This document shows positions 1 through 64,000 of a stretch of 64,000 bases of DNA, piece after piece. Made by a program: the position numbers and the translations under genes. The notes under the pieces were generated by a model. The model was not told where the DNA came from and did no database searches. It saw only the letters and a program-made list of their open reading frames with translations. How positions within the stretch are numbered: position 1 is the stretch's first letter; the number at the start of each line of letters is the position of its first letter. The DNA is from Pedobacter indicus (GTDB taxonomy: Bacteria > Bacteroidota > Bacteroidia > Sphingobacteriales > Sphingobacteriaceae), in NCBI RefSeq assembly GCF_003449035.1, contig NZ_QRGB01000001.1, positions 2,232,001 to 2,296,000 of the forward strand. The letters run 5' to 3'.

Positions 1-493
1 GTATCGCACCACTGGTTAGATAAGCCGCGCCAAGGATAAGTCCGGTTTCTTTAGCCCATTCATTATTCAAGGCAACACCAGTCAAGTAAAATCCACCAGT
101 AAGAATAAAAGCTGCGTAAGGCTTCCCTAAATGAAAACCAGCACGTTCTATACCGTCCCAAGCACCTGAATTTCTGTTCTGCCAAAATGATCGAACCGGC
201 TTATCCAATAGACTCGTCAGCGCTGTGCCAGCTATTACTCCACCGGTTTTTAACCAGTCGTCACCATCCCATCGCAGGGGGGCAGTAACTGTATAGGCGG
301 TTGCGTCTACAAAGCGAATAGCATCCTTGATATTTGGTCTACTGTTTTCTTTCGCCAGCATTCTTGCACGAATCGAATCGTCTCTTAACCTGATCGTGTC
401 TCGTAATTCGTTGCTATGTTTAATGACGCCTGCTCCAAATAACTGCGTCTGACCCCAAATAAGCAATATTATAAAAAGAACCAGTTCTTTCAT
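1..493 (-). CDS. PAP2-like membrane/envelope protein, N-terminal part (truncated by window edge)
   Basis: An open frame reads on the minus strand from an ATG at 493 to the window edge, 164 codons without a stop. The first 20 residues are a hydrophobic signal segment. A charged stretch follows, and then a region containing the residues TAPLRWDGDDWLKTGG and two hydrophobic segments. That pattern is typical of the N-terminal part of Bacteroidota PAP2-superfamily (phosphatidic acid phosphatase-like) proteins. The catalytic KxxxxxxRP and SxxxH motifs would lie outside the window, so the activity cannot be checked. It starts only 18 bases after the end of the hexosaminidase gene on the same strand and may be co-transcribed with it. 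The family call is tentative. Confidence 0.5.
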   Translation of the reverse strand, partial: MKELVLFIILLIWGQTQLFGAGVIKHSNELRDTIRLRDDSIRARMLAKENSRPNIKDAIRFVDATAYTVTAPLRWDGDDWLKTGGVIAGTALTSLLDKPVRSFWQNRNSGAWDGIERAGFHLGKPYAAFILTGGFYLTGVALNNEWAKETGLILGAAYLTSGAI

Positions 494-510
494 TTGAAAA
501 ATAGAAAAAG

Positions 511-3009
511 TTAATTGTTAATTGTTATCGTTTTACCACTGCGCCCCTGTTTATTAAATACCTTTAGTTTAACGGTTCCCTTTGCTGGCAAAGCTTCTGT
601 ATAGGACTTGCTGTTTAAGGTTGGTTCAGATCCATCCAATGTATAATGAATGCTGAAGTTAGGTGACACCGTATTACAAATAAGTTTATTTCCTGCTATC
701 TGTACACCAGGGTCTGGTATTCGATAATCAAAACCATTGTGAAGTTGATCAAGCCTTAAAAGTTCCTTACGGTTTACCTGAAAAGCAAATTCAAGCCAGT
801 CGTTTTGATAAGAACTCTGCCAGTTATTTACTCCTCTTTTTTCCCATTGAGCTTCAGGTGCCCATGCTCGTTCAGCTAATGCGAGCAAACGAGGTAGAAG
901 CATATATTCGAGTCGTTCATCATGGTCAATCTTTTCTGACCAAAGTCCGCCTTTCATTCCGATAATATTGCTTTTACCTTTTTCGGTCAGATCTTCGAGC
1001 GACCTGTTCGTTGTTTTGATGTTTTTGAAGAAGTTTAACGGCATAAAACTAAATGATCTTTCTAAGTCCGTATAGGTCGCCCAATTGTGCCCCGTCTCCT
1101 CATAGCTATTATTCCATGCCTGATCCAGATAGAAGTTATTCGCTGGGATAAAGACAACAGAATAGCCTAAGTTTGCCAGCCGATAGGCAAGATCTTCCGC
1201 GCCCGCGCCGGCTACATTATTCCAAACGTCGAGTAAGATGTTTTCGTTGGCAAACTCGGGGTTGGGTTGCATTCCTTTGCCGTTGTTGATCATACCAATT
1301 TCTTCCCAACCGGCCAGTTGAAGGTTTCTTTCTTTCAGAATAGGGATGAGATTTTTGATATAATAGCCCCAAACCCCGTTGACGGATCTAATAGATTCCT
1401 TAGCCATAAGTTCTTTGATCAACGGTGACTTTTCCCAGACGCCACGCGGCACCTCATCTCCACCCAAAGAAATTGTTGTTAGTTTTAAGCCTGCTTTTTC
1501 ATACATGCTGACAATCTCGTCAATCACAGTCTCTATGAAATGAAAAGTTGAAGGGAGGGCGACATTCATCACGTTATCATTCCAGTACTGTGCTGAACTA
1601 TATTCAGATTTGTCACCGAAATCTCTTAGCAAGAACTCTTTTGCCTCTTGTTCTTTACCCTGTTTGATAAAAGCGTCGTAGCGCGCATCCATTGCCTTGA
1701 TGGCTGCGCGAGCATGACCGGGAGTTTCTATCTCAGGAATTACACTGATGTGTCGCTCCGCCGCGAATTTCAAAATTTCCATAAAATCGGCCTGAGTTAG
1801 ATATTGGCTTTCAAGGGCTTCAGCTCCTGAACCGTATGATGGCTGAATAGATTGCCCGTTTACAAATTTTGCTGACCGCTTACTCCCGATATCGGTTAGT
1901 TCCGGGAGGGTTTTGATTTCAAGTCGCCAGCCTTCATCGTCACTAAAATGTAAGTGAAACTTATTTAGCTTATAGGTGGCCATGAGGTCTAAGATTTTCA
2001 AAATCTCTTCCTTTGAGTGGAAGTTACGTGCTATGTCCAACATGAAACCACGATAAGCGAATCTGGGCTCGTCTTTAATACGCACGGCTGGTATCTGTAT
2101 TGAACTTGTTCTTCCTTCTTGCTGGGACCATGTAGAGGCAGGGAAAAGTGCTTTTAGGGTCTGAATACCATAAAAAGCACCGGCTGGATCGGATGCTTTG
2201 ATGACTAGCTGATTTTTGGAACTCTCCAGACTATAACCTTCTTTTTTAAATCCTTCAGCATAATCAATGCGGATGCTTGAGGATGGGTTTGCATTAGAAC
2301 TGGTTGGCAAAGCCTTTCCAAATAATTTTTGAAAAGCGAGGTTAAGGTTGTCAGCTTCTTTTTCAAAGCGTGCATCTGTCGAAATTGACGTAGTTGGGCT
2401 AATTAAAAAACTGCCTTCTTGTTTTGTCAATTCAGCCGGACGAGGTATCATTAGCCTGTCAACCGAATCTAAATCAGCTAGACTTTCATTCAGTTTAAAT
2501 TGCTTGGCAAGTGTTTGTAACTGAATGTCCTGATACCCGTGATAGGGGAGTACCTGGTAGTTCGTTATGTCAACGGGCTGGATCTCCTGATTGTCCGAAG
2601 CTACATAGAGTCCGGACGGTGCAAAAGTAAAATTGATGACTTTGCTCTTAAACTCAATAGGTATCTTAATCGAATCTCCCGGTGCTATTCCTTGAAAAGC
2701 ATCTAAAAAGCGAAGTCGGTACAGATCGCCGTTTTCATGGGTCAACGTATAGCCCTGGGTTTTGGAAACATCGATTGAGCGCATTGAATTAAACCAAAGA
2801 GACCATTCGTTGCCGAGAATAGAGTCTTGAGACGGGTTGTGAATAACGAACTCAGAAACAGATCGTTTGCCGGCTTTATCTTCTCCCATAACCTTCCATG
2901 TTGCGCTGATATCCATTGTGGGCTGCGCCGGCAGTTCAGGTGAACTACAGCCAATAAATAGAAAAATAATTAAAAATCTTAGCGCACTGGCGTAATATGA
3001 ATTGAGCAT
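511..3009 (-). CDS. Beta-N-acetylhexosaminidase, GH20, lipoprotein
   Basis: An 832-residue GH20 exo-beta-N-acetylhexosaminidase that would release terminal GlcNAc/GalNAc from glycans or chitobiose. The N-terminus is a lipoprotein signal ending in FLFIGC (Cys21), so it is probably anchored in the periplasm or at the surface. Domain order: a CHB_HEX-like beta domain (about 30-170), a GH20b domain (about 185-310), the catalytic barrel (about 315-690) and a C-terminal FN3-like CHB_HEX_C domain with the motif HYTLDGSEPT. The barrel carries HFSDDEGW (354-361) and the catalytic Asp-Glu pair in GGDEV (Asp518, Glu519), so it looks active. The length is normal for four-domain bacterial members. No SusC/D pair is adjacent. 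Confidence 0.93.
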   Translation of the reverse strand: MLNSYYASALRFLIIFLFIGCSSPELPAQPTMDISATWKVMGEDKAGKRSVSEFVIHNPSQDSILGNEWSLWFNSMRSIDVSKTQGYTLTHENGDLYRLRFLDAFQGIAPGDSIKIPIEFKSKVINFTFAPSGLYVASDNQEIQPVDITNYQVLPYHGYQDIQLQTLAKQFKLNESLADLDSVDRLMIPRPAELTKQEGSFLISPTTSISTDARFEKEADNLNLAFQKLFGKALPTSSNANPSSSIRIDYAEGFKKEGYSLESSKNQLVIKASDPAGAFYGIQTLKALFPASTWSQQEGRTSSIQIPAVRIKDEPRFAYRGFMLDIARNFHSKEEILKILDLMATYKLNKFHLHFSDDEGWRLEIKTLPELTDIGSKRSAKFVNGQSIQPSYGSGAEALESQYLTQADFMEILKFAAERHISVIPEIETPGHARAAIKAMDARYDAFIKQGKEQEAKEFLLRDFGDKSEYSSAQYWNDNVMNVALPSTFHFIETVIDEIVSMYEKAGLKLTTISLGGDEVPRGVWEKSPLIKELMAKESIRSVNGVWGYYIKNLIPILKERNLQLAGWEEIGMINNGKGMQPNPEFANENILLDVWNNVAGAGAEDLAYRLANLGYSVVFIPANNFYLDQAWNNSYEETGHNWATYTDLERSFSFMPLNFFKNIKTTNRSLEDLTEKGKSNIIGMKGGLWSEKIDHDERLEYMLLPRLLALAERAWAPEAQWEKRGVNNWQSSYQNDWLEFAFQVNRKELLRLDQLHNGFDYRIPDPGVQIAGNKLICNTVSPNFSIHYTLDGSEPTLNSKSYTEALPAKGTVKLKVFNKQGRSGKTITINN

Positions 3010-3090
3010 GACATTTTTTTCACTAAGTTAAGACTTGTTTCCGTTAATCTGACAGGGTTTCTGTCGTAATAGTGCTTTCTTTGCTATTAA

Positions 3091-3711
3091 CTATTTGAAT
3101 ATAATATTGTTAGCTAAATTTATCTCATCCTCATTAATAGAATGACCAAAGTTTTCATATACTTTTAGGCTAACTTCTGCATTCATTTCTTTTAATATAT
3201 CTTCAGTTTCGTATACCCGTTCAACAGGAACGTGGAAATCAGGATGGCTCGTGCCGATAAAAATTGGTGTCTGTTGAAAATCACCGCGATAGTTCTTACG
3301 GTTAATTTCCTCACCGATTACCCCGCCGATAATGGCCACTGCACCACCATACTGTTGTGCATTTCGGGCCATGTATTCCAGCGTAAGACACGCTCCCTGT
3401 GAGAAGCCAAAAAAGAAAATATTCTTTGCTTCGATGCCTGCTCGAATAGCCGTATCAACCGTTAGATCAATCGTCTCAATCGCTGATGATAGCCATGGCT
3501 CGTTCTGCTCAGCTGGCGCAATGAATGAATGTGGGTACCATGTGTGATTTGTTGCTTGCGGCGCCAGTAGTGTGTAGTCCTCGACATTCAGATGCTGAGA
3601 CAAACTTAATATATCTTCTGCACTTCCTCCACGACCATGGATCATGATCAATGTTTTTTGAGCCTTGTTTAACTCAACTCCCGCTGTTCCAATATTTAGA
3701 TGATGCTTCAT
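3091..3711 (-). CDS. Alpha/beta hydrolase, phospholipase/carboxylesterase family (MhqD-like)
   Basis: A 206-residue cytosolic hydrolase of the phospholipase/carboxylesterase family. It shows an oxyanion-loop motif HGRGGS (25-30), the nucleophile elbow GFSQG (Ser104), a candidate acid in the HPDFH stretch near residue 158 and the catalytic His near 190 in FGHS. It lies 2 bases downstream of a VOC ring-cleaving dioxygenase on the same strand, so the two are almost certainly one transcript. In Bacillus the same two families are MhqD and MhqO, induced by quinones and hydroquinones. A role in clearing ring-cleavage products or quinone adducts is inferred from that pairing. Confidence 0.85.
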   Translation of the reverse strand: MKHHLNIGTAGVELNKAQKTLIMIHGRGGSAEDILSLSQHLNVEDYTLLAPQATNHTWYPHSFIAPAEQNEPWLSSAIETIDLTVDTAIRAGIEAKNIFFFGFSQGACLTLEYMARNAQQYGGAVAIIGGVIGEEINRKNYRGDFQQTPIFIGTSHPDFHVPVERVYETEDILKEMNAEVSLKVYENFGHSINEDEINLANNIIFK

Positions 3712-3713
3712 TT

Positions 3714-4646
3714 TTACGATAATTCTGGTAATACTTTTTCGATTTCATCACGCATGCCTTCATATTGTTTAGGAAGTTTTAGACTGGTGCCCAATTCTGC
3801 CAACGGTTCATCAACCGTAAAGCCCGGATTGTCTGTTGCTATCTCAAAAAGTACACCCCCTGGTTCTCTAAAATACAAAGAAAAGAAATAATCGCGGTCA
3901 ATCTTTGGCGTGATGTTGAAACCGGCAGCTACAATTTTCTCTCTAAATTTCATTAATACTTCATCATCTTTTACTCTGAACGCGATGTGATGGTTCGTTC
4001 CCGCTGCATTATGTCCTCTGGATGCTGATGGATTTTCGATAATGTCTAAAACGTTTGCAGTGTTTATAGCATCGGTTGTAAAACGATACCGGTTGTTTTC
4101 TTGCTTATCAAGTTTGTATCCTAATATGTCGGTAAGCACTTGTGATGTGGCATTAGCCCGCTGAAGGGTTAGTGTTACATTATGAAATCCTTTTACGGAT
4201 ACCCCCTCAGTTACGTCATCCGTTGTCCATACCTTTCGGTCATTTTCCACTAGTGGTTCTATAAATTGTAGTTGAAGTCCATCTGGGTCTGTAAAAGAAA
4301 TTAGGTTCTCACCAAATATTTCACTTTCTGTATAAGATATATCAAAAGATTTAAGTCGTTCTTTCCAAAATTTAAGTGCACCCTGAGGTACAGCATAGCC
4401 TATGTCTGTAGCCATACCCGCACCATTCTTTCCTCTACCGATCCCTTCCCAAGGAAAAAAAGTGAGGATCGTGCCAGCAGCACCCGTTTCATTACCAAAA
4501 TAGAAATGATAGGTTCCCGGATCATCAAAGTTAACTGTCTTTTTAACCAGACGGAGACCTAGAACCTTCGTGTAAAAATCTAAATTCCTTTTAGCCATGT
4601 TGGCAATCGCGGTTACATGGTGTAAACCTAAAATTCTGTTTTCCAT
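3714..4646 (-). CDS. Ring-cleaving dioxygenase, VOC superfamily (MhqO-like)
   Basis: A 310-residue protein with two tandem VOC (glyoxalase/extradiol dioxygenase) halves. The first opens with GLHHVTAIA (His9/His10) and includes the strand SFTDPDGLQLQFIEP. The second includes GFHNVTL near 155, NHHIAFRV and the C-terminal metal-ligand strand LFEIATD. This matches the MhqO/LinE-like dioxygenases that open hydroquinone rings using Fe(II). The metal-ligand set His, His and Glu appears intact. The gene is first in a two-gene unit with the esterase at 3091-3711. No MarR-type MhqR regulator is visible nearby, so regulation is unknown. Confidence 0.87.
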   Translation of the reverse strand: MENRILGLHHVTAIANMAKRNLDFYTKVLGLRLVKKTVNFDDPGTYHFYFGNETGAAGTILTFFPWEGIGRGKNGAGMATDIGYAVPQGALKFWKERLKSFDISYTESEIFGENLISFTDPDGLQLQFIEPLVENDRKVWTTDDVTEGVSVKGFHNVTLTLQRANATSQVLTDILGYKLDKQENNRYRFTTDAINTANVLDIIENPSASRGHNAAGTNHHIAFRVKDDEVLMKFREKIVAAGFNITPKIDRDYFFSLYFREPGGVLFEIATDNPGFTVDEPLAELGTSLKLPKQYEGMRDEIEKVLPELS

Positions 4647-4812
4647 TGTTCTAATATTTGATTGTCCAACAAATTTATGGAAACCATGTTTCGATCCGAT
4701 TCACCTAGGTTAACAAAGGTATCTTTCAAGTCGGTTAAGGCGACCGCTAAAGAGAATTATGAAATAATTGAAAGCTTGTTGATAAGTTAACACACGCTTG
4801 TTCTATTTTATT

Positions 4813-4820
4813 TATATTTG
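4813..4820 (+). promoter_or_regulatory. Bacteroidota -7 promoter element TATATTTG
   Basis: TATATTTG matches the Bacteroidetes -7 consensus TAnnTTTG exactly. It lies 27 bases before the ATG at 4848 and overlaps the in-frame TTG at 4818. This argues that translation begins at 4848, inside the transcript. No good -33 TTTG was found at the usual spacing. Confidence 0.45.
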
Positions 4821-4847
4821 AATGTTGTTGGTTTAAAGGACGTTACA

Positions 4848-5567
4848 ATGTTTGGTATATTGCAAAATAAGATTGATTACCCTGTTCATCAACTTTTCGG
4901 TTTTCGGTTTGAAGACCTGGCCTTCAAGTCTCTTTTGAGATTAACTAATGGTCATAAACTTATATTTGTGACTGAACTGTTCGCTGAAAGTACATCAAAA
5001 CTGAGTATATCCTTAAGAGAAAATGGAGAAGATAGAGAATCCAGCATTCACTTGCTGTCGAAACTAAAAATTAAATTAGAACAATTTTTATACAGTCAAG
5101 GAATCCATGCTGCAATTTCCTATTCGCTGACATATCGATTGAACGAAGAGGATCTTACTACCATTAAGACCGATATTGAAGAACTCAATTCGTTAAACAA
5201 CAGATACCTCTTTTTTGATAGCAAAGCTGCCTTAAAAGCAGATGACTTGAAGGATATTATTTTTGATTTACAGATGAAGAGCCTTCAGCCAATTATCGTT
5301 TTCCCAGAATTTAATTCGTTTTGGAACAGTCACCGGAGTCGCCTGGGAAGGTTGCATGCTAGAGGTGTGATGTTTCAAGTTAACTGGTTGTCACTAACGG
5401 GTTTTCATGGAAAAGACGCACAATATACTGCGCGCTACCTCCTCGAACGGAAAGCAGTAAAATTTATCGGTTTCGAAAATGAAAATCTGGTGCAGCTTAT
5501 GAGTAAGAATGGTATTAAAATACCAAAACGCTGCGCTGATTTGCTGGGCGAGCAATTATTTGTGTAA
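4848..5567 (+). CDS. CpsB/YwqE-like protein lacking phosphatase metal ligands
   Basis: A 239-residue protein whose C-terminal half follows the CpsB/CapC/YwqE (PHP-type tyrosine phosphatase) pattern. It has an IIFDLQMKSLQPIIVFPE segment (137-154), then FQVNWLSLTGFHGK (176-189) and a final FIG strand (206-208). Catalytic positions are missing. The N-terminal DxHSHxxPxxDDG motif cannot be found, the usual HPER is FPEF (152-155), and the terminal D-x-H is FEN. It therefore looks like a pseudoenzyme, perhaps a binding or regulatory relative. The start at ATG 4848 was chosen over the in-frame TTG at 4818 because AAAGGA lies 7 bases upstream and a -7 promoter element covers the TTG. No capsule export genes are adjacent. 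Confidence 0.65.
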   Translation: MFGILQNKIDYPVHQLFGFRFEDLAFKSLLRLTNGHKLIFVTELFAESTSKLSISLRENGEDRESSIHLLSKLKIKLEQFLYSQGIHAAISYSLTYRLNEEDLTTIKTDIEELNSLNNRYLFFDSKAALKADDLKDIIFDLQMKSLQPIIVFPEFNSFWNSHRSRLGRLHARGVMFQVNWLSLTGFHGKDAQYTARYLLERKAVKFIGFENENLVQLMSKNGIKIPKRCADLLGEQLFV

Positions 5568-5617
5568 GTTCATCGACCCCGACGATTATCATCACGCCCC
5601 AACTGTTATTTTAAAGT

Positions 5618-7297
5618 TTAGGGCTTTGGAAAGACCTGATGCTCTTCCGCCCATACTTTCCAGCGCTTACTCAATTCCTTTACTTTTTCAGGATAAACTA
5701 GGGCTAGATTTTTTGTTTCCGTTGCATCGGTGTCCAGATTGTAAAGCTCCCATTTGCTGTCGGCTTTGGGTCTCATTACTAGTTTCCAATTACCTATTCT
5801 GGCATATTTTGCATTAAAATGTTCGTTGAATAAGTCTTCATGACCTTTTGTTTCTTTTCCATTTAAGGCATCGACCATGCTCAATCCTGTACTTGGACTG
5901 ATTTGATGACCATTGTGAGTTTTTGGATAGGATGCACCGGCAACTTCCACAAGGGTATTCATAAAATCCATAATATGACCTACGTGCTGTTGATTTATGC
6001 TACCTCGGTCTGCCATCATTGATTTCGGTAAAAATGCAATCATGGGCGTACGTACTCCACCTTCAAAAGACTGTTCTTTAGCCTCTCTCCAAGGTGTATT
6101 GGCCACATTTGCCCAATTGGGACCAATGGAGGTGAACGTCGTCTGAGGGCCAGGAAGAATAGCTTTGTCGACAGGGTAGTGGATCGTTTCACCGGTTCTG
6201 GTTTCACTAGGTCTGTCAAAACCGGGTCCGTAGCGCATTGCATTTTCCGGGCTGGCTCCATTGTCACTCAGAAAAAAGATCACGGTATTATCAAGAATCC
6301 CACGCTCTTTTAATTTGTTGATTATTCTGCCTATACCTTGATCCATGCGGTCGATCATAGCAGCATGCACCGCCATTGCATGGGCATCCCATTCTTTATT
6401 CGGATTTTCGTCCCATTTCTCTTCCGGAAGCATCCGATCAGACAAAGGTTCCGTCTCAGGGTCGATAAGACCAAGTTTAACCATTCGTTGATAGCGTTGC
6501 TCTCGAATAGCTTGCCAGCCCACTTTGTATGTATCCTCATATTTAGCGATATCTTCTGGGACTGCTTGTAGTGGCCAGTGAGGTGCATTGTGCGCCAGAT
6601 ACATAAAAAAGGGCTCTTCGTTTGAAAAACTCTCTATATAAGCTACTGCTGTATCATTTAATGCGTCAGTATGATAATAATCTTCCGGTACATTTTCTAC
6701 TGCTTGTTCACCGTTGACCAAACTGAAAGGATCGAAAAAATCGACCACCCCCCAAATGGTGCCAAAATACTTTTCAAATCCACGTCGTGTAGGGTATTGA
6801 TCGATCGGAGAAAAAAGCGGGTAAGTTGTCTGATGATTAAGCCATTTGAGTTGCTCTTTGGGGTCGTTTTGAACAATTGTATTCGAAACATGCCATTTGC
6901 CCACCATAGCCGTCTGGTATCCTGCGTCTTTTAAAACTTCTGCTAACGTTACACTATTGTCGGTAAGATGACCTTGATAACCAGGTTGATCAGTCGCGGT
7001 GGTCATTTCACCGATCCCTGCCATATGATTGTACTGTCCCGTCAACAAGGCTGCGCGACTAGGACAACATCTTGAAGTATTATAAAACTGTTTAAAGCGA
7101 ACCCCTTCTCTTGCGAGAAAATCGATATTGGGTGTTTCAACCTCGCCACCATAACATCCTAAGTCCGAATAGCCAAGATCATCTGCCATAATAATAATGA
7201 TATTGGGTCTGCTAGTTTGCGGCCGCGAGTTATTCTGCGAATAGCTAAAGGCTAAACAACATAAAGAAAGGATGATAATGCAGAAGGTATTCTTCAT
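5618..7297 (-). CDS. Arylsulfatase, type I formylglycine sulfatase, secreted
   Basis: A 559-residue type I sulfatase with a cleavable signal peptide (residues 1 to about 20). The metal-binding start MADDLGYSDLGCYGG holds Asp39 and Asp40. The formylglycine motif is C-x-P-S-R at Cys77-Arg81, followed by AALLTGQYNH. The later FFLSDNGASPEN stretch supplies further calcium ligands. The enzyme would hydrolyse sulfate esters in the periplasm after Cys77 is converted by a maturase such as anSME; no maturase gene is visible in this window. The gene is convergent with the CpsB-like gene and shows no glycan-locus partners, so the substrate cannot be assigned. Confidence 0.9.
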   Translation of the reverse strand: MKNTFCIIILSLCCLAFSYSQNNSRPQTSRPNIIIIMADDLGYSDLGCYGGEVETPNIDFLAREGVRFKQFYNTSRCCPSRAALLTGQYNHMAGIGEMTTATDQPGYQGHLTDNSVTLAEVLKDAGYQTAMVGKWHVSNTIVQNDPKEQLKWLNHQTTYPLFSPIDQYPTRRGFEKYFGTIWGVVDFFDPFSLVNGEQAVENVPEDYYHTDALNDTAVAYIESFSNEEPFFMYLAHNAPHWPLQAVPEDIAKYEDTYKVGWQAIREQRYQRMVKLGLIDPETEPLSDRMLPEEKWDENPNKEWDAHAMAVHAAMIDRMDQGIGRIINKLKERGILDNTVIFFLSDNGASPENAMRYGPGFDRPSETRTGETIHYPVDKAILPGPQTTFTSIGPNWANVANTPWREAKEQSFEGGVRTPMIAFLPKSMMADRGSINQQHVGHIMDFMNTLVEVAGASYPKTHNGHQISPSTGLSMVDALNGKETKGHEDLFNEHFNAKYARIGNWKLVMRPKADSKWELYNLDTDATETKNLALVYPEKVKELSKRWKVWAEEHQVFPKP

Positions 7298-7401
7298 AAT
7301 ATAGGTAAAGTATTCAAGGTTAACTTCTGAGAAAAAACAGATCGTAATTCAACAAAAGTGAATAAAAAATTGAATCCAAACAAATTTAATAATTTGTCGA
7401 C

Positions 7402-7429
7402 CAAGTTACCTTGCGGATCAAGTTACCTT
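7402..7429. repeat. Short direct repeat CAAGTTACCTT x2 at the end of pnuC
   Basis: CAAGTTACCTT occurs at 7402-7412 and again at 7419-7429, a 17-base period. The second copy covers the 3' end of the pnuC coding region. It looks like a small tandem duplication around the stop codon. Confidence 0.6.
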
Positions 7430-8028
7430 ACAGGTTCTGGAAGCTCGCCTATTTGCGATTGGGTGACCATAGTTTTCTTCCACCGTCTGTATCCATAAAT
7501 ACACATTACTGTATAAAATATCGATAAAGCCGAGAAAAAGTACAAACCTCGGTCGAATTGAAGTCCAATGGAAACGGCGTTTAACACAAACCAATAGTAC
7601 CAGGTAGAGAGTACTTTTTTTGCTTCCATATAGGTTGCTACGAAGCTAAAAACGGTAAGGTGAGAATCGATATACGGCCGTTCTGAATCTGTGTAATTGT
7701 CCATGATATAACCGAGCACGATGCTAAGTAGCCCACAGCTAATCAGCGTGATAACATGATAGTTAATTTTCCAATTGACAACGGGGGTAATGCTTGAATC
7801 CTCTATTTTATGATTCAGCCAATAATGCCAACCATAGAAACCAGCGATTATGTAGTATACGTTGAGGCCAGCTTCCAAGTAGAGCGTTACATGCGTATAG
7901 AGGTAAACCGTAATGGCCGATGAAAGAATACCGAAGATCCAGCACCAAATATTTTCCCGAACCATCAATACCAAGTACAGTATACCAAAGATCACGGAGA
8001 TGATTTCGAGTAAAGTATTTAATTCCAT
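7423..8028 (-). CDS. pnuC: PnuC family nicotinamide riboside/vitamin transporter
   Basis: A 201-residue inner-membrane protein with about seven hydrophobic segments. It carries the family pattern ENIWCWIFGILSSAI near the N-terminus and FYGWHYW near residue 65. PnuC proteins carry nicotinamide riboside by facilitated diffusion; close relatives (PnuT) carry thiamine. I see no TPP-type riboswitch between this gene and the divergent MgtC gene, which slightly favours nicotinamide riboside, but the substrate is not settled by sequence. The start is the ATG at 8028. The gene stands alone. Confidence 0.85.
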   Translation of the reverse strand: MELNTLLEIISVIFGILYLVLMVRENIWCWIFGILSSAITVYLYTHVTLYLEAGLNVYYIIAGFYGWHYWLNHKIEDSSITPVVNWKINYHVITLISCGLLSIVLGYIMDNYTDSERPYIDSHLTVFSFVATYMEAKKVLSTWYYWFVLNAVSIGLQFDRGLYFFSALSIFYTVMCIYGYRRWKKTMVTQSQIGELPEPVR

Positions 8029-8113
8029 CGGCTACAAAGTAAGCCAAATTTCCTTAAATTGGCATTTGTTTTCCTAAATTAATATTAAATTCACCTAGCT
8101 AAATAAAACACCT

Positions 8114-8785
8114 ATGAGTATTGATACCTATGAGATTATAATTAGGCTAGGTGCCGCTGCACTGTGTGGTGCTCTGATCGGCATTGAAAGGGAGCGTAAA
8201 GAGTGGACAGCGGGTATGAGAACTCATATGATGGTGGCGGTCGGCTCGGCACTTTATATGATCTTATCAGCCTATGGTTTTGATGAGTTTATTGGTCGCG
8301 ATGGAGTTGAGTTTGATCCAACACGTATTGCAGCTCAGGTGGTTAGTGGTATCGGCTTCTTGGGTGCGGGTACGATTATTTTTTTGCATAGGGGAATTAT
8401 CCGCGGACTAACAACAGCCTCTGGCCTCTGGACTGTCGCTGCAATCGGCTTAGCAGTAGGGGCGGGGATGTATTGGGCAGCCGTGGCAACAACGGTTATC
8501 GCGCTGATTATTCTTTTGGTCGTTCAAAAAATTGAAAGGTTGTTTTTCTCTAAGAAGAAAGAAGGTCCGCTATTGGTAGCACGCCTTAAGAAAATCGAAG
8601 AATCAAAAGAGGTGTTAAGGGATTTGTTGACCAATGACACGCTAACAATTGATCATTTTTCCATCGACCGCACAGATGAAGGTGAGTCTGAGATCAAAAT
8701 CATCTCTCGTGATAAAAAAGCGTTAAAAGAGCTTGCCGCTCAACTAAATGAAGATAGCCGTGTAAAAGGGATTGATTATCAATAA
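8114..8785 (+). CDS. MgtC/SapB family membrane protein
   Basis: A 223-residue MgtC/SapB family protein. Residues 1 to about 145 hold four to five membrane segments, with the family blocks AALCGALIGIERERKEW and ARIAAQVVSGIGFLGAGTI. The C-terminal 70 residues form a soluble domain of the size of the ACT-like domain found in longer members. MgtC proteins are linked to survival in low magnesium and to modulation of the F-type ATPase; whether this homologue does so is unknown. It is transcribed divergently from pnuC and ends 4 bases before the convergent lipoprotein gene. Confidence 0.87.
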   Translation: MSIDTYEIIIRLGAAALCGALIGIERERKEWTAGMRTHMMVAVGSALYMILSAYGFDEFIGRDGVEFDPTRIAAQVVSGIGFLGAGTIIFLHRGIIRGLTTASGLWTVAAIGLAVGAGMYWAAVATTVIALIILLVVQKIERLFFSKKKEGPLLVARLKKIEESKEVLRDLLTNDTLTIDHFSIDRTDEGESEIKIISRDKKALKELAAQLNEDSRVKGIDYQ

Positions 8786-8789
8786 ACCC

Positions 8790-9284
8790 TTACTCAAATT
8801 TAGGACAATCAGTTGGGTTATAGATGATATCAAAAGGAGCGTTCGGGTCTAAAACTTGTCGGCCATCCTCTTGAACAGCATAAGCCTGCTGCTTTAATAA
8901 ACCGTCTTCAAGTAAAAAAACCGTATGTAACGTGTCCGTCATTCCTTCTTGAGTATAATTCCATACCACATCAATCGTGTCACCTTTTTTAATACCTGTT
9001 ATAACACCGCGTCTAGCATCCTTTAGGTCTGGAACCCAGTGATGAATTCCGCTTACAGAATCACCTTTCAGACGTATATATACATACGTTGAATCTTGGT
9101 GCTTTGTACCATCAGTACGTAAAAAGCACATTGCCTCATCGGGTATTGTTGTTGTAACATCTCCTTCGGTTAGCGTTTCGGTAGAATCTGTATCATTGTC
9201 TTTCAGAGACCGTTCTCCTAAACAACCTATGATAAAAAAGGTTAGGAAAGCGATCAGGGCAAGATTAATATTTTGACGTTTCAT
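8790..9284 (-). CDS. Putative lipoprotein of unknown function
   Basis: A 164-residue lipoprotein with signal MKRQNINLALIAFLTFFIIG followed by Cys. The mature part starts with an acidic Asp/Thr/Glu linker and then a compact beta-rich domain with the residues CFLRTDGTKHQDSTYVYIRL. That pattern occurs in small uncharacterised Bacteroidota lipoproteins. The start was placed at ATG 9284, where the lipoprotein signal begins; the longer frame to 9422 adds a non-signal extension and would overlap the divergent gene. No catalytic motif was recognised. Confidence 0.65.
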   Translation of the reverse strand: MKRQNINLALIAFLTFFIIGCLGERSLKDNDTDSTETLTEGDVTTTIPDEAMCFLRTDGTKHQDSTYVYIRLKGDSVSGIHHWVPDLKDARRGVITGIKKGDTIDVVWNYTQEGMTDTLHTVFLLEDGLLKQQAYAVQEDGRQVLDPNAPFDIIYNPTDCPKFE

Positions 9285-9434
9285 AATCATTGGGTTTAGT
9301 AAATCATATTCAGTAGGTAATAAATCAAAAACCAGTCCAATATTACACATTTTATCTTCAGAAAAATTATCAAAACAACCATGGCTCATAACTGTTATTG
9401 CTATAATATCAGAAAAAAACAAAAAGTTGTAATT

Positions 9435-9734
9435 ATGAAGAGCAATATGAATAAGCTAATGGATTCGGTAGTTGATGTGGTTTTACAGTCGACCGAGAAC
9501 GTAAATATAGGGACTTCTGAACGAGTAATATCTGCGGCAACGGGCACGTTCATGATTTGGAAAGGACTCACGGATACATTCTCTAAACCTTCGAACGCTG
9601 TATGGGAACTCGTGTTAGGAGGCGCATTGCTATACAGAGGAGTAACGGGATATTGTAGCGTAAAGAACCGACTAAACAACCTGGAAAGAAAAAATAAAGA
9701 CGCACCTAAAGGGTATCTAGTTGAAGCAATGTAA
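9435..9734 (+). CDS. DUF2892 (YgaP-type) small membrane protein
   Basis: A 99-residue protein with the DUF2892/YgaP_TM pattern: NVNIGTSERVISAATG, then two hydrophobic segments separated by a short polar stretch, ending in GGALLYRGVTGYC. These segments form a membrane hairpin. The function of stand-alone members is unknown; in YgaP the segment anchors a rhodanese domain. The start is ATG 9435, which follows AATT. An upstream in-frame ATG at 9381 would add a Cys/Tyr-rich extension not seen in the family. The gene is followed by a strong bidirectional terminator. Confidence 0.72.
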   Translation: MKSNMNKLMDSVVDVVLQSTENVNIGTSERVISAATGTFMIWKGLTDTFSKPSNAVWELVLGGALLYRGVTGYCSVKNRLNNLERKNKDAPKGYLVEAM

Positions 9735-9790
9735 TTTGAATGATCAACAGATGCTTAATAAACTTCATTGTGAAAAGGAGTGGATAAAAA

Positions 9791-9818
9791 AAGGAAGCTA
9801 ATGAAAATTAGCTTCCTT
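9791..9818. terminator. Bidirectional rho-independent terminator
   Basis: A perfect 12-bp stem, AAGGAAGCTAAT paired with ATTAGCTTCCTT, closes a GAAA tetraloop. T runs follow on the plus strand and A runs precede, so it can serve both the DUF2892 gene and the convergent rpsA. Confidence 0.9.
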
Positions 9819-9851
9819 TTTATTATTTAGGAAATGTATTAAAGTGCAGGA

Positions 9852-11786
9852 TTATTCTCCTTTACCTTCGTCACCTTCCATTTGCTTCTTCAGCTTAGCT
9901 AGAACGTCTAAATCTCCAAGTGTAGATTTCTCTACTGAATCTTTAACCTTCTTCACCGCACCAGAAGTCGCTTTTGCTTCTTTCTTACGAGCATTGAACT
10001 CTTCTACGCGAGCTTCTGCTCGTTCGTCCTCCCAAATACGTGAGTGGGAGATAACAATGCGCTTAGCATCCTTGTTGAATTCAATGATTTTAAACTGCGA
10101 AGTTTCGTCAGTCTTTAATGCAGTACCGTCTTCTTTAATACTATGTTTGCTAGGGCAGAAGCCTTCAACACCATATGCTAAAGCAACGATAGCGCCTTTG
10201 TCACCAACTTTTAAGACAGTACCTTCGTGGATTGAATCAAGCGTAAAGATTGTTTCAAATGTATCCCAAGGGTTTTCTTCTAATTGTTTGTGACCTAAGC
10301 TAAGTTTACGATTTTCTTCGTCAAGCTCTAAAACAACTACTTCGATCTCTTCATTTGGTTTGGTGAATTCGTTCGGGTGGTTGATTTTCTTAGACCATGA
10401 TAAGTCTGAGATATGGATCAATCCATCAATTCCTTCTTCGATTTCAACAAACACACCAAAGTTCGTCATGTTCTTAACAATTGCTTTGTGCTTGCTTCCC
10501 ACAGGGTAGCGCTCAGCAATGTCTTTCCATGGATCTGGCGTTAGTTGTTTGATACCCAAGCTCATTTTTCTTTCTTCACGATCAAGGGTCAAGATCTCAG
10601 CTTCTACCTCGTCTCCAGTCTTAATAAAGTCCTGAGGGCTGCGTAGGTTTTGTGACCATGACATTTCTGAAACGTGGATTAATCCTTCAACACCTGGAGT
10701 GATTTCAAGGAAAGCACCGTAATCAGCTACAGTAACAATCTTACCTTTTACTCTCGAACCTACTTCAAGCGCAGGATCTAAAGATTCCCATGGGTGAGGT
10801 GTCAGTTGTTTTAAACCTAAAGCGATACGTTTTTTCTCATCATCAAAGTCTAATACTACGACATTGATTTTCTCGTCAAGTGATAATACTTCTTTCGGAT
10901 GTTCAATACGTCCCCAAGAAATATCAGTAATGTGAAGTAAGCCGTCAACACCACCCAAGTCGATGAACACACCGAAGTCGGTAATGTTTTTAACTGTTCC
11001 TTCCAGAACCTGACCTTTTTCAAGCTTAGCAACGATTTCAGATTTTTGGTTTTCCAAATCGTCTTCAATAAGAACTTTATGAGATACAACAACGTTTTTG
11101 AATTCATGGTTGATTTTAACCACTTTGAATTCCATTGTCTTACCTACATAAATATCATAATCGCGGATTGGTTTAATATCGATTTGTGAACCAGGTAAGA
11201 ATGCTTCTACACCTTGGATGTCCACGATCAAACCACCTTTAGTACGGCTTTTCACAAAACCTTTAATAATAAGATCTTGCTCCAAAGCCTCGTTGATTGC
11301 TTCCCAAGATCTTTGTGTTTTCGCACGTTTACGAGACAAGATCAATTGTCCGTTTTCATCCTCTTGAGTCTCAACGAATACGTCAACCTTATCTCCAACT
11401 TTTAAGTCAGGAAGGTCACGGAATTCAGTAAAAGATACAAAACCATCTGATTTATAACCGACGTTAAGTACCACATCTTTGTTGTTAATGGAAACAACCG
11501 TTCCTTCTACGATTTCTCCTTGGTTGATGGAGTTAAACGTACCAGAATAAAGTTCTTCCAATTCTTTACGCTCTGCGTCATTGTAGTTTCCGAAACCTTT
11601 ATCATCTTGATCCCAGTCGAAATCTCCCTCAGGAGTGCTCCACGTGGTCGATTTGATTTCGTCGATGAACGTTGAATCAGCTTCTGATTCGATGTTCTCT
11701 TTTTCCTTAACTGAATTTAAATCAGTGTCTTGAAGTTCGGCTTTTTTAGCCTCTAGTTCTTTTGCTGCTTCTTGTTTTTTTGCCAT
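9852..11786 (-). CDS. rpsA: 30S ribosomal protein S1
   Basis: A 644-residue ribosomal protein S1 that brings mRNA to the 30S subunit. Six S1 RNA-binding repeats can be read in order. The repeat starts include GEIVEGTVVSINNKDVVLNV, GQVLEGTVKNITDFGVFIDL, GSRVKGKIVTVADYGAFLEI and GSKHKAIVKNMTNFGVFVEI. About 80 acidic residues precede them, as in other Bacteroidota S1 proteins. It lies downstream of cmk on the same strand, the widespread cmk-rpsA order, but with a 123-base gap holding its own -7 element. AGGAG lies about 12 bases before the ATG. Confidence 0.97.
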   Translation of the reverse strand: MAKKQEAAKELEAKKAELQDTDLNSVKEKENIESEADSTFIDEIKSTTWSTPEGDFDWDQDDKGFGNYNDAERKELEELYSGTFNSINQGEIVEGTVVSINNKDVVLNVGYKSDGFVSFTEFRDLPDLKVGDKVDVFVETQEDENGQLILSRKRAKTQRSWEAINEALEQDLIIKGFVKSRTKGGLIVDIQGVEAFLPGSQIDIKPIRDYDIYVGKTMEFKVVKINHEFKNVVVSHKVLIEDDLENQKSEIVAKLEKGQVLEGTVKNITDFGVFIDLGGVDGLLHITDISWGRIEHPKEVLSLDEKINVVVLDFDDEKKRIALGLKQLTPHPWESLDPALEVGSRVKGKIVTVADYGAFLEITPGVEGLIHVSEMSWSQNLRSPQDFIKTGDEVEAEILTLDREERKMSLGIKQLTPDPWKDIAERYPVGSKHKAIVKNMTNFGVFVEIEEGIDGLIHISDLSWSKKINHPNEFTKPNEEIEVVVLELDEENRKLSLGHKQLEENPWDTFETIFTLDSIHEGTVLKVGDKGAIVALAYGVEGFCPSKHSIKEDGTALKTDETSQFKIIEFNKDAKRIVISHSRIWEDERAEARVEEFNARKKEAKATSGAVKKVKDSVEKSTLGDLDVLAKLKKQMEGDEGKGE

Positions 11787-11827
11787 TAATTAATTTTTCT
11801 CCTTTTCCCGATCTTTGATCAGGACTG

Positions 11828-11835
11828 CAAAGGTA
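11828..11835 (-). promoter_or_regulatory. -7 promoter element TACCTTTG upstream of rpsA
   Basis: On the minus strand this reads TACCTTTG, an exact TAnnTTTG match, about 42 bases before the rpsA start. It suggests that rpsA has its own promoter in addition to read-through from cmk. No clear -33 partner was found. Confidence 0.45.
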
Positions 11836-11909
11836 TGTAAATAATATTTTAATTAATAAAAAAAAGCTATTTTATAAGGAGTTTTTCCCGTTTTTGAGGT
11901 ATTTAGGGT

Positions 11910-12596
11910 TTAGCAAGAGGATTTAGTAGCCTTTTTAGTCTCATTTACGACAAAATCAAGCTGTTCTTGTTCGTTCATTGAACTTGTATCTAACATGATC
12001 GCATCCTTTGCTTTGGTTAACGGACTCTCTTGGCGGGTAGTATCTTGATGGTCTCGGTGGGTCAAATTTTTAATAACCTCTTCAATACTAATGACAGCTC
12101 CGGCGTTTTGAAGCTCTTTAAGCCGTCGTTCGGCTCGTACATTAAGATCAGCCGTCATGAAAATTTTAACATCTGCATCCGGGAAAACTGCCGTCCCGAT
12201 ATCCCGTCCGTCCATCACGATATTTTTGTCCGCGCTCATCCTCCGTTGCTGTGAAACCATAGACTCCCGTACCGCTCTGATGGTGCTTATTTCGCTTACT
12301 AGTTCAGAAACTTTCATTTCCCGAATTTCAGCGGTGACATCTTTTCCATTTAATAAATAGTTATTGGTACCGTCTTCGCTGATTATCTCGATGTGGATAT
12401 TTTCTAATGCTTGCTCTACTTGGTCTGTCTGTGTGTAGTTAACATCGTTTTGAATAAAGTAGAGTGTGACCGCCCTGTACATAGCGCCACTATCAATATA
12501 CACGTAATTTAAGCATTTTGCGAGTGCCTTGGCTACCGTGCTTTTTCCACAAGAGGAATATCCATCGATAGCGATTACGATGTTCTGTTTATCCAT
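11910..12596 (-). CDS. cmk: (d)CMP kinase
   Basis: A 228-residue cytidylate kinase that phosphorylates CMP and dCMP with ATP. The P-loop GYSSCGKST spans residues 12-20. The CMP-binding segments include DSGAMYRA, the conserved MDGRDIGTAVFPDA block and the lid RDHQDTTRQESPL, all in the usual order and length. It lies upstream of rpsA, the common bacterial arrangement. Cytosolic. Confidence 0.96.
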   Translation of the reverse strand: MDKQNIVIAIDGYSSCGKSTVAKALAKCLNYVYIDSGAMYRAVTLYFIQNDVNYTQTDQVEQALENIHIEIISEDGTNNYLLNGKDVTAEIREMKVSELVSEISTIRAVRESMVSQQRRMSADKNIVMDGRDIGTAVFPDADVKIFMTADLNVRAERRLKELQNAGAVISIEEVIKNLTHRDHQDTTRQESPLTKAKDAIMLDTSSMNEQEQLDFVVNETKKATKSSC

Positions 12597-12683
12597 TTAA
12601 CGCAAACTTAGATAAATGGATTTTTAAATACAAATCGCAATGAGTTTAACACAGTATTTGGAGGTAAACTTGTATTACATGTT

Positions 12684-12761
12684 CTCGTGGTGGCCGGTGT
12701 ACGGCCGGTGGGTGGACATAGTCAAACGCCCATTCGAGCGAGTCCACCGACCGGCCACCCG
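12684..12761. repeat. Palindromic REP-like intergenic element, copy A
   Basis: A GC-rich block in the 324-base gap between cmk and arfB. Its outer arms GTGGCCGGT (12690-12698) and ACCGGCCAC (12750-12758) are exact inverted repeats. Inner arms GGTGGAC (12711-12717) and GTCCACC (12742-12748) nest inside them. A second copy occurs in reverse orientation at 63155-63231, sharing an identical 15-base end and roughly 70% of the remainder, including GTGGACATA-n-TCAAACG. A 60-codon frame across the block looks spurious. The rest of the gap shows nothing else recognisable. Confidence 0.8.
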
Positions 12762-12920
12762 AAGGGCAGGATTGGGGTACCTTATAGCATACTTAAACAA
12801 GCCCATAGTTGACCCCAGCTAGTCTTTGATTAGTAACATTTTTGTCGTTTTCCAAAACGGAAGCTAAAAGTTATTCGTTGAACTCATAGAAATTGATTTT
12901 TAACTTACTATACTTGGACA

Positions 12921-13328
12921 ATGAAATTTTCAAAAGAAGACCTGCTGCCATTCATTACATTTCATACTTCGCGAAGTGGTGGAAAAGGTGGGCAACATGT
13001 TAATAAAGTGGCTACAAAAGTTGAACTCCGATTCGATCTTTGGCGATCAACAGTTTTTAGTGAAGATGAAAAGCAGAGGATAGCTAATAGATTGACTACC
13101 AGGTTTCAATCTGATGGTCTGATCCAGGTAATTTCACAGGGAAGTCGGTCACAACTCCAAAATAAAGAACAAGCTGTAGAGCAACTGATGCAGTTGTTGA
13201 CTCGTGCAGTTACAGTTCAGAAAGTTCGTAGAAAAACAAAGCCCACACGGAAATCCAAAGAGGCGAGATTGGAAGAAAAAAGAAAACAAGCATTGAAAAA
13301 AATCAATCGTCGGACTGATTGGGATTGA
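12921..13328 (+). CDS. arfB: Alternative ribosome-rescue factor / peptidyl-tRNA hydrolase ArfB
   Basis: A 135-residue class I release-factor-like protein of the ArfB/YaeJ type, which hydrolyses peptidyl-tRNA on stalled ribosomes without reading a stop codon. The GGQ motif lies at residues 23-25 within SGGKGGQHVNKV. The last 35 residues are strongly basic (KTKPTRKSKEARLEEKRK), the tail that enters the mRNA channel. The codon-recognition domain of true release factors is absent, and the length is normal for ArfB. Confidence 0.93.
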   Translation: MKFSKEDLLPFITFHTSRSGGKGGQHVNKVATKVELRFDLWRSTVFSEDEKQRIANRLTTRFQSDGLIQVISQGSRSQLQNKEQAVEQLMQLLTRAVTVQKVRRKTKPTRKSKEARLEEKRKQALKKINRRTDWD

Positions 13329-13395
13329 TGTTATTTAGAATAGTTCTATATAAAGTGAGCCTATTGGATTATTCGCGCATTTAACTTGGGTTTCG

Positions 13396-13403
13396 TATTT
13401 TTG
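13396..13403 (+). promoter_or_regulatory. -7 promoter element TATTTTTG upstream of ccmE
   Basis: An exact TAnnTTTG match 30 bases before the ccmE ATG. It may drive the ccmE-ccmF-Rossmann-kdsC-maf run. No convincing -33 element at the usual spacing. Confidence 0.45.
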
Positions 13404-13432
13404 CAGTTCATTATTTAATCATCGGATAGACA

Positions 13433-13834
13433 ATGAAAAAAAGTTCGATTTTAGGAATAGTTCTTATCGCCGTTTTAATCGCGATAGTCATCAGCATTTA
13501 CGGAGACTCAAGCACATACGCTTCTTTTAATGAAGCGCAGAAGACTGAAGCTGAGCTGCATGTTGTGGGGCAATTGAATAAAGATAAGGAATTGGTGTAT
13601 GATCCAATAAAAAATGCTAATTATTTCGCATTTTACATGTTAGATGAGGAAGGAGCAGAACGTAAAGTTGTATTTTATGGGTCAAAACCGCAAGACTTTG
13701 AGCGTTCGGAGCAAATTGTTCTTACCGGCCGAATGGTTGGCGAGGAGTTCCATGCTTCCAAGATTCTGATGAAGTGTCCTTCGAAGTACAATGAGCAGGA
13801 AATCGAAGTTTCGGAGGCAGTTGCAACTTCATAG
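13433..13834 (+). CDS. ccmE: Cytochrome c maturation protein CcmE, Cys-type haem chaperone
   Basis: A 133-residue CcmE-family periplasmic haem chaperone. One N-terminal membrane anchor (5-22) is followed by an OB-fold domain with the segments VVGQLNKDKELVYDP and QIVLTGRMVGEEFHASKIL. The haem-attachment site that reads HxxxY in Proteobacteria reads C-P-S-K-Y here (Cys115 to Tyr119). This is the CxxxY variant known from archaea and some sulfate reducers. It lies directly upstream of a CcmF-like protein, which accepts haem from CcmE. The start follows a -7 element at suitable distance. Confidence 0.88.
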   Translation: MKKSSILGIVLIAVLIAIVISIYGDSSTYASFNEAQKTEAELHVVGQLNKDKELVYDPIKNANYFAFYMLDEEGAERKVVFYGSKPQDFERSEQIVLTGRMVGEEFHASKILMKCPSKYNEQEIEVSEAVATS

Positions 13835-13884
13835 TACCTCAGCAGTAAATTTTAGCAAATACTAAAACATTTATTATTTTATTA

Positions 13885-16335
13885 ATGGATATAAATTACA
13901 TAGGTGAGAGCCTATTGCCCGGAAAATTGGGTCAGTTCTTTATCGTTTTATCATTTGGAGCAGCTCTGCTATCATTCATTAGTTATCTATGTGCTACGAT
14001 AAATAAAGATGAATCTTCGGCAGCTTGGAAGAAAATAGGAAGAATCTCTTTTTGGGTCAATTTAGTTTCGGTCCTGGGCATCGGCTCATGTCTTTATTAC
14101 ATTATCTACAACCATCTATTTGAATATCATTACGCTTGGGCACATTCGTCGACCAAGCTTCCCGTTCATTATATCATTTCGAGTTTCTGGGAAGGGCAGG
14201 AAGGTAGTTTCTGGCTTTGGATGTTTTGGCAGGCTTTGCTAGGCGCCATTTTGGTTTTTAAGGCCAAGAGTTGGGAAACCTCGGTTATGACCACTGTGAT
14301 GTTGTGTCAGGTTATTTTGGCCTCTATGCTTCTTGGAATTGAAGTATTTGGCGAACGTGTAGGAAGTTCTCCTTTCATTTTATTAAGGGATGCAATAGAC
14401 GGACCCGTATTTTCACGTCCTGATTACTTAAAGATGGTGGTTGATGGCAGAGGCTTGAACCCTCTCTTGCAGAATTACTGGATGACTATCCACCCGCCAA
14501 CACTGTTCTTGGGCTTTGCTTCGATGATTGTTCCATTCGCTTATGGCTTTGCTGGTTTATGGCAGCGCCGGTATAATGAATGGATTAAGCCGGCTTTACC
14601 TTGGTCACTTTTTGCAGTGATGATTCTGGGAGCGGGTATTATTATGGGATCTTTTTGGGCTTACGAAGCCTTAAACTTCGGAGGTTTCTGGGCATGGGAC
14701 CCTGTAGAAAATGCATCGATTATACCTTGGTTTACGTTGATTGCTGCGGTACACGTGCTTATTGCATATAAGAGTTCAGGACATTCTTATTTTACTGCGT
14801 CCTTGCTTGTGATGATTAGTTTTGTGCTGGTAATCTACGCTTCGTTCCTAACACGAAGTGGTATACTTGGCGAAACGTCCGTACACTCGTTTACGGATTT
14901 GGGAATGTTCTGGCAGCTGGTTCTGTTCAATCTGATCTTTTTTGGATTGATGGTATGGGTGCTGATTGCACGTTGGAAAGAGTTGCCGATTACGAAAAAA
15001 GATGAAGAGACTTACTCGCGCGAGTTTTGGTTATTTATCGGTTCAATGGTTCTTCTGGTAGCTTGTGTGCAAATTATTGCAAGTACTTCGATCCCGGTGT
15101 TCAATGCTGTATTCGGGACAAAGGTAGCACCTCCTGCTGATCCAATAGCACATTATAATAAATGGCAAGTACCATTTGCAGTGGTGATTGCGATTCTCTC
15201 AGCCATTGCGCAGTTCATGAAGTTCAAAAAAACGAATGTAAAAGCTTTTTATAGAAGTCTTTTGAGTTCCGCGATCGTTGCGATTATCGTTACCGCCATC
15301 GTACTATACGTAACAGGAGTTCACACGAATTTTATGTATATCTTGTTGACTTTCGCAGCGGTATTCTCAATTGTCACAAATGCGAAAGTTTTAGGTGATG
15401 CATTCAAGGGTAAATGGAGATTAGCAGGGTCAGCCGTTGCGCATATAGGTTTTGCTTTATTGCTTATTGGTGCTTTAGTTGCCGCTGCTACCGAACGAGT
15501 TATATCAAAAAACAGTTCAGGAGTAATCGCAGTTGAAGGGTTTGATGAGGTGGAAACTCCGGGTGACAACTTATTTATGTATATCGATGAGCCTATTCAG
15601 ATGGGCGATTACACGATAACCTACGTGGGTGATAGCGTGAAAGGCGTAGATGTATATTATAAAGTAAACTATGTTCGGAAAGATGAGGATGGAAATGTGA
15701 AAGAAAGGTTCCAGCTAACCCCTCGAGCTCAGCAAAACCCTGATATGGGACTGGTGGGTACACCGAGTACGCGACACTATTTGACAAAGGATATTTATAC
15801 GATTGTTACCGCAGCGCCGAAGATCGAGGCTTTGTTAAATGAAGGCTCTCATGAAGACCATGAAGGGCATTCACCTTATGAGGGATATGAAGAGCCTGCA
15901 ACTTATGAGGTGAATATTGGGGATACCTTGCGCTACCGTAGTGGTTATATCGTCGTTAAAGAGGTGAATCGGAATGCGACGATTCAAAATATCCCTGTAG
16001 CAGATGAAGATATCGCTGTAGGTATGACATTGGAAGTTTACGGGAATAACGATCAACAATATACTGCAGAGCCGATTTATCTGATAAAAGATGGCCGGGT
16101 TTATGATTTTGCTAAAGATGTTAATGAGCAAGGCCTTAAATTCCGTTTTACAAATATAAAACCGGATGAAAATAAACTGGAGCTCATGGTTTATCAGCGT
16201 CCACCCGAAGAACGTAAATGGATTGTTATGAAGGCTATCGAGTTCCCCTATATTAATTTCTTTTGGGCAGGAACGATCATTATGACAATTGGTTTCATTA
16301 TGTCTATCTTTAGAAGGAATAGGGAGATCAAATAA
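13885..16335 (+). CDS. ccmF: Cytochrome c haem lyase CcmF/CcsA-type
   Basis: An 816-residue polytopic membrane protein of the CcmF/NrfE haem-handling family, which attaches haem to apocytochrome c. It has a dozen or more hydrophobic segments, the block HPPTLFLGFASMI and the periplasmic tryptophan-rich WWD-type motif GGFWAWDPVENAS. A long soluble insert rich in Asp/Glu lies near residues 540-790, before a final membrane segment. It starts 50 bases after ccmE. The combination without ccmABCDGH in the window suggests the remaining components lie elsewhere. Confidence 0.92.
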   Translation: MDINYIGESLLPGKLGQFFIVLSFGAALLSFISYLCATINKDESSAAWKKIGRISFWVNLVSVLGIGSCLYYIIYNHLFEYHYAWAHSSTKLPVHYIISSFWEGQEGSFWLWMFWQALLGAILVFKAKSWETSVMTTVMLCQVILASMLLGIEVFGERVGSSPFILLRDAIDGPVFSRPDYLKMVVDGRGLNPLLQNYWMTIHPPTLFLGFASMIVPFAYGFAGLWQRRYNEWIKPALPWSLFAVMILGAGIIMGSFWAYEALNFGGFWAWDPVENASIIPWFTLIAAVHVLIAYKSSGHSYFTASLLVMISFVLVIYASFLTRSGILGETSVHSFTDLGMFWQLVLFNLIFFGLMVWVLIARWKELPITKKDEETYSREFWLFIGSMVLLVACVQIIASTSIPVFNAVFGTKVAPPADPIAHYNKWQVPFAVVIAILSAIAQFMKFKKTNVKAFYRSLLSSAIVAIIVTAIVLYVTGVHTNFMYILLTFAAVFSIVTNAKVLGDAFKGKWRLAGSAVAHIGFALLLIGALVAAATERVISKNSSGVIAVEGFDEVETPGDNLFMYIDEPIQMGDYTITYVGDSVKGVDVYYKVNYVRKDEDGNVKERFQLTPRAQQNPDMGLVGTPSTRHYLTKDIYTIVTAAPKIEALLNEGSHEDHEGHSPYEGYEEPATYEVNIGDTLRYRSGYIVVKEVNRNATIQNIPVADEDIAVGMTLEVYGNNDQQYTAEPIYLIKDGRVYDFAKDVNEQGLKFRFTNIKPDENKLELMVYQRPPEERKWIVMKAIEFPYINFFWAGTIIMTIGFIMSIFRRNREIK

Positions 16336-16344
16336 TATTGAGAT

Positions 16345-17127
16345 ATGAATATTGTCCTACTAGGCAGTGGTAATGTGGCTACTCATTTGAGTGCAGCACT
16401 AGACCATGCCGGGTACAATATATCTCAGGTTTGGAGCAGAAGTAGGTCGAACGCCAAATTGCTGGCTGATCGTTTTCAAGCAGATTATACGGATAGCTTG
16501 AACGATTTAGACCGTGGAGCGGATCTCTATATTATCTCGGTAGTTGATGATGCCATACCAACGCTTGTAAAAGACATGAGCAAACTGGTTGATGCGTCAA
16601 AAGGGCTTTGGGTTCATACATCAGGAACAACATCAATCCATGTTTTTGAGGGTTTTCTTGAGAATCATGGAGTGTTTTATCCCTTACAGACATTTTCTAA
16701 AAGCAAACCTATCGATTTTAAAGCGATCCCTTTGCTAGTGGAAGCCTCTAACAACGAAGTATTAGAGTTTCTAAAGAAAATAGCCTCCAAGTTATCTGAT
16801 CGGGTGGAAGAGGCTACATCTGATCAGCGCAAATCTCTGCATATCGCAGCAGTATTCGCCTGCAATTATACGAACTACCTCTACGCTATAGCTCAAGAAC
16901 TGTTGGAGGATCATCAATTAGATTTTGATTTAATCCGGCCACTCATCAAGGAGACTGCAGATAAGATTCAGGCACACAATCCGAAAGAAGTGCAGACAGG
17001 CCCCGCTATACGCGGAGATGTATCTATTATAAAAGAACACCTGACGTTTCTAGAAGATCGAAACGAATGGCAAGAAGTTTATAAATTATTTAGTGACCGA
17101 TTATTGGCTTTATCAACCTCAAAATAA
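16345..17127 (+). CDS. Rossmann-fold / DUF2520 putative NAD(P)-binding protein
   Basis: A 260-residue cytosolic protein. Its N-terminus MNIVLLGSGNVATHL is a Rossmann NAD(P)-binding loop. The C-terminal half is the helical DUF2520 domain (about 130-255) with the segments SDQRKSLHIAAVFACNYTNYL and TGPAIRGD. The arrangement resembles ketopantoate reductase and pyrroline-5-carboxylate reductase, but the substrate is unknown. The gene sits between ccmF (9-base gap) and kdsC (1-base gap), an order common in related Bacteroidota, so it is probably co-transcribed with them. Confidence 0.82.
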   Translation: MNIVLLGSGNVATHLSAALDHAGYNISQVWSRSRSNAKLLADRFQADYTDSLNDLDRGADLYIISVVDDAIPTLVKDMSKLVDASKGLWVHTSGTTSIHVFEGFLENHGVFYPLQTFSKSKPIDFKAIPLLVEASNNEVLEFLKKIASKLSDRVEEATSDQRKSLHIAAVFACNYTNYLYAIAQELLEDHQLDFDLIRPLIKETADKIQAHNPKEVQTGPAIRGDVSIIKEHLTFLEDRNEWQEVYKLFSDRLLALSTSK

Positions 17128-17128
17128 T

Positions 17129-17650
17129 ATGGAACTATTCGATCAATTTAAGAAAGTAAAGGCTTTTGTTTTTGATGTTGATGGCGTACTAACGAATGGG
17201 GAAGTCCTTGTCACCGATCAGGGTGAACAATTGCGTAGTTTCTATATCAAAGATGGATATGCATTACAGTTGGCTGTGAAAAGAGGTTATCCGGTAGCTG
17301 TTATTACGGGCGGAAAGTCAAGGGGTGTCGAGTTGCGGTTGAAAGGGTTGGGTGTACAAGATGTCTTTTTGGATGTACAAGATAAAGTTGAAGTGCTTCA
17401 TCGATGGATCGATGCACAGGGGTTGAAAATTGACGACTTGCTATTTATGGGAGATGATATCCCGGATCTAAAGGTCATGGAAGAGGTGATGCTTGCATGT
17501 TCTCCAGCGGATGCCGTCGAAGAAATTAAGGCTGTTTCCCATTATATATCGAGCTTCTCTGGCGGGCGGGGCGCTGTGCGGGATGTGATCGAAAAAGTGT
17601 TAAAACTGCAAGACAACTGGGGTGAGGATACTACGGTAAAAAGTAAATAA
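17129..17650 (+). CDS. kdsC: KdsC-like HAD phosphatase (3-deoxy-D-manno-octulosonate 8-phosphate phosphatase)
   Basis: A 173-residue HAD phosphatase of the KdsC type, which removes the phosphate from KDO-8-phosphate for lipopolysaccharide core synthesis. Motif I is FVFDVDGVLTNG (nucleophile Asp16, acid/base Asp18), motif II is AVITGGKS and motif IV is FMGDDIPD. It has no cap domain, as expected for the tetrameric C0 subclass. The start is ATG 17129, one base after the previous stop; a frame from 17093 would overlap the upstream gene. Confidence 0.88.
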   Translation: MELFDQFKKVKAFVFDVDGVLTNGEVLVTDQGEQLRSFYIKDGYALQLAVKRGYPVAVITGGKSRGVELRLKGLGVQDVFLDVQDKVEVLHRWIDAQGLKIDDLLFMGDDIPDLKVMEEVMLACSPADAVEEIKAVSHYISSFSGGRGAVRDVIEKVLKLQDNWGEDTTVKSK

Positions 17651-17653
17651 CCT

Positions 17654-18250
17654 ATGGAACTGAATCAATATCTTTCAACAGTTAAAGTAATATTAGCATC
17701 AAATTCTCCGCGACGAAAAGAGTTGCTCGGTCAGTTGGGAATAGATTTCGATGTGAAGTCGAAAGATATTGATGAGTCTTACCCTAATAGTTTCCGACCG
17801 GAAGCTGTTGCCGTTTATATAGCAGAAAAGAAGGCAAACGCATTTATTGATCAGGTCAGCTCAGAGCTGTTAATAGCGGCTGATACGGTTGTAGCGATTG
17901 ATGATGATATTTTTGGTAAGCCGAAAGATCATCAGGATGCTAAAAAGATGCTAGAAAGGTTGTCTGCTCGACATCATGAGGTGATTACAGGCGTGGCGCT
18001 TTTACATCGAACAAAAATCTTCTCCTTTTTTGAAAAAACCATTGTGCATTTTAAGGAGTTGACCGATTCAGAAATTGAATATTATATAGCGAACTATCAA
18101 CCTTTTGATAAAGCTGGTGCCTATGGTATCCAAGAATGGATTGGGATGATTGGGGTTGATAAGATAGAAGGATCCTATACCAATGTGGTTGGCTTACCTA
18201 CCGCTCGGGTTTATCATGAAATTAAATCCTTTTTACAGAACTTCGGCTAA
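17654..18250 (+). CDS. maf: Maf family nucleoside triphosphate pyrophosphatase
   Basis: A 198-residue Maf protein, which hydrolyses dTTP/UTP or modified nucleotides to monophosphates. The signature ASNSPRRKELL lies at about residues 15-25. The conserved blocks AADTVVAIDDDIFGKPKD, EVITGVAL and DKAGAYGIQEWIG follow in order. It begins 3 bases after kdsC. Its last 18 bases overlap the convergent SRPBCC gene. Confidence 0.93.
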   Translation: MELNQYLSTVKVILASNSPRRKELLGQLGIDFDVKSKDIDESYPNSFRPEAVAVYIAEKKANAFIDQVSSELLIAADTVVAIDDDIFGKPKDHQDAKKMLERLSARHHEVITGVALLHRTKIFSFFEKTIVHFKELTDSEIEYYIANYQPFDKAGAYGIQEWIGMIGVDKIEGSYTNVVGLPTARVYHEIKSFLQNFG

Positions 18251-18625
18251 TTTTTTTGTCTGAAAGTCTACCAATTTTTGAAGAGGGCCGGATGCCATCA
18301 TTTTCATCATCATATTCAGGTCTGCACCTAACTCAAGTTTTACGTCGCTGGTTCCTCCTTCATCACGAATTGTCCATTTTAAAAACAAATCAAATGGAGC
18401 TTTGTCTGAAGGTATAAATTCAACGGATTGATTGACTACTCTTTCTTTTATCTTTAATGAAAGCTTGGCCATGTTTTGAATGGTAAAATGAGCTTCATCT
18501 CGGGTAGATGTCCAATTATAGATATTTTCAGGCTGTAATTGTTCGTGATTATTACAATCTTCCAAAAACCTGTAGACATCTTCTACAGATTTGTCAATTT
18601 TTATATTACTTATAAAGGATGTCAT
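18233..18625 (-). CDS. SRPBCC (START-like) family protein
   Basis: A 130-residue protein with the SRPBCC/polyketide cyclase pattern: FISNIKIDKSVEDVYRFLED at the N-terminus and a long C-terminal helix from about 105 to 128. Such proteins form a lipid-sized hydrophobic cavity; the ligand here is unknown. It lies 27 bases downstream of pyrE on the same strand and probably shares its transcript. Its 3' end overlaps maf by 18 bases tail to tail. Confidence 0.75.
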   Translation of the reverse strand: MTSFISNIKIDKSVEDVYRFLEDCNNHEQLQPENIYNWTSTRDEAHFTIQNMAKLSLKIKERVVNQSVEFIPSDKAPFDLFLKWTIRDEGGTSDVKLELGADLNMMMKMMASGPLQKLVDFQTKKLAEVL

Positions 18626-18652
18626 TCGTTGGTACCAACCTTCTAGTTTATG

Positions 18653-19315
18653 CTATTCGGACTTTTCGCTTTGTTCCTCACTCCATTTTTCAGGATCCAA
18701 TCGCCAACTATCCAATAGGGATTTTTCATTTTCATTGATGAATTGGTTTTGTGCTGCGTATCGAACTAATGCATCGTAATTGGATAAACTGATGAAACGG
18801 CACTTTGCATTTTTAAAATTCTCCTCCGCTACTGGTAAATTGTATGAAAAGATTGATAAAAGAGCAACGACATTGCACCCTGCATCACGCAATGCCTGGA
18901 CAGCCGCTAGACTACTTTTGCCAGTTGAAACCAAATCTTCGATAACTACTACACGTTGGCCGTCGACAACTTCACCTTCAATCAGATTTTGTCTTCCATG
19001 TCCTTTTGCATTTGAACGAACATAAGTGAAGGGCAGACCAAGGTCTTGAGCAACCAGTACACCTTGTGGTATTCCGGCTGTTGCTACACCTGAGATCATG
19101 TCAATCGAGCCGATCTCTTCGTGAATAACCTCGGAGAACTTCTGACGGATATAGGTTCTGATGGTTGGATAAGACAAAGTAATTCTGTTGTCGCAATAAA
19201 TAGGTGATTTAAGGCCAGACGCCCAAGTAAAAGGATTCGTTGGTTCCAGTTTTATTGCTTTTATTTGCAATAGAAATTCAGCGATTTTTTGTTCAATCTC
19301 ACTCATGTGATTCAT
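18653..19315 (-). CDS. pyrE: Orotate phosphoribosyltransferase
   Basis: A 220-residue orotate phosphoribosyltransferase, which joins orotate to PRPP in UMP synthesis. The PRPP-binding motif reads VVVIEDLVSTGKSS, and the segments NPFTWASGLKSPIYCDNR and YVRSNAKGHGRQNLIEG are diagnostic. An N-terminal ATG at 19315 gives MNHMSEIEQ; ATG 19306 is equally plausible and would remove the overlap with the divergent Nudix gene start. The C-terminal 15 residues are charged and variable. Confidence 0.94.
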   Translation of the reverse strand: MNHMSEIEQKIAEFLLQIKAIKLEPTNPFTWASGLKSPIYCDNRITLSYPTIRTYIRQKFSEVIHEEIGSIDMISGVATAGIPQGVLVAQDLGLPFTYVRSNAKGHGRQNLIEGEVVDGQRVVVIEDLVSTGKSSLAAVQALRDAGCNVVALLSIFSYNLPVAEENFKNAKCRFISLSNYDALVRYAAQNQFINENEKSLLDSWRLDPEKWSEEQSEKSE

Positions 19316-19946
19316 GGCACAAATCTATAAAATTTATATGAACGAATCGGTGTTGTTTGTCACTGATTTTAACGAAAAAATACCCGGTACCTTGCAAGCG
19401 ATTGATAGTCAATATTTTGACATACGAAAGCTTTTTCAAGATATTGTTGAAAATGGGATTAATAGTGCGTTTTTACTGCGTGTGAAGCATCCTGAGGCCT
19501 GTTTTAAGCAAATTAAAGCGTCCGTTAAAGTTATTGGAGCGGCTGGTGGCTTGGTAAAGAATGCCAACGCTGAATACCTTTTTATAGAGCGATTGGGGAA
19601 ATGGGATTTGCCAAAAGGTAAGGTTGAACCGGATGAAAAAATGGCTGAAACAGCGGTAAGGGAAGTGGAGGAGGAATGTGGTGTTACGGTAGATAAACTG
19701 GGTGAGAAAATTAGGTCTACCTACCATGTATACATCCTTCGGGGTGACTTTATTATCAAAAAAACGAATTGGTACCACATGTCAGTAGCTGGAGTTCCAG
19801 ATTTAATTCCACAAAAGGAAGAAGATATACAACAGGCTCTTTGGGTTAAACCGGAAGACTTTGCTTCATTATTATCAAACACCTATCCCTTAATCAAAGA
19901 GATGGTCTTGGATTTATTTCCGCACGTTACTTTAACTGATCAATAA
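19314..19946 (+). CDS. Nudix hydrolase
   Basis: A 210-residue Nudix protein. The Nudix box is complete, G-x5-E-x7-REVEEE-C-G-V at residues 102-124, so the metal-dependent pyrophosphohydrolase site looks intact. The roughly 70-residue N-terminal domain (YMNESVLFVTDF and following) is shared by Bacteroidota homologues and has no known function. The substrate cannot be read from sequence. The start codon overlaps that of the divergent pyrE by 2 bases; ATG 19338 is an alternative start. The 3' end overlaps convergent coaD by 20 bases. Confidence 0.87.
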   Translation: MAQIYKIYMNESVLFVTDFNEKIPGTLQAIDSQYFDIRKLFQDIVENGINSAFLLRVKHPEACFKQIKASVKVIGAAGGLVKNANAEYLFIERLGKWDLPKGKVEPDEKMAETAVREVEEECGVTVDKLGEKIRSTYHVYILRGDFIIKKTNWYHMSVAGVPDLIPQKEEDIQQALWVKPEDFASLLSNTYPLIKEMVLDLFPHVTLTDQ

Positions 19947-20397
19947 CTTGAGAGGGAACAAGCTTGCGCAAGTCGCCACCATTGGAATGGATGTCACGGA
20001 CGATTGTAGAGCTGATATGTGAATAACCCGGACTGCTGATTAAAAATATCGTTTGTATTTGATCATTTAATAGCTGGTTGTTTTGCGATATTGGCTGTTC
20101 AAATTCGAAATCTCGCACACTGCGCATACCTCTTAATATAAAATGAGCGCCGACTTTTTTGCAGTAGTCAACCGTTAATCCCTTATAGCTATCAATAGCA
20201 ATTTTGTCACCTTCATCTTGAAAGATATTTTGGATGATTTCCTTTCTTATTTCTAAATCGATATAAGCCTTTTTCGAGCTGTTCACCCCAATGGCTATAT
20301 AGATTTTATCAAACAAGGGAAGGGCTCGCTCGATGATATCGACATGTGCATTGGTGATAGGATCGAACGAACCAGGGAAGATGGCAATCTTACTCAT
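19927..20397 (-). CDS. coaD: Pantetheine-phosphate adenylyltransferase
   Basis: A 156-residue phosphopantetheine adenylyltransferase, the fourth step of coenzyme A synthesis. The N-terminal nucleotidyltransferase signature reads FPGSFDPITNAHVDII. The usual T-x-G-H becomes T-N-A-H, keeping the catalytic His. The KMSKS-like end reads ISSTIVRDI, and MRSVRDFEFE is conserved. It is third in a run with DUF3822 and rsmD on the same strand, 14 bases after rsmD. The same rsmD-coaD order is found in many bacteria. Confidence 0.95.
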   Translation of the reverse strand: MSKIAIFPGSFDPITNAHVDIIERALPLFDKIYIAIGVNSSKKAYIDLEIRKEIIQNIFQDEGDKIAIDSYKGLTVDYCKKVGAHFILRGMRSVRDFEFEQPISQNNQLLNDQIQTIFLISSPGYSHISSTIVRDIHSNGGDLRKLVPSQVIDQLK

Positions 20398-20411
20398 AGC
20401 TATAAAAATTT

Positions 20412-20948
20412 TTAGGGTGCCTGGAAAAATGAAAAGGCTGTTTGTCCATATTTTCGTTTTTCCATAAAATAAGCCTCATTTTCAAAATCCATATATGACG
20501 GATGTTCTAAAATAAAATATCCATGCTCTTTTAAAAGGCCGCTTTCTAAAATCATCTTTGGCATTTCTTCAAGTTTAGCCATGTCGTATGGAGGGTCTGC
20601 AAAGATGATGTCAAAAGCTTCGTGTTTTCTTCCTATAAATTTAAAAACATTATCTCGGACAACACGTAGGTTGGTGAGTTTAAATTTGTCAGCCATTTCA
20701 TTTAAGAAACCGATGCAGCGATTGTTTTGGTCAACCGCCACCAAATTGTCTACACCTCTTGATATAAACTCCAACGCAATACTTCCTGTCCCAGTAAACA
20801 GATCAAGAACCCGAATCTTTTCGAAGTGAAATCTATTTGTTAAAACATTAAAAAGAGCTTCCTTAGCCATATCAGTAGTGGGTCTGACCGGCAATCCTTT
20901 GGGTGGATTTATTTTTCTGCCTCTTAAGTAACCTGATATGATTCGCAT
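20412..20948 (-). CDS. rsmD: 16S rRNA (guanine(966)-N2)-methyltransferase
   Basis: A 178-residue RsmD methyltransferase that modifies G966 of 16S rRNA. The start MRIISGYLRGRKI and the segment VRPTTDMAKEALFNVL are family signatures. SAM motif I is VLDLFTGTGSIALE and the catalytic motif IV is FADPPYD. It overlaps the upstream DUF3822 gene by 25 bases and precedes coaD, consistent with a three-gene operon. Confidence 0.95.
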   Translation of the reverse strand: MRIISGYLRGRKINPPKGLPVRPTTDMAKEALFNVLTNRFHFEKIRVLDLFTGTGSIALEFISRGVDNLVAVDQNNRCIGFLNEMADKFKLTNLRVVRDNVFKFIGRKHEAFDIIFADPPYDMAKLEEMPKMILESGLLKEHGYFILEHPSYMDFENEAYFMEKRKYGQTAFSFFQAP

Positions 20949-21736
20949 TCAATGGCTCCCGTTAATAAGTTTACATCGGAAAAATTACAAAGGTCGATAT
21001 CCGACATTTCTGATGTGGCCTTGAGTAATGAAATATTCCTTGTATACTTTTCTAATTTTCTATAATACACACTGTTTTCGTCTTCAATACCCCATAAATA
21101 GAATTGAGTAATAGACGGGATAATATTTAATTTACTAAATGTAGTCAGTAAGAAGAAATTAAACTCATCAGGCGTTGTGGCCTTAAACACATTGTGAAAA
21201 CGAAGGGTATTATCTTCTAATAAAATAATCTCAAAGGCATCTTGAAAGAAATTGATACCCACGAGTGCTTTGTACTTGACTTTTAAGTTGCTTAACTCAT
21301 TGATGATTATTGTAGTGGTAGGGATCAGATCGATGTCCTTCAACGTGGATATCCAAAACTGATATTCATCACGCGGGATAAAGTTAGCTACACATTGTTG
21401 GCTTGATACGACCGATGTGTAAACTTGGTCAGGGTCGATATCGTTCATATCCGCAACCGTCGGATAGTGATCTCCCTCTTGAAGTTCCCTGGGCAAGAGA
21501 AAGATCTTTTTAGGGAATACAAGGAGAAAGGTGCTATGAAAGCGGAGACTCAAGATTTCCGTATTCTCTTTAAAGGCCTGTTCTGTAGGAGACTCTCGTA
21601 ATAAGCGTATCTTATTTTCTGTATCAACGACCGCAATTTGGCAAATTTGACTTGCTTGGTGGATAAACAGCTTGCACGCCAAGCTGTTTTCCGTAACAAA
21701 TTTTTCGGTTTCCTGTATTCCAATTTGTCTTTCCAT
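20924..21736 (-). CDS. DUF3822 family protein
   Basis: A 270-residue protein matching DUF3822, a Bacteroidota family with an actin-like (ASKHA) fold and no assigned function. Typical segments are LSLRFHSTFLLVFPKKIFLLP and VGINFFQDAFEIILLEDNTLRFHN. The family regularly precedes rsmD, as here, with a 25-base overlap. The ATG at 21736 was preferred to a TTG at 21772, because the latter would run into the divergent helicase start. Confidence 0.8.
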   Translation of the reverse strand: MERQIGIQETEKFVTENSLACKLFIHQASQICQIAVVDTENKIRLLRESPTEQAFKENTEILSLRFHSTFLLVFPKKIFLLPRELQEGDHYPTVADMNDIDPDQVYTSVVSSQQCVANFIPRDEYQFWISTLKDIDLIPTTTIIINELSNLKVKYKALVGINFFQDAFEIILLEDNTLRFHNVFKATTPDEFNFFLLTTFSKLNIIPSITQFYLWGIEDENSVYYRKLEKYTRNISLLKATSEMSDIDLCNFSDVNLLTGAIECESYQVT

Positions 21737-21765
21737 TCTGAACAAAAATAGCTTTTCAATTCGAT

Positions 21766-23214
21766 TTGACAAACCTTTTCATAACTTTGGACGTGGTTAA
21801 GGCTGAATTTTTTGATCAATATTTCCCGGGGAATCCGACTGAAGACCAAAAGAAGGCTTTTAGGCGGTTTGCAGAATTTTTAAGTTCGAGCGAGACATTT
21901 TCTGCTTATGTTTTAAAAGGCTATGCCGGTACTGGGAAGACGACCATAATCAGTACACTTGTCCGAGCTTTGCCACAACTGAAAATGCGCACGGTATTGC
22001 TGGCCCCAACGGGGAGAGCGGCTAAGGTTATCACATCTTATTCACGAAAAGCTGCTTTTACGATCCATAAGAAGATTTATAGAAAACGGGTTGCCGGAAC
22101 GCCTGATATGGATTTTGATTTAGCAGAAAATAAGCATACAAATACTGTTTTCATCGTTGACGAGGCGTCAATGATCTCCAATGAGCGTATGGCTTTTTCC
22201 CGACAGAGTTTACTGGAAGATCTTATTGAATATGTCTATAGTGGCGAAAACTGCCGGTTGATGCTGGTGGGCGATACGGCTCAGCTTCCACCAGTTAAAT
22301 TAGTCGAAAGTCCGGCATTGTCCTTTAAGGTACTGGCCACTTTATTTAACCTAGAAGTATTCGGGGTTGAACTCCGTGAAGTGGTCCGACAGCAAAAGGA
22401 ATCTGGTATTCTCCATAATGCTACGACCGTACGTGATCAGATACTGCATGCGACAGATCAAGAATCTACGATTGGTTTTCCGCAGTTAGATGTGAAAGGC
22501 TTTAAGGATATTTATAGGATGACGGGGGAGAAGCTGATCGAGGGTCTGGAGTATGCCTATAATAAATATGGTATGGAGGAGACACTTGTTATCTGCCGTT
22601 CCAATAAAAATGCGAACCTATACAATCAGAATATCCGCAACAGGGTTCTTTACAGGGAAGAAGAGTTAACGGGTGGTGATTATATTATGATTGTCCGAAA
22701 CAATTACTTTTGGACGGATGGTGAAGAGAATCAAAGCTTTATAGCCAATGGAGATATGGCAAAGGTGCGACGTGTTGGGAATATTCATGAACAGCATGGA
22801 TTTCGCTTTGCTGATGTGACGCTGGAATTTATCGATTCGACTCATCATGAACCCTTGAGCTGCCGGGTACTATTGGATACCTTGTATTCAGATAGTCCCA
22901 ATCTAGGTCGTGACGACCTGAATAAACTTTTTGAAGCCGTAATGCATGATTACGAACACTTATCAAGCAAAAAAGAACGGATACAGGCATTGAAAGAAGA
23001 CCCATATTACAATGCATTGCAAATTAAGTTTGCTATGGCGGTAACTTGTCATAAGGCGCAAGGTGGGCAATGGGCTGCGGTATTTGTGGATCAAGGTTTC
23101 CTGACCGAAGAAATGATCGATACGGAATTTTTGCGTTGGCTTTATACAGCCTGTACGCGCGCTACGCATGAACTGTTTCTACTTAACTTTTCGGACCAAT
23201 TTTTTGAAAAATAG
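21766..23214 (+). CDS. RecD-like ATP-dependent DNA helicase (AAA/UvrD_C_2)
   Basis: A 482-residue superfamily 1 helicase resembling the helicase core of RecD2. Walker A is GYAGTGKTT, Walker B is FIVDEASMIS, followed by VGDTAQLPPV. The C-terminal UvrD_C_2 motif is VTCHKAQGGQW, and the last motif is YTACTRATHELFLLN. The N-terminal OB/hairpin domains of full-length RecD2 are absent. The start is uncertain: there is no ATG, and the candidates are TTG 21766, TTG 21787 or GTG 21793. A -7-like TAACTTTG at 21782-21789 would favour the later ones. Confidence 0.88.
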   Translation: MTNLFITLDVVKAEFFDQYFPGNPTEDQKKAFRRFAEFLSSSETFSAYVLKGYAGTGKTTIISTLVRALPQLKMRTVLLAPTGRAAKVITSYSRKAAFTIHKKIYRKRVAGTPDMDFDLAENKHTNTVFIVDEASMISNERMAFSRQSLLEDLIEYVYSGENCRLMLVGDTAQLPPVKLVESPALSFKVLATLFNLEVFGVELREVVRQQKESGILHNATTVRDQILHATDQESTIGFPQLDVKGFKDIYRMTGEKLIEGLEYAYNKYGMEETLVICRSNKNANLYNQNIRNRVLYREEELTGGDYIMIVRNNYFWTDGEENQSFIANGDMAKVRRVGNIHEQHGFRFADVTLEFIDSTHHEPLSCRVLLDTLYSDSPNLGRDDLNKLFEAVMHDYEHLSSKKERIQALKEDPYYNALQIKFAMAVTCHKAQGGQWAAVFVDQGFLTEEMIDTEFLRWLYTACTRATHELFLLNFSDQFFEK

Positions 23215-23227
23215 CCGGATTATGCGC

Positions 23228-25210
23228 TTAATACGCAAGTAGCTTTTTCATTACTTCAGCCAATTTGCTTTTCGCTAAAAAATGTTCTTCCAGAGTCTTG
23301 TTCATCGGCACGGCGGTATCCAGACTCGCACAGCGCATGATGGGTGCATCTAAATATTCAAAGCAATTCTCTGAGATGTAGGCTGCTATTTCTGCTCCAA
23401 TTCCAGCAACCAGCGTGTCTTCATGTAAAATTAATACGCGACCGGTTTTCTTAACCGCTTCTTCAACCAATTGCTTATCCCATGGTAAAATACTCCTTAA
23501 ATCGATCAAAGTGGCCGATATCTCTTGGTGATCATCTAGATAATCCAAAGCCCAATGTACACCGAGTCCATAGGTGATGATGCATACGTCTTGCCCTTCC
23601 TGAAGACATGATGCTTTTCCGATCGATATGATATAATAATCGTCCGGTATCTGTTGATGAATTTTACGATACAGGTATTTATGTTCAAAGTAAATTACAG
23701 GGTTCGGGTCTTCGATTGCCGATAACAGCAGCCCTTTCGCATCATATGGAAAAGCAGGGTAAACCACCTTAAGTCCGGGTGTCTTCATAAACCAGGCTTC
23801 AGTCGATTGAGAATGAAACGGTCCGGCACCTGTGCCCGCACCCGTAGGCATTCGGATCACAACATCGGCATTTTGTCCCCAGCGGTAATGGGACTTGGCC
23901 AGATTGTTAACGATCTGATTAAAACCCATGCTTACGAAATCAGCAAACTGCATTTCAATTATTGATTTATATTCTTTAATAGATAATCCTAATGCTGAGC
24001 CAATTATTGCAGATTCACAAAGTGGGGTATTTCGAATGCGTTCTTGTCCGAACTCATCAACAAAATGCTCACTTACTTTAAACGCGCCCCCATAACGCGC
24101 TATATCTTGCCCCATCATGACCAACTTGTCGTATCGTCTCATTGCTGATCGCAATGCATCTGAAATTGCATCAATATAGCGAAGATCAGACATTTTATCA
24201 GATGGAGGAGTTGTCGCGCTAGGCTGAAATGGAGCGTACATATCCTGTAGTTCCATTGAAGGGTCGATAGGCTCAACAGAATGCGAGAAACTTTGATGGA
24301 TCGCAGTTTCGATTTCCTGTTTGAATCGTTCGCGAGTCTGGTCGACATCTTCTTGTGTAATTATTTTCCGCTGCAAGAGATAGTTTTCGAAATTGGTGAC
24401 CGGATCCTTCTCGGCCCATTGTTTAAACTCTTCTTCTGCAATGTACTTCGTTCCGGATGCTTCTTCATGACCCCTCATGCGGAATGTTTTGCATTCAATA
24501 ATAATTGGGCGGGCATGGTTTCTAATTTCCCTAGCCTTCTCACTTATCGTTGAATACACTTCAAGGATATTGTTTCCATCAATTTTTATTGCTTCAATGC
24601 CGTAGCCTACTCCTTTGTCTACTAGATTCTTACACCTGTATTGTTCATGTGTAGGTGTAGATAGGGCATAGCCATTGTTTTCGATCAGGAAGATTACAGG
24701 TAAGTCCCACACAGCAGCAACATTTAATGCTTCATGGAAGTCCCCTTCACTGGTACCGCCCTCACCTGTGAAAACCAACACACATTTTGCTTCTCTGTCG
24801 AGTTTATGACCTAGGGCGATACCGTCAGCTACTGCTAACTGTGGACCAAGGTGCGAGATCATCCCCACGATTTTCAATTGCTGTGACCCGAAGTGAAAGG
24901 ATCTGTCACGCCCTTTCGTAAATCCTGAATACTTACCCTGAAACTGATCGAGTAGTTGTACGAGATTGATATTTCTGCCGGTAAAAACTCCTAAATTTCT
25001 GTGCATTGGCAAGATGTATTCATCGTCCTGCATTGCCAGTGTTGCTCCAACAGCGACAGCTTCTTGACCGATACCAGAAAACCATTTCCCGAGTTTTCCC
25101 TGTTTTAACAAAGTCAGCATACGCTCTTCAAATAAGCGAGGAAACACAAGCGCTTGATATAGTGCTATTTGTTCTTCTTGACTCAAAGCGTAACTGTCAA
25201 AGTCCATCAT
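23228..25210 (-). CDS. Fused E1 alpha/beta subunits of a 2-oxoacid dehydrogenase
   Basis: A 660-residue fusion of the alpha (about 1-320) and beta (about 340-660) E1 subunits of a thiamine-diphosphate 2-oxoacid dehydrogenase complex. The alpha part has the ThDP motif GEGGTSEGDFHEALN ending in IENNGYA, plus FRMRGHEEASG. The beta part has MGQDIARYGGAFKVSE, MPTGAGTGAGPFHSQS and DLRSILPWD. Single-chain forms are frequent in Bacteroidota and are usually annotated as branched-chain 2-oxoacid or pyruvate dehydrogenase E1; sequence alone does not settle which. The E2/E3 genes are not in the window. Two ATG codons stand in tandem at the start. Confidence 0.9.
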   Translation of the reverse strand: MMDFDSYALSQEEQIALYQALVFPRLFEERMLTLLKQGKLGKWFSGIGQEAVAVGATLAMQDDEYILPMHRNLGVFTGRNINLVQLLDQFQGKYSGFTKGRDRSFHFGSQQLKIVGMISHLGPQLAVADGIALGHKLDREAKCVLVFTGEGGTSEGDFHEALNVAAVWDLPVIFLIENNGYALSTPTHEQYRCKNLVDKGVGYGIEAIKIDGNNILEVYSTISEKAREIRNHARPIIIECKTFRMRGHEEASGTKYIAEEEFKQWAEKDPVTNFENYLLQRKIITQEDVDQTRERFKQEIETAIHQSFSHSVEPIDPSMELQDMYAPFQPSATTPPSDKMSDLRYIDAISDALRSAMRRYDKLVMMGQDIARYGGAFKVSEHFVDEFGQERIRNTPLCESAIIGSALGLSIKEYKSIIEMQFADFVSMGFNQIVNNLAKSHYRWGQNADVVIRMPTGAGTGAGPFHSQSTEAWFMKTPGLKVVYPAFPYDAKGLLLSAIEDPNPVIYFEHKYLYRKIHQQIPDDYYIISIGKASCLQEGQDVCIITYGLGVHWALDYLDDHQEISATLIDLRSILPWDKQLVEEAVKKTGRVLILHEDTLVAGIGAEIAAYISENCFEYLDAPIMRCASLDTAVPMNKTLEEHFLAKSKLAEVMKKLLAY

Positions 25211-25310
25211 AGTTTAGGTATAAATAGTTTTGGTTAATTTACGAAATCTCCTATTGTTTTCTTTATTTAATTAAATTTGTCGCTATTCCTTTGAACAAAA
25301 GATAAGAAAT

Positions 25311-26555
25311 ATGGTAAAATACGAGCGTTTCGAACTAAAAAATGGACTACGGGTATTGGTTCACGAAGACCCTTCTACCCCCATGGCTGTTGTCAATATA
25401 TTGTATGATGTCGGAGCGCGAGATGAAGACCCGGATCAAACTGGTTTTGCTCATCTTTTTGAACACTTGATGTTTGGCGGATCAATTAATATCCCTGAAT
25501 ACGATCGTCCTTTGCAAATGGTAGGTGGAGAAAATAACGCGTTCACCAGCAATGACATTACGAACTACTACCTTACGCTTCCGGCTTTAAACCTGGAAAC
25601 CGCTTTTTGGCTGGAGAGCGACCGGATGCTGAGTTTGGCATTTGGTGAGAAGAGTTTAGAGGTTCAGAAAAATGTTGTTTGTGAAGAGTTTAAGCAACGG
25701 TACCTTAACCAACCCTACGGCGATGTCTGGTTAAAGTTACGTCCGTTAGCCTACCACGTTCATCCCTACCAATGGGCCACAATAGGCAAAGAATTATCTC
25801 ATATCGAAAATGCTAAAATTGAAGATGTAAAAGCTTTCTTTGCCAAACATTATACACCGCAAAATGCGATCTTAGTTGTTGCCGGCAATGTAACTACAAC
25901 AGAGGTTCGAACTTTAGCTGAAAAATGGTTTGAACCAATTGACCCTGGCAACAAATACATCAGAAATCTTCCTGCAGAACCGGAGCAGACAGAACCAAGA
26001 AGAGAGGTTGTAATGGCGGAAGTGCCAAGCGATAGTCTTTATATTGCTTTTCAAATGTGTGATCATCATGACCCTGATTACTACGTTGCTGACCTTATAT
26101 CAGATCTCCTGTCGCGGGGTTCATCATCCCGATTGTATCGGCGATTGCTAAAAGAGCAAGAATTGTTTAGCGAGATTAACGCGTATATTTTAGGAAGCAT
26201 AGACAGAGGCTTGTTTATTGTTGAAGGAAAACCCTTGCCCGGTATTGATATTGATACCGCCGAGACTGCCATTTGGAAGGAACTGAAGATTATGGCGGAT
26301 GAAGATGTACTGGATTATGAACTGGAGAAGGTTAAGAACAAAATTGAATCGACCATGGCATTTTCAGAAATGTCCATTTTGAATAAAGCGATGAATTTAG
26401 CTTATTATGAGCTGTTGGGAGATGCAGAGATGATCAATACAGAGTTGGATCGCTATTTATCAGTCAGTCTGGATGACATAAAACGTGTCAGTTCCGAACT
26501 GTTTAGAAAAGAAAATTCATCTACATTAATCTATTTATCACAAGAGCATGCTTAA
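25311..26555 (+). CDS. M16 family zinc peptidase, catalytic subunit
   Basis: A 414-residue M16B (pitrilysin/processing-peptidase-like) metallopeptidase. The inverted zinc motif HxxEH is present at His48, Glu51, His52, with the downstream glutamate region EVQKNVVCEEFKQRY near residues 120-135. No signal peptide is evident, so it is predicted cytosolic. It overlaps the second M16 gene by 8 bases, a typical active/inactive heterodimer layout. Its substrates are unknown. Confidence 0.92.
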   Translation: MVKYERFELKNGLRVLVHEDPSTPMAVVNILYDVGARDEDPDQTGFAHLFEHLMFGGSINIPEYDRPLQMVGGENNAFTSNDITNYYLTLPALNLETAFWLESDRMLSLAFGEKSLEVQKNVVCEEFKQRYLNQPYGDVWLKLRPLAYHVHPYQWATIGKELSHIENAKIEDVKAFFAKHYTPQNAILVVAGNVTTTEVRTLAEKWFEPIDPGNKYIRNLPAEPEQTEPRREVVMAEVPSDSLYIAFQMCDHHDPDYYVADLISDLLSRGSSSRLYRRLLKEQELFSEINAYILGSIDRGLFIVEGKPLPGIDIDTAETAIWKELKIMADEDVLDYELEKVKNKIESTMAFSEMSILNKAMNLAYYELLGDAEMINTELDRYLSVSLDDIKRVSSELFRKENSSTLIYLSQEHA

Positions 26556-27825
26556 TAGAATAAATCCTCCCGTTTTTCACCCAATAGAGAATATAAATAT
26601 TCTTTCTCCAGAATCTTTTAAGCTAAGCAACGGTGCTAAACTTTTCGTCTTTTCAGCAGGAGAGCAAGATCTGGTGAGAATACAATGGGTATTCAATAAT
26701 CGAAGTTTCCAAAAAGATAAACCAGTTCTTCATGCAGCATTAAGTGCAAATTTGATGGAGGGCACAGCAAAACATTCGAGTGCGGTAATCGCTGAATCAA
26801 TTGATTATTACGGTGCTTTTCTTTACCCTGAGTTTAGTTATGATCATATTAGCCTTAACCTGATCACAATTAGTAAACATCTGGACAAGGTATTGCCTAT
26901 CGTTATTGATATTCTGAATAACGCAGCTTTTCCTCAACAGGAACTCAATACTTACTGTAGAAATGCGAAGCAGGGACTTAAGATTTCGTTGAAAAAAAAT
27001 GATGTCGTAGCAAGACGGGAGCTGAACCATGCACTATTTGGAAAAAGTATTTACGGAGTTAAGGCTGAGGAAGAAGACTATGATGCTTTGCAACGGACAG
27101 ACCTAGTCTCGCTTTTTGAGGATCAGATCCATCCGTCCGATTGCACTATCTTTCTTTCTGGCAAGGTAGCGGGCCCGGTTGCAGATTACCTGATTCAAAG
27201 TCTTGAAAAGCAATGGCATGCGAAGGAATTATCTAAAGTGAATGACTCTGTAATCGAAGTACGGGAAACGACTGATAAGATCGTCGTACAACGGGAAAAG
27301 GCATTACAGACGGCAATTCGACTTGGTAAGCTAAGTATAGGAAGAGACCACCCTGACTTTCCTTCTTTGCAAGTTGTAAATGCTCTTCTAGGTGGGTTTT
27401 TCGGCTCAAGGCTTATGGCTAATATCCGTGAAGATAAGGGCTATACCTATGGGATCGGTTCTCATTTGGTATCTTTGCAGAAGGCGGCTTACTGGATAAT
27501 AGCGACAGAGGTGGGGGCAGAGTTTACCTCTCCGACATTGAAAGAGATTGAATATGAAATGGGTCGGTTACAACAAGAGGCAGTTTCTACCGAAGAGCTG
27601 AGCCTTGTAAAAAACTACTTATTGGGATCTTTGCTGGGTAGCGTAAATGATGTATTTTCACATGCAGATAAATTTAGACAAGTATATTTCTCAGGTCTTT
27701 CGCTAGACTATTACGATTATTATACAGAACAAGTCAATGGGATGACTCCAGAAGATGTTCTATCGCTTGCAAATACTTATCTGGATTTTGATAAAATGAC
27801 CCAGGTTCTTGTTGGAAGAGTATAA
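26548..27825 (+). CDS. M16 family peptidase, non-catalytic partner
   Basis: A 425-residue M16 protein in which the zinc motif is lost: the equivalent region reads HAALSANLMEGTAKH. It keeps the substrate-binding R/Y segment MANIREDKGYTYGIGSHL near residues 290-307, which M16B partner subunits contribute to the active site. It starts inside the last codons of the catalytic subunit gene, so the two are translationally coupled. Confidence 0.9.
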   Translation: MLNRINPPVFHPIENINILSPESFKLSNGAKLFVFSAGEQDLVRIQWVFNNRSFQKDKPVLHAALSANLMEGTAKHSSAVIAESIDYYGAFLYPEFSYDHISLNLITISKHLDKVLPIVIDILNNAAFPQQELNTYCRNAKQGLKISLKKNDVVARRELNHALFGKSIYGVKAEEEDYDALQRTDLVSLFEDQIHPSDCTIFLSGKVAGPVADYLIQSLEKQWHAKELSKVNDSVIEVRETTDKIVVQREKALQTAIRLGKLSIGRDHPDFPSLQVVNALLGGFFGSRLMANIREDKGYTYGIGSHLVSLQKAAYWIIATEVGAEFTSPTLKEIEYEMGRLQQEAVSTEELSLVKNYLLGSLLGSVNDVFSHADKFRQVYFSGLSLDYYDYYTEQVNGMTPEDVLSLANTYLDFDKMTQVLVGRV

Positions 27826-27858
27826 TTTTAATATAGAAATAGACTAACCGTGAATGAT

Positions 27859-29412
27859 ATGAATAAATTTTTTACCAGCGTAGTAAAAAGTCTGAGCCTG
27901 GCTATCCTGTTGTTGCTATTTTTACCAGTATTGGCACAGCAGAAAAACAATAGCGACCGACCAAATATTGTAATTATTATATCGGATGATCATGCGTTCC
28001 AGGCGATAAGTGCTTATGGAAGTCAGCTGATGCAAACACCCAATATGGACCGCTTAGCCAAAGGGGGTGCGTTGCTGAACAGAGCCTATGTTACCAATTC
28101 TATTTGTGATCCTAGCCGGGCGGTGTTGTTAACGGGTAAATACAGCCATAAGAACGGCTTCAAAGATAATGAGACTTCGGTTTTTGATCATGGGCAGGAT
28201 CTGTTTGTAAAAAGGTTGCAAGAAGTCGGATATGAGACTGCATGGATTGGTAAGCAACATTTAGGTAACAAGCCGCAAGGCTTTGATTACTGGGAAATCC
28301 TTCCCGGACAAGGGAGCTACTTTAACCCTGATTTTTTGAAGATGGATGGAACTCGCGCGCATTATGAAGGATACGTATCGGATATTATCTCTGATCTGAC
28401 CGAAGGTTGGCTGAATGAAAGGGACGCGTCTAAGCCATTCTGTTTGGTGGTGGGTCATAAAGCGACGCATCGAACATGGATGCCGGATACCGGTGATCTA
28501 GACATGTTCGAAAATGTTACCTTTCCTCTTCCTCACAACTTCTACGATGGTTATGAAGGGAGAGAAGCGGCCAAAGTGCAAGACATGACGATAGCTAAAA
28601 CTATGATCATGGGTTATGATTTGAAAATGCTGACAGGGGTAGAGAATGAGGGAACGGTTAATCGGATGACTCCTGAGCAACGAAAGAAGTATCAGGAGTT
28701 CTACGGACCGATAGAGGCTGATCTGAAGCAGCGGAATCTACAGGGTAGGGAGCTGGTTGAATGGAAATACCAACGTTACATGAAAGACTATCTAGCCACC
28801 GCAGCTTCGTTAGACCGAAATGTGGGACGGGTATTGGATTATCTGGATGAAAATGATTTAACGGACAATACCGTGGTAATCTACCTGTCCGATCAGGGTT
28901 TCTACTTAGGGGAGCACGGATGGTTTGATAAACGCTTCATGTATGAAGAATCGTTTAGAACACCGATGTTTGTTCGTTATCCGGGAGTAATTAAACCCGG
29001 AACGGTGTCGGACGATTTTATCATGAACCTGGACATTGCACCGACCTTGCTAGATGTTGCGAACGTAGAGATTCCAGACGACGTTCAAGGTGAGTCGTTC
29101 TTACCCGTTTTAAGTAAAAAGTCGGCAACAGGAAGAGATGCGATGTTCTATCATTACTATGAAAATGGAGAGCATTCGGTCTCTCCTCATTTTGGTATCC
29201 GTACGAAGCGTTATAAGCTGATCCGCTTTTATAAACGAGTAGAAAGCTGGGAGCTATTTGACTTGACTAAAGATGCTAATGAAATGGAGAATCTCTATGG
29301 CAAGCCTGGTTATGAAAAAATTACTGCTAAACTAAAGAAAGAATTAGGGAAGCTTATTGAGCAGTATGAAGATACCGAAGCAGCACAGGTTATGGCTCAA
29401 AAAATTGACTAA
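27859..29412 (+). CDS. Sulfatase, type I formylglycine family, secreted
   Basis: A 517-residue type I sulfatase with a signal peptide ending near LPVLAQQ. Metal-site residues lie in IISDDHAFQ (Asp43, Asp44). The formylglycine motif is C-D-P-S-R at Cys83-Arg87, followed by AVLLTGKYSH, and further ligands occur in YLSDQGFYLGEHGW. The C-terminal region carries the DUF4976-like segment HYYENGEHSVSPHFGIRTKRYKL. It belongs to a different subfamily from the sulfatase at 5618-7297. The ATG at 27859 was preferred to the GTG at 27850. No sulfatase maturase or polysaccharide genes adjoin it. Confidence 0.9.
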   Translation: MNKFFTSVVKSLSLAILLLLFLPVLAQQKNNSDRPNIVIIISDDHAFQAISAYGSQLMQTPNMDRLAKGGALLNRAYVTNSICDPSRAVLLTGKYSHKNGFKDNETSVFDHGQDLFVKRLQEVGYETAWIGKQHLGNKPQGFDYWEILPGQGSYFNPDFLKMDGTRAHYEGYVSDIISDLTEGWLNERDASKPFCLVVGHKATHRTWMPDTGDLDMFENVTFPLPHNFYDGYEGREAAKVQDMTIAKTMIMGYDLKMLTGVENEGTVNRMTPEQRKKYQEFYGPIEADLKQRNLQGRELVEWKYQRYMKDYLATAASLDRNVGRVLDYLDENDLTDNTVVIYLSDQGFYLGEHGWFDKRFMYEESFRTPMFVRYPGVIKPGTVSDDFIMNLDIAPTLLDVANVEIPDDVQGESFLPVLSKKSATGRDAMFYHYYENGEHSVSPHFGIRTKRYKLIRFYKRVESWELFDLTKDANEMENLYGKPGYEKITAKLKKELGKLIEQYEDTEAAQVMAQKID

Positions 29413-29554
29413 AAAAGAGAAAACTTTCAAAATAACTATTAATAGGTATGGAAGGTTAGTGAAAAGCGCGTACTTTTGATATTAGTTTATTGAACCAAAT
29501 CAAAATTTTTAACCCATTTTTTACTGGTGCTTTAAGCTATACTTAATTTGAAAC

Positions 29555-29587
29555 ATAAATATGGCCTCTATCCGAGGCTATATTTAT
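29555..29587 (+). terminator. Rho-independent terminator-like hairpin
   Basis: A stem of 13-14 bp with one G-T pair (arms 29555-29568 and 29574-29587) closes a five-base loop and is followed by TTATTTT. It lies 143 bases after the sulfatase stop. The remainder of 29413-29803 shows no gene; a 67-codon minus-strand frame there looks spurious. Confidence 0.6.
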
Positions 29588-29803
29588 TTTAAATCACTTG
29601 TGTTTTTCTGGTAGTGTCTTGCACTTTGAGGTAATTTACCTATTAATCGGTATTGCTTGAACATGACAGAAAATAATATCTTTGGCATTAAATGGAAAGA
29701 ATATTTAAAGTCGATTATCAATCTAGTGGGTGTTATACTGTGATTAAAAACAATGAAAAATTTTGTAAATGACTGGTAATAAGACAAAAATAGGAATGAA
29801 GAG

Positions 29804-29886
29804 TACCCGGGAGCAGATTCGAACTGCCACGCCCTTAGGGCGCCACCCCCTCAAGATGGTGCGTCTACCAATTTCGCCACCCGGGT
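29804..29886 (-). tRNA. tRNA-Leu (anticodon GAG)
   Basis: Read on the minus strand, the 83-base gene has the acceptor arm ACCCGGG paired with CCCGGGT and A73. The D-arm region contains AATTGGTAGACGC. The anticodon stem-loop CCATC-TTGAGGG-GGTGG has GAG in the loop, a long leucine-type variable arm follows, and the T-loop reads TTCGAAT. CCA is not encoded. The class II variable arm, A73 and GAG together fix leucine. Confidence 0.96.
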
Positions 29887-29976
29887 AGGTAATAGGACTG
29901 CAAATATATCATTTCATATAGAATTATTATACTTATTTGTCACTATTTTGAATTTAAATAAAGCTTAAACGAAAGA

Positions 29977-31371
29977 ATGAAGATTACCAATATTTGTTGC
30001 ATCGGAGCCGGCTACGTTGGTGGCCCAACAATGGCAGTTATCGCTAAACACAATCCGCATATTAAAATAACGGTTGTTGATATGAATGCGGAACGCATCG
30101 CTGCGTGGAATGACCCGGATGTTAACAACATACCAATTTATGAACCAGGACTAAGTGATATCGTTGCAGAGGCGAGAGACAAGAATCTATTCTTCTCTAC
30201 AAATGTGGATCAGGCTATACTTGATGCAGAGATGATCTTTATATCTGTTAACACGCCCACAAAAACCTATGGTAAGGGCAAAGGGATGGCTTCTGACCTA
30301 AAATATATTGAACTGTGCGCGCGTCAAATCGCAAAGGTCGCTAAGACCGATAAAATTGTGATTGAAAAATCAACCTTGCCCGTACGTACAGCTCAGACAA
30401 TCAAGAGCATCCTGGATCATACTGGAAACGGTGTCCAATATCAAATATTATCTAACCCGGAATTCTTGGCCGAAGGAACAGCTATTCGTGATCTGGAGAA
30501 TCCTGATCGTGTGCTGATTGGTGGAGACCATGATGAAGAAGGACAGAAGGCGATCGATGCGTTGGTCGATATTTACGCTGCATGGATTCCGCGAGAGAAA
30601 ATTCTGACTACAAATGTCTGGTCGTCTGAATTATCAAAACTAACTGCTAATGCGTTTTTAGCACAACGTGTTTCTTCGATCAATGCAATATCAGAATTAT
30701 GCGAAGTTACCGGAGCTGATGTAACCGAAGTTGCGCGGTCCATCGGGATGGACAGTCGGATCGGCAATAAGTTTTTACAGGCATCGGTTGGTTTTGGCGG
30801 GTCGTGTTTTCAGAAGGACATTTTAAACCTAGTTTACATAGCCAAGTCATATGGGCTGAATGAAGTTGCTGACTATTGGGAACAAGTTATCATAATGAAT
30901 GATCATCAAAAGACCCGATTTGCACATAATATTATCCGGACACTTTATAATACGGTGTCGGGTAAGAAAATTGCTTTTTTAGGTTGGGCGTTTAAGAAAG
31001 ATACGAATGATACGCGTGAATCTGCAGCTATTTACGTAGCCGATATTTTACTACATGAACAGGCTGAGTTAGCCGTATTGGATCCGAAAGTCAGTTCAGA
31101 TACGGTTTATGCAGATTTAGATTATTTGAAAACACGCTCTCCCGAAGAAAACAGAAGTCTGGTACAGGTTGGATCTGATCCTTATGAAGTTTGTCGCGAT
31201 GCACATGCTATTGCTATTTTAACTGAATGGGATGAATTTAATACCTATGATTGGAAGCGAATATTTGACAGCATGAAAAAGCCCGCTTTTGTATTTGATG
31301 GCCGCAATCTTTTGGATGCAGCGAAGCTAAAAGAAATTGGTTTTGTATATGAGTCTATCGGTGTTCGATAG
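29977..31371 (+). CDS. ugd: UDP-glucose 6-dehydrogenase
   Basis: A 464-residue UDP-glucose dehydrogenase, which makes UDP-glucuronate for surface polysaccharides. The NAD-binding loop is [11 protein letters not shown] (8-18). The catalytic cysteine is Cys277 in [10 protein letters not shown], with FLAEGTAI and [16 protein letters not shown] as further family blocks. The length and the opening [10 protein letters not shown] resemble the longer, eukaryote-like branch rather than the short bacterial Ugd. It stands alone after the tRNA. Its last codons form one arm and loop of a perfect hairpin. Confidence 0.93.
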
Positions 31372-31377
31372 ACTCAT
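31349..31377. terminator. Hairpin spanning the ugd stop codon
   Basis: GAGTCTATCG (31351-31360) and CGATAGACTC (31366-31375) form a perfect 10-bp stem, extendable by two A-T pairs, around a GTGTT loop. The ugd TAG (31369-31371) lies in the right arm. There is no T run, so termination by this hairpin alone is uncertain; it sits exactly between the convergent ugd and purB. Confidence 0.55.
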
Positions 31378-31387
31378 GACTGTCGTC

Positions 31388-32731
31388 CTAAACGCCGGTA
31401 TAGTTCCAGGGCGTGATCGCTTTGATTTCTGCTTTGATTTTATGAGAAACATTTAGACCATCCACAAACTTAGCGATCGTTTCTTCATTAACCCGCTCAT
31501 TTGTTCTTGTCAGGTCTTTCAGGGCTTCGTAGGGTTTAGGATAACCTTCTCTACGGAGAATGGTCTGTATGCCCTCTGCAACTACAGCCCAATTGTTTTT
31601 CAAGTCGGCGCGGATAGCTGATTCATTAATGATTAATTTGTTTAGACCACGCATGAGTGACTTAAGGGCAATGAGCGTATGAGCAAATGGGACACCGATA
31701 TTTCTTAAGACAGTGGAGTCGGTTAAGTCTCTTTGCAATCTGGAGATCGGAAGTTTTGCGGCCAGATGTTCCAGCATTGCGTTAGCGATACCCAGATTCC
31801 CTTCTGCATTTTCAAAATCGATCGGATTTACCTTATGTGGCATGGCGGATGAACCGATTTGTCCGGCAACGATCTCTTGCTTAAAGTAATCCATCGAAAT
31901 ATATGTCCAGATGTCCCGGCAAAGATCGTTTAATATGTTATTGATTCGTTTTAGAGCGTCACAATGGGCTGCAAAGTTATCGTAATGTTCAATTTGTGTA
32001 GTGAATTGAGATCTGGATAGTTCTAAGGTTTCATTGACGAAGTGATTTGCAAAAGTCACCCAATCTATCTCTGGATAGGCCAAGTGATGGGCATTGAAAT
32101 TGCCCGTAGCACCACCAAACTTTGCTGAAAAAGGAATCTGTTTCATAAGCTTAACCTGATTCTCCAATCGCTCACAAAATACTTTGATCTCCTTGCCCAG
32201 CCGAGTGGGAGACGCTGGTTGGCCGTGTGTTCTCGCTAGCATCGATATTTTGTCCCATGTATCAGATAAATCGATTAACTTATCAGAGATCGATTTGATT
32301 TCAGGATAGTAGACATCTTCAATAGCCTTTTTCCATGCCAGCGGAATTGCCGTATTGTTCACATCTTGAGATGTTAAACCAAAATGGATAAATTCTTTCG
32401 TTTCCTTAATCTGTAATTCGACAAACCTTTCTTTAATAAAGTATTCGACGGCTTTTACATCGTGGTTTGTTGTTTTTTCTATTTCTTTAATACGTTCAGC
32501 ATCGCTTTCTGAAAAGTTTTTGATGATATCACGTAATTTGGTCTTTATTGAGTCATCTAGCGCTGGCAATTGGGGGATTCCACTTTCGCTCAGTGCGATA
32601 TAGTATTCTATTTCTACATAAACACGAAAACGAATTAACGCATATTCAGAGAAATAACTTGCCAATTTTGCCGTCACATTATGATAACGACCATCAATTG
32701 GGGAGATCGCAGATAGGGGAGAGAGTTTCAT
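31388..32731 (-). CDS. purB: Adenylosuccinate lyase
   Basis: A 447-residue adenylosuccinate lyase that acts twice in purine synthesis, cleaving SAICAR and adenylosuccinate to release fumarate. The fumarase-superfamily signature GSSAMPHKVNPIDFENAEGN is present, together with the N-terminal SAISPIDGRYH, ARTHGQPASPT and TTNHDVKAVEYF. The start is ATG 32731; an in-frame start 66 bases earlier would extend upstream past a -7 promoter element. The gene is convergent with ugd. Confidence 0.95.
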   Translation of the reverse strand: MKLSPLSAISPIDGRYHNVTAKLASYFSEYALIRFRVYVEIEYYIALSESGIPQLPALDDSIKTKLRDIIKNFSESDAERIKEIEKTTNHDVKAVEYFIKERFVELQIKETKEFIHFGLTSQDVNNTAIPLAWKKAIEDVYYPEIKSISDKLIDLSDTWDKISMLARTHGQPASPTRLGKEIKVFCERLENQVKLMKQIPFSAKFGGATGNFNAHHLAYPEIDWVTFANHFVNETLELSRSQFTTQIEHYDNFAAHCDALKRINNILNDLCRDIWTYISMDYFKQEIVAGQIGSSAMPHKVNPIDFENAEGNLGIANAMLEHLAAKLPISRLQRDLTDSTVLRNIGVPFAHTLIALKSLMRGLNKLIINESAIRADLKNNWAVVAEGIQTILRREGYPKPYEALKDLTRTNERVNEETIAKFVDGLNVSHKIKAEIKAITPWNYTGV

Positions 32732-32752
32732 GGAATCGATATTTTGAGAACG

Positions 32753-32760
32753 CAAATGTA
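32753..32760 (-). promoter_or_regulatory. -7 promoter element TACATTTG upstream of purB
   Basis: On the minus strand this reads TACATTTG, an exact TAnnTTTG match, 21 bases before the purB ATG. It implies a short leader and supports the start at 32731. Confidence 0.5.
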
Positions 32761-32774
32761 AATAATCTAGACCT

Positions 32775-32814
32775 AACAAAAAAGCCCGCACAATCATGTA
32801 CGGGCTTTTTTGTT
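32775..32814 (-). terminator. Rho-independent terminator
   Basis: A 14-bp perfect stem (arms 32775-32788 and 32801-32814, core AAAAAAGCCCG/CGGGCTTTTTT) with a partly paired loop. It follows the small lipoprotein gene at 32831-33025 and insulates it from purB. T runs lie on either strand. Confidence 0.88.
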
Positions 32815-32830
32815 AAAAAATGTCTGGTAT

Positions 32831-33025
32831 TTAGTCGATAACGTTTGTATCGATGTCAGCTGAATCAATTACAGCAGTATCAACATCGTTAACAACCATA
32901 GTATCTTCTTCAATAAGTACATCCACTTCTTCTGCGTCTTGAGTCTCAGTTGGCTGAGAGTTACAAGCTGCTGCAGCAAAAGTTAAAGCTAATCCTAAGA
33001 AACCAAATTTGAATAGATTTTTCAT
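32831..33025 (-). CDS. Small acidic lipoprotein-like protein
   Basis: A 64-residue protein with a clear lipoprotein-type signal (KFGFLGLALTFAAAACNS, Cys at about 21). The mature tail is about 43 residues and very acidic, with repeated Asp/Val/Ile units such as VNDVDTAVIDSADIDTNVID. No family is recognised. The signal, a good downstream terminator and intact codon structure argue that it is expressed. It could be a small surface or periplasmic peptide; no partner gene is evident. Confidence 0.6.
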   Translation of the reverse strand: MKNLFKFGFLGLALTFAAAACNSQPTETQDAEEVDVLIEEDTMVVNDVDTAVIDSADIDTNVID

Positions 33026-33224
33026 TTTTAATTGTTTTTTTGTTGTTAAAATAACTAGTTTATTTTATCCTTAATACCCTATTTGGGAAAAGGTAACCCC
33101 TATGCTGAGAAAAAATAAAAATATTTTTAGTTCCTAATCCATAACACTTTCTAGAACCACCTTCGTTTATATTTATATATTTATGAAAAAATGGGTTACT
33201 TTTATTCGTTTTAAGTATTAAAAG

Positions 33225-33785
33225 GTGAACAGAGTACAAGAAGAATACAGAGATGATCAGGAGGTACTAAAAGGTATAGCTGAGGGTTCAACAGCAGAAC
33301 TAGAATATCTATATGCAAGCTACTATCCGATGGTCTATCAACTGATTGTGAAGAACAACGGAGATGAAGACGATGCAAAGGATATTTTTCAAGAAGCAGT
33401 TATCGTTCTGTATGATAAGGTGCAGTCGGGAGACTTCGTTCTTAGTAGTAAATTAGGAACTTTTCTTTATTCTGTTAGTAGGCGACTGTGGTTAAAGAGG
33501 TTAAATAAATCAGATCGATTAATACTCAATACTCAGGAGCAAGAAGAGCTGGTCGGAGTTGAAGATGATTTGGCAGAGTACTATCAGAAAGAAGATCAAT
33601 TTTTACTGATGGAGGAATCATTGCAGTTATTGGGTGAACCTTGTCAGACCATTATAAGTGATTTTTATCTGCATAATTTATCGATGCAGGAGATATGTGA
33701 AAAATTTGGTTATACGAACGCAGACAATGCGAAGAACCAGAAATATAAATGCTTACAACGATTAAAGAAACTATTTTTTAAATAA
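33225..33785 (+). CDS. ECF-type RNA polymerase sigma-70 factor
   Basis: A 186-residue ECF sigma factor with regions sigma2 (about 25-95, with DAKDIFQEAVIVLYDKV and GTFLYSVSRRLWLKRL) and sigma4 (about 125-180, with LSMQEICEKFGYTNADNAKNQKYKCLQRLKKLF). It begins with GTG at 33225, preceded by AAAAG. It lies 7 bases upstream of a membrane protein with an anti-sigma-like N-terminus and a protease domain, so they form a natural sigma/anti-sigma pair. Target promoters are unknown. Confidence 0.9.
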   Translation: MNRVQEEYRDDQEVLKGIAEGSTAELEYLYASYYPMVYQLIVKNNGDEDDAKDIFQEAVIVLYDKVQSGDFVLSSKLGTFLYSVSRRLWLKRLNKSDRLILNTQEQEELVGVEDDLAEYYQKEDQFLLMEESLQLLGEPCQTIISDFYLHNLSMQEICEKFGYTNADNAKNQKYKCLQRLKKLFFK

Positions 33786-33792
33786 AGATATA

Positions 33793-34887
33793 ATGAAGAA
33801 GGATTTAGATTTTATTACACAAGCTGATTCTTATATCAGAGGTGAAATGAGTCCAAATGAGCGGAAGGAGTTTGAAGACTACTGCAAAGAGAATCCAACG
33901 GAAGCCGTGCGATATGAAGAGCATCGACTTTTGGTACAGAAACTTAATGAATATCAGAATAGGATTGACTTTCGGGCGAAACTAGAACGTGTGAGTGCAA
34001 ATGTCAAGCTGAACGATGTGTTGGATAAGAATGATAGCAATAAGATTATTCGTTTCTGGAAAAGCCACGGTGTTGATATGTTGGTCGCAGCGTCGGTAGC
34101 TTTGCTTATTGTTTTTTCCACACTGTGGATGTCTGGTTTTTACAGCAATGTAAAAGACAATACCAGTATGTATAGTGCTCTAAAGCGTGATATGAATCGT
34201 ATTCAGAGTAACATGAACGCGCAAAACCGTGTAATCAATAATATAAGTTCAAATGTGCAAAAAACAGAACCTAGTAGTTTCGGAGGGACAGGGTTCGCTT
34301 TAACATCGAACGGGTATATTGCGACCAATTATCATGTTATTAGCGGCGCTGATTCTGTTTATGTGCAGAATGAAGAGGGAGCTTCGTTTAAAACGAACGT
34401 CGTTTATATTGATCCAACTTATGACATCGCTTTGCTAGAAATTGTTGATCCAACATTCCAAGAATTAGGTCCGTTGCCATACACTTTCAAAACTGAAGAA
34501 TCTGAACTAGGTCAGAATATATTCACTATTGGTTTCCCGCGTGAAGAGCCCGTGTATGGGAGAGGATATTTAAGTTCGAATACCGGTTATGGTGGAGATA
34601 CCGTAGCATACCAGGTATCTATTCCTGTGAACCCAGGTAATAGCGGCGGACCTGTTCTGGACGACTCTGGTAATGTGATCGGCGTAATCAATGGTAAACA
34701 AAAAGAAGCTGATGGCGCGGCCTTCGCCGTAAAAACAGAATATCTGTTAAAGTCACTCGAAAGTGTTTCGCGTGATTCGTTGGATAAGAATCTTGTTTAC
34801 AATAAAACAAATCTATTGAAAGGATTACCACGTACAGCACAAATAAAGAAAATAAAAGATTATATCTACATGGTCAAAGTATATTAA
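33793..34887 (+). CDS. Anti-sigma-like membrane protein with trypsin-like protease domain
   Basis: A 364-residue single-pass membrane protein. Residues 1-90 are cytosolic and resemble the N-terminus of anti-sigma factors (YIRGEMSPNERKEFEDYCKE). Residues 96-115 form the membrane segment, and a short, probably helical linker (about 120-155) follows. A trypsin/HtrA-like domain lies outside the membrane with the complete triad His181 (ATNYHVI), Asp211 (TYDIALLEI) and Ser284 (NPGNSGGP). No PDZ domain follows. The gene is 7 bases after the ECF sigma gene. The protein could join signal sensing or proteolysis to sigma control; this is inference. Confidence 0.85.
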   Translation: MKKDLDFITQADSYIRGEMSPNERKEFEDYCKENPTEAVRYEEHRLLVQKLNEYQNRIDFRAKLERVSANVKLNDVLDKNDSNKIIRFWKSHGVDMLVAASVALLIVFSTLWMSGFYSNVKDNTSMYSALKRDMNRIQSNMNAQNRVINNISSNVQKTEPSSFGGTGFALTSNGYIATNYHVISGADSVYVQNEEGASFKTNVVYIDPTYDIALLEIVDPTFQELGPLPYTFKTEESELGQNIFTIGFPREEPVYGRGYLSSNTGYGGDTVAYQVSIPVNPGNSGGPVLDDSGNVIGVINGKQKEADGAAFAVKTEYLLKSLESVSRDSLDKNLVYNKTNLLKGLPRTAQIKKIKDYIYMVKVY

Positions 34888-34906
34888 TCCGTTTAATGTG
34901 TTTTGT

Positions 34907-34937
34907 AAAGCGTGTTACTCTCAAGGTAATACGCTTT
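34907..34937 (+). terminator. Rho-independent terminator after the sigma/protease operon
   Basis: Arms AAAGCGTGTTAC and GTAATACGCTTT pair over 12 bp with one G-T pair around a seven-base loop. CTTTTTAT follows. It lies 20 bases after the protease stop. Confidence 0.85.
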
Positions 34938-34963
34938 CTTTTTATAAAATAAATTGAAATAAA

Positions 34964-34985
34964 ATTTTGCAACCGATTGCAAAAT
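34964..34985. promoter_or_regulatory. LacI-family operator-like palindrome
   Basis: ATTTTGCAACC-GATTGCAAAAT is a 22-base palindrome with 10 of 11 positions symmetrical and a central CG, the form bound by LacI/GalR regulators. It lies 41 bases before the PmoA/DUF6807 gene, in front of the four-gene operon. No LacI-type gene lies in the window, so the regulator must be encoded elsewhere. Confidence 0.7.
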
Positions 34986-35025
34986 CATTAACTTTAATTA
35001 TTCGAACCTAAATATATGCTCTCTT

Positions 35026-36270
35026 ATGCTTAAAAATACACTTGTTACGGCCGTGCTATTTCTGACAGTTTCGATTGTATCCGCGCAGAAAATCGCATCC
35101 CTAACTGTTACGTTAACCAACTCTTCAGTTTCATCAAGCGTTCCGGCCAGTGTGTCGCTGGACAAAATCACACTACTTCCTGATTCGATGATTTCACTTT
35201 TTGAAATAACTGATGGTGATCGGAGGCCAGTAGCTTATCAGATTGACAATGGGCAGGAGCGTACCATGTATTGGTTGATTAGTCCTGGTAAAAAAGGGCA
35301 ACGTGTTTTCGAGCTCGTAGAGGCTAAACCCCAATTGGCTGATGATGCAGTAGAGGTCCAAGATGAAGATGGGGCTCTCTTGATTAAGTCAGCCGGGAAT
35401 AATTTATTGCGCTACGTTTATAAAACACGTTACCCGCCCGAAGGCGTTGATACAGCTTTTAAGCGCAGTGGCTTTATCCATCCTTTTTGGACACCAAAGG
35501 GGCAAGAGCTTACAAGAATAGACCCGCCAGATCACTACCATCACTATGGTTTGTGGAATCCATGGACCAAGGTGTTGTTCGAGGGAGATGTTGTTGACTT
35601 CTGGAATTTGAAAGATCGTAAAGGGACAGTGCGTTTTGCCAATCTTGTTTCGACAAATCAAGGCGCTGTGTATGGTGATTACCAAACCGTTCATGAGCAT
35701 ATAGCATTTAAAAAAGACGGAAAAGAAAAAGTAGCACTCAATGAGCTGCAGACCGTCCGTATCTACAAGCCAGATGCTGAGCAGGATTATTATGTTATGG
35801 ATATTACGATACAGATGAATTGCGCTTCAGCTAGTCCGGTGATCCTTCAAGAATATCGCTATGGTGGGTTAGGTTGGCGCGCGACTGAGGCATGGAATGA
35901 CGATAACAGTGAAATCTTAACATCGGAAGGTAAAACCAGAAAAGATGCAGACGGGAGTAAAGCTCGTTGGGTTATCGTACAGGGAGAGCTTGGTTCAGAT
36001 TATGGTGGTGCGGTTATGATGTCCTACCCGACAAATTATAATTACCCAGAGCCGCTTCGTATCTGGCCAGAAGGAATAAATGGTCGCGGCGATGTATATG
36101 CCAATTTTTCGCCAACAAAGGATAAAGATTGGCCGCTCTATCCGGGTAGTAATTATGTGCTGAAATACCGTTTCTTGGTTTATAACGGAAAAATGGACAA
36201 ACAACACGCAGAAAGCGCTTGGCAGCAATATGCTCATCCTCCAAAAGTGACAATCCATCTTGCTAACTAA
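35026..36270 (+). CDS. PmoA/DUF6807 family secreted protein
   Basis: A 414-residue protein with a signal peptide (1-20, ending VSAQK). It matches the PmoA/DUF6807 family: the core segment RSGFIHPFWTPKG is followed by DHYHHYGLWNPWTKVLF, a His-rich stretch near residues 166-182. The family was named methane oxygenase PmoA by early annotation, but it is found in carbohydrate loci and is unrelated to methane oxidation in this setting. It starts a four-gene operon with ThuA and two Gfo/Idh/MocA proteins, behind a LacI-type operator. The activity is unknown; a role in sugar metabolism is inferred from neighbours. Confidence 0.8.
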   Translation: MLKNTLVTAVLFLTVSIVSAQKIASLTVTLTNSSVSSSVPASVSLDKITLLPDSMISLFEITDGDRRPVAYQIDNGQERTMYWLISPGKKGQRVFELVEAKPQLADDAVEVQDEDGALLIKSAGNNLLRYVYKTRYPPEGVDTAFKRSGFIHPFWTPKGQELTRIDPPDHYHHYGLWNPWTKVLFEGDVVDFWNLKDRKGTVRFANLVSTNQGAVYGDYQTVHEHIAFKKDGKEKVALNELQTVRIYKPDAEQDYYVMDITIQMNCASASPVILQEYRYGGLGWRATEAWNDDNSEILTSEGKTRKDADGSKARWVIVQGELGSDYGGAVMMSYPTNYNYPEPLRIWPEGINGRGDVYANFSPTKDKDWPLYPGSNYVLKYRFLVYNGKMDKQHAESAWQQYAHPPKVTIHLAN

Positions 36271-36317
36271 CTCTTAACATATTAAATATTCAATCTTTTA
36301 CTTAAAAGTTTAAATCA

Positions 36318-37172
36318 ATGCCCAAAACTAAATTTCTGATGCAGGTACTGTTGTTTTTCTTTTTCATAGGAACTCCCACTGCCTTTGCTCATCCGCCAGC
36401 TAAAGCGCTAAAGAACAGTAAAATATTACTTTACACTAAGAATGGGAAAGGTTTTGTTCACGATAATATTGCGAGTGCGGTTGAGGCCATTAAAAAACTT
36501 GGCGAGGAAAATCGCTTTCAAGTTGTCGTGTCAGACGATCCGTCCGTTTTCACGGAAGATAATCTAAAACAATATAAATTACTGGTGTTTGCGAGTACAA
36601 ACAACGATGTTTTTGATACCGACGAACAGCGTGTGGCCTTTCGCAGATATATACAAGCAGGAGGGGGCTTTGTTGGTATACATTCAGTTACTGGAACGGA
36701 GAGGAACTGGACTTGGTTCAAGAAGATGATTGGTGGTACTTTCTCGTGGCATGCTGTTCTTCAGGATTTTAAAGTCATCAATATCAGACCAGAACACCCT
36801 TCGATGGAAGGCGTACCAAAAGAATGGATACGAAAAGATGAATGTTATTTTACGAAAGAAATGTATCCGGGAATCGTTGTGTTGATGGCACATGATCTAA
36901 CCTCATTGGATATGACCTTACGTAAAGATCAGAAGGCTTTAGTTGAAAAACATTCTGCGCATTTTGGTGAGCTTTACCCAGCCGTTTGGTATCAAAAGTT
37001 TGACGGTGGAAATATCTGGGTAACTACTTTGGGGCATATGAAGGAAAGCTACGAGGATCCTCAGTTCATGAAACACATCTTGCAAGGAATTAACCATGTT
37101 GCTAGTGAAACAAAGAAATTAGACTACAGCAAAGCCTATGCAACAGACAGGGACGATGCTGTACGTTATTAA
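36318..37172 (+). CDS. ThuA-like domain protein, secreted
   Basis: A 284-residue protein with a signal peptide (about 1-24, ending AFAHP) and a ThuA domain of the class I glutamine amidotransferase-like fold. Segments are YTKNGKGFVHDNI, LLVFASTNNDVFD, GGGFVGIHSVTGTERNW and the late VWYQKFDGGNIWVTTLGH. In Rhizobium, ThuA works with the Gfo/Idh/MocA dehydrogenase ThuB on trehalose and related disaccharides through 3-keto sugars. Two Gfo/Idh/MocA genes follow here, so a similar 3-keto-sugar role is plausible. Confidence 0.85.
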   Translation: MPKTKFLMQVLLFFFFIGTPTAFAHPPAKALKNSKILLYTKNGKGFVHDNIASAVEAIKKLGEENRFQVVVSDDPSVFTEDNLKQYKLLVFASTNNDVFDTDEQRVAFRRYIQAGGGFVGIHSVTGTERNWTWFKKMIGGTFSWHAVLQDFKVINIRPEHPSMEGVPKEWIRKDECYFTKEMYPGIVVLMAHDLTSLDMTLRKDQKALVEKHSAHFGELYPAVWYQKFDGGNIWVTTLGHMKESYEDPQFMKHILQGINHVASETKKLDYSKAYATDRDDAVRY

Positions 37173-37206
37173 CTAATCAACTAATCAATCTAAATTTTAA
37201 CTTACC

Positions 37207-38619
37207 ATGACTAACTCAGGAAGAAGTTCTTTTATTAACCGAAGAGATTTTGTTAAAACTGCTGCGGCAGGCTCTGTGGCATTTTCAGGTTTTCCATCCA
37301 TCGTGCCGTCTTTTGTTTTGGGAAAAAACGCACCAAGTAATCAAATCAATATCGGTCAAATTGGCTGTGGGCGTATTGCCCAAACTCATGATTTGCCAGA
37401 AACATTTAAAAATAAGAATGTTCGTATTGTCGGAGTTAGCGATGTAGACCGAAGCCGTCAACAAGGCTGTAAAAGGTTGGTTGAGGGGTGGTATGCCAAA
37501 AGAGATGGAGGGAGTCGGTCGGTAGATATTAAAGAGTATGACGATTACCATGATATGTTGGCAAACAAAGACATTGATGCGGTGATTATTAGTACGCCCG
37601 ATCATTGGCACGCGCAACCCGCTATTGAGGCAGCGCTGGCTGGCAAGCATATTTACCTCCAGAAACCAACATCGTTAACGATTGAAGAAGGTAGGCAGAT
37701 GAGTGATGCTGTCCAGAAAGCAGGTGTTGTATTCCAGCTTGGTAGTCAGCAACGTTCCATGAGTCCTTGGCCTCAATTTAAAAAGGCTTGTGAATTGGTG
37801 CGCAACGGTCGTATAGGCAAAATCCATACAGTAAAAATAGGTCTACCGTTTGATCCCGCCGGCGGAGTATCTACAGAAATGCCAATACCAGAAGGATTTA
37901 ATTATGACATGTGGTTGGGGTCGACTCCATATGTTCCTTATACGATTGATCGTGTTCATCCTGAAAATCCGCATGACCGGGGTGGATGGTTGCGCCTGGA
38001 GCAATTCGGTGCAGGAATGATTACAGGATGGGGGGTGCATCATATTGATATTGCTCATTGGGGCATGGATACAGAACTTACCGGGCCGATTGAAGTGGAA
38101 GCCACAGCAGAATTCCCGACAACCGGTTTATGGAACGTCCATGGCAAATATGAAGCTCGGGCTCGTTATAAAAATGGTGTTGAAATGCTGATGGGAGATT
38201 ATCCTAACGGCGTTCGCTTTGAGGGAAGCGATGGATGGATTTTCGTAAGTAGGGGAAATGTTGGTGTTACAGCCAGTGACCCAACCAGTGGGGATAACAA
38301 AGCATTTCAGGCGAGCGACCCTAAAATACTCGGTTCGGAAATCGGTCAAAACGAGATCCATTTATATGCCAGTCCGGAGCAACATCAGAACTGGGTAGAA
38401 TGTATCGTTGATAAGAAAGAGACCATTAGTCCGGTTGAAGTAGCCCATCGGTCATGCAGTGCTTGTCTGGTACTTCACGCGGCGATGAAGGTGCCGGGGA
38501 AACTCTATTGGGATCCAAAAAAAGAGGAATTCAAAGATAATGTAGAAGCAAATAAGCTTTTATCAAGACCTCAGCGATACCCTTATGGAACCAATTATGT
38601 TCAGTATAAAAAGGGCTAA
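37207..38619 (+). CDS. Gfo/Idh/MocA family oxidoreductase, Tat-exported
   Basis: A 470-residue Gfo/Idh/MocA oxidoreductase. The N-terminus has a Tat signal with Arg12-Arg13 in NRRDFVKTAAAG and a hydrophobic stretch to about residue 38. The NAD(P)-binding loop is IGQIGCGRIAQTHD (46-60). The usual EKP catalytic motif appears as QKP in LQKPTSLTIEE, and the late WGVHHIDIAHWGM segment is conserved. Tat export suggests that it folds with its cofactor before crossing to the periplasm. It is third in the operon. Confidence 0.9.
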   Translation: MTNSGRSSFINRRDFVKTAAAGSVAFSGFPSIVPSFVLGKNAPSNQINIGQIGCGRIAQTHDLPETFKNKNVRIVGVSDVDRSRQQGCKRLVEGWYAKRDGGSRSVDIKEYDDYHDMLANKDIDAVIISTPDHWHAQPAIEAALAGKHIYLQKPTSLTIEEGRQMSDAVQKAGVVFQLGSQQRSMSPWPQFKKACELVRNGRIGKIHTVKIGLPFDPAGGVSTEMPIPEGFNYDMWLGSTPYVPYTIDRVHPENPHDRGGWLRLEQFGAGMITGWGVHHIDIAHWGMDTELTGPIEVEATAEFPTTGLWNVHGKYEARARYKNGVEMLMGDYPNGVRFEGSDGWIFVSRGNVGVTASDPTSGDNKAFQASDPKILGSEIGQNEIHLYASPEQHQNWVECIVDKKETISPVEVAHRSCSACLVLHAAMKVPGKLYWDPKKEEFKDNVEANKLLSRPQRYPYGTNYVQYKKG

Positions 38620-38708
38620 ACTTTAGAAAAGAAAATAGAAAACCCTATATTAGAAGCTAAATCCAATAGATGGAATAGAAATCTAATTTTATACTAACCT
38701 TATCTTAA

Positions 38709-40088
38709 ATGAAGAAAATTTATTTAGTCCTGAGCGTTTTGTTTGCAGCAGGGTGCTCAGGCTCTTCGGAAAATAACTCTTCTGAAGCCACAAATGACAA
38801 TGTTAAGCTAATAACCCTGGCGCCGGGGCACTTTCATGCCGCCTTGGTGCAAAAGAGTATGTATCCAGGTGTTGATTCCACTGTACACGTGTACGCCCCC
38901 GAAGGGTCGGAGCTAGATGCACATATGGCTCTGATTGAACAATACAATTCTGATCCGGACAATCCTACTGCCTGGAAAGAAGAAGTGTATACCGGTTCGG
39001 ATTATCTGGAAAAGATGCTGAAAGATAAAGCAGGAAATGTGGTCGTGCTTGCCGGGAATAACCGCGAAAAAATCAACTACATTGAAAAGTCCATAGATGC
39101 GGGTCTAAATGTATTGGCTGACAAACCAATGGCAATTGACAAAGCTGGCTTTGAAAAATTAAAGACAGCTTTCGAAAAAGCAAGCGAAAAAGATCTTCTT
39201 TTATATGACATCATGACCGAGCGTTATGAAATCACAACCATGCTTCAGAAAGAGTTCTCTCTGATAAAGGATCTATATGGCGAACAGGAAAAAGGTAGCC
39301 CCGATAATCCAGCTGTGGTAAAAGAGAGTGTGCATCATTTCTTTAAGTATGTATCCGGAAACCCTTTAACCCGTCCGGCATGGTTCTTTGACGTTGCACA
39401 ACAAGGGGAGGGGATTGTCGATGTGAATACACACTTGGTAGATATGATTCAGTGGACTCTGTTTCCCGATCAAGCAATTAATTATGAGCAAGACATCAAT
39501 ATGCTTTCAGCAAAGCGTTGGCCCACAACAATGAGTAAAGCACAGTTTGAAGAAGCTACAAAACTGTCAGAATATCCCGAATATCTTGAAAAAGATGTAG
39601 AGGGGGACTCTTTGAAAGTATATTCCAACGGTGAGATGAACTATACGTTGAAAGGCGTACACGCCAAAATATCAGTTATTTGGAATTTCCAGGCACCAGA
39701 AGGAACTGGCGATACACATTATTCCATTATGCGGGGTAGTAAAACCAATTTGATTATTCGGCAAGGTGCGGATCAGGGTTATAAACCATTGCTGTATATC
39801 GAACCAGTAGGAGGGAAGACGGATGCGTATAGCGAAGCTTTAAAGACTGCTTTACAAACCATTCAAAGTAAGTTCCCCAATGTCGAGTTAAAGGAAAACG
39901 ATAAAGGCTGGGAGGTAGTGATACCTGAAGAATATAAGGAAGGACATGAAGCGCACTTTGCACGTGTTACTGAGAAATATCTTGAATTCTTAAAAGATGG
40001 CAGCATGCCAGATTGGGAAGTTCCGAACATGATTGCAAAGTATTATACAACCACAGCTGCATTGGAGCTTGCGAAGGAAGGAAAGTAG
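38709..40088 (+). CDS. Gfo/Idh/MocA-type oxidoreductase lipoprotein
   Basis: A 459-residue protein with a lipoprotein signal (LSVLFAAGC, Cys16). An N-terminal oxidoreductase-like part (TLAPGHFHAALVQ, VVVLAGNNREKINYIEKSIDAGLNVLADKPMAI) is followed by a C-terminal putative-oxidoreductase domain with DVNTHLVDMIQWTLFPD. The DKP triplet occupies the EKP position. The glycine loop of a classical Rossmann fold is replaced by APGHFHAA, which may alter cofactor binding. It is the last gene of the PmoA-ThuA-Gfo operon and would act at the membrane surface near its Tat-exported relative. Confidence 0.82.
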   Translation: MKKIYLVLSVLFAAGCSGSSENNSSEATNDNVKLITLAPGHFHAALVQKSMYPGVDSTVHVYAPEGSELDAHMALIEQYNSDPDNPTAWKEEVYTGSDYLEKMLKDKAGNVVVLAGNNREKINYIEKSIDAGLNVLADKPMAIDKAGFEKLKTAFEKASEKDLLLYDIMTERYEITTMLQKEFSLIKDLYGEQEKGSPDNPAVVKESVHHFFKYVSGNPLTRPAWFFDVAQQGEGIVDVNTHLVDMIQWTLFPDQAINYEQDINMLSAKRWPTTMSKAQFEEATKLSEYPEYLEKDVEGDSLKVYSNGEMNYTLKGVHAKISVIWNFQAPEGTGDTHYSIMRGSKTNLIIRQGADQGYKPLLYIEPVGGKTDAYSEALKTALQTIQSKFPNVELKENDKGWEVVIPEEYKEGHEAHFARVTEKYLEFLKDGSMPDWEVPNMIAKYYTTTAALELAKEGK

Positions 40089-40097
40089 GTCGTTGCG

Positions 40098-40646
40098 ATG
40101 AAGATATACACAAAAAAAGGCGATAAGGGACAGACCTCCTTAATTGGAGGCACCAAAGTACCGAAACATCACTTGCGTATAGAAAGCTACGGAACAGTGG
40201 ATGAGTTAAATTCCTATATTGGGTTAATTGGTAGCCATGATATCGATTCTGTTCAGCTTCAGGTGTTAAAGGAAATACAGGATCGTCTCTTTACTATCGG
40301 GTCTTCATTAGCATCGGACCCGGAGCGGTCTACCAAGCGGATACCAGATCTGTACGATACAGACATCACATACCTCGAGGAGCAGATTGATGTGATGACT
40401 GAGGAATTACCACCGTTAAAGCATTTTATTCTGCCCGGTGGTGGTTTAGCCTCTTCCGCATGTCATCTCGCCAGGTGCGTGTGCCGGCGGGCAGAGCGCT
40501 TAGCAGTTCATTTATCAGAAACAAGCTCGGTCGACGACAGGGTTATTATGTACCTAAATAGACTTAGTGACTACCTTTTTGTTCTTGGAAGAAAAGTTGC
40601 TTTAGACTCTGGAAACAATGAAAATATCTGGGTTCCAAGGGTTTAA
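40098..40646 (+). CDS. Cob(I)yrinic acid a,c-diamide adenosyltransferase (PduO type)
   Basis: A 182-residue PduO-type ATP:corrinoid adenosyltransferase, which makes adenosylcobalamin from cob(I)alamin. The N-terminal ATP-binding start KIYTKKGDKGQTSLIGG and YGTVDELNSYIG are diagnostic. The later FILPGGGLASSACHLARCVCRRAER holds the conserved Arg/Glu residues. It begins 9 bases after the oxidoreductase gene and may be read through from it, although the functions look unrelated. Cytosolic. Confidence 0.93.
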   Translation: MKIYTKKGDKGQTSLIGGTKVPKHHLRIESYGTVDELNSYIGLIGSHDIDSVQLQVLKEIQDRLFTIGSSLASDPERSTKRIPDLYDTDITYLEEQIDVMTEELPPLKHFILPGGGLASSACHLARCVCRRAERLAVHLSETSSVDDRVIMYLNRLSDYLFVLGRKVALDSGNNENIWVPRV

Positions 40647-40726
40647 ATAATAATGATGCATAAATTTTTTTATTTGATAAATTATTCTATTTTTGCGGAA
40701 AATTGAATTGATAAATAAAAAAAATT

Positions 40727-40948
40727 ATGTACTGGACATTAGAGTTAGCATCACATTTAGAGGATGCACCTTGGCCGGCAACGAAAGATGAATTGATAGA
40801 CTACGGAATCCGTTCAGGTGCCCCTGTTGAAGTTATTGAAAACTTACAGGCACTGGAGGATGACGGAGAGCCCTATGAAAATATCGAAGAAATATGGCCA
40901 GATTATCCTACAAAGGACGATTTCTTCTTTAACGAAGATGAATACTAG
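40727..40948 (+). CDS. DUF2795 family small protein
   Basis: A 73-residue acidic protein matching DUF2795: MYWTLELASHLEDAPWPATK with ELIDYGIRSGAPVEVIENL, ending in an Asp/Glu-rich tail. The family is small, soluble and widespread in Bacteroidota; its function is unknown. It is followed by a strong bidirectional terminator. Confidence 0.82.
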   Translation: MYWTLELASHLEDAPWPATKDELIDYGIRSGAPVEVIENLQALEDDGEPYENIEEIWPDYPTKDDFFFNEDEY

Positions 40949-40971
40949 TAGTGATACGAAAAGATGAATAA

Positions 40972-41005
40972 ATAAAAAAGACGCTTAATTAAGCGTCTTT
41001 TTTAT
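40972..41005. terminator. Bidirectional rho-independent terminator
   Basis: A perfect palindrome centred between 40988 and 40989: GACGCTTAA and TTAAGCGTC, flanked by A6 and T6 runs. It serves the DUF2795 gene and the convergent fur-like gene. Confidence 0.9.
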
Positions 41006-41023
41006 TTTATAATACGGTGTCCC

Positions 41024-41476
41024 TTAATTGACTTTTGATTGGCATTGCGCACAAATACCAACAGCGTTAATACCAACAGCATCTACCCGAAACCCTATAG
41101 GAGTCTCAATGGTCGGAATTGTTACTTCATTTAAGCAATAAACGCTATTGCACTTAGAACAGGTAAAATGTACATGATCCTCGCTGTGGATATGCTCGGG
41201 GCATTCTTCTGAGCAAAGCGCGTAAGTCGCCGTTCCATGTAAATCAAAAATTTTATGTAGAATGCCTTTCTCTTCAAAAACATTCAATACCCGATACAGC
41301 GTTACCCGATCAACGCTCTTTCCTAAGACCTTCTCCAGATCGGGTTGAGAAGTAGCAGTCTCTTTTTCCGATATAACCGATAGTACACTCAGGCGTGGTA
41401 CAGTTACTTTCAGATTATGTTTACGTAATAATCTTTCTGCTTTTTCTCTCTTACTCCCTAGGCTTCTGCTTTGCAT
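41024..41476 (-). CDS. Fur family transcriptional regulator
   Basis: A 150-residue Fur-family metalloregulator with a winged-helix N-terminus (LRKHNLKVTVPRLSVLSVI, SVDRVTLYRVLNVFEEKGI). The C-terminal dimer domain has His-rich sensing residues in HIHSEDHVHF and structural zinc cysteines in FTCSKCNSVYCL and CAQC. Whether it senses iron, zinc or peroxide is not decided by sequence. It lies 6 bases after yidC on the same strand. Confidence 0.9.
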   Translation of the reverse strand: MQSRSLGSKREKAERLLRKHNLKVTVPRLSVLSVISEKETATSQPDLEKVLGKSVDRVTLYRVLNVFEEKGILHKIFDLHGTATYALCSEECPEHIHSEDHVHFTCSKCNSVYCLNEVTIPTIETPIGFRVDAVGINAVGICAQCQSKVN

Positions 41477-41482
41477 GATAAA

Positions 41483-43348
41483 CTATTTCTTTTTTGCGCC
41501 CCCTGTTTTCGTCGCGTTACCACCTTGTTTAGCGGCTGCTTGTTGTTGACGCATGTAATCTTCCATTCTCTTTTGAAAACCTGATTTTTTCTTTTTGGTT
41601 TCCGGTTTCTTCTTATGCTCCTGAATTTTAGCATGAATTTTCTCATCGTTGATGAACTGACGGATGGTAAATTGCTGGCCAAAAGTAAATACAGTTGATA
41701 AGAAGTAATAGTATGTCAATCCGGAAGGGAAGCTATTCAGTACAAATAAGAAAATCAATGGCATAAAGTAACCGATATACTTCATTTGTCCTGTCACACC
41801 CGACACAGAGTTATTGTACCAAGTCGAAAGTAAGGTAGCCAAAGTCATTAGAACAACCATGAGACTGATGTGTCCGATACCAAAAATTGGTTTAAACGTC
41901 ACAATCGCATCATAGGTGGATAAGTCGTTCATCCATAAAAAACTCTGTCCTCTTAATTCGAATAAATTTGGGAAGAAAAAGAAGAACGCAATTGTAAAGG
42001 GCATTTGCAGCAACATAGGAATACAACCGCCCATTGGGTTTACACCAGCCTGTTTATAAAGCTTAAGGTATTCCTGCTGTAATAATGTCGGATTGTCGTC
42101 GCCCACTTTAGCTTTAATCTCATCCATCTCCGGTTTCAGCACACGCATCTTCGCCATCGAGACATAAGATTTGTAACTTAGTGGAGATAAGATAAGTTTC
42201 AATAAGATCGTCAGAACAAGTATAATCAGACCGTAACCAAGGTTGAAATCCTCTAATACGTTGAACACTGGCAGCGTAATAAAGCGGTTAATCCATTTCA
42301 TTGGTCCCCAACCCAGGTCAACCTGCTGCTCCAAAGCAAGATTTTGATTTTTTAAAGTTGAATACTTATTCGGGCCAAAGTAAAAGCGCAGCGGATAGTT
42401 ATTGACATCCTGACGGGCGAAAGCCAGATTTAGGTTTGTTGAGTAGCTCTTAACCACATTAGCATCAGGAACAATCTTAACTTCGACCGTTCCGCCCTCA
42501 AAAAATTGATCAGCGATCAGCGTATTCGAAAAGAAATGTTGTTTAAATGACACCCATTGTGTTTTCCCAATTTCTTCCTTATCATCTTTGCCTGTACTCA
42601 GATTTTCGACATCTTCTTCAGCAGTTCGGTAGTAAACAGACGCATAGCGCTGTTCATTGCTTAAATCTTTTTCCTTCTGACTCAGTGAGGCTGACCAGTT
42701 AAGCAACAACGATGTTTGAGTTGGAGCCACTACATCTTGCATACCTTTGGTCACAATGTTCAGTCCCACCTGGTAGCTGTTACCTTTTAAAGAATAGATA
42801 TAGTCGATGTATTTTCCTCCACCGTAATTAAGTCGTAAACTTACTGATGAAGAATCACCCTCGTTTACTTGTATCCGTTGATTAGGAGCCTCAAAGTAAA
42901 GATCGTTTGTATTAACATTTACTCCAGCAGTAGAGAATTGCAGACCGAACGTGTTTTGGTCACCTTCAAACATGACCAGCGGATTGCCTTGATAATCAAC
43001 CTCATCTTTCAACTCAACCGATTCAATCCGTCCACCCTTATTAGTGATATTTACCTTAATTAGTTCGTTTTCTAAAGTAATCGTTCTTTCCGTCCCGTTT
43101 TTAGCAGCACCAAAAGGACCAGTAGCAGCCACCGAGTCTTGTGCAGCAATTGTTTGTGTAGTATCAAGACTAGCACTCTCGTTAGACTGCGTATCTGCAA
43201 CTTGTGCCGATACGGATTTCGCTCGGGCGATCGAGTCTTGAAGAAGTTGCTCTCGTTTTATCTCTTCTTCAGAAGGCCTCAGTAAGTATACCGAACCAAC
43301 GATGGTCAGCAACATCAAAAAGAGCCCGGTAAAGGTATTTCTATCCAT
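41483..43348 (-). CDS. yidC: Membrane protein insertase YidC
   Basis: A 621-residue YidC with an N-terminal membrane anchor, a large periplasmic beta domain (about 60-350) and the C-terminal insertase core with five membrane segments. The core contains LTILLKLILSPLSYKSYVSMAKMRVLKPEM and QAGVNPMGGCIPMLLQMPFTIAFF. A basic Lys-rich tail (KKPETKKKKSGF to the end) suits ribosome binding. It lies between pyrG (21-base gap) and the Fur gene, so all three are likely co-transcribed. Confidence 0.95.
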   Translation of the reverse strand: MDRNTFTGLFLMLLTIVGSVYLLRPSEEEIKREQLLQDSIARAKSVSAQVADTQSNESASLDTTQTIAAQDSVAATGPFGAAKNGTERTITLENELIKVNITNKGGRIESVELKDEVDYQGNPLVMFEGDQNTFGLQFSTAGVNVNTNDLYFEAPNQRIQVNEGDSSSVSLRLNYGGGKYIDYIYSLKGNSYQVGLNIVTKGMQDVVAPTQTSLLLNWSASLSQKEKDLSNEQRYASVYYRTAEEDVENLSTGKDDKEEIGKTQWVSFKQHFFSNTLIADQFFEGGTVEVKIVPDANVVKSYSTNLNLAFARQDVNNYPLRFYFGPNKYSTLKNQNLALEQQVDLGWGPMKWINRFITLPVFNVLEDFNLGYGLIILVLTILLKLILSPLSYKSYVSMAKMRVLKPEMDEIKAKVGDDNPTLLQQEYLKLYKQAGVNPMGGCIPMLLQMPFTIAFFFFFPNLFELRGQSFLWMNDLSTYDAIVTFKPIFGIGHISLMVVLMTLATLLSTWYNNSVSGVTGQMKYIGYFMPLIFLFVLNSFPSGLTYYYFLSTVFTFGQQFTIRQFINDEKIHAKIQEHKKKPETKKKKSGFQKRMEDYMRQQQAAAKQGGNATKTGGAKKK

Positions 43349-43369
43349 AGTATCTGTCGTGTGTATATT

Positions 43370-45046
<1,677 letters not shown>

Positions 45047-45080
45047 TTAGACCTATTTCTGAATGTTTTCGTACGGGATA

Positions 45081-45109
45081 CAAAAGTAAGAATTATTGTT
45101 GGTTTTCAA
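45081..45109 (-). promoter_or_regulatory. Promoter of the pyrG-yidC-fur operon
   Basis: On the minus strand, TTG at 45109-45107 is followed after 18 bases by TACTTTTG at 45088-45081. This fits the Bacteroidota -33/-7 pattern, with a leader of about 65 bases. Confidence 0.6.
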
Positions 45110-45126
45110 GACCGAAATATTATTAA

Positions 45127-45158
45127 TTGATTAAATGGTCGTTTTTTTCGTACTTTTG
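45127..45158 (+). promoter_or_regulatory. Promoter of rhlE
   Basis: TTG at 45127-45129, 21 bases, then TACTTTTG at 45151-45158. The predicted transcript would begin near 45165, about 17 bases before the TTG start of the helicase gene, and is divergent from pyrG. Confidence 0.6.
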
Positions 45159-45181
45159 TAACGAATTAATTTTATATACTA

Positions 45182-46444
45182 TTGACTTTTACTGACTTTG
45201 CTTTTGACGATCAATTATTAGATGGTCTAAACAGCATGGGTTTCAAAACCCCGACTCCGATACAAGCCCAAGCAATCCCTATCATACAATCAGCTCATGA
45301 TCTTATCGCATGTGCACAAACCGGTACCGGTAAGACGGCCTCTTATTTACTTCCGGTGATGGACGGTATCTGTCGTTCGGAAGAACGCCCGCCCATTAGC
45401 GCACTAATCTTGGCACCCACGAGGGAGTTAGCCCTCCAGATTGATCAACAGATTGAAGGTTTGGCCTACTTTACAGGTCTTACCTCAATCGCCATTTACG
45501 GTGGGGGCAATGGAATAGACTATGAACAGCAAAGGCGTTCGTTAAGAGAAGGGGTAGATATCGTGATTGCCACTCCCGGTCGACTAATAGCCCATTTAAA
45601 CTCTGGAGGCGTGCTGGTTGATCAGATTAAATACTTGGTACTCGACGAGGCAGACCGGATGTTGGATATGGGTTTTCAGGATGATTTGTTGCATATTGTC
45701 CGAAAGTTACCCCAAGAACGGCAAACTCTGATGTTTTCTGCTACCATGCCGGCTAAAATCAGGAGGTTTGCGGAAAAACTGTTAAAAAACCCACAGCAAG
45801 TCAACATAGCCACATCTCAGCCCGCTGAAGGCATTAAGCAACAGGCGTACCGTGCCTTTGATGATCAGAAAAACAAGTTATTGCTCAATATCCTTAAAGA
45901 GGGTGATTTCAATAGCATCATCATTTTTGCTTCGACAAAAGAAAAGGTAAAGCACCTTGGCACGGATCTTCGGAAGTTAGGTTTAAAAGTAAAAGCATTC
46001 CACTCTGATCTTAAGCAAGAAGAGCGACAAGAAATTCTATTAGATTTTAAAAATCGAAATATATCTGTTTTAGTAGGTACCGACGTGCTTTCAAGAGGAA
46101 TTGATGTCGATGGTATCGATTTGGTGGTGAATTTTGATGTTCCCGGTGACCCGGAAGACTACATTCACCGCATCGGTCGTACAGCGCGTGCTAAAAATAC
46201 CGGAACTGCGATTACATTGGTCAACAATAAAGATTTTAGGAAATTCCAGGCCATTGAGGAATTTATGGGTCGTGCGGTAGATATCATACCTCTGCCTGAG
46301 TTTCTTGGCAAAAGCCCATCAGACCCGTTGCCGTCAGATCGCAAAACTGGTCATAATAATAACAATCGGAAAAAGAAAAAGCCGTTTAAGAAAAACGGTC
46401 AGCGCAAGCATTTTTCAAAAAAGAAGCCGGATGCAGTCGGGTAG
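45182..46444 (+). CDS. DEAD-box RNA helicase, RhlE-like
   Basis: A 420-residue DEAD-box RNA helicase. The Q motif region is GFKTPTPIQAQAIP; motif I is AQTGTGKT, motif II DEAD (VLDEADRMLD), motif III SAT and motif VI HRIGRTARA. The basic C-terminal tail (from about residue 385) is rich in Asn, Lys and Arg, as in RhlE proteins. The start is a TTG at 45182, giving MTFTDFAFDDQLLDGL, which matches the beginning of homologues. A promoter ends just upstream and there is no in-frame ATG before the Q motif except the Met at residue 19. Confidence 0.92.
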   Translation: MTFTDFAFDDQLLDGLNSMGFKTPTPIQAQAIPIIQSAHDLIACAQTGTGKTASYLLPVMDGICRSEERPPISALILAPTRELALQIDQQIEGLAYFTGLTSIAIYGGGNGIDYEQQRRSLREGVDIVIATPGRLIAHLNSGGVLVDQIKYLVLDEADRMLDMGFQDDLLHIVRKLPQERQTLMFSATMPAKIRRFAEKLLKNPQQVNIATSQPAEGIKQQAYRAFDDQKNKLLLNILKEGDFNSIIIFASTKEKVKHLGTDLRKLGLKVKAFHSDLKQEERQEILLDFKNRNISVLVGTDVLSRGIDVDGIDLVVNFDVPGDPEDYIHRIGRTARAKNTGTAITLVNNKDFRKFQAIEEFMGRAVDIIPLPEFLGKSPSDPLPSDRKTGHNNNNRKKKKPFKKNGQRKHFSKKKPDAVG

Positions 46445-46452
46445 GTGCCAAC

Positions 46453-46704
46453 TTACTCTATTTTATCATCTTCCTTAGGTTCCGGATCTTGCAATTTGTC
46501 GGGTCGTATGATATTTCGTACGGTCCAATCACTCTTTTCGTCCGCGAAGCCCCTTTCAAAAAAGATCGTATAACGATCTGAACCTCCATTGCTATTTTTT
46601 AAAACCACTTCAAAATCTATTTCAGTAAGGGTTTCCAGCTCTCCTGGAGTCAGTTCCGATAAAAGTCGGAAACCTTCCTTTTTTATTTCTTCATCTGTAT
46701 GCAT
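46453..46704 (-). CDS. Hypothetical small cytosolic protein
   Basis: An 83-residue protein, acidic at both ends, with a predicted helix at residues 1-25 followed by strand-like segments (IDFEVVLKNSNGG, YTIFFERGF). No family was recognised. It ends 8 bases from the convergent helicase stop. Coding looks real from its intact frame and amphipathic composition, but support is limited. The 311 bases upstream (46705-47015) show no gene, RNA or terminator that I can recognise. Confidence 0.5.
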   Translation of the reverse strand: MHTDEEIKKEGFRLLSELTPGELETLTEIDFEVVLKNSNGGSDRYTIFFERGFADEKSDWTVRNIIRPDKLQDPEPKEDDKIE

Positions 46705-47015
46705 ATCATAAATACAATTAAAGACGGCTCGTTGTTTTAGTGCTGAGCAAGGTCAATAAGATCTAGCATGAAAATTTAATTTTTTTGGAGAAAGCGGGTT
46801 TGGACTTGTTCGGGAGACTCCCAGTGTAAACAGCTTGTTGGCTCAGTGTTGACTCAATGAAACGAAGGTTTTTGTTGAGTTAATACCGAGTTAATCAGCA
46901 GCCGTCATTGGGAATTTCTGCAACAAGTCTTCACCGCGTTTAATTTTTTATGGTAAATTGCTCCAATGAATAACATCGAAAGCATTATACAAAAATTCTA
47001 AAGCACTATTCTGAT

Positions 47016-47467
47016 ATGATTAACGATTTTTGGAAGAGGTTCCAAAAGGAAAAACCTGAATATACCAACGTTGAAAAGCCGCAATCCTATCACTTTTGCG
47101 ATAATGAGAAAGATGCAAATGAATGTGCGGAATTGGTTGTGAAAGGGATAAAGCAAGCAACTTCAAGTTCAGTGTGGTGGTATGATCAAAACAATCAATC
47201 ATTTCCTAAATCTGGCGATCTGGCAATCGTTACGAATTGGGCAGGAGAACCAAAGGCCATTACCAAAGTCAAGAAAGTTGAAATTGTAAGCTATCGGGAT
47301 ATAACTCCCGAATATGCGTTTATAGAAGGGGAAGGTGATAGAAGTTTGGACTATTGGAAGAAAGTACACTGGGATTATTATTCGAATGAAATGAAAGATT
47401 TGATGATGATCCTACTGAGGATATGGAAATTGTGTGTGAATATTTTGAAACTATATGGGTAGGGTAG
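47016..47467 (+). pseudogene. ASCH-domain protein gene with a 3' frameshift
   Basis: The frame from ATG 47016 encodes an ASCH-domain protein (RNA/nucleotide-binding fold), with AELVVKGIKQATSSSVWWYD, GDLAIVTNWAGEPKAITKV and the late segment EGDRSLDYWKKVHWDYYS. After about residue 127 the frame changes character (LMMILLRIWKLCVNILK). The alternative frame from 47399 to TAG 47465-47467 reads FDDDPTEDMEIVCEYFETIWVG, the expected acidic family ending in VCE-x-FE. One base therefore appears to be missing near 47396-47401. The gene is either mutated at its end or carries a sequencing error; the in-frame product would end at 47462. Confidence 0.7.
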
Positions 47468-47518
47468 TCAGGGTATTCGCACTCGCTAGTTCTGAGGATA
47501 ATTAAAGGCCAAAAAAGT

Positions 47519-48225
47519 ATGAACCGACTTGTTATTGTATTTTTAACATTATCATTTTTCACTATAGATTGTATCGCTCAAGAAGTAGAGAATATCAAAA
47601 TTGATAAAGTGTTTCTCGATAATACCGATACGACCAAAAGCAGATATACAATATTGTATCCCCAAAAACGCCCTTGGAAGGGGTATATATTCTTAGTGCC
47701 AGGATTAGGAGAGACTTCAGATGCGGTTTTAAGGCAGACCGATTTGCCGAGGAAATTGGCACAAAATGGAATTTTGACGATTATTCCGACGTCAGCAAAC
47801 ATTCAAGCTAATTCTCAACGATGTTCGTTCAAAGCATAAAGGATTTATTATTCTGCGAGGAGAGATGTCAGACTATCGGATGAAAATGAATTAAATCACG
47901 AAAACTTATATATAGTTGGCAGGGTTGAAAAAGAAGCAGGAGGAAGTCCAGCTACTCATTTAACTAAACTACTATAAACCTTCACAGTATTCATACTCAG
48001 ACACCACTCAAACAGCAATAAGGAAATTAATTGAAATTCCTATACGGATTTATTCCGAACCTGACATAAATTGGTGGATAAAAAACCGCGGGTCTGACTT
48101 AACGCATATGAATGTCACAGATTGTTCAGCAATGATTAATGAACTTACTAGACTTGGTGATACTAACGCACTTTAATTACGACGCAAATAGAGGCTTCAG
48201 GAAACCGGACAATAATTCGGCATTT
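47519..48225 (+). pseudogene. Decayed alpha/beta hydrolase gene
   Basis: A signal peptide and N-terminal hydrolase part are intact at 47519-47839 (YIFLVPGLGETSDAVLRQTD, then KLAQNGILTIIPTS). Coding character then continues in shifting frames: ILNDVRSKHK near 47812, FYYSARRDVRLSDENELNH from about 47849, a frameshift near 47970, and YSYSDTTQTAIRKLIEIPIR with INWWIKNRGSDLTHMN up to about 48175. NRGFRKPDNNS follows near 48190. The stretch that should hold the Gly-x-Ser-x-Gly nucleophile is missing, which implies an internal deletion as well as frameshifts. The gene cannot make a working enzyme. Confidence 0.7.
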
Positions 48226-48280
48226 TCGATTCTTTTTTTATTTAAGTTTTGGTATTGTAAAATAAAGTTAGTTACTTAGC

Positions 48281-48310
48281 TGTACTGGTTTGTACTGTAT
48301 TGTATTGCCC
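48281..48310 (+). repeat. Three 10-base-phased direct repeats in the susC leader
   Basis: TGTACTGGTT, TGTACTGTAT and TGTATTGCCC follow each other exactly every 10 bases, so the TGTAyTG cores would lie on one face of the helix. They end 34 bases before the susC ATG, a suitable place for an operator. Confidence 0.55.
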
Positions 48311-48343
48311 GTGTTTAATATCAATTTAATAAACTTATCAATT

Positions 48344-51300
48344 ATGAAAAACTTATTACGATGTTGTGTTCTTTGTGTACTAGTTTTTTCGGTTCTGAAT
48401 CTCTATGCACAATCACGAACAATCAGAGGTACGGTGTCCGATAGGGAGACGGGCGCGCCTTTAATTGGGGTATCTGTTACTGTAACGGGAACTACGACTG
48501 GAATCGTGACAGACGAAAATGGAAATTACACGCTATCCGTGCCAAAAGATGCAAAAAGTCTGACGTTTCAATACATTGGCTATGTCGCCGAAGTTATAGC
48601 TGTGACAGCTGAAAGTCAGTTGGTCAATACGGCAATGAGTGCTGATTCAAAAGCATTAGACGAGATCGTGGTTGTGGGTTACGGAACGCAAAAAGCTTCA
48701 AGTGTCACAAGTGCGATTTCTAAGGTTGGCGGGGAGGATTTAAATGATAGACCTGCGACACGTATAGATAACGCGATGGCTGGCAAGCTTGCGGGAGTTC
48801 AGGTTCAGGAAATTAGTGGTGCGCCCGGAAAAGGGCTGACAGTAAAGGTTCGGGGTTCTTCATCTATTAACTATGCTAGCACCCCCTTGTATGTAGTTGA
48901 TGGTTTTCCTTTATCTAGTGGGTTGGACAACATTAACCCGAATGATATCGAGTCGATCGAGGTTTTAAAAGATGCTGCTTCAGCTGCCATCTATGGTTCA
49001 AGAGGCGCCAATGGAGTCGTTTTGGTAACGACGAAATCGGGTAAATCGGGGACACCGACTTTCCAGTTTGATACGTACGTAGGATTTCAAAAAAGATTGA
49101 GTAAATATGATGTGCTTAACCGGGATGAGTATATTGATTTTGCGATTGAAGAACGAAATAATACCTGGGAATTGCAGGGAGGGAATGCCTCGGATCCGAA
49201 TGAAGAACGGTCGAACGCGGCCTTCTGGATAGATCCGGCATGGAGTAATTCGGAAGCTTTACCGGATAACGACTGGCAGAAACTGATCGAGCAATCTGCT
49301 CCGATACAGAACTATCAACTGTCTGCTTCTGGTGCAAATGACAAATTGAAATATTATATTTCGGGGAATTTTTACGATCAAAAAGGGGTCATCATTGGAT
49401 CTGATTATCAACGGTACTCTTTTTTAACCAATGCAGAAACAAAAATCGGAAATAGATTTACATTCGGTGTTAACCTTTCCGCTAACGCCGTAAATAGAAA
49501 TGATGGTGATAGCGATGGAGATGGTGGTCCTGTTAGCCGATCGCAGTATATGTTGCCATTGTTTGACTTGAACACGCAAACCGAAGAGTTTGGATACAAT
49601 CCTTACTACGCTGCTTTTATTGTGAATCCAGTAGCTTTAGCGAGTGAATTAACGAATGAGACGAATTCGAAAAACATCCGAGCAAATGCGTACACGGAAA
49701 TTAGCTTTCTGGATAATTTAAAATTGAGATCTACTTTTGGTGTTGATTATTTAAATAGTGTTAATCAATTTTTTAAACCGAATAATATCAATCGAGGTAG
49801 TGGCGCTCAAGGCTCCACTTCAACAATTTCGCAAGATAATTATCTGACCGAACATATTCTTTCGTACAATCTTGCAAAAGATGATTGGACTTTGGATGCG
49901 ATTGGGGGCTTTAGTTATCAGTATGACAAGGCTTTTAACTCTAATCTAGGTAAACTGGGATTTCCCGATGATGATATAACAACTTTGAACGCTGGTAATG
50001 TATTGAATTCGGGCGGTTCTTCTGTCTCTGAATGGAATTTGATGTCATTCATCGGCCGTGCAAACTTTGCAAGGAAAGAAAAACAGTTTTTGTCAATGAG
50101 CTTGAGACGAGATGGTAGTTCACGTTTTGGGGCAGATAATCAATGGGGATGGTTCCCCGCAGTTTCACTAGGATGGTTATTGAGTGAAGAGGAATTTCTT
50201 CGTAGTTCTTCTACGATCAGCAATCTAAAAATCAGGGGTAGTTATGGTGTGACGGGAAGTAATAATATCAGCAACTACGCATCGATTAGTACATTATCGA
50301 ACGCTGATTATACCCTTGGTGTAGGAGGTAATCAAAACACATTGATTGGTTATGTGCCAAGTAGCTTTAGCAATAGAACTTTAGGTTGGGAAAAAACCTA
50401 TACGGTTAACCTCGGCTTGGATTTGGGCTTGATCAGGAACCGAGTGAACATCGGGTTCGACGTGTATCAAGCTGATACAAAGGACTTATTGTTGAATGTC
50501 CCTATTCCATCGGTTGTCGGCTTCTCTACATCGCTTAGAAATATAGGACAGGTACGAAACACGGGAGTCGAGTTGGAGTTGAATACGAATAACCTGGTTG
50601 GAGAATTTAAGTGGAGTTCTGGTTTCAATATTTCACATAATAAAAATGAGGTAGTCAAGTTAGGGCCATCTGGCGCTCCAATTTATGGCAGTTCAGTAAT
50701 TTCGAATATTACGATAACGAAAATTGGTGAACCTATTGGTAGTTATTTCCTTTTTATTCAGGACGGCATATTTGAAACTCAGGAGGAATTTGATAATTCT
50801 CCTCATTACAAAACACAATCTGTTGGTGATATCAAATATAAAGATATTAACAATGATGGGGTTATTGACGAGGATGATCGTACCCTTGCAGGTCACAACA
50901 GTCCCAAATTCTTCTGGGGTTTTCATAATAATTTCTCTTATAAAAATTTTGATCTGTATGTGTCAATGGATGGACAATGGGGAAACAAATTACTTACCGT
51001 ATCGGGCTCGAGTGACGGGCAGTCGCGTGCGAATGATGAAGGCTATTGGAGAGATCGGTGGCGTTCACCGGAACAGCCAGGAAATGGAAAAATTCCAAGA
51101 GCTGCTATCACTCCCAACATGACGACGCCTTCTACATTTTGGTTAAGAGATGCTTCTTATTTTAGAATAAGAACAGTAGCGCTAGGGTATAACGTGCCAA
51201 TGAAATTTGTTGAGAGAACAAATGCATTTAAATCAATTCGCATATCGGCTAACGCTGATAATGTGTTCTTGCATGATCATAATAACGGGAACCCACAAAC

Positions 51301-51400
51301 GGCTGTAAAATCAAATTCGAACGCTGTTCCTGGTATCGATTATGGTGCGTCTTATCCATTGGCAAGGACATTTACGCTCAATATAAGTGCAAGATTTTAA
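48344..51400 (+). CDS. SusC/RagA-family TonB-linked outer membrane transporter
   Basis: A 1018-residue TonB-dependent outer-membrane transporter of the SusC type. After the signal peptide comes a CarboxypepD_reg-like domain (RTIRGTVSDRETGAPLIGVSV, about 25-105), then the plug with LDEIVVVGYGTQKASSVTSAIS and the SusC signature IESIEVLKDAASAAIYGSRGANGVV. A long beta-barrel follows, ending in aromatic phenylalanine (SARF), as outer-membrane assembly requires. It would import oligosaccharides with the adjacent SusD lipoprotein. The start is ATG 48344, where the signal peptide begins. It opens a seven-gene operon. Confidence 0.95.
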   Translation: MKNLLRCCVLCVLVFSVLNLYAQSRTIRGTVSDRETGAPLIGVSVTVTGTTTGIVTDENGNYTLSVPKDAKSLTFQYIGYVAEVIAVTAESQLVNTAMSADSKALDEIVVVGYGTQKASSVTSAISKVGGEDLNDRPATRIDNAMAGKLAGVQVQEISGAPGKGLTVKVRGSSSINYASTPLYVVDGFPLSSGLDNINPNDIESIEVLKDAASAAIYGSRGANGVVLVTTKSGKSGTPTFQFDTYVGFQKRLSKYDVLNRDEYIDFAIEERNNTWELQGGNASDPNEERSNAAFWIDPAWSNSEALPDNDWQKLIEQSAPIQNYQLSASGANDKLKYYISGNFYDQKGVIIGSDYQRYSFLTNAETKIGNRFTFGVNLSANAVNRNDGDSDGDGGPVSRSQYMLPLFDLNTQTEEFGYNPYYAAFIVNPVALASELTNETNSKNIRANAYTEISFLDNLKLRSTFGVDYLNSVNQFFKPNNINRGSGAQGSTSTISQDNYLTEHILSYNLAKDDWTLDAIGGFSYQYDKAFNSNLGKLGFPDDDITTLNAGNVLNSGGSSVSEWNLMSFIGRANFARKEKQFLSMSLRRDGSSRFGADNQWGWFPAVSLGWLLSEEEFLRSSSTISNLKIRGSYGVTGSNNISNYASISTLSNADYTLGVGGNQNTLIGYVPSSFSNRTLGWEKTYTVNLGLDLGLIRNRVNIGFDVYQADTKDLLLNVPIPSVVGFSTSLRNIGQVRNTGVELELNTNNLVGEFKWSSGFNISHNKNEVVKLGPSGAPIYGSSVISNITITKIGEPIGSYFLFIQDGIFETQEEFDNSPHYKTQSVGDIKYKDINNDGVIDEDDRTLAGHNSPKFFWGFHNNFSYKNFDLYVSMDGQWGNKLLTVSGSSDGQSRANDEGYWRDRWRSPEQPGNGKIPRAAITPNMTTPSTFWLRDASYFRIRTVALGYNVPMKFVERTNAFKSIRISANADNVFLHDHNNGNPQTAVKSNSNAVPGIDYGASYPLARTFTLNISARF

Positions 51401-51418
51401 CCAATTAAAACGAAGACG

Positions 51419-52912
51419 ATGAAAAAATATTCTAAATACTTTTACATGGCTATCTTAATAACTACATTCAGTGTGAGTGGTTGTACAAAGATAGACCTTC
51501 TCCCTGTTTCGGAGAAAAGCGTTGATGGGTTTTATCAGAACGAAACACACATCAACCAGGCTTTGATCGGTGCCTACTCAGGTTTTCAAAGTCTATTTGT
51601 AAATAGCTCACAATCATATGGTCTATATGAGTCGAGGAGCGACAATGCTTGGCAAATCACCTTGGCGTATCCGGATGGTGAAGTTTCTCAGTTTAACGTC
51701 TCGCCATTGAATTCATTACTTTCTTCAGCGTGGAACGGCTTCTATAATGAAATTATGCGGGCTAACCGTGTTCTTGAATCTTTGGAAAATATAGAACTGG
51801 ATGAATCGAAGAGAAATCGATACGAAGCGGAAGCGAAGTTTATTAGGGCTTTGTGCTATTTCGATCTCGTGCGTTTATTTGGCGGAGTACCAAAGGTAAC
51901 ATCTGTATTGACAGTTGAAGAGGGTTATGAGGCTGTTAAAGCTTCAGATAAAGAGATTTATGATCTGATTGTAGAAGATTTAAGCTTTGCTGCGAATAAT
52001 TTACCTGATAGCTATGAGGCTTCGCAGAGTGGGCGGGCGACGAGTTGGGCAGCTAAAGGTTTCTTAGGAAAAGTATATGTTTTTCGCAGTGGCTATCCAT
52101 TGAAGTTGAATGAGTGGGACTTAGCTAAAACACAATTCGAGAGCATTATCAACTCCGGTAATTTTGAGTTTTTCGATAATTATGCTGCCATTTATAATCA
52201 TGAGAATGAAGGTGGAAGACAGCAGTTGTTTTCTGTCCAATTCAAATATGATCAGGCTGGTAATCAGTTCCCGGGTAGGAATGCGCCGAACACAATTTCA
52301 AAATTACCGATTAATCAGGGCGGCTTTCCTTTTGTAGGTTCACCTTATCAATTGTTCGTTTCTAAAGAATTGGTTAATAGTTTTGAAGAAGGAGATATCA
52401 GAAAAGAAGTCGCTATCAGGACAAGGTGGCTCAATAATGGTAATTCGTGGATTACAAACGACCCTTTTTCACAAAAATATCAGAATGGACCTGTACAACC
52501 GGGTAGCAATAGCTGGGATATTGACTGGATTTTGTTGTCTTACACCGATGTCCTGATGATGTATGCTGAAACACTTAACGAGTTAGGATATAGTCCAAAC
52601 GGGGAAGCTTTTAACATCTTGAATCGGGTGCGGGAGCGTGCAGGACTAAATCCTAAAACTGCAGCAGAAGTGCCTAACCAAGAGAGCTACCGACTTTGGA
52701 TGGAGAACGAAAGAAGATGGGAGTTTTGCTTTGAAAATCTGAGATGGTTTGATCTGGTGCGAACGGACAGAGCATTGAACGTTATGAAAGAATTCTTAGG
52801 TGAGTATAATCTTTCAGCTAACTTGAAGAGTAAGAACCAGTATATTTATCCGATACCACAAACTGTCAGGGATATTACACCGGAAATAACACAAAACGAA
52901 GGTTACAATTAA
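51419..52912 (+). CDS. SusD/RagB-family nutrient-binding outer membrane lipoprotein
   Basis: A 497-residue SusD/RagB lipoprotein that caps the SusC barrel and binds substrate. Lipobox TFSVSGC (Cys22). SusD-like N-terminal segments include NQALIGAYSGFQSLF and RYEAEAKFIRALCYFDLVRLFGGVPKVT. The C-terminal RagB region contains NILNRVRERAGLNPKTAAE and WMENERRWEFCFENLRWFDLVRT. It begins 18 bases after susC. Confidence 0.95.
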   Translation: MKKYSKYFYMAILITTFSVSGCTKIDLLPVSEKSVDGFYQNETHINQALIGAYSGFQSLFVNSSQSYGLYESRSDNAWQITLAYPDGEVSQFNVSPLNSLLSSAWNGFYNEIMRANRVLESLENIELDESKRNRYEAEAKFIRALCYFDLVRLFGGVPKVTSVLTVEEGYEAVKASDKEIYDLIVEDLSFAANNLPDSYEASQSGRATSWAAKGFLGKVYVFRSGYPLKLNEWDLAKTQFESIINSGNFEFFDNYAAIYNHENEGGRQQLFSVQFKYDQAGNQFPGRNAPNTISKLPINQGGFPFVGSPYQLFVSKELVNSFEEGDIRKEVAIRTRWLNNGNSWITNDPFSQKYQNGPVQPGSNSWDIDWILLSYTDVLMMYAETLNELGYSPNGEAFNILNRVRERAGLNPKTAAEVPNQESYRLWMENERRWEFCFENLRWFDLVRTDRALNVMKEFLGEYNLSANLKSKNQYIYPIPQTVRDITPEITQNEGYN

Positions 52913-52924
52913 ATAAACTTAACT

Positions 52925-53980
52925 ATGAATTTTTACAGAAATAATGTGACGCATATCGCTTTAATTGTGTTTGTTTTCTCACTTTTTACTACCGAGACGT
53001 CTTTCGCGCAAACGAAAGATGTGAAAGTTGCCAAGATTTGGGAAGCTGGCGAACACAATGCGTTTACAGATTTGGTATACTTCAACGATCGCTTTTATTG
53101 CACGTTCCGAGAGGCTGCTGGACACGTACCGAAGTCTAACGCTGAAGATGGAAAAATTCGAGTATTAGAATCTAAGGACGGGAAAAAATGGAAATCGGTG
53201 GGTTTGCTTGAAAAAGATAAGTACGATTTACGTGACTCGAAACTATCAGTTACACCGGAAGGCAGGCTTATGGTGTTAATGGGCGGGTCGGTATATGAGC
53301 ATGGGAAGTTTATTAGTAGGCTGAACCATGTGTCATTTTTCGACAGCGAAAAAAATGAGTTTTCAGAATTGCAACCTGTAAACATGGATGCAACAATTAA
53401 GTCGCCGGGAGACTGGCTGTGGCGGGTAACTTGGGAAGGGGATACGGGTTACGGTGTAGTATACCGGAAGATGGACAAAAGTGGGAGTATGGCTTATTTA
53501 GTGTCGACGAAAGATGGGATAAACTATTCTTTAATCTATGCTTTAGATGTATTCGGATTACCAGGTGAATCTACTGTTGATTTCATCAATGATAAGATGG
53601 TTATTTTAATGCGGAGAGACGGTGAAGGGCAATACGGTTATTGGGGGAAAAGTAACCCGCCATATACAAGATGGGAATGGACGGATATGGGTTATCGCCT
53701 GGGTGGGCCAGATATGGTTCAGACAAGTAATGGAAAGATTGTGGTAGGAACAAGAAGTTTTTCTGACAACATGAGGGAAAATCCAAAAACTTCGCTTTAC
53801 CTATCTGATGAGAACGGCAAAATGGAGCTGCTGCTGACACTCCCAAGCGGTGGCGATACAAGTTATCCGGGAATGGTGGAGCACGATGGTAAACTATGGG
53901 TATCATACTATTCGTCACACGAAGGGAAATCAAATATTTATTTAGCAGAAATACCTCTTAATTACTTAGAGTTAAAATAA
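52925..53980 (+). CDS. Sialidase-like beta-propeller protein (BNR/exo-alpha-sialidase family)
   Basis: A 351-residue secreted protein (signal peptide 1 to about 29, ending SFAQT) with the sialidase/BNR propeller pattern. Asp-box-like repeats are visible in ESKDGKKWKSVG and STKDGINYSLIY. Candidate sialidase arginines occur in FYCTFREAAGH and in a later MRRDGEGQYGYWG, with an acidic candidate in GESTVDF. The canonical FRIP motif is not evident, so a true GH33 activity is uncertain and another glycoside or binding function is possible. It lies 12 bases after susD and 22 before the FAD oxidoreductase. Confidence 0.75.
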   Translation: MNFYRNNVTHIALIVFVFSLFTTETSFAQTKDVKVAKIWEAGEHNAFTDLVYFNDRFYCTFREAAGHVPKSNAEDGKIRVLESKDGKKWKSVGLLEKDKYDLRDSKLSVTPEGRLMVLMGGSVYEHGKFISRLNHVSFFDSEKNEFSELQPVNMDATIKSPGDWLWRVTWEGDTGYGVVYRKMDKSGSMAYLVSTKDGINYSLIYALDVFGLPGESTVDFINDKMVILMRRDGEGQYGYWGKSNPPYTRWEWTDMGYRLGGPDMVQTSNGKIVVGTRSFSDNMRENPKTSLYLSDENGKMELLLTLPSGGDTSYPGMVEHDGKLWVSYYSSHEGKSNIYLAEIPLNYLELK

Positions 53981-54002
53981 ATAGTATATATATAACAACA
54001 AG

Positions 54003-55772
54003 ATGAAAGAAACAATTTTGGTGGAAGCGACCCAATTTGATAGAATTGGAGGATGGGTGATAGACCATCAATTTATGGATCAGATGCATGCTCCGTTTTT
54101 ATTAGCTCATGGTTTTGGAAACCCCGTGGAGGATGCAACAACGGTGATTGAAGTTTTGAATTCGGGTGAGTATCATGTATGGGTAAGAACTAGAAACTGG
54201 ACTGCGACTTGGAACGATACGGATATCGAGACGCCGGGAAGATTTAAGTTGCTTATCGACGGAACGGCTATTGATACTACTTTTGGTACGGAAAAGGCGA
54301 AATGGCATTGGCAATATGGTGGTAGCCTCCATATCGAGAAAGGTGCTCATAAGTTGAGCCTACACGATCTGACGGGTTTTGACGGAAGATGCGATTCCAT
54401 CGTGTTTAGCAAAAACCAAGATATAGTGCTGCCCGATACGAAACCGGAATTCGAGGAGTTTCGTAATCGATATAAAGGAGAAGCCCCTCTTGAGGAGCAT
54501 CATTTTGATTTTGTTGTTGTTGGTGGCGGTGTCGCTGGGATATGTGCTTCGGTGGCTGCAGCTAGACAAGGATTAAAGGTTGCTTTGATTCACAATCGGC
54601 AGATATTGGGAGGAAATAATAGTTCTGAGGTAAGAGTTCAATTGGGTGGTAAAGTTAATTTGCCTCCTTATGAAGCGATTGGGAATGTGGTGAATGAAAT
54701 TGACCATAAGACAAACCGAAATGCTCGTCCAGCGGAGGAGTACCGTGATGATTTGAAGAAAAATATTATCGAAAATGAAAAGAATATTACGGCTTTCCTG
54801 GATACACATGTCACCGATGTAGAAGTGGGAGGTGCAAAAATTCAATCGGTAATTGGTCTGGAGATTCGTACGGGCGTGAAGCATAAAATCAGGGCCCCAC
54901 TATTTTCGGATTGCTCGGGTGATGCTAACTTGGGCTTCTTGGCAGGGGCTGATTTTAGGATTGGGCGTGAATCGTCTGCTGAAACAGGTGAGTCCTTGGC
55001 ACCAGAAGAGGAAGACCAAATGACATTGGGCACTTCAGTAATGTGGTATTCGGAGGAATCAGATTATCCTGAAAGTTTTCCAGAAACACCTTGGGCGTTG
55101 CAATTCACCGAAGACACCTGTCAAAAAGCAAAAAAAGGCGATTGGGATTGGGAAACTGGTATGGGTCGAAATCATATCGATGATTTTGAATATATACGAG
55201 ACTACGCATTGATGGCCGTGTACGGAAATTGGTCCTTTCTTAAAAATCACAGCTCACTGCAGGATGAGTATAAAAACAGACGATTGGAATGGGTGGCTTA
55301 TATTGGAGGAAAGCGTGAGTCGAGAAGGTTAATGGGTGATGTGATTATCCATCAACAGGATATAGATTCTAAACGGATTTTCCCAGACGGCTGTGTAACG
55401 ACGAGCTGGTCGATCGACCTGCATCAACCAAAGCATATTGAAGGTTTTGATTTAGAACCTTTCCGAGCACGAGCGAAGAAGGCGAGAATTGAACCTTTTA
55501 CGATTCCGTTTCGGGCGCTGTATTCAAGAAATATAGAAAATATGTTTATGGCAGGCAGGAATATCAGCGTCACGCATGTAGCTTTAGGAACCGTGCGCGT
55601 GATGAAAACAACAGGGATGATGGGAGAAGTAGTAGGGTTGGCTGCTGATTTATGTACGCGAAAGAAAACTCTGCCAAAAGAAATTGTGAAAGATCATTTA
55701 AATGAATTGAAAACAATTCTTGAGGCAGGTGTGCCGCCCAAGTTCGATAATTCAGAAGCAGCAGAGAAATAG
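54003..55772 (+). CDS. FAD-dependent oxidoreductase with N-terminal carbohydrate-binding-like domain
   Basis: A 589-residue FAD oxidoreductase (FAD_oxidored family). Residues 1-140 form a beta-sandwich-like module (VEATQFDRIGGWVIDHQF, GEYHVWVRTRNW) of a type found on glycan-active proteins. Residues 168-560 form the flavoprotein, with dinucleotide loop VVVGGGVAGICASVAAARQG (Gly174-Gly176, Gly179) and ILGGNNSSEVRVQLGG. It starts without a signal peptide, so it is predicted cytosolic although the module looks like an extracellular one. It sits between the sialidase-like gene and the aldolase; the substrate is unknown. Confidence 0.85.
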   Translation: MKETILVEATQFDRIGGWVIDHQFMDQMHAPFLLAHGFGNPVEDATTVIEVLNSGEYHVWVRTRNWTATWNDTDIETPGRFKLLIDGTAIDTTFGTEKAKWHWQYGGSLHIEKGAHKLSLHDLTGFDGRCDSIVFSKNQDIVLPDTKPEFEEFRNRYKGEAPLEEHHFDFVVVGGGVAGICASVAAARQGLKVALIHNRQILGGNNSSEVRVQLGGKVNLPPYEAIGNVVNEIDHKTNRNARPAEEYRDDLKKNIIENEKNITAFLDTHVTDVEVGGAKIQSVIGLEIRTGVKHKIRAPLFSDCSGDANLGFLAGADFRIGRESSAETGESLAPEEEDQMTLGTSVMWYSEESDYPESFPETPWALQFTEDTCQKAKKGDWDWETGMGRNHIDDFEYIRDYALMAVYGNWSFLKNHSSLQDEYKNRRLEWVAYIGGKRESRRLMGDVIIHQQDIDSKRIFPDGCVTTSWSIDLHQPKHIEGFDLEPFRARAKKARIEPFTIPFRALYSRNIENMFMAGRNISVTHVALGTVRVMKTTGMMGEVVGLAADLCTRKKTLPKEIVKDHLNELKTILEAGVPPKFDNSEAAEK

Positions 55773-55806
55773 GGGTTGAAAATAAACTTGAAATTTATAT
55801 TATTAC

Positions 55807-56715
55807 ATGTTACGAGAAAAAATTGAGGGTCTAATTGTACCAGTATTTACGCCTTTACGGGATAATGGCGAAGTCGCTTTGGAAAGAATTGCAGATTATG
55901 GCGAACTGATTGTTGAAAATGAAATGGACGGGGTGTTTATTTGTGGTTCTTCGGGAGAAGGAATGCTGCTTTCTTCCAAAGAAAGAAAAGCTATAGTTGA
56001 AGAATGGTCGCCTTTTGATAGCGAGGAGTTTAAGTTAATTGTCCATGTAGGACACACGAGCTATAAGGAAGCACAGGAGTTGGCAATACATGCGGAGGAT
56101 TGGAATGCGTATGCGACATCGAGTATGGGGCCTGTTTTTCTGCAATCGAAAACAGTAGAAGATTTAGTTGATTATTGTGCTAAGATTGCTTCAGCAACTC
56201 CTGACCTGCCTTTTTATTATTATCATATTCCGTTAAGGACCGGTCTTGACATCAGTATGGTTGACTTTTTGAAATTAGGTAAGGAGCGTATTCCGAATTT
56301 AGCTGGAATTAAATTTACGCATTCTAACCTGATGGAGATGCAGCAGTGCATGATGTTGGATGATGGTTATTTTGATATCATTCATGGGTCGGACGTGACG
56401 TTACTGTGCGGCTTAACACTTGGCGTAAAGGGAGCAATTGGTACGACGTATAATTTTGCAAGCGGTTTATACAAAAATTTGATAGCTGCATTTGACAACC
56501 TTGATCTAGAAAAAGCCAGAAGCCTACAACACCAAGTGGTAAAACTAAATGATATTTTAGGGCGCTATGGAGGAGGTATTGTTGCTGGAAAAGCTATCAT
56601 GAAATTACGTGGTCTAGATTGTGGCCCGTGCCGGAGCCCTTTACATTCATTAGATGAGAAAAGGATGGATCAACTAGCAAAAGAACTTGACGGAATCGGT
56701 TTCTTTAACGATTAA
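55807..56715 (+). CDS. DapA/NanA-type aldolase (N-acetylneuraminate lyase-like)
   Basis: A 302-residue class I pyruvate-dependent aldolase of the DHDPS/N-acetylneuraminate lyase family. The GSSGEG loop lies at 47-52, the catalytic Tyr139 precedes HIP in FYYYHIP, and the Schiff-base Lys169 lies in LAGIKFTHSN. The YYHIP form is typical of the NanA branch rather than true DapA. It would cleave or form a 2-keto-3-deoxy sugar acid, releasing pyruvate. It lies 34 bases after the oxidoreductase and 17 before the symporter. Confidence 0.87.
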   Translation: MLREKIEGLIVPVFTPLRDNGEVALERIADYGELIVENEMDGVFICGSSGEGMLLSSKERKAIVEEWSPFDSEEFKLIVHVGHTSYKEAQELAIHAEDWNAYATSSMGPVFLQSKTVEDLVDYCAKIASATPDLPFYYYHIPLRTGLDISMVDFLKLGKERIPNLAGIKFTHSNLMEMQQCMMLDDGYFDIIHGSDVTLLCGLTLGVKGAIGTTYNFASGLYKNLIAAFDNLDLEKARSLQHQVVKLNDILGRYGGGIVAGKAIMKLRGLDCGPCRSPLHSLDEKRMDQLAKELDGIGFFND

Positions 56716-56732
56716 TATCCTACTTCCCCTTA

Positions 56733-59159
56733 ATGAAAAAAATACTGTTTTTACTAGTTGCCGTTGGTTCATTTGTGCTAAGTTCATGTCGGTCTGATGA
56801 CGAAAGGAAATATCAACTGACAGAAACTGAACGGAATGCCCTTGTTGGCCAAATGCAAGGTGCTGTTGGAGAGCAATCTCAATGGACAAAAGTTCACGCT
56901 GCTGAATACTTGATTGATTTGGGATATCGTGATGGTCTTTATCAGATCTTTGAACGAGAAGACGAGTTATATAATCAGTTGTCTGAATATCGGATAGGCA
57001 TATGGCGGGTGCTTGCTAGGTTATCTACCGAAGAAGAAAGGAAGGAGTGGATCGATAAAATAGCAGCTGTTTTTGAGGAGCCGATGGCAGAGGATCGTGA
57101 GCATGCGGCTGAAGCGCTTGCTAAACTGGGTATATCAGTAGAAAAACTGGACATAGATGAGCAGACGATCGACGATGTTTTATCTGGTGAAAAGAATGGG
57201 TTAGTAGTTTTTACCCTTTGGAGCCTAGCAACGGAGAACACCCGGTATAGCGAAGCGCTCTTAGAAATAGCAATATCGAACGACTTGCAAACGAGATCGA
57301 GCAAATTAGCAGCTTATGCATTACGTCATTTAAATAATTTAACACCTCAGCAATGGAGTGTCTTAAGTAATCGTGTTTCTGAGCAAAGAGACGAGCGTGA
57401 GGTATTGCTTTATAGCTTAAGTGCTGCTTATGTGAATACGCCAGCCGACTCATTGGAAACTGAAACTTACCGAAAATTGGAAGAAAGTCTGTCGGCAAGG
57501 ATGTCAGGTGAACCTTTGACGAAAGAGGTTATTCTGGCAATGTCCTATTCACAAAACCCTGAATATTACGGAGAATTGAAGAAGGTACAGCAAAGGCGAT
57601 TTTCAGAACTCGAAACTTCAGAAGGCGACCTAGGAGTGCAGATGGCAGTCGGTTATGCTTTGTTAAAGATTGAAAAAAATCAAGAGCGCTCATTGGCACT
57701 GTTTGATTGGTTGGTCATCGCTTTTTATTTGGGTGGAATGTTGTGGATCGGTTGGTATTATTCCAGTAAAAATAAAACGGCTGAGGATTATCTATTGGGC
57801 GGGCGTAAGATGAATCCGGTCGCTGTAGGTATATCGCTTTTTGCTACCTTGTTAAGTACATTGAGCTATCTGTCTTATCCGGGCGAGATGATCAATTATG
57901 GTCCAGTAATTTTTACGGGGATGCTGGCTTTTCCTTTTGTGTACTATGCGGTGGGCTGGTGGATCATTCCTAAAATAATGAAGGTGAATGTAACCAGTGC
58001 CTACGAAATTTTGGAACGTAGGTTTGGCCTGAAAGTTCGGATGTTAGCCGTTGTGTTTTTCCTTTGTTTACGGTTGCTTTGGATGGCAAGTATCATGTAC
58101 GTAACGATTGATGTTGCGTTGCTATCGGTTGTGCCGATTGACAAGAGTTTCGCTCCATTTATCGGCTTATTTCTTCTTTCGGTGACGATCATTTATACGA
58201 GTATGGGAGGCTTGAAAGCGGTTGTGGTGACGGATGTTATCCAATCGCTTATATTTTTGTCCGGTGCTTTCCTATGCATTATCGTGGCTGCAATTGAGTA
58301 TGAGTCGCTATTAGGATGGTTACCGGATCACTGGCTCACGCATTGGAGCGCACCTGAAATTCGTTTCGATCTGACGGAGCGTTTAACGGTAGGAAATGCT
58401 GTTTTGACCTTATTTCTTTGGTATATCTGTACAGCAGGAGGTGATCAAACAGCTATTCAACGTTACCTGTCTACACGTGACGTACAAGCCGCGAGAAAGA
58501 CATTGCGAGTTTCACTTTATACAAACCTATTAGCGAAGATTTTATTAGCGCTGGTTGGATTAGCAGTATTAGCATTCTTTATGAAAAATGTCCACCTTCA
58601 AGAATATGGGAAAACAGTCGACGAGCAGGCCGACATATTATTCCCAAGATTTATTTTGGTTGGCTTGCCTAAAGGGTTGTCGGGATTGATGATTGCAGCA
58701 TTATTTGCAGCGGCGATGTCCAGCCTCTCTTCAGGTCTAAATTCGGTATCAACAGTTGTATCGGAAGATATAATCAAGCGCTTTAACTTTAATTTTTTTA
58801 GTAGACTTAATGAATTGCAAAAGATTAAAGTTCTTTCTTATGTAATTGGTGCTATTGTAATGGTGTTAAGTTTGTTCGTAGGTAATGTCGAAGGGAATCT
58901 TATTGATGTGATCAACAAGGTTGTGAATTTGTTTGTAGCACCTTTATTCGTGTTATTCTTTATGGCGTTCTTTGTCAAAAGAGCCAACTCGAATTCCACG
59001 TTTATTGCTGGTCTGGTTTCAATAGCTACTGGAATGGCTATTGCTTTTTTTGGTTTATTAGGAATTACCGTCTTATGGATATTGCCGATGTCGATGATTG
59101 TCGGTGTAATTATCGGCTTATTTCTAAGTGTTTTTAATCCACCTTCAAAAATTAACTAG
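56733..59159 (+). CDS. Sodium:solute symporter fused to an N-terminal helical lipoprotein domain
   Basis: An 808-residue protein. A lipoprotein signal (LVAVGSFVLSSC, Cys19) is followed by about 300 residues of paired amphipathic helices that read like HEAT-type repeats (HAAEALAKLGI, KLAAYALRHLNNL). From residue 325 the SSS transporter begins (LFDWLVIAFYLGGMLWIGWYYSSKNKTAEDYLLGGRKM). Its sodium-site segment SSLSSGLNSVSTVV lies near residue 665. SSS transporters have a periplasmic N-terminus, so a lipid-anchored helical module there is topologically sensible. SSS members include sialic acid carriers. Frame and spacing rule out two separate genes. Confidence 0.88.
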   Translation: MKKILFLLVAVGSFVLSSCRSDDERKYQLTETERNALVGQMQGAVGEQSQWTKVHAAEYLIDLGYRDGLYQIFEREDELYNQLSEYRIGIWRVLARLSTEEERKEWIDKIAAVFEEPMAEDREHAAEALAKLGISVEKLDIDEQTIDDVLSGEKNGLVVFTLWSLATENTRYSEALLEIAISNDLQTRSSKLAAYALRHLNNLTPQQWSVLSNRVSEQRDEREVLLYSLSAAYVNTPADSLETETYRKLEESLSARMSGEPLTKEVILAMSYSQNPEYYGELKKVQQRRFSELETSEGDLGVQMAVGYALLKIEKNQERSLALFDWLVIAFYLGGMLWIGWYYSSKNKTAEDYLLGGRKMNPVAVGISLFATLLSTLSYLSYPGEMINYGPVIFTGMLAFPFVYYAVGWWIIPKIMKVNVTSAYEILERRFGLKVRMLAVVFFLCLRLLWMASIMYVTIDVALLSVVPIDKSFAPFIGLFLLSVTIIYTSMGGLKAVVVTDVIQSLIFLSGAFLCIIVAAIEYESLLGWLPDHWLTHWSAPEIRFDLTERLTVGNAVLTLFLWYICTAGGDQTAIQRYLSTRDVQAARKTLRVSLYTNLLAKILLALVGLAVLAFFMKNVHLQEYGKTVDEQADILFPRFILVGLPKGLSGLMIAALFAAAMSSLSSGLNSVSTVVSEDIIKRFNFNFFSRLNELQKIKVLSYVIGAIVMVLSLFVGNVEGNLIDVINKVVNLFVAPLFVLFFMAFFVKRANSNSTFIAGLVSIATGMAIAFFGLLGITVLWILPMSMIVGVIIGLFLSVFNPPSKIN

Positions 59160-59165
59160 AAGTCA

Positions 59166-59972
59166 ATGGTTTCGCAGGTTGGTCGTGTAATATTGCTGCT
59201 TTTTATTCTGGTTTGGACGATTCAGGTCAACGCTCAGGAGGCGAGAGAAAAAGAGTTTGTAAAGGACACAATCATCACGCTTGGTGACACAGAACTTTAT
59301 ATTGCCCTGCCAAAGGTGAAAAGAAAGGTATACCCGGTTTTGATGGCAATTCATGGTAGCGGGCGGGAAGCGCGCAGCTATAAACCTGGCGATGCGAAAA
59401 GTTCTGAGTTTTATATTCATCAACGTGATTTAGCAGTAGATAATGGCTTCATGTTTGTCGCTGTGTCGAATGGGCCGGATACTTGGGGTACGAACCGTGG
59501 TTTAGAAAGGGTATTGGAAGCTTATTATTACGTAGGCGATCAATATTCTGTAGAAAAAAAGTGGATGTTTTGGACGACATCCGCTGGGGGAGTACTTTTT
59601 ATCCGGTTGGCAAAAGAAAGTTCAGAGTTGATAAGTTGTGCTGTCGGGACTTTCCCAGTCTATGATCTGGAAGAATCCTTCACCCGTTTGGAGAGTGCCA
59701 AAGAAGCATGGAAAAGTTTGGATGTCGTAAAAAAGTATAACCCTGTCAATTATCCCGAAGTGTTGATCAATATACCCTATTTAATTTTTCATGGTCTAGA
59801 AGATTCTGCAGTACCCATTAAGCAACATTCAGAAAGACTAAAACGTGTGGTCAATGAACACCATGGTGGTAAGATAAAATTATATAAGGTTCCCGGTGGC
59901 CATAGTACCGGTAATTGGAATGTTTATAATGATAGTTTAATTCGTGCGTTTCTTGTACAACAGGATTTATAA
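59166..59972 (+). CDS. Secreted alpha/beta hydrolase
   Basis: A 268-residue alpha/beta hydrolase with a signal peptide (about 1-24, ending QVNAQE). The oxyanion region is AIHGSGREARSY. The nucleophile elbow appears as TTSAGG instead of GxSxG, with a candidate acid in HGLEDSAVPI and the catalytic His in VPGGHSTGNW. The protein could be an esterase that removes acyl groups from the imported sugar; that role is inferred only from its place as the last gene of the operon, 6 bases after the symporter. Confidence 0.75.
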   Translation: MVSQVGRVILLLFILVWTIQVNAQEAREKEFVKDTIITLGDTELYIALPKVKRKVYPVLMAIHGSGREARSYKPGDAKSSEFYIHQRDLAVDNGFMFVAVSNGPDTWGTNRGLERVLEAYYYVGDQYSVEKKWMFWTTSAGGVLFIRLAKESSELISCAVGTFPVYDLEESFTRLESAKEAWKSLDVVKKYNPVNYPEVLINIPYLIFHGLEDSAVPIKQHSERLKRVVNEHHGGKIKLYKVPGGHSTGNWNVYNDSLIRAFLVQQDL

Positions 59973-60034
59973 TTTTTTGTTATCTTGATTTTACTTTGTT
60001 TCGATATCAATAAAAGATAAGTTTGTCGATAAGA

Positions 60035-61033
60035 ATGGATAATAAAAATTTAAGCAAGCATAAATACCTGCAGTTAGCGAATTTCATTATTAGTGAGATT
60101 CATGTTAATAAACTTAAAATAGGCGATAAAATTCCCTCTGTTAACCAATTAGCGGATTCGCTTAATATTAGTAAAAGTACCGTGATGGCTGGGTTGGTAC
60201 ATTTGAGTGAGAAGGGCATTATTGAGTCTGTTTATAGAAAAGGATATTACGTCAAAAAGAATAAATTACAGCAGGATATTCGCATCTTTTTTTTGATGGA
60301 TCAGCTCACGATTTTTAAAGAGGAGCTATATAGCGCCTTTTATAAAAAGCTGAATAATAAAGCTGAAGTAGACGTTTATTTTCACAATTATAAACCAGAT
60401 CATTTTGAGCAACTTATTGTCGGAAATCTAAATAATTACACACACTTCGTTATCATACCTAATTTGAAAGGGAATGTGGCAAAAACTCTAAATAAGATAC
60501 CCCCAAAAAAGAGATTGATACTTGATTATGATCATGGAAATTTAAAGGGTGATTACAGCGTGATTTATCAGGATTTTGAAGCAGATATATATGAGGCTTT
60601 AAAATCGATGAAATCAAAAATAAAACGATATGAGCGTTTAATTTTGGTTTCTACAAACAAGACATTTTATAGTTCCTTGGTAAAAAAAGGTTTCACTAGG
60701 TTTTGTAAAGGCTTTAATGTTTCTTATGACTTTATTTCCACTATTAAAGACAGTGAAATTGTTAAAGGTGACTGCTATATAACATTGAATCGCTACGATA
60801 CGGATGATGTGGACTTGATCAAAAAGATACATGAAAAGAGCTATAAACTTGGTAAAGAGATTGGTCTTATATCATACAATGATTTTTACGTAAAAGAAGT
60901 ATTGGAGGGGGGGATAACAGTAATAAGTACGGATTTTGCGAAAATGGGAGAGGACGCTGCTGATTTAATTATCGAAAATAAAACTGAAAAGATTAGAAAT
61001 CGAAGTATTATCAAAGTTCGTAATTCATTGTAA
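60035..61033 (+). CDS. GntR-type regulator with periplasmic-binding-protein-like sensor domain
   Basis: A 332-residue transcription factor. The N-terminal winged helix of the GntR family (residues 1-75) contains KLKIGDKIPSVNQLADSLNISKSTVM and GIIESVYRKGYYVKK. Residues 80-332 form a sugar-binding, LacI/PBP-like domain, as in AraR-type regulators; the last part reads LEGGITVISTDFAKMGEDAADLIIENK. It follows the hydrolase gene after 62 bases and precedes the kinase, so it is the likely local regulator. The start is ATG 60035; an in-frame TTG at 60023 is less likely. Confidence 0.87.
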   Translation: MDNKNLSKHKYLQLANFIISEIHVNKLKIGDKIPSVNQLADSLNISKSTVMAGLVHLSEKGIIESVYRKGYYVKKNKLQQDIRIFFLMDQLTIFKEELYSAFYKKLNNKAEVDVYFHNYKPDHFEQLIVGNLNNYTHFVIIPNLKGNVAKTLNKIPPKKRLILDYDHGNLKGDYSVIYQDFEADIYEALKSMKSKIKRYERLILVSTNKTFYSSLVKKGFTRFCKGFNVSYDFISTIKDSEIVKGDCYITLNRYDTDDVDLIKKIHEKSYKLGKEIGLISYNDFYVKEVLEGGITVISTDFAKMGEDAADLIIENKTEKIRNRSIIKVRNSL

Positions 61034-61177
61034 TAAACGGATTTTAAAACCGAGTTTCTATCCAATGATTCGAACGTGTGTTGGGCAACTCAGCAAACAT
61101 GGACTCGGTAAAGGAGACGCATCCGATCCGATTGACGAATATGGAATGACGGTTTGGTGAGACTGGGATTTGTTTGA

Positions 61178-61220
61178 GGTATAATGGTAGATTAGTGATG
61201 TTTTTTTGTAATATTATACC
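61178..61220. promoter_or_regulatory. Inverted repeat touching the kinase start codon
   Basis: GGTATAAT (61178-61185) and ATTATACC (61213-61220) are exact inverted repeats separated by 27 bases. The second arm ends immediately before the kinase ATG. It could be an operator or an mRNA hairpin that hides the start; there is no direct support for either. Confidence 0.35.
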
Positions 61221-62096
61221 ATGAATAGTAACCACCTAAACGTTATCTGCTTTGGAGAGGTTTTAATAGACAATTTTCCTGATGGAAAACGGATTGGAGG
61301 GGCACCATTAAATGTTTGCTATCACCTTAATAAGAATGGAATATGCAGCCAGATGGTCAGTCAGGTAGGCACGGATGATTTGAGCGAAGAACTGCTGAAT
61401 CGAATAAAAGAGCTAGGCGTAAATATTGCTTATATTGACAGATCAAGCCAATACCCCACTTCAACGGTAGAGGTTCATGTAGATGACCGTGGTCATGTTT
61501 CCTATGACATTGTAGAACCCGTCGCCTGGGATAGTCTGGAATATGATCCCGAGGTTGCTTATGAGATAAGTACCGCAACGGCTTTTATATTTGGTAGTCT
61601 TGCGGCAAGGAATAAGCAAACCCGAGACACTTTATTCAGATATCTAGAACATGCAAAATGGTCGGTTTTTGATGTGAACCTTCGACCTCCTTTTTATGAT
61701 AAAGAATTGATACTTACACTTATGGGTCAATGTCAAACTTTGAAAGTTAATGAGGAAGAGCTGGAGATTATTGCTGAGTGGTTGGGTAAAGTGGGGGATT
61801 CGAGAGATGAGGCGTTGGGTTTGTTATTTGATCGGTACCCAAAGATTCAAGAAATATTACTGACAATGGGGGAGAACGGTGCACTCTACAGATCCCGAAC
61901 TGAAGAAATTATTTTACCAGCTAAAGAAATAGTTGTAAAAGATACAGTCGGCAGCGGAGACTCGTTTTTAGCTGCATTTTTAGCTAAGAAAATACTAGGA
62001 TCAGAAGTTCAGGGAGCATTAGAACATGCGATTGCAATCAGTGCTTTTGTCGCTACACAGCAGGGGGCTTGTCCTGATTATGTTAATTTTAAATAA
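61221..62096 (+). CDS. PfkB family carbohydrate kinase (fructokinase-like)
   Basis: A 291-residue ribokinase/PfkB family kinase. The substrate-binding Gly-Gly region is GKRIGGAPLNVCYHL, and the C-terminal signature DTVGSGDSFLAAFLA carries the catalytic Asp. The opening VICFGEVLIDNFP resembles fructokinases. In this locus it could phosphorylate the sugar freed by the aldolase. It lies 187 bases after the GntR gene, with its own upstream inverted repeat. Confidence 0.9.
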   Translation: MNSNHLNVICFGEVLIDNFPDGKRIGGAPLNVCYHLNKNGICSQMVSQVGTDDLSEELLNRIKELGVNIAYIDRSSQYPTSTVEVHVDDRGHVSYDIVEPVAWDSLEYDPEVAYEISTATAFIFGSLAARNKQTRDTLFRYLEHAKWSVFDVNLRPPFYDKELILTLMGQCQTLKVNEEELEIIAEWLGKVGDSRDEALGLLFDRYPKIQEILLTMGENGALYRSRTEEIILPAKEIVVKDTVGSGDSFLAAFLAKKILGSEVQGALEHAIAISAFVATQQGACPDYVNFK

Positions 62097-62115
62097 ATTA
62101 GGCGAAATAAAAATA

Positions 62116-62144
62116 GCTGGGATATCCTAGATGTTTATCCCAGC
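62116..62144. terminator. Bidirectional terminator after the kinase gene
   Basis: GCTGGGATA (62116-62124) pairs perfectly with TATCCCAGC (62136-62144). On the minus strand a T-rich run (TATTTTTATTT) follows, making it a good terminator for the metal-protein genes; on the plus strand CATTCTTT follows. Confidence 0.7.
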
Positions 62145-62180
62145 CATTCTTTGATCGATTATAATTTGATATTTCAATAA

Positions 62181-62627
62181 CTAGCTCTCAATAAGCTTTT
62201 TGTAGTTTTCTTCATTTTCAAAATAAACTACTTCACCATTTTTTCCGATAAGTACGATGTAGGCTTCAGCTTTATCGACTTTGTTTTTAGAGAACGGGTC
62301 AATAGCATAACGAACGCTTTCGTCTTTCGGGATGCGCTCTTTACACATATCGCAGCAGCCATAATATGTCTTTCCTTCAAATGGTACTTCGAATTGTAAC
62401 CTTCCCATATATGCGTCATTAACCATGCATACATAATCGTTAGGAACCTGGTCTCCCAAAGCCGGCATGTTAGCACCGGTTGCGGCCATGGGTTGCGGCA
62501 TTGTTGTAGCTGTACTTTGTTCTGTTTGTGTAGTTGTTGTGGTTTCTTTGTTGTCCGTTGAGTTGCAAGCGCTGAATAACACAGCTGCCACGGCAACTAT
62601 GCTGAATAATCTTATATGAATTTTCAT
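62181..62627 (-). CDS. Lipoprotein with TRASH/YHS-like metal-binding region
   Basis: A 148-residue lipoprotein (signal to VLFSAC, Cys21) with a Thr/Gln-rich linker and a C-terminal module resembling TRASH/YHS metal-binding domains. That module contains VCMVNDAYMG, then TYYGCCDMCKERIPKD (three cysteines) and FSKNKVDKAEAYI. Such domains bind copper or other soft metals. It is 52 bases downstream of a cysteine-rich HYC_CC_PP protein on the same strand, which points to periplasmic metal handling. Confidence 0.72.
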   Translation of the reverse strand: MKIHIRLFSIVAVAAVLFSACNSTDNKETTTTTQTEQSTATTMPQPMAATGANMPALGDQVPNDYVCMVNDAYMGRLQFEVPFEGKTYYGCCDMCKERIPKDESVRYAIDPFSKNKVDKAEAYIVLIGKNGEVVYFENEENYKKLIES

Positions 62628-62679
62628 GTTTTATTAATTTTTTAAATGTGAATTTGTGAATAGCGGAGTTGGCTTGCTA

Positions 62680-63096
62680 TCAAATCCGATAAACACAGTG
62701 GAGAATGTAGAGGGGATTATCCCCGATGGGAGATTTTACTCTGAGAAAAGTGATGTCTTCTTTATCATTGACAAAAGTGAAATCAAAGATGGTTCCTAAT
62801 ATCGTCGGAGCCGCATGATCGGAAGACTTTATTGAAAAACTGTAGTTGGTCTCCTTTTTAAGGCTTTCGTCTATTTTGATGGTTTTTGATGCTTCTTCAC
62901 AACAACCATCTTTTTTCCCGTTGGTAGCTATGTCAACAGAAGAACAAAACGGACAGGCTTTATTGACTTCCCATTGTTCCGTCATTACGCTCAAGGGCTT
63001 CGTCATCATTTCCTTGCAAACATGCACAGTCTGGGTAAAACCAGTGGTTAATACCAAGTACAGAGAAGAAAGGAAAATAACAAATAGCTGTTTCAT
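62680..63096 (-). CDS. HYC_CC_PP family cysteine-rich secreted protein
   Basis: A 138-residue secreted protein (signal peptide 1 to about 20) with the HYC_CC_PP pattern: TVHVCKEMMTKPLSV (the usual HYC appears as HVC), ACPFCSSVD near residue 50, and GKKDGCCEEASKTIKID near 65. The cysteines suggest metal or disulfide chemistry. The family occurs near copper and other heavy-metal genes in Bacteroidota; its function is unknown. Probably co-transcribed with the TRASH-like lipoprotein. Confidence 0.72.
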   Translation of the reverse strand: MKQLFVIFLSSLYLVLTTGFTQTVHVCKEMMTKPLSVMTEQWEVNKACPFCSSVDIATNGKKDGCCEEASKTIKIDESLKKETNYSFSIKSSDHAAPTILGTIFDFTFVNDKEDITFLRVKSPIGDNPLYILHCVYRI

Positions 63097-63154
63097 AAAA
63101 ACCTTGACGGGACAAAGATAGTAATTTCTCCAGTTTCTTTATTAGCTGACCAAG

Positions 63155-63231
63155 CGGTGGCTTCGGTATGGACATAGTGGAATGGCCGTTTGAGTATGTC
63201 CACCGACCAGCCACAGACCGGCCACCACGAG
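63155..63231. repeat. Palindromic REP-like intergenic element, copy B
   Basis: This is the reverse-oriented partner of the element at 12684-12761. Its reverse complement begins CTCGTGGTGGCCGGT, identical over 15 bases with copy A, then shares GGTGGACATA-n-TCAAACG and CCATTC. It occupies the 307-base gap between the HYC_CC_PP gene and the methyltransferase gene; the rest of the gap shows nothing recognisable. Confidence 0.8.
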
Positions 63232-63403
63232 GACACCCTTTACGAGGGTAGTGCAGATCTCCTAATATAGCTTTGAATTTTAGGTTTACCTCTGATAGGT
63301 TAAAACAATGCCGCTTCGTAATTACTTATTGGTCTGCCTATAGTTAACCAGTTCGTAATTCTCTCATATAAATAATAAATTTTAATTTAGGAAAAACGAA
63401 GAC

Positions 63404-64000
63404 ATGAAATCTACTATCAAAGAAATCGAGGAACGGTTTAATCATGATGTTGAGCGGTTTTCCAATCTAGAAACCGGTCAGCAGTCGACGGTCGATGCGT
63501 CGATTAACATGGAATTAATTACAGAAGGCATCGCTCGTCGCTATCCCAAGCTGCAATCGGTGCTTGATATCGGATGTGGTGCAGGCAATTATTCGGTGAG
63601 GTTGGCTCAAAAGCGACCAAACGCCAGTTATACTTTGGTTGATTTGAGTAAGCCGATGTTGGACAGAGCATTACAGAGAGTAGGGGCAGAAACGAACGGA
63701 AGGGTAGATGTACACAAAGGTGATTTTAGGTCTGTGGATTTAGGTGCTCGAAAGTTTGATGTGATTATCGCGACCGCTGTTTTACATCACTTACGTGATG
63801 ATGGTGACTGGGAAGCAGCTTTCAGCAGATTATATGGATTATTGAACGAGGGTGGCAGCTTATGGGTATTTGACCTAGTACAACAATCCGATCCGGATTT
63901 GCAAGCGTATTTTTATCATGATTTGTATGGGAATTATCTAACAAGCTTGAAAGATAAAAGCTATCGGGATCATGTCTTTGCTTATATCGAAAAAGAGGAC
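63404..64000 (+). CDS. Class I SAM-dependent methyltransferase, N-terminal part (truncated by window edge)
   Basis: An open frame runs from ATG 63404 to the window end, 199 codons, with no stop. Motif I is SVLDIGCGAGNYSVRLA (residues 47-63), motif II TLVDLSKPML, then GDFRSV and the post-motif FDVIIATAVLHHL. The C-terminus is missing. The substrate is unknown; related proteins methylate small molecules, quinones or tRNA. GAAAAACGAAGAC precedes the ATG without a clear Shine-Dalgarno sequence. Confidence 0.87.
   Translation, partial: MKSTIKEIEERFNHDVERFSNLETGQQSTVDASINMELITEGIARRYPKLQSVLDIGCGAGNYSVRLAQKRPNASYTLVDLSKPMLDRALQRVGAETNGRVDVHKGDFRSVDLGARKFDVIIATAVLHHLRDDGDWEAAFSRLYGLLNEGGSLWVFDLVQQSDPDLQAYFYHDLYGNYLTSLKDKSYRDHVFAYIEKED

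Follow-up and report, generated by a model that had tools for sequence, protein, structure and literature searches.

In ECF sigma/anti-sigma pairs, the sigma factor is set free by proteolysis at site 1, at site 2 and in the cytosol, and regulated proteolysis of the anti-sigma factor normally requires a separate site-1 protease. For RseA this protease is the HtrA-type DegS, and HtrA proteases recognize their substrates through the PDZ domain. The locus described here, from a 64,000-nucleotide stretch of the Pedobacter indicus chromosome (hereafter the window), resembles the sigmaE/RseA/DegS/RseP system of E. coli, as well as AlgU/MucA/AlgW of P. aeruginosa, in that it involves an ECF sigma factor, a probable single-span anti-sigma factor, an HtrA-type trypsin-like protease that may act at site 1, and an M50 site-2 protease. 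It differs from the sigmaE system in that the equivalents of RseA and DegS would be parts of one polypeptide, a PDZ domain that could bind unfolded OMP C-termini is missing, the locus has no conserved RseB-like neighbour, and the predicted regulon is dominated by one small lipoprotein.

The RsgI anti-sigmaI factors are cleaved by SEAL autoproteolysis, and some of them carry peptidase-like C-terminal domains, such as RsgI9, the protease-homologous domain of which has been reported to bind polysaccharide (PMC12203970). RsgI demonstrates that the first periplasmic cut can come from the anti-sigma factor itself, which may also hold for the P. indicus protein, and that such a factor can bear an extracytoplasmic domain resembling a peptidase. 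However, the sigma type and the autocleavage domain are unrelated, and, in contrast to RsgI9, the domain found here is a conserved catalytic domain of the HtrA-like type, the triad of which is invariant. The Dma1/Dma2-type and M0N98_03760-type anti-sigma factors of Bacteroides/Phocaeicola are likewise unusual multi-domain proteins that are paired with ECF sigma factors and linked to envelope stress (PMC13088901, PMC9308784). However, those proteins reach across the envelope as far as an outer-membrane barrel, whereas the P. indicus protein has one membrane span and a protease domain.

Comparative analysis of the locus suggests, with a probability of roughly 0.6, that the sigma factor, the anti-sigma/protease fusion and a divergently encoded small lipoprotein form a three-part, autoregulated envelope-sensing module that combines self-contained regulated proteolysis with a one-output regulon.

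Organization and distribution of the sigma–fusion operon

The product of the first gene (33225..33785, forward strand; 186 aa, GTG start) is an ECF sigma factor. It matched TIGR02937 (sigma70-ECF) over residues 25–182 with 72.8 bits against a cut-off of 42.9 (E=2.5e-20) and Pfam Sigma70_r2 above its cut-off (6.3e-9); the Pfam profile search gave no separate region 4 match. The fusion gene (33793..34887, forward strand; 364 aa, ATG start) begins 7 nt after the sigma stop codon, so that the reading frames agree with the gene order and spacing given in the preliminary description. A terminator-like hairpin of 13 pairs with a T-rich tail, detected by a consensus-only scan, lies at the 3′ end of the two-gene operon (34907..34937, forward strand). 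Past the hairpin, positions 35026–38619 hold an apparently separate sugar-related cluster, the genes of which, named by reading the sequence alone, encode a 414-aa secreted protein, a ThuA-like protein and a Gfo/Idh-like oxidoreductase.

The fusion gene is present in a single copy in the P. indicus genome. With cut-offs set to leave out ordinary HtrA proteins, it was detected in 84 of the 91 good Sphingobacteriaceae genomes, in 282 of the 292 from a second family that matches named Chitinophagaceae loci and in all 148 of a third, whose named relatives include Hymenobacter and Pontibacter (the names of the second and third families were deduced from named loci). The sigma–fusion pair is near-universal and single-copy in these three large families; the fusion was not found in most of the other Bacteroidota sampled. 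One contig titled as a Bifidobacterium breve MAG also encodes the fusion; this bin is almost certainly of Bacteroidota origin and either mislabelled or contaminated.

A survey of the two-gene pair, which the preliminary description had recommended, placed a sigma gene directly upstream and on the same strand in all 319 untruncated full-length homologues of the fusion, and the gene order can therefore not be due to chance. Outside this set are two homologues at contig ends and L060, a secreted relative that has no anti-sigma part. No other gene of at least 100 aa was common to the flanks of all loci; the short lipoprotein gene described below was missed in that survey because the 100-aa cut-off hid small genes. 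The purB gene was considered as a conserved neighbour and dropped, its adjacency being limited to close relatives.

Promoter and predicted regulon

A k-mer analysis of the regions upstream of 304 homologous sigma genes picked out GTATTAA and GGGTTAC, the latter occurring in 111.5 of 115.5 weighted sequences. GGGTTAC precedes 294 of the 304 genes and the full motif, with a spacing of N15 or N16, precedes 289, with GTATTAA exact in 276. At the P. indicus locus, GGGTTAC-N15-GTATTAA forms the predicted promoter of the sigma–fusion operon (33193..33221, forward strand), and motif search revealed a divergent copy of the type GGGTTACC (33071..33099, reverse strand). Only 3 nt separate the end of the operon promoter from the GTG codon of the sigma gene, and the next in-frame ATG is codon 36, which falls within sigma region 2; the transcript therefore probably has little or no leader.

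The distribution of the promoter follows that of the fusion. In 101 Sphingobacteriaceae genomes, the exact promoter was found in precisely the 89 that encode the fusion; the remaining 12 have neither. In a sample of the phylum, it was present in 24 of 27 genomes with the fusion and in 3 of 358 others (Fisher 1e-31), the latter rate being about equal to, or below, that of a reversed-motif control. Given this near-perfect co-occurrence across genomes, GGGTTAC-N15/16-GTATTAA is very probably recognized by this sigma factor. The exact N15 copies in the P. indicus genome are confined to the divergent pair, and near-matches are no commoner than those of the reversed-motif control (matches with two mismatches are rarer). 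A transporter gene contains a third exact match (N16 spacing, position 1468932), which was rejected as a chance occurrence. The near-match GGGTTACTTTTCCCCCAATAACCGTATT (53631–53658, reverse strand), which also lies inside a gene and continues with GCC instead of AA, is probably due to chance.

Because the promoter tracks the fusion and its exact N15 copies are limited here to the divergent pair, the conserved regulon appears to consist of the sigma–fusion operon and the lipoprotein gene, extended in some relatives only by a gene encoding a DUF4294 protein. It may be larger, since exact-motif scans miss degenerate promoters. The gene for the secreted DUF4294 (PF14127) protein carries GGGTTAC-N15-GTATTAA at four of the loci analysed; no DUF4294 gene with this promoter was found in the P. 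indicus genome, and DUF4294 was consequently dropped as a core member of the regulon and is regarded as a putative additional target of the sigma factor in certain lineages only.

The divergently encoded lipoprotein

The ATG codon of the small lipoprotein gene (32831..33025, reverse strand) lies 45 nt past the divergent promoter. The predicted product of 64 aa contains a signal peptide, a lipobox (...AAAC) and an acidic tail with the D[ST]x motifs DTM, DTA and DSA. The preliminary description, which covered 33225–34887, was right as to the two-gene pair but left out this third conserved part of the locus (32831–33099, reverse strand); it mentioned neither the sigma-type promoter nor the lipoprotein, nor how small the regulon is, and all three limit the possible purposes of the sigma/fusion system.

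A divergent ORF encoding a signal peptide and a lipobox was identified at 165 of the 193 loci with enough sequence. In genomes that have no divergent copy, the lipoprotein gene was found elsewhere behind the same promoter in 10 of 10 cases checked (nine from one genus and one further), with the promoter 44–48 nt before the gene. Named Sphingobacterium loci have no divergent lipoprotein gene, and the nine-genome genus has the same gap. At three further loci, two to three paralogous lipoprotein genes stand in tandem, and every one of them is preceded by a copy of the promoter.

The sequence D-[ST]-hydrophobic/T is the O-glycosylation motif of non-cytoplasmic proteins in Bacteroidota (PMC12871550). 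The mature lipoprotein tails contain on average 3.9 D[ST][AILVMT] motifs, compared with 0.80 in shuffled tails and 0.79 for the reversed motif. On this motif content, the lipoprotein would qualify as a Bacteroidota general O-glycoprotein, and it may be glycosylated. The nearest named family, the PG1828-family lipoproteins (NCBIfam NF050142), comprises small proteins of similar length and layout; the P. indicus lipoprotein (1e-7, 32.6 bits) and its relatives (39.1 and 49.8 bits, best 4e-13) score below the curated cut-off of 50, and the link to a dedicated sigma factor and promoter is new here.

The lipoprotein may itself be the main purpose of the system, as an abundant O-glycosylated coat of the cell surface or periplasm, with the sigma/protease pair as the controller of its level. 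According to this alternative, which is tentative but deserves serious consideration, the lipoprotein takes no part in signal sensing; the alternative is otherwise compatible with the envelope-sensing module except for the feedback step described below. It is favoured by the lipoprotein being the one recurrent target, by its several tandem copies in some genomes and by the PG1828 lipoproteins being its closest named relatives. However, the divergent placement, the near-absolute co-occurrence and the tiny size of the lipoprotein would suit a feedback element equally well.

Architecture of the fusion protein and its protease domain

The AlphaFold2 model of the fusion (mean pLDDT 83) consists of an N-terminal helical domain, a membrane helix, a coil (residues 124–151), a trypsin-like fold (160–323) and a C-terminal helix and strand. 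The single transmembrane helix was assigned to residues of about 91–118 (34063..34146, forward strand) by hydropathy, which gave only one hydrophobic stretch, and corresponds to a modelled helix of residues 82–117; the basic residues preceding it suggest an N-in orientation. It is followed by a periplasmic linker and coil (residues 119–158; 34147..34266, forward strand) that are poorly conserved and modelled with low confidence, and this region is a candidate for the site of cleavage.

The HtrA/trypsin-like protease domain (residues 159–323; 34267..34761, forward strand) was recognized by Pfam Trypsin_2 over residues 165–298 (7.5e-26) and, in Foldseek, by HtrA1 and DegS-deltaPDZ (E about 1e-12). 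Neither the Pfam matches nor the AlphaFold2 model include a PDZ domain; the protein ends instead in a conserved helix–strand module (residues 347–364, R..QIKK.QDYVYMVKVY; 34831..34884, forward strand). The fusion shares its protease fold, catalytic triad and membrane anchor with DegS, HtrA1 and the MarP family, but it has no PDZ domain, carries an anti-sigma-type N-terminus in the cytosol and scores far below the curated cut-offs of MarP (91.6 of 250 bits) and DegS (TIGR02038, 58.5 of 423 bits); its score against TIGR02037 is also below the cut-off (81.5 of 416 bits).

The catalytic residues His181 (34333..34335), Asp211 (34423..34425) and Ser284 (34642..34644, in NPGNSGGP; all forward strand) were unchanged in 58 of 58 homologues and later in all 305 distinct sequences, and the protease has therefore been selected to stay active. 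The one membrane span, the extracytoplasmic protease domain and the exact positions of the intact triad had all been recognized in the preliminary description and are borne out by these data.

Proteases that have no anti-sigma part (L060, L126 and L127, which are secreted, and also L134 and L138) contain a catalytic domain like that of the fusion and end in a similar helix and strand (...YVYMVKVY or ...FVYIIEVR). These shared features suggest that the fusion arose by capture of an older PDZ-less protease family.

Instead of cutting itself, the fusion could handle other envelope proteins in quality control, with the binding of damaged proteins altering its conformation, so that the anti-sigma half is switched or is cut by a protease other than the fused one. 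Quality control is a known function of HtrA proteins, and the secreted proteases L060, L126 and L127 combine the same catalytic and C-terminal modules without an anti-sigma part; the separate HtrA/DegP-like homologue encoded in the P. indicus genome may be counted in favour of this explanation as well. However, the fusion is devoid of the domain that HtrA proteases use for substrate recognition, and its strict one-to-one linkage to a sigma gene suggests signalling rather than a general role, which makes such an occupancy reporter the less likely explanation.

The anti-sigma-type N-terminal domain

The N-terminus of the fusion (residues 1–84, with helices 2–16, 21–33 and 35–82; 33793..34044, forward strand) can be regarded with high confidence as an anti-sigma domain. 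This assignment is based on four agreeing lines of evidence, namely sigma linkage, family matches in relatives, fold and residue couplings, each of which is non-decisive alone.

When residues 1–84 were modelled separately by AlphaFold2 (pLDDT 89.5), Foldseek returned 18 PDB matches with E up to 10, among them six anti-sigma chains at ranks 1, 2, 7, 11, 14 and 15 (two of RsiW, three of MucA and one of RslA). RsiW occupied ranks 1–2, with an rmsd of 1.5 Å over 46 residues; the E-values are singly insignificant (best 2.6). The NCBIfam anti-sigma family NF052375 was matched by 23 of 46 homologues (best 2.5e-6) and zf-HC2 weakly by nine of the 46 (best 0.0026). The P. indicus fusion reached 0.042 with NF052375 (13.8 of 100 bits), and searches of Pfam and NCBIfam found no anti-sigma family above cut-off and no confident Pfam match for residues 1–90. 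A profile of the N-terminus gave only chance-like matches among PDB sequences (nuclear receptors and an unnamed fusion protein), and the domain is shorter in some homologues. The anti-sigma-like character proposed in the preliminary description is accordingly upheld by fold, by the family matches of relatives and by sigma linkage, but not by a confident Pfam match of the protein itself.

In class I anti-sigma factors, helix 4 contacts sigma2.1-2.2 and helix 1 contacts sigma4 (PMC7406223). Mean-field coevolution analysis of 305 paired sigma–fusion sequences placed seven of the top 20 sigma–N-terminus couplings inside this published interface, against 2.2 expected, with the bounds of the interface regions (sigma2.1-2.2 with helix 4, sigma4 with helix 1) fixed after the ranked list had been viewed. 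The position pattern corresponds to a shift-null P of about 0.007, and a control with swapped assignment gave 2. Overall coupling strength between the sigma factor and the N-terminus did not exceed that of the sigma–linker and sigma–protease controls; coupling magnitude was therefore dropped as evidence of contact, and only the position pattern was retained as weak support.

That the N-terminus is an activator or a mere protease anchor, with control of the sigma factor left to a different gene or solely to transcription, would fit the below-threshold family scores of the P. indicus protein and the small share (6 %) of Bacteroidetes ECF sigma factors that are encoded near a class I anti-sigma factor (PMC7406223), but is very improbable in view of the fold matches to three anti-sigma families, the presence of NF052375 in half of the homologues, the interface-shaped couplings and the absolute linkage at 319 loci.

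Proposed mechanism

In the proposed envelope-sensing module, the fusion would reside in the inner membrane with its N-terminus inside and would hold the ECF sigma factor through the anti-sigma-type domain. The periplasmic PDZ-less HtrA-like protease would serve as both sensor and site-1 protease. Once activated, it would cut the anti-sigma factor in the poorly conserved juxtamembrane linker, either within the same molecule or in an adjacent copy of the protein; the chances of such self-cleavage at site 1 are considered to be about even. The RseP-type M50 site-2 protease, which is encoded in the P. indicus genome, would then free the sigma factor. Through GGGTTAC-N15/16-GTATTAA, the released sigma factor would mainly transcribe two units, namely its own operon, which it would positively autoregulate and the mRNA of which would be near-leaderless, and the gene of the small lipoprotein.

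The lipoprotein would be the dedicated output of this pathway. More speculatively, it could be a feedback element that rests the protease, for example as a competing substrate or ligand, but such feedback is somewhat doubtful. It is still less probable that the module monitors lipoprotein maturation or O-glycosylation, with the motif-rich lipoprotein crossing the periplasm as a reporter. If it did, the under-glycosylated or unexported lipoprotein would be a substrate or ligand of the protease and would cause it to destroy its own anti-sigma half, whereas the glycan-coated lipoprotein would be protease-resistant and the system would shut off.

Conclusions

In Bacteroidota, most ECF sigma factors have no recognized class I anti-sigma factor nearby (PMC7406223). 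At the locus analysed here, one polypeptide appears to join the restraint of a sigma factor with its own periplasmic protease; a search of the literature, mainly of open-access text, found no description of an anti-sigma factor with a fused active trypsin-like protease. Judging by the promoter evidence, the sigma factor would be devoted almost entirely to itself and to a tiny, sugar-acceptor-like lipoprotein, and the system may for this reason represent a new, self-contained envelope-sensing module. With its promoter, minimal regulon and small lipoprotein, the module is directly testable and the competing models can be separated. The fusion occurs once per genome in almost all sampled members of three large environmental families, and the sigma/fusion system therefore probably belongs to the core envelope responses of these bacteria.
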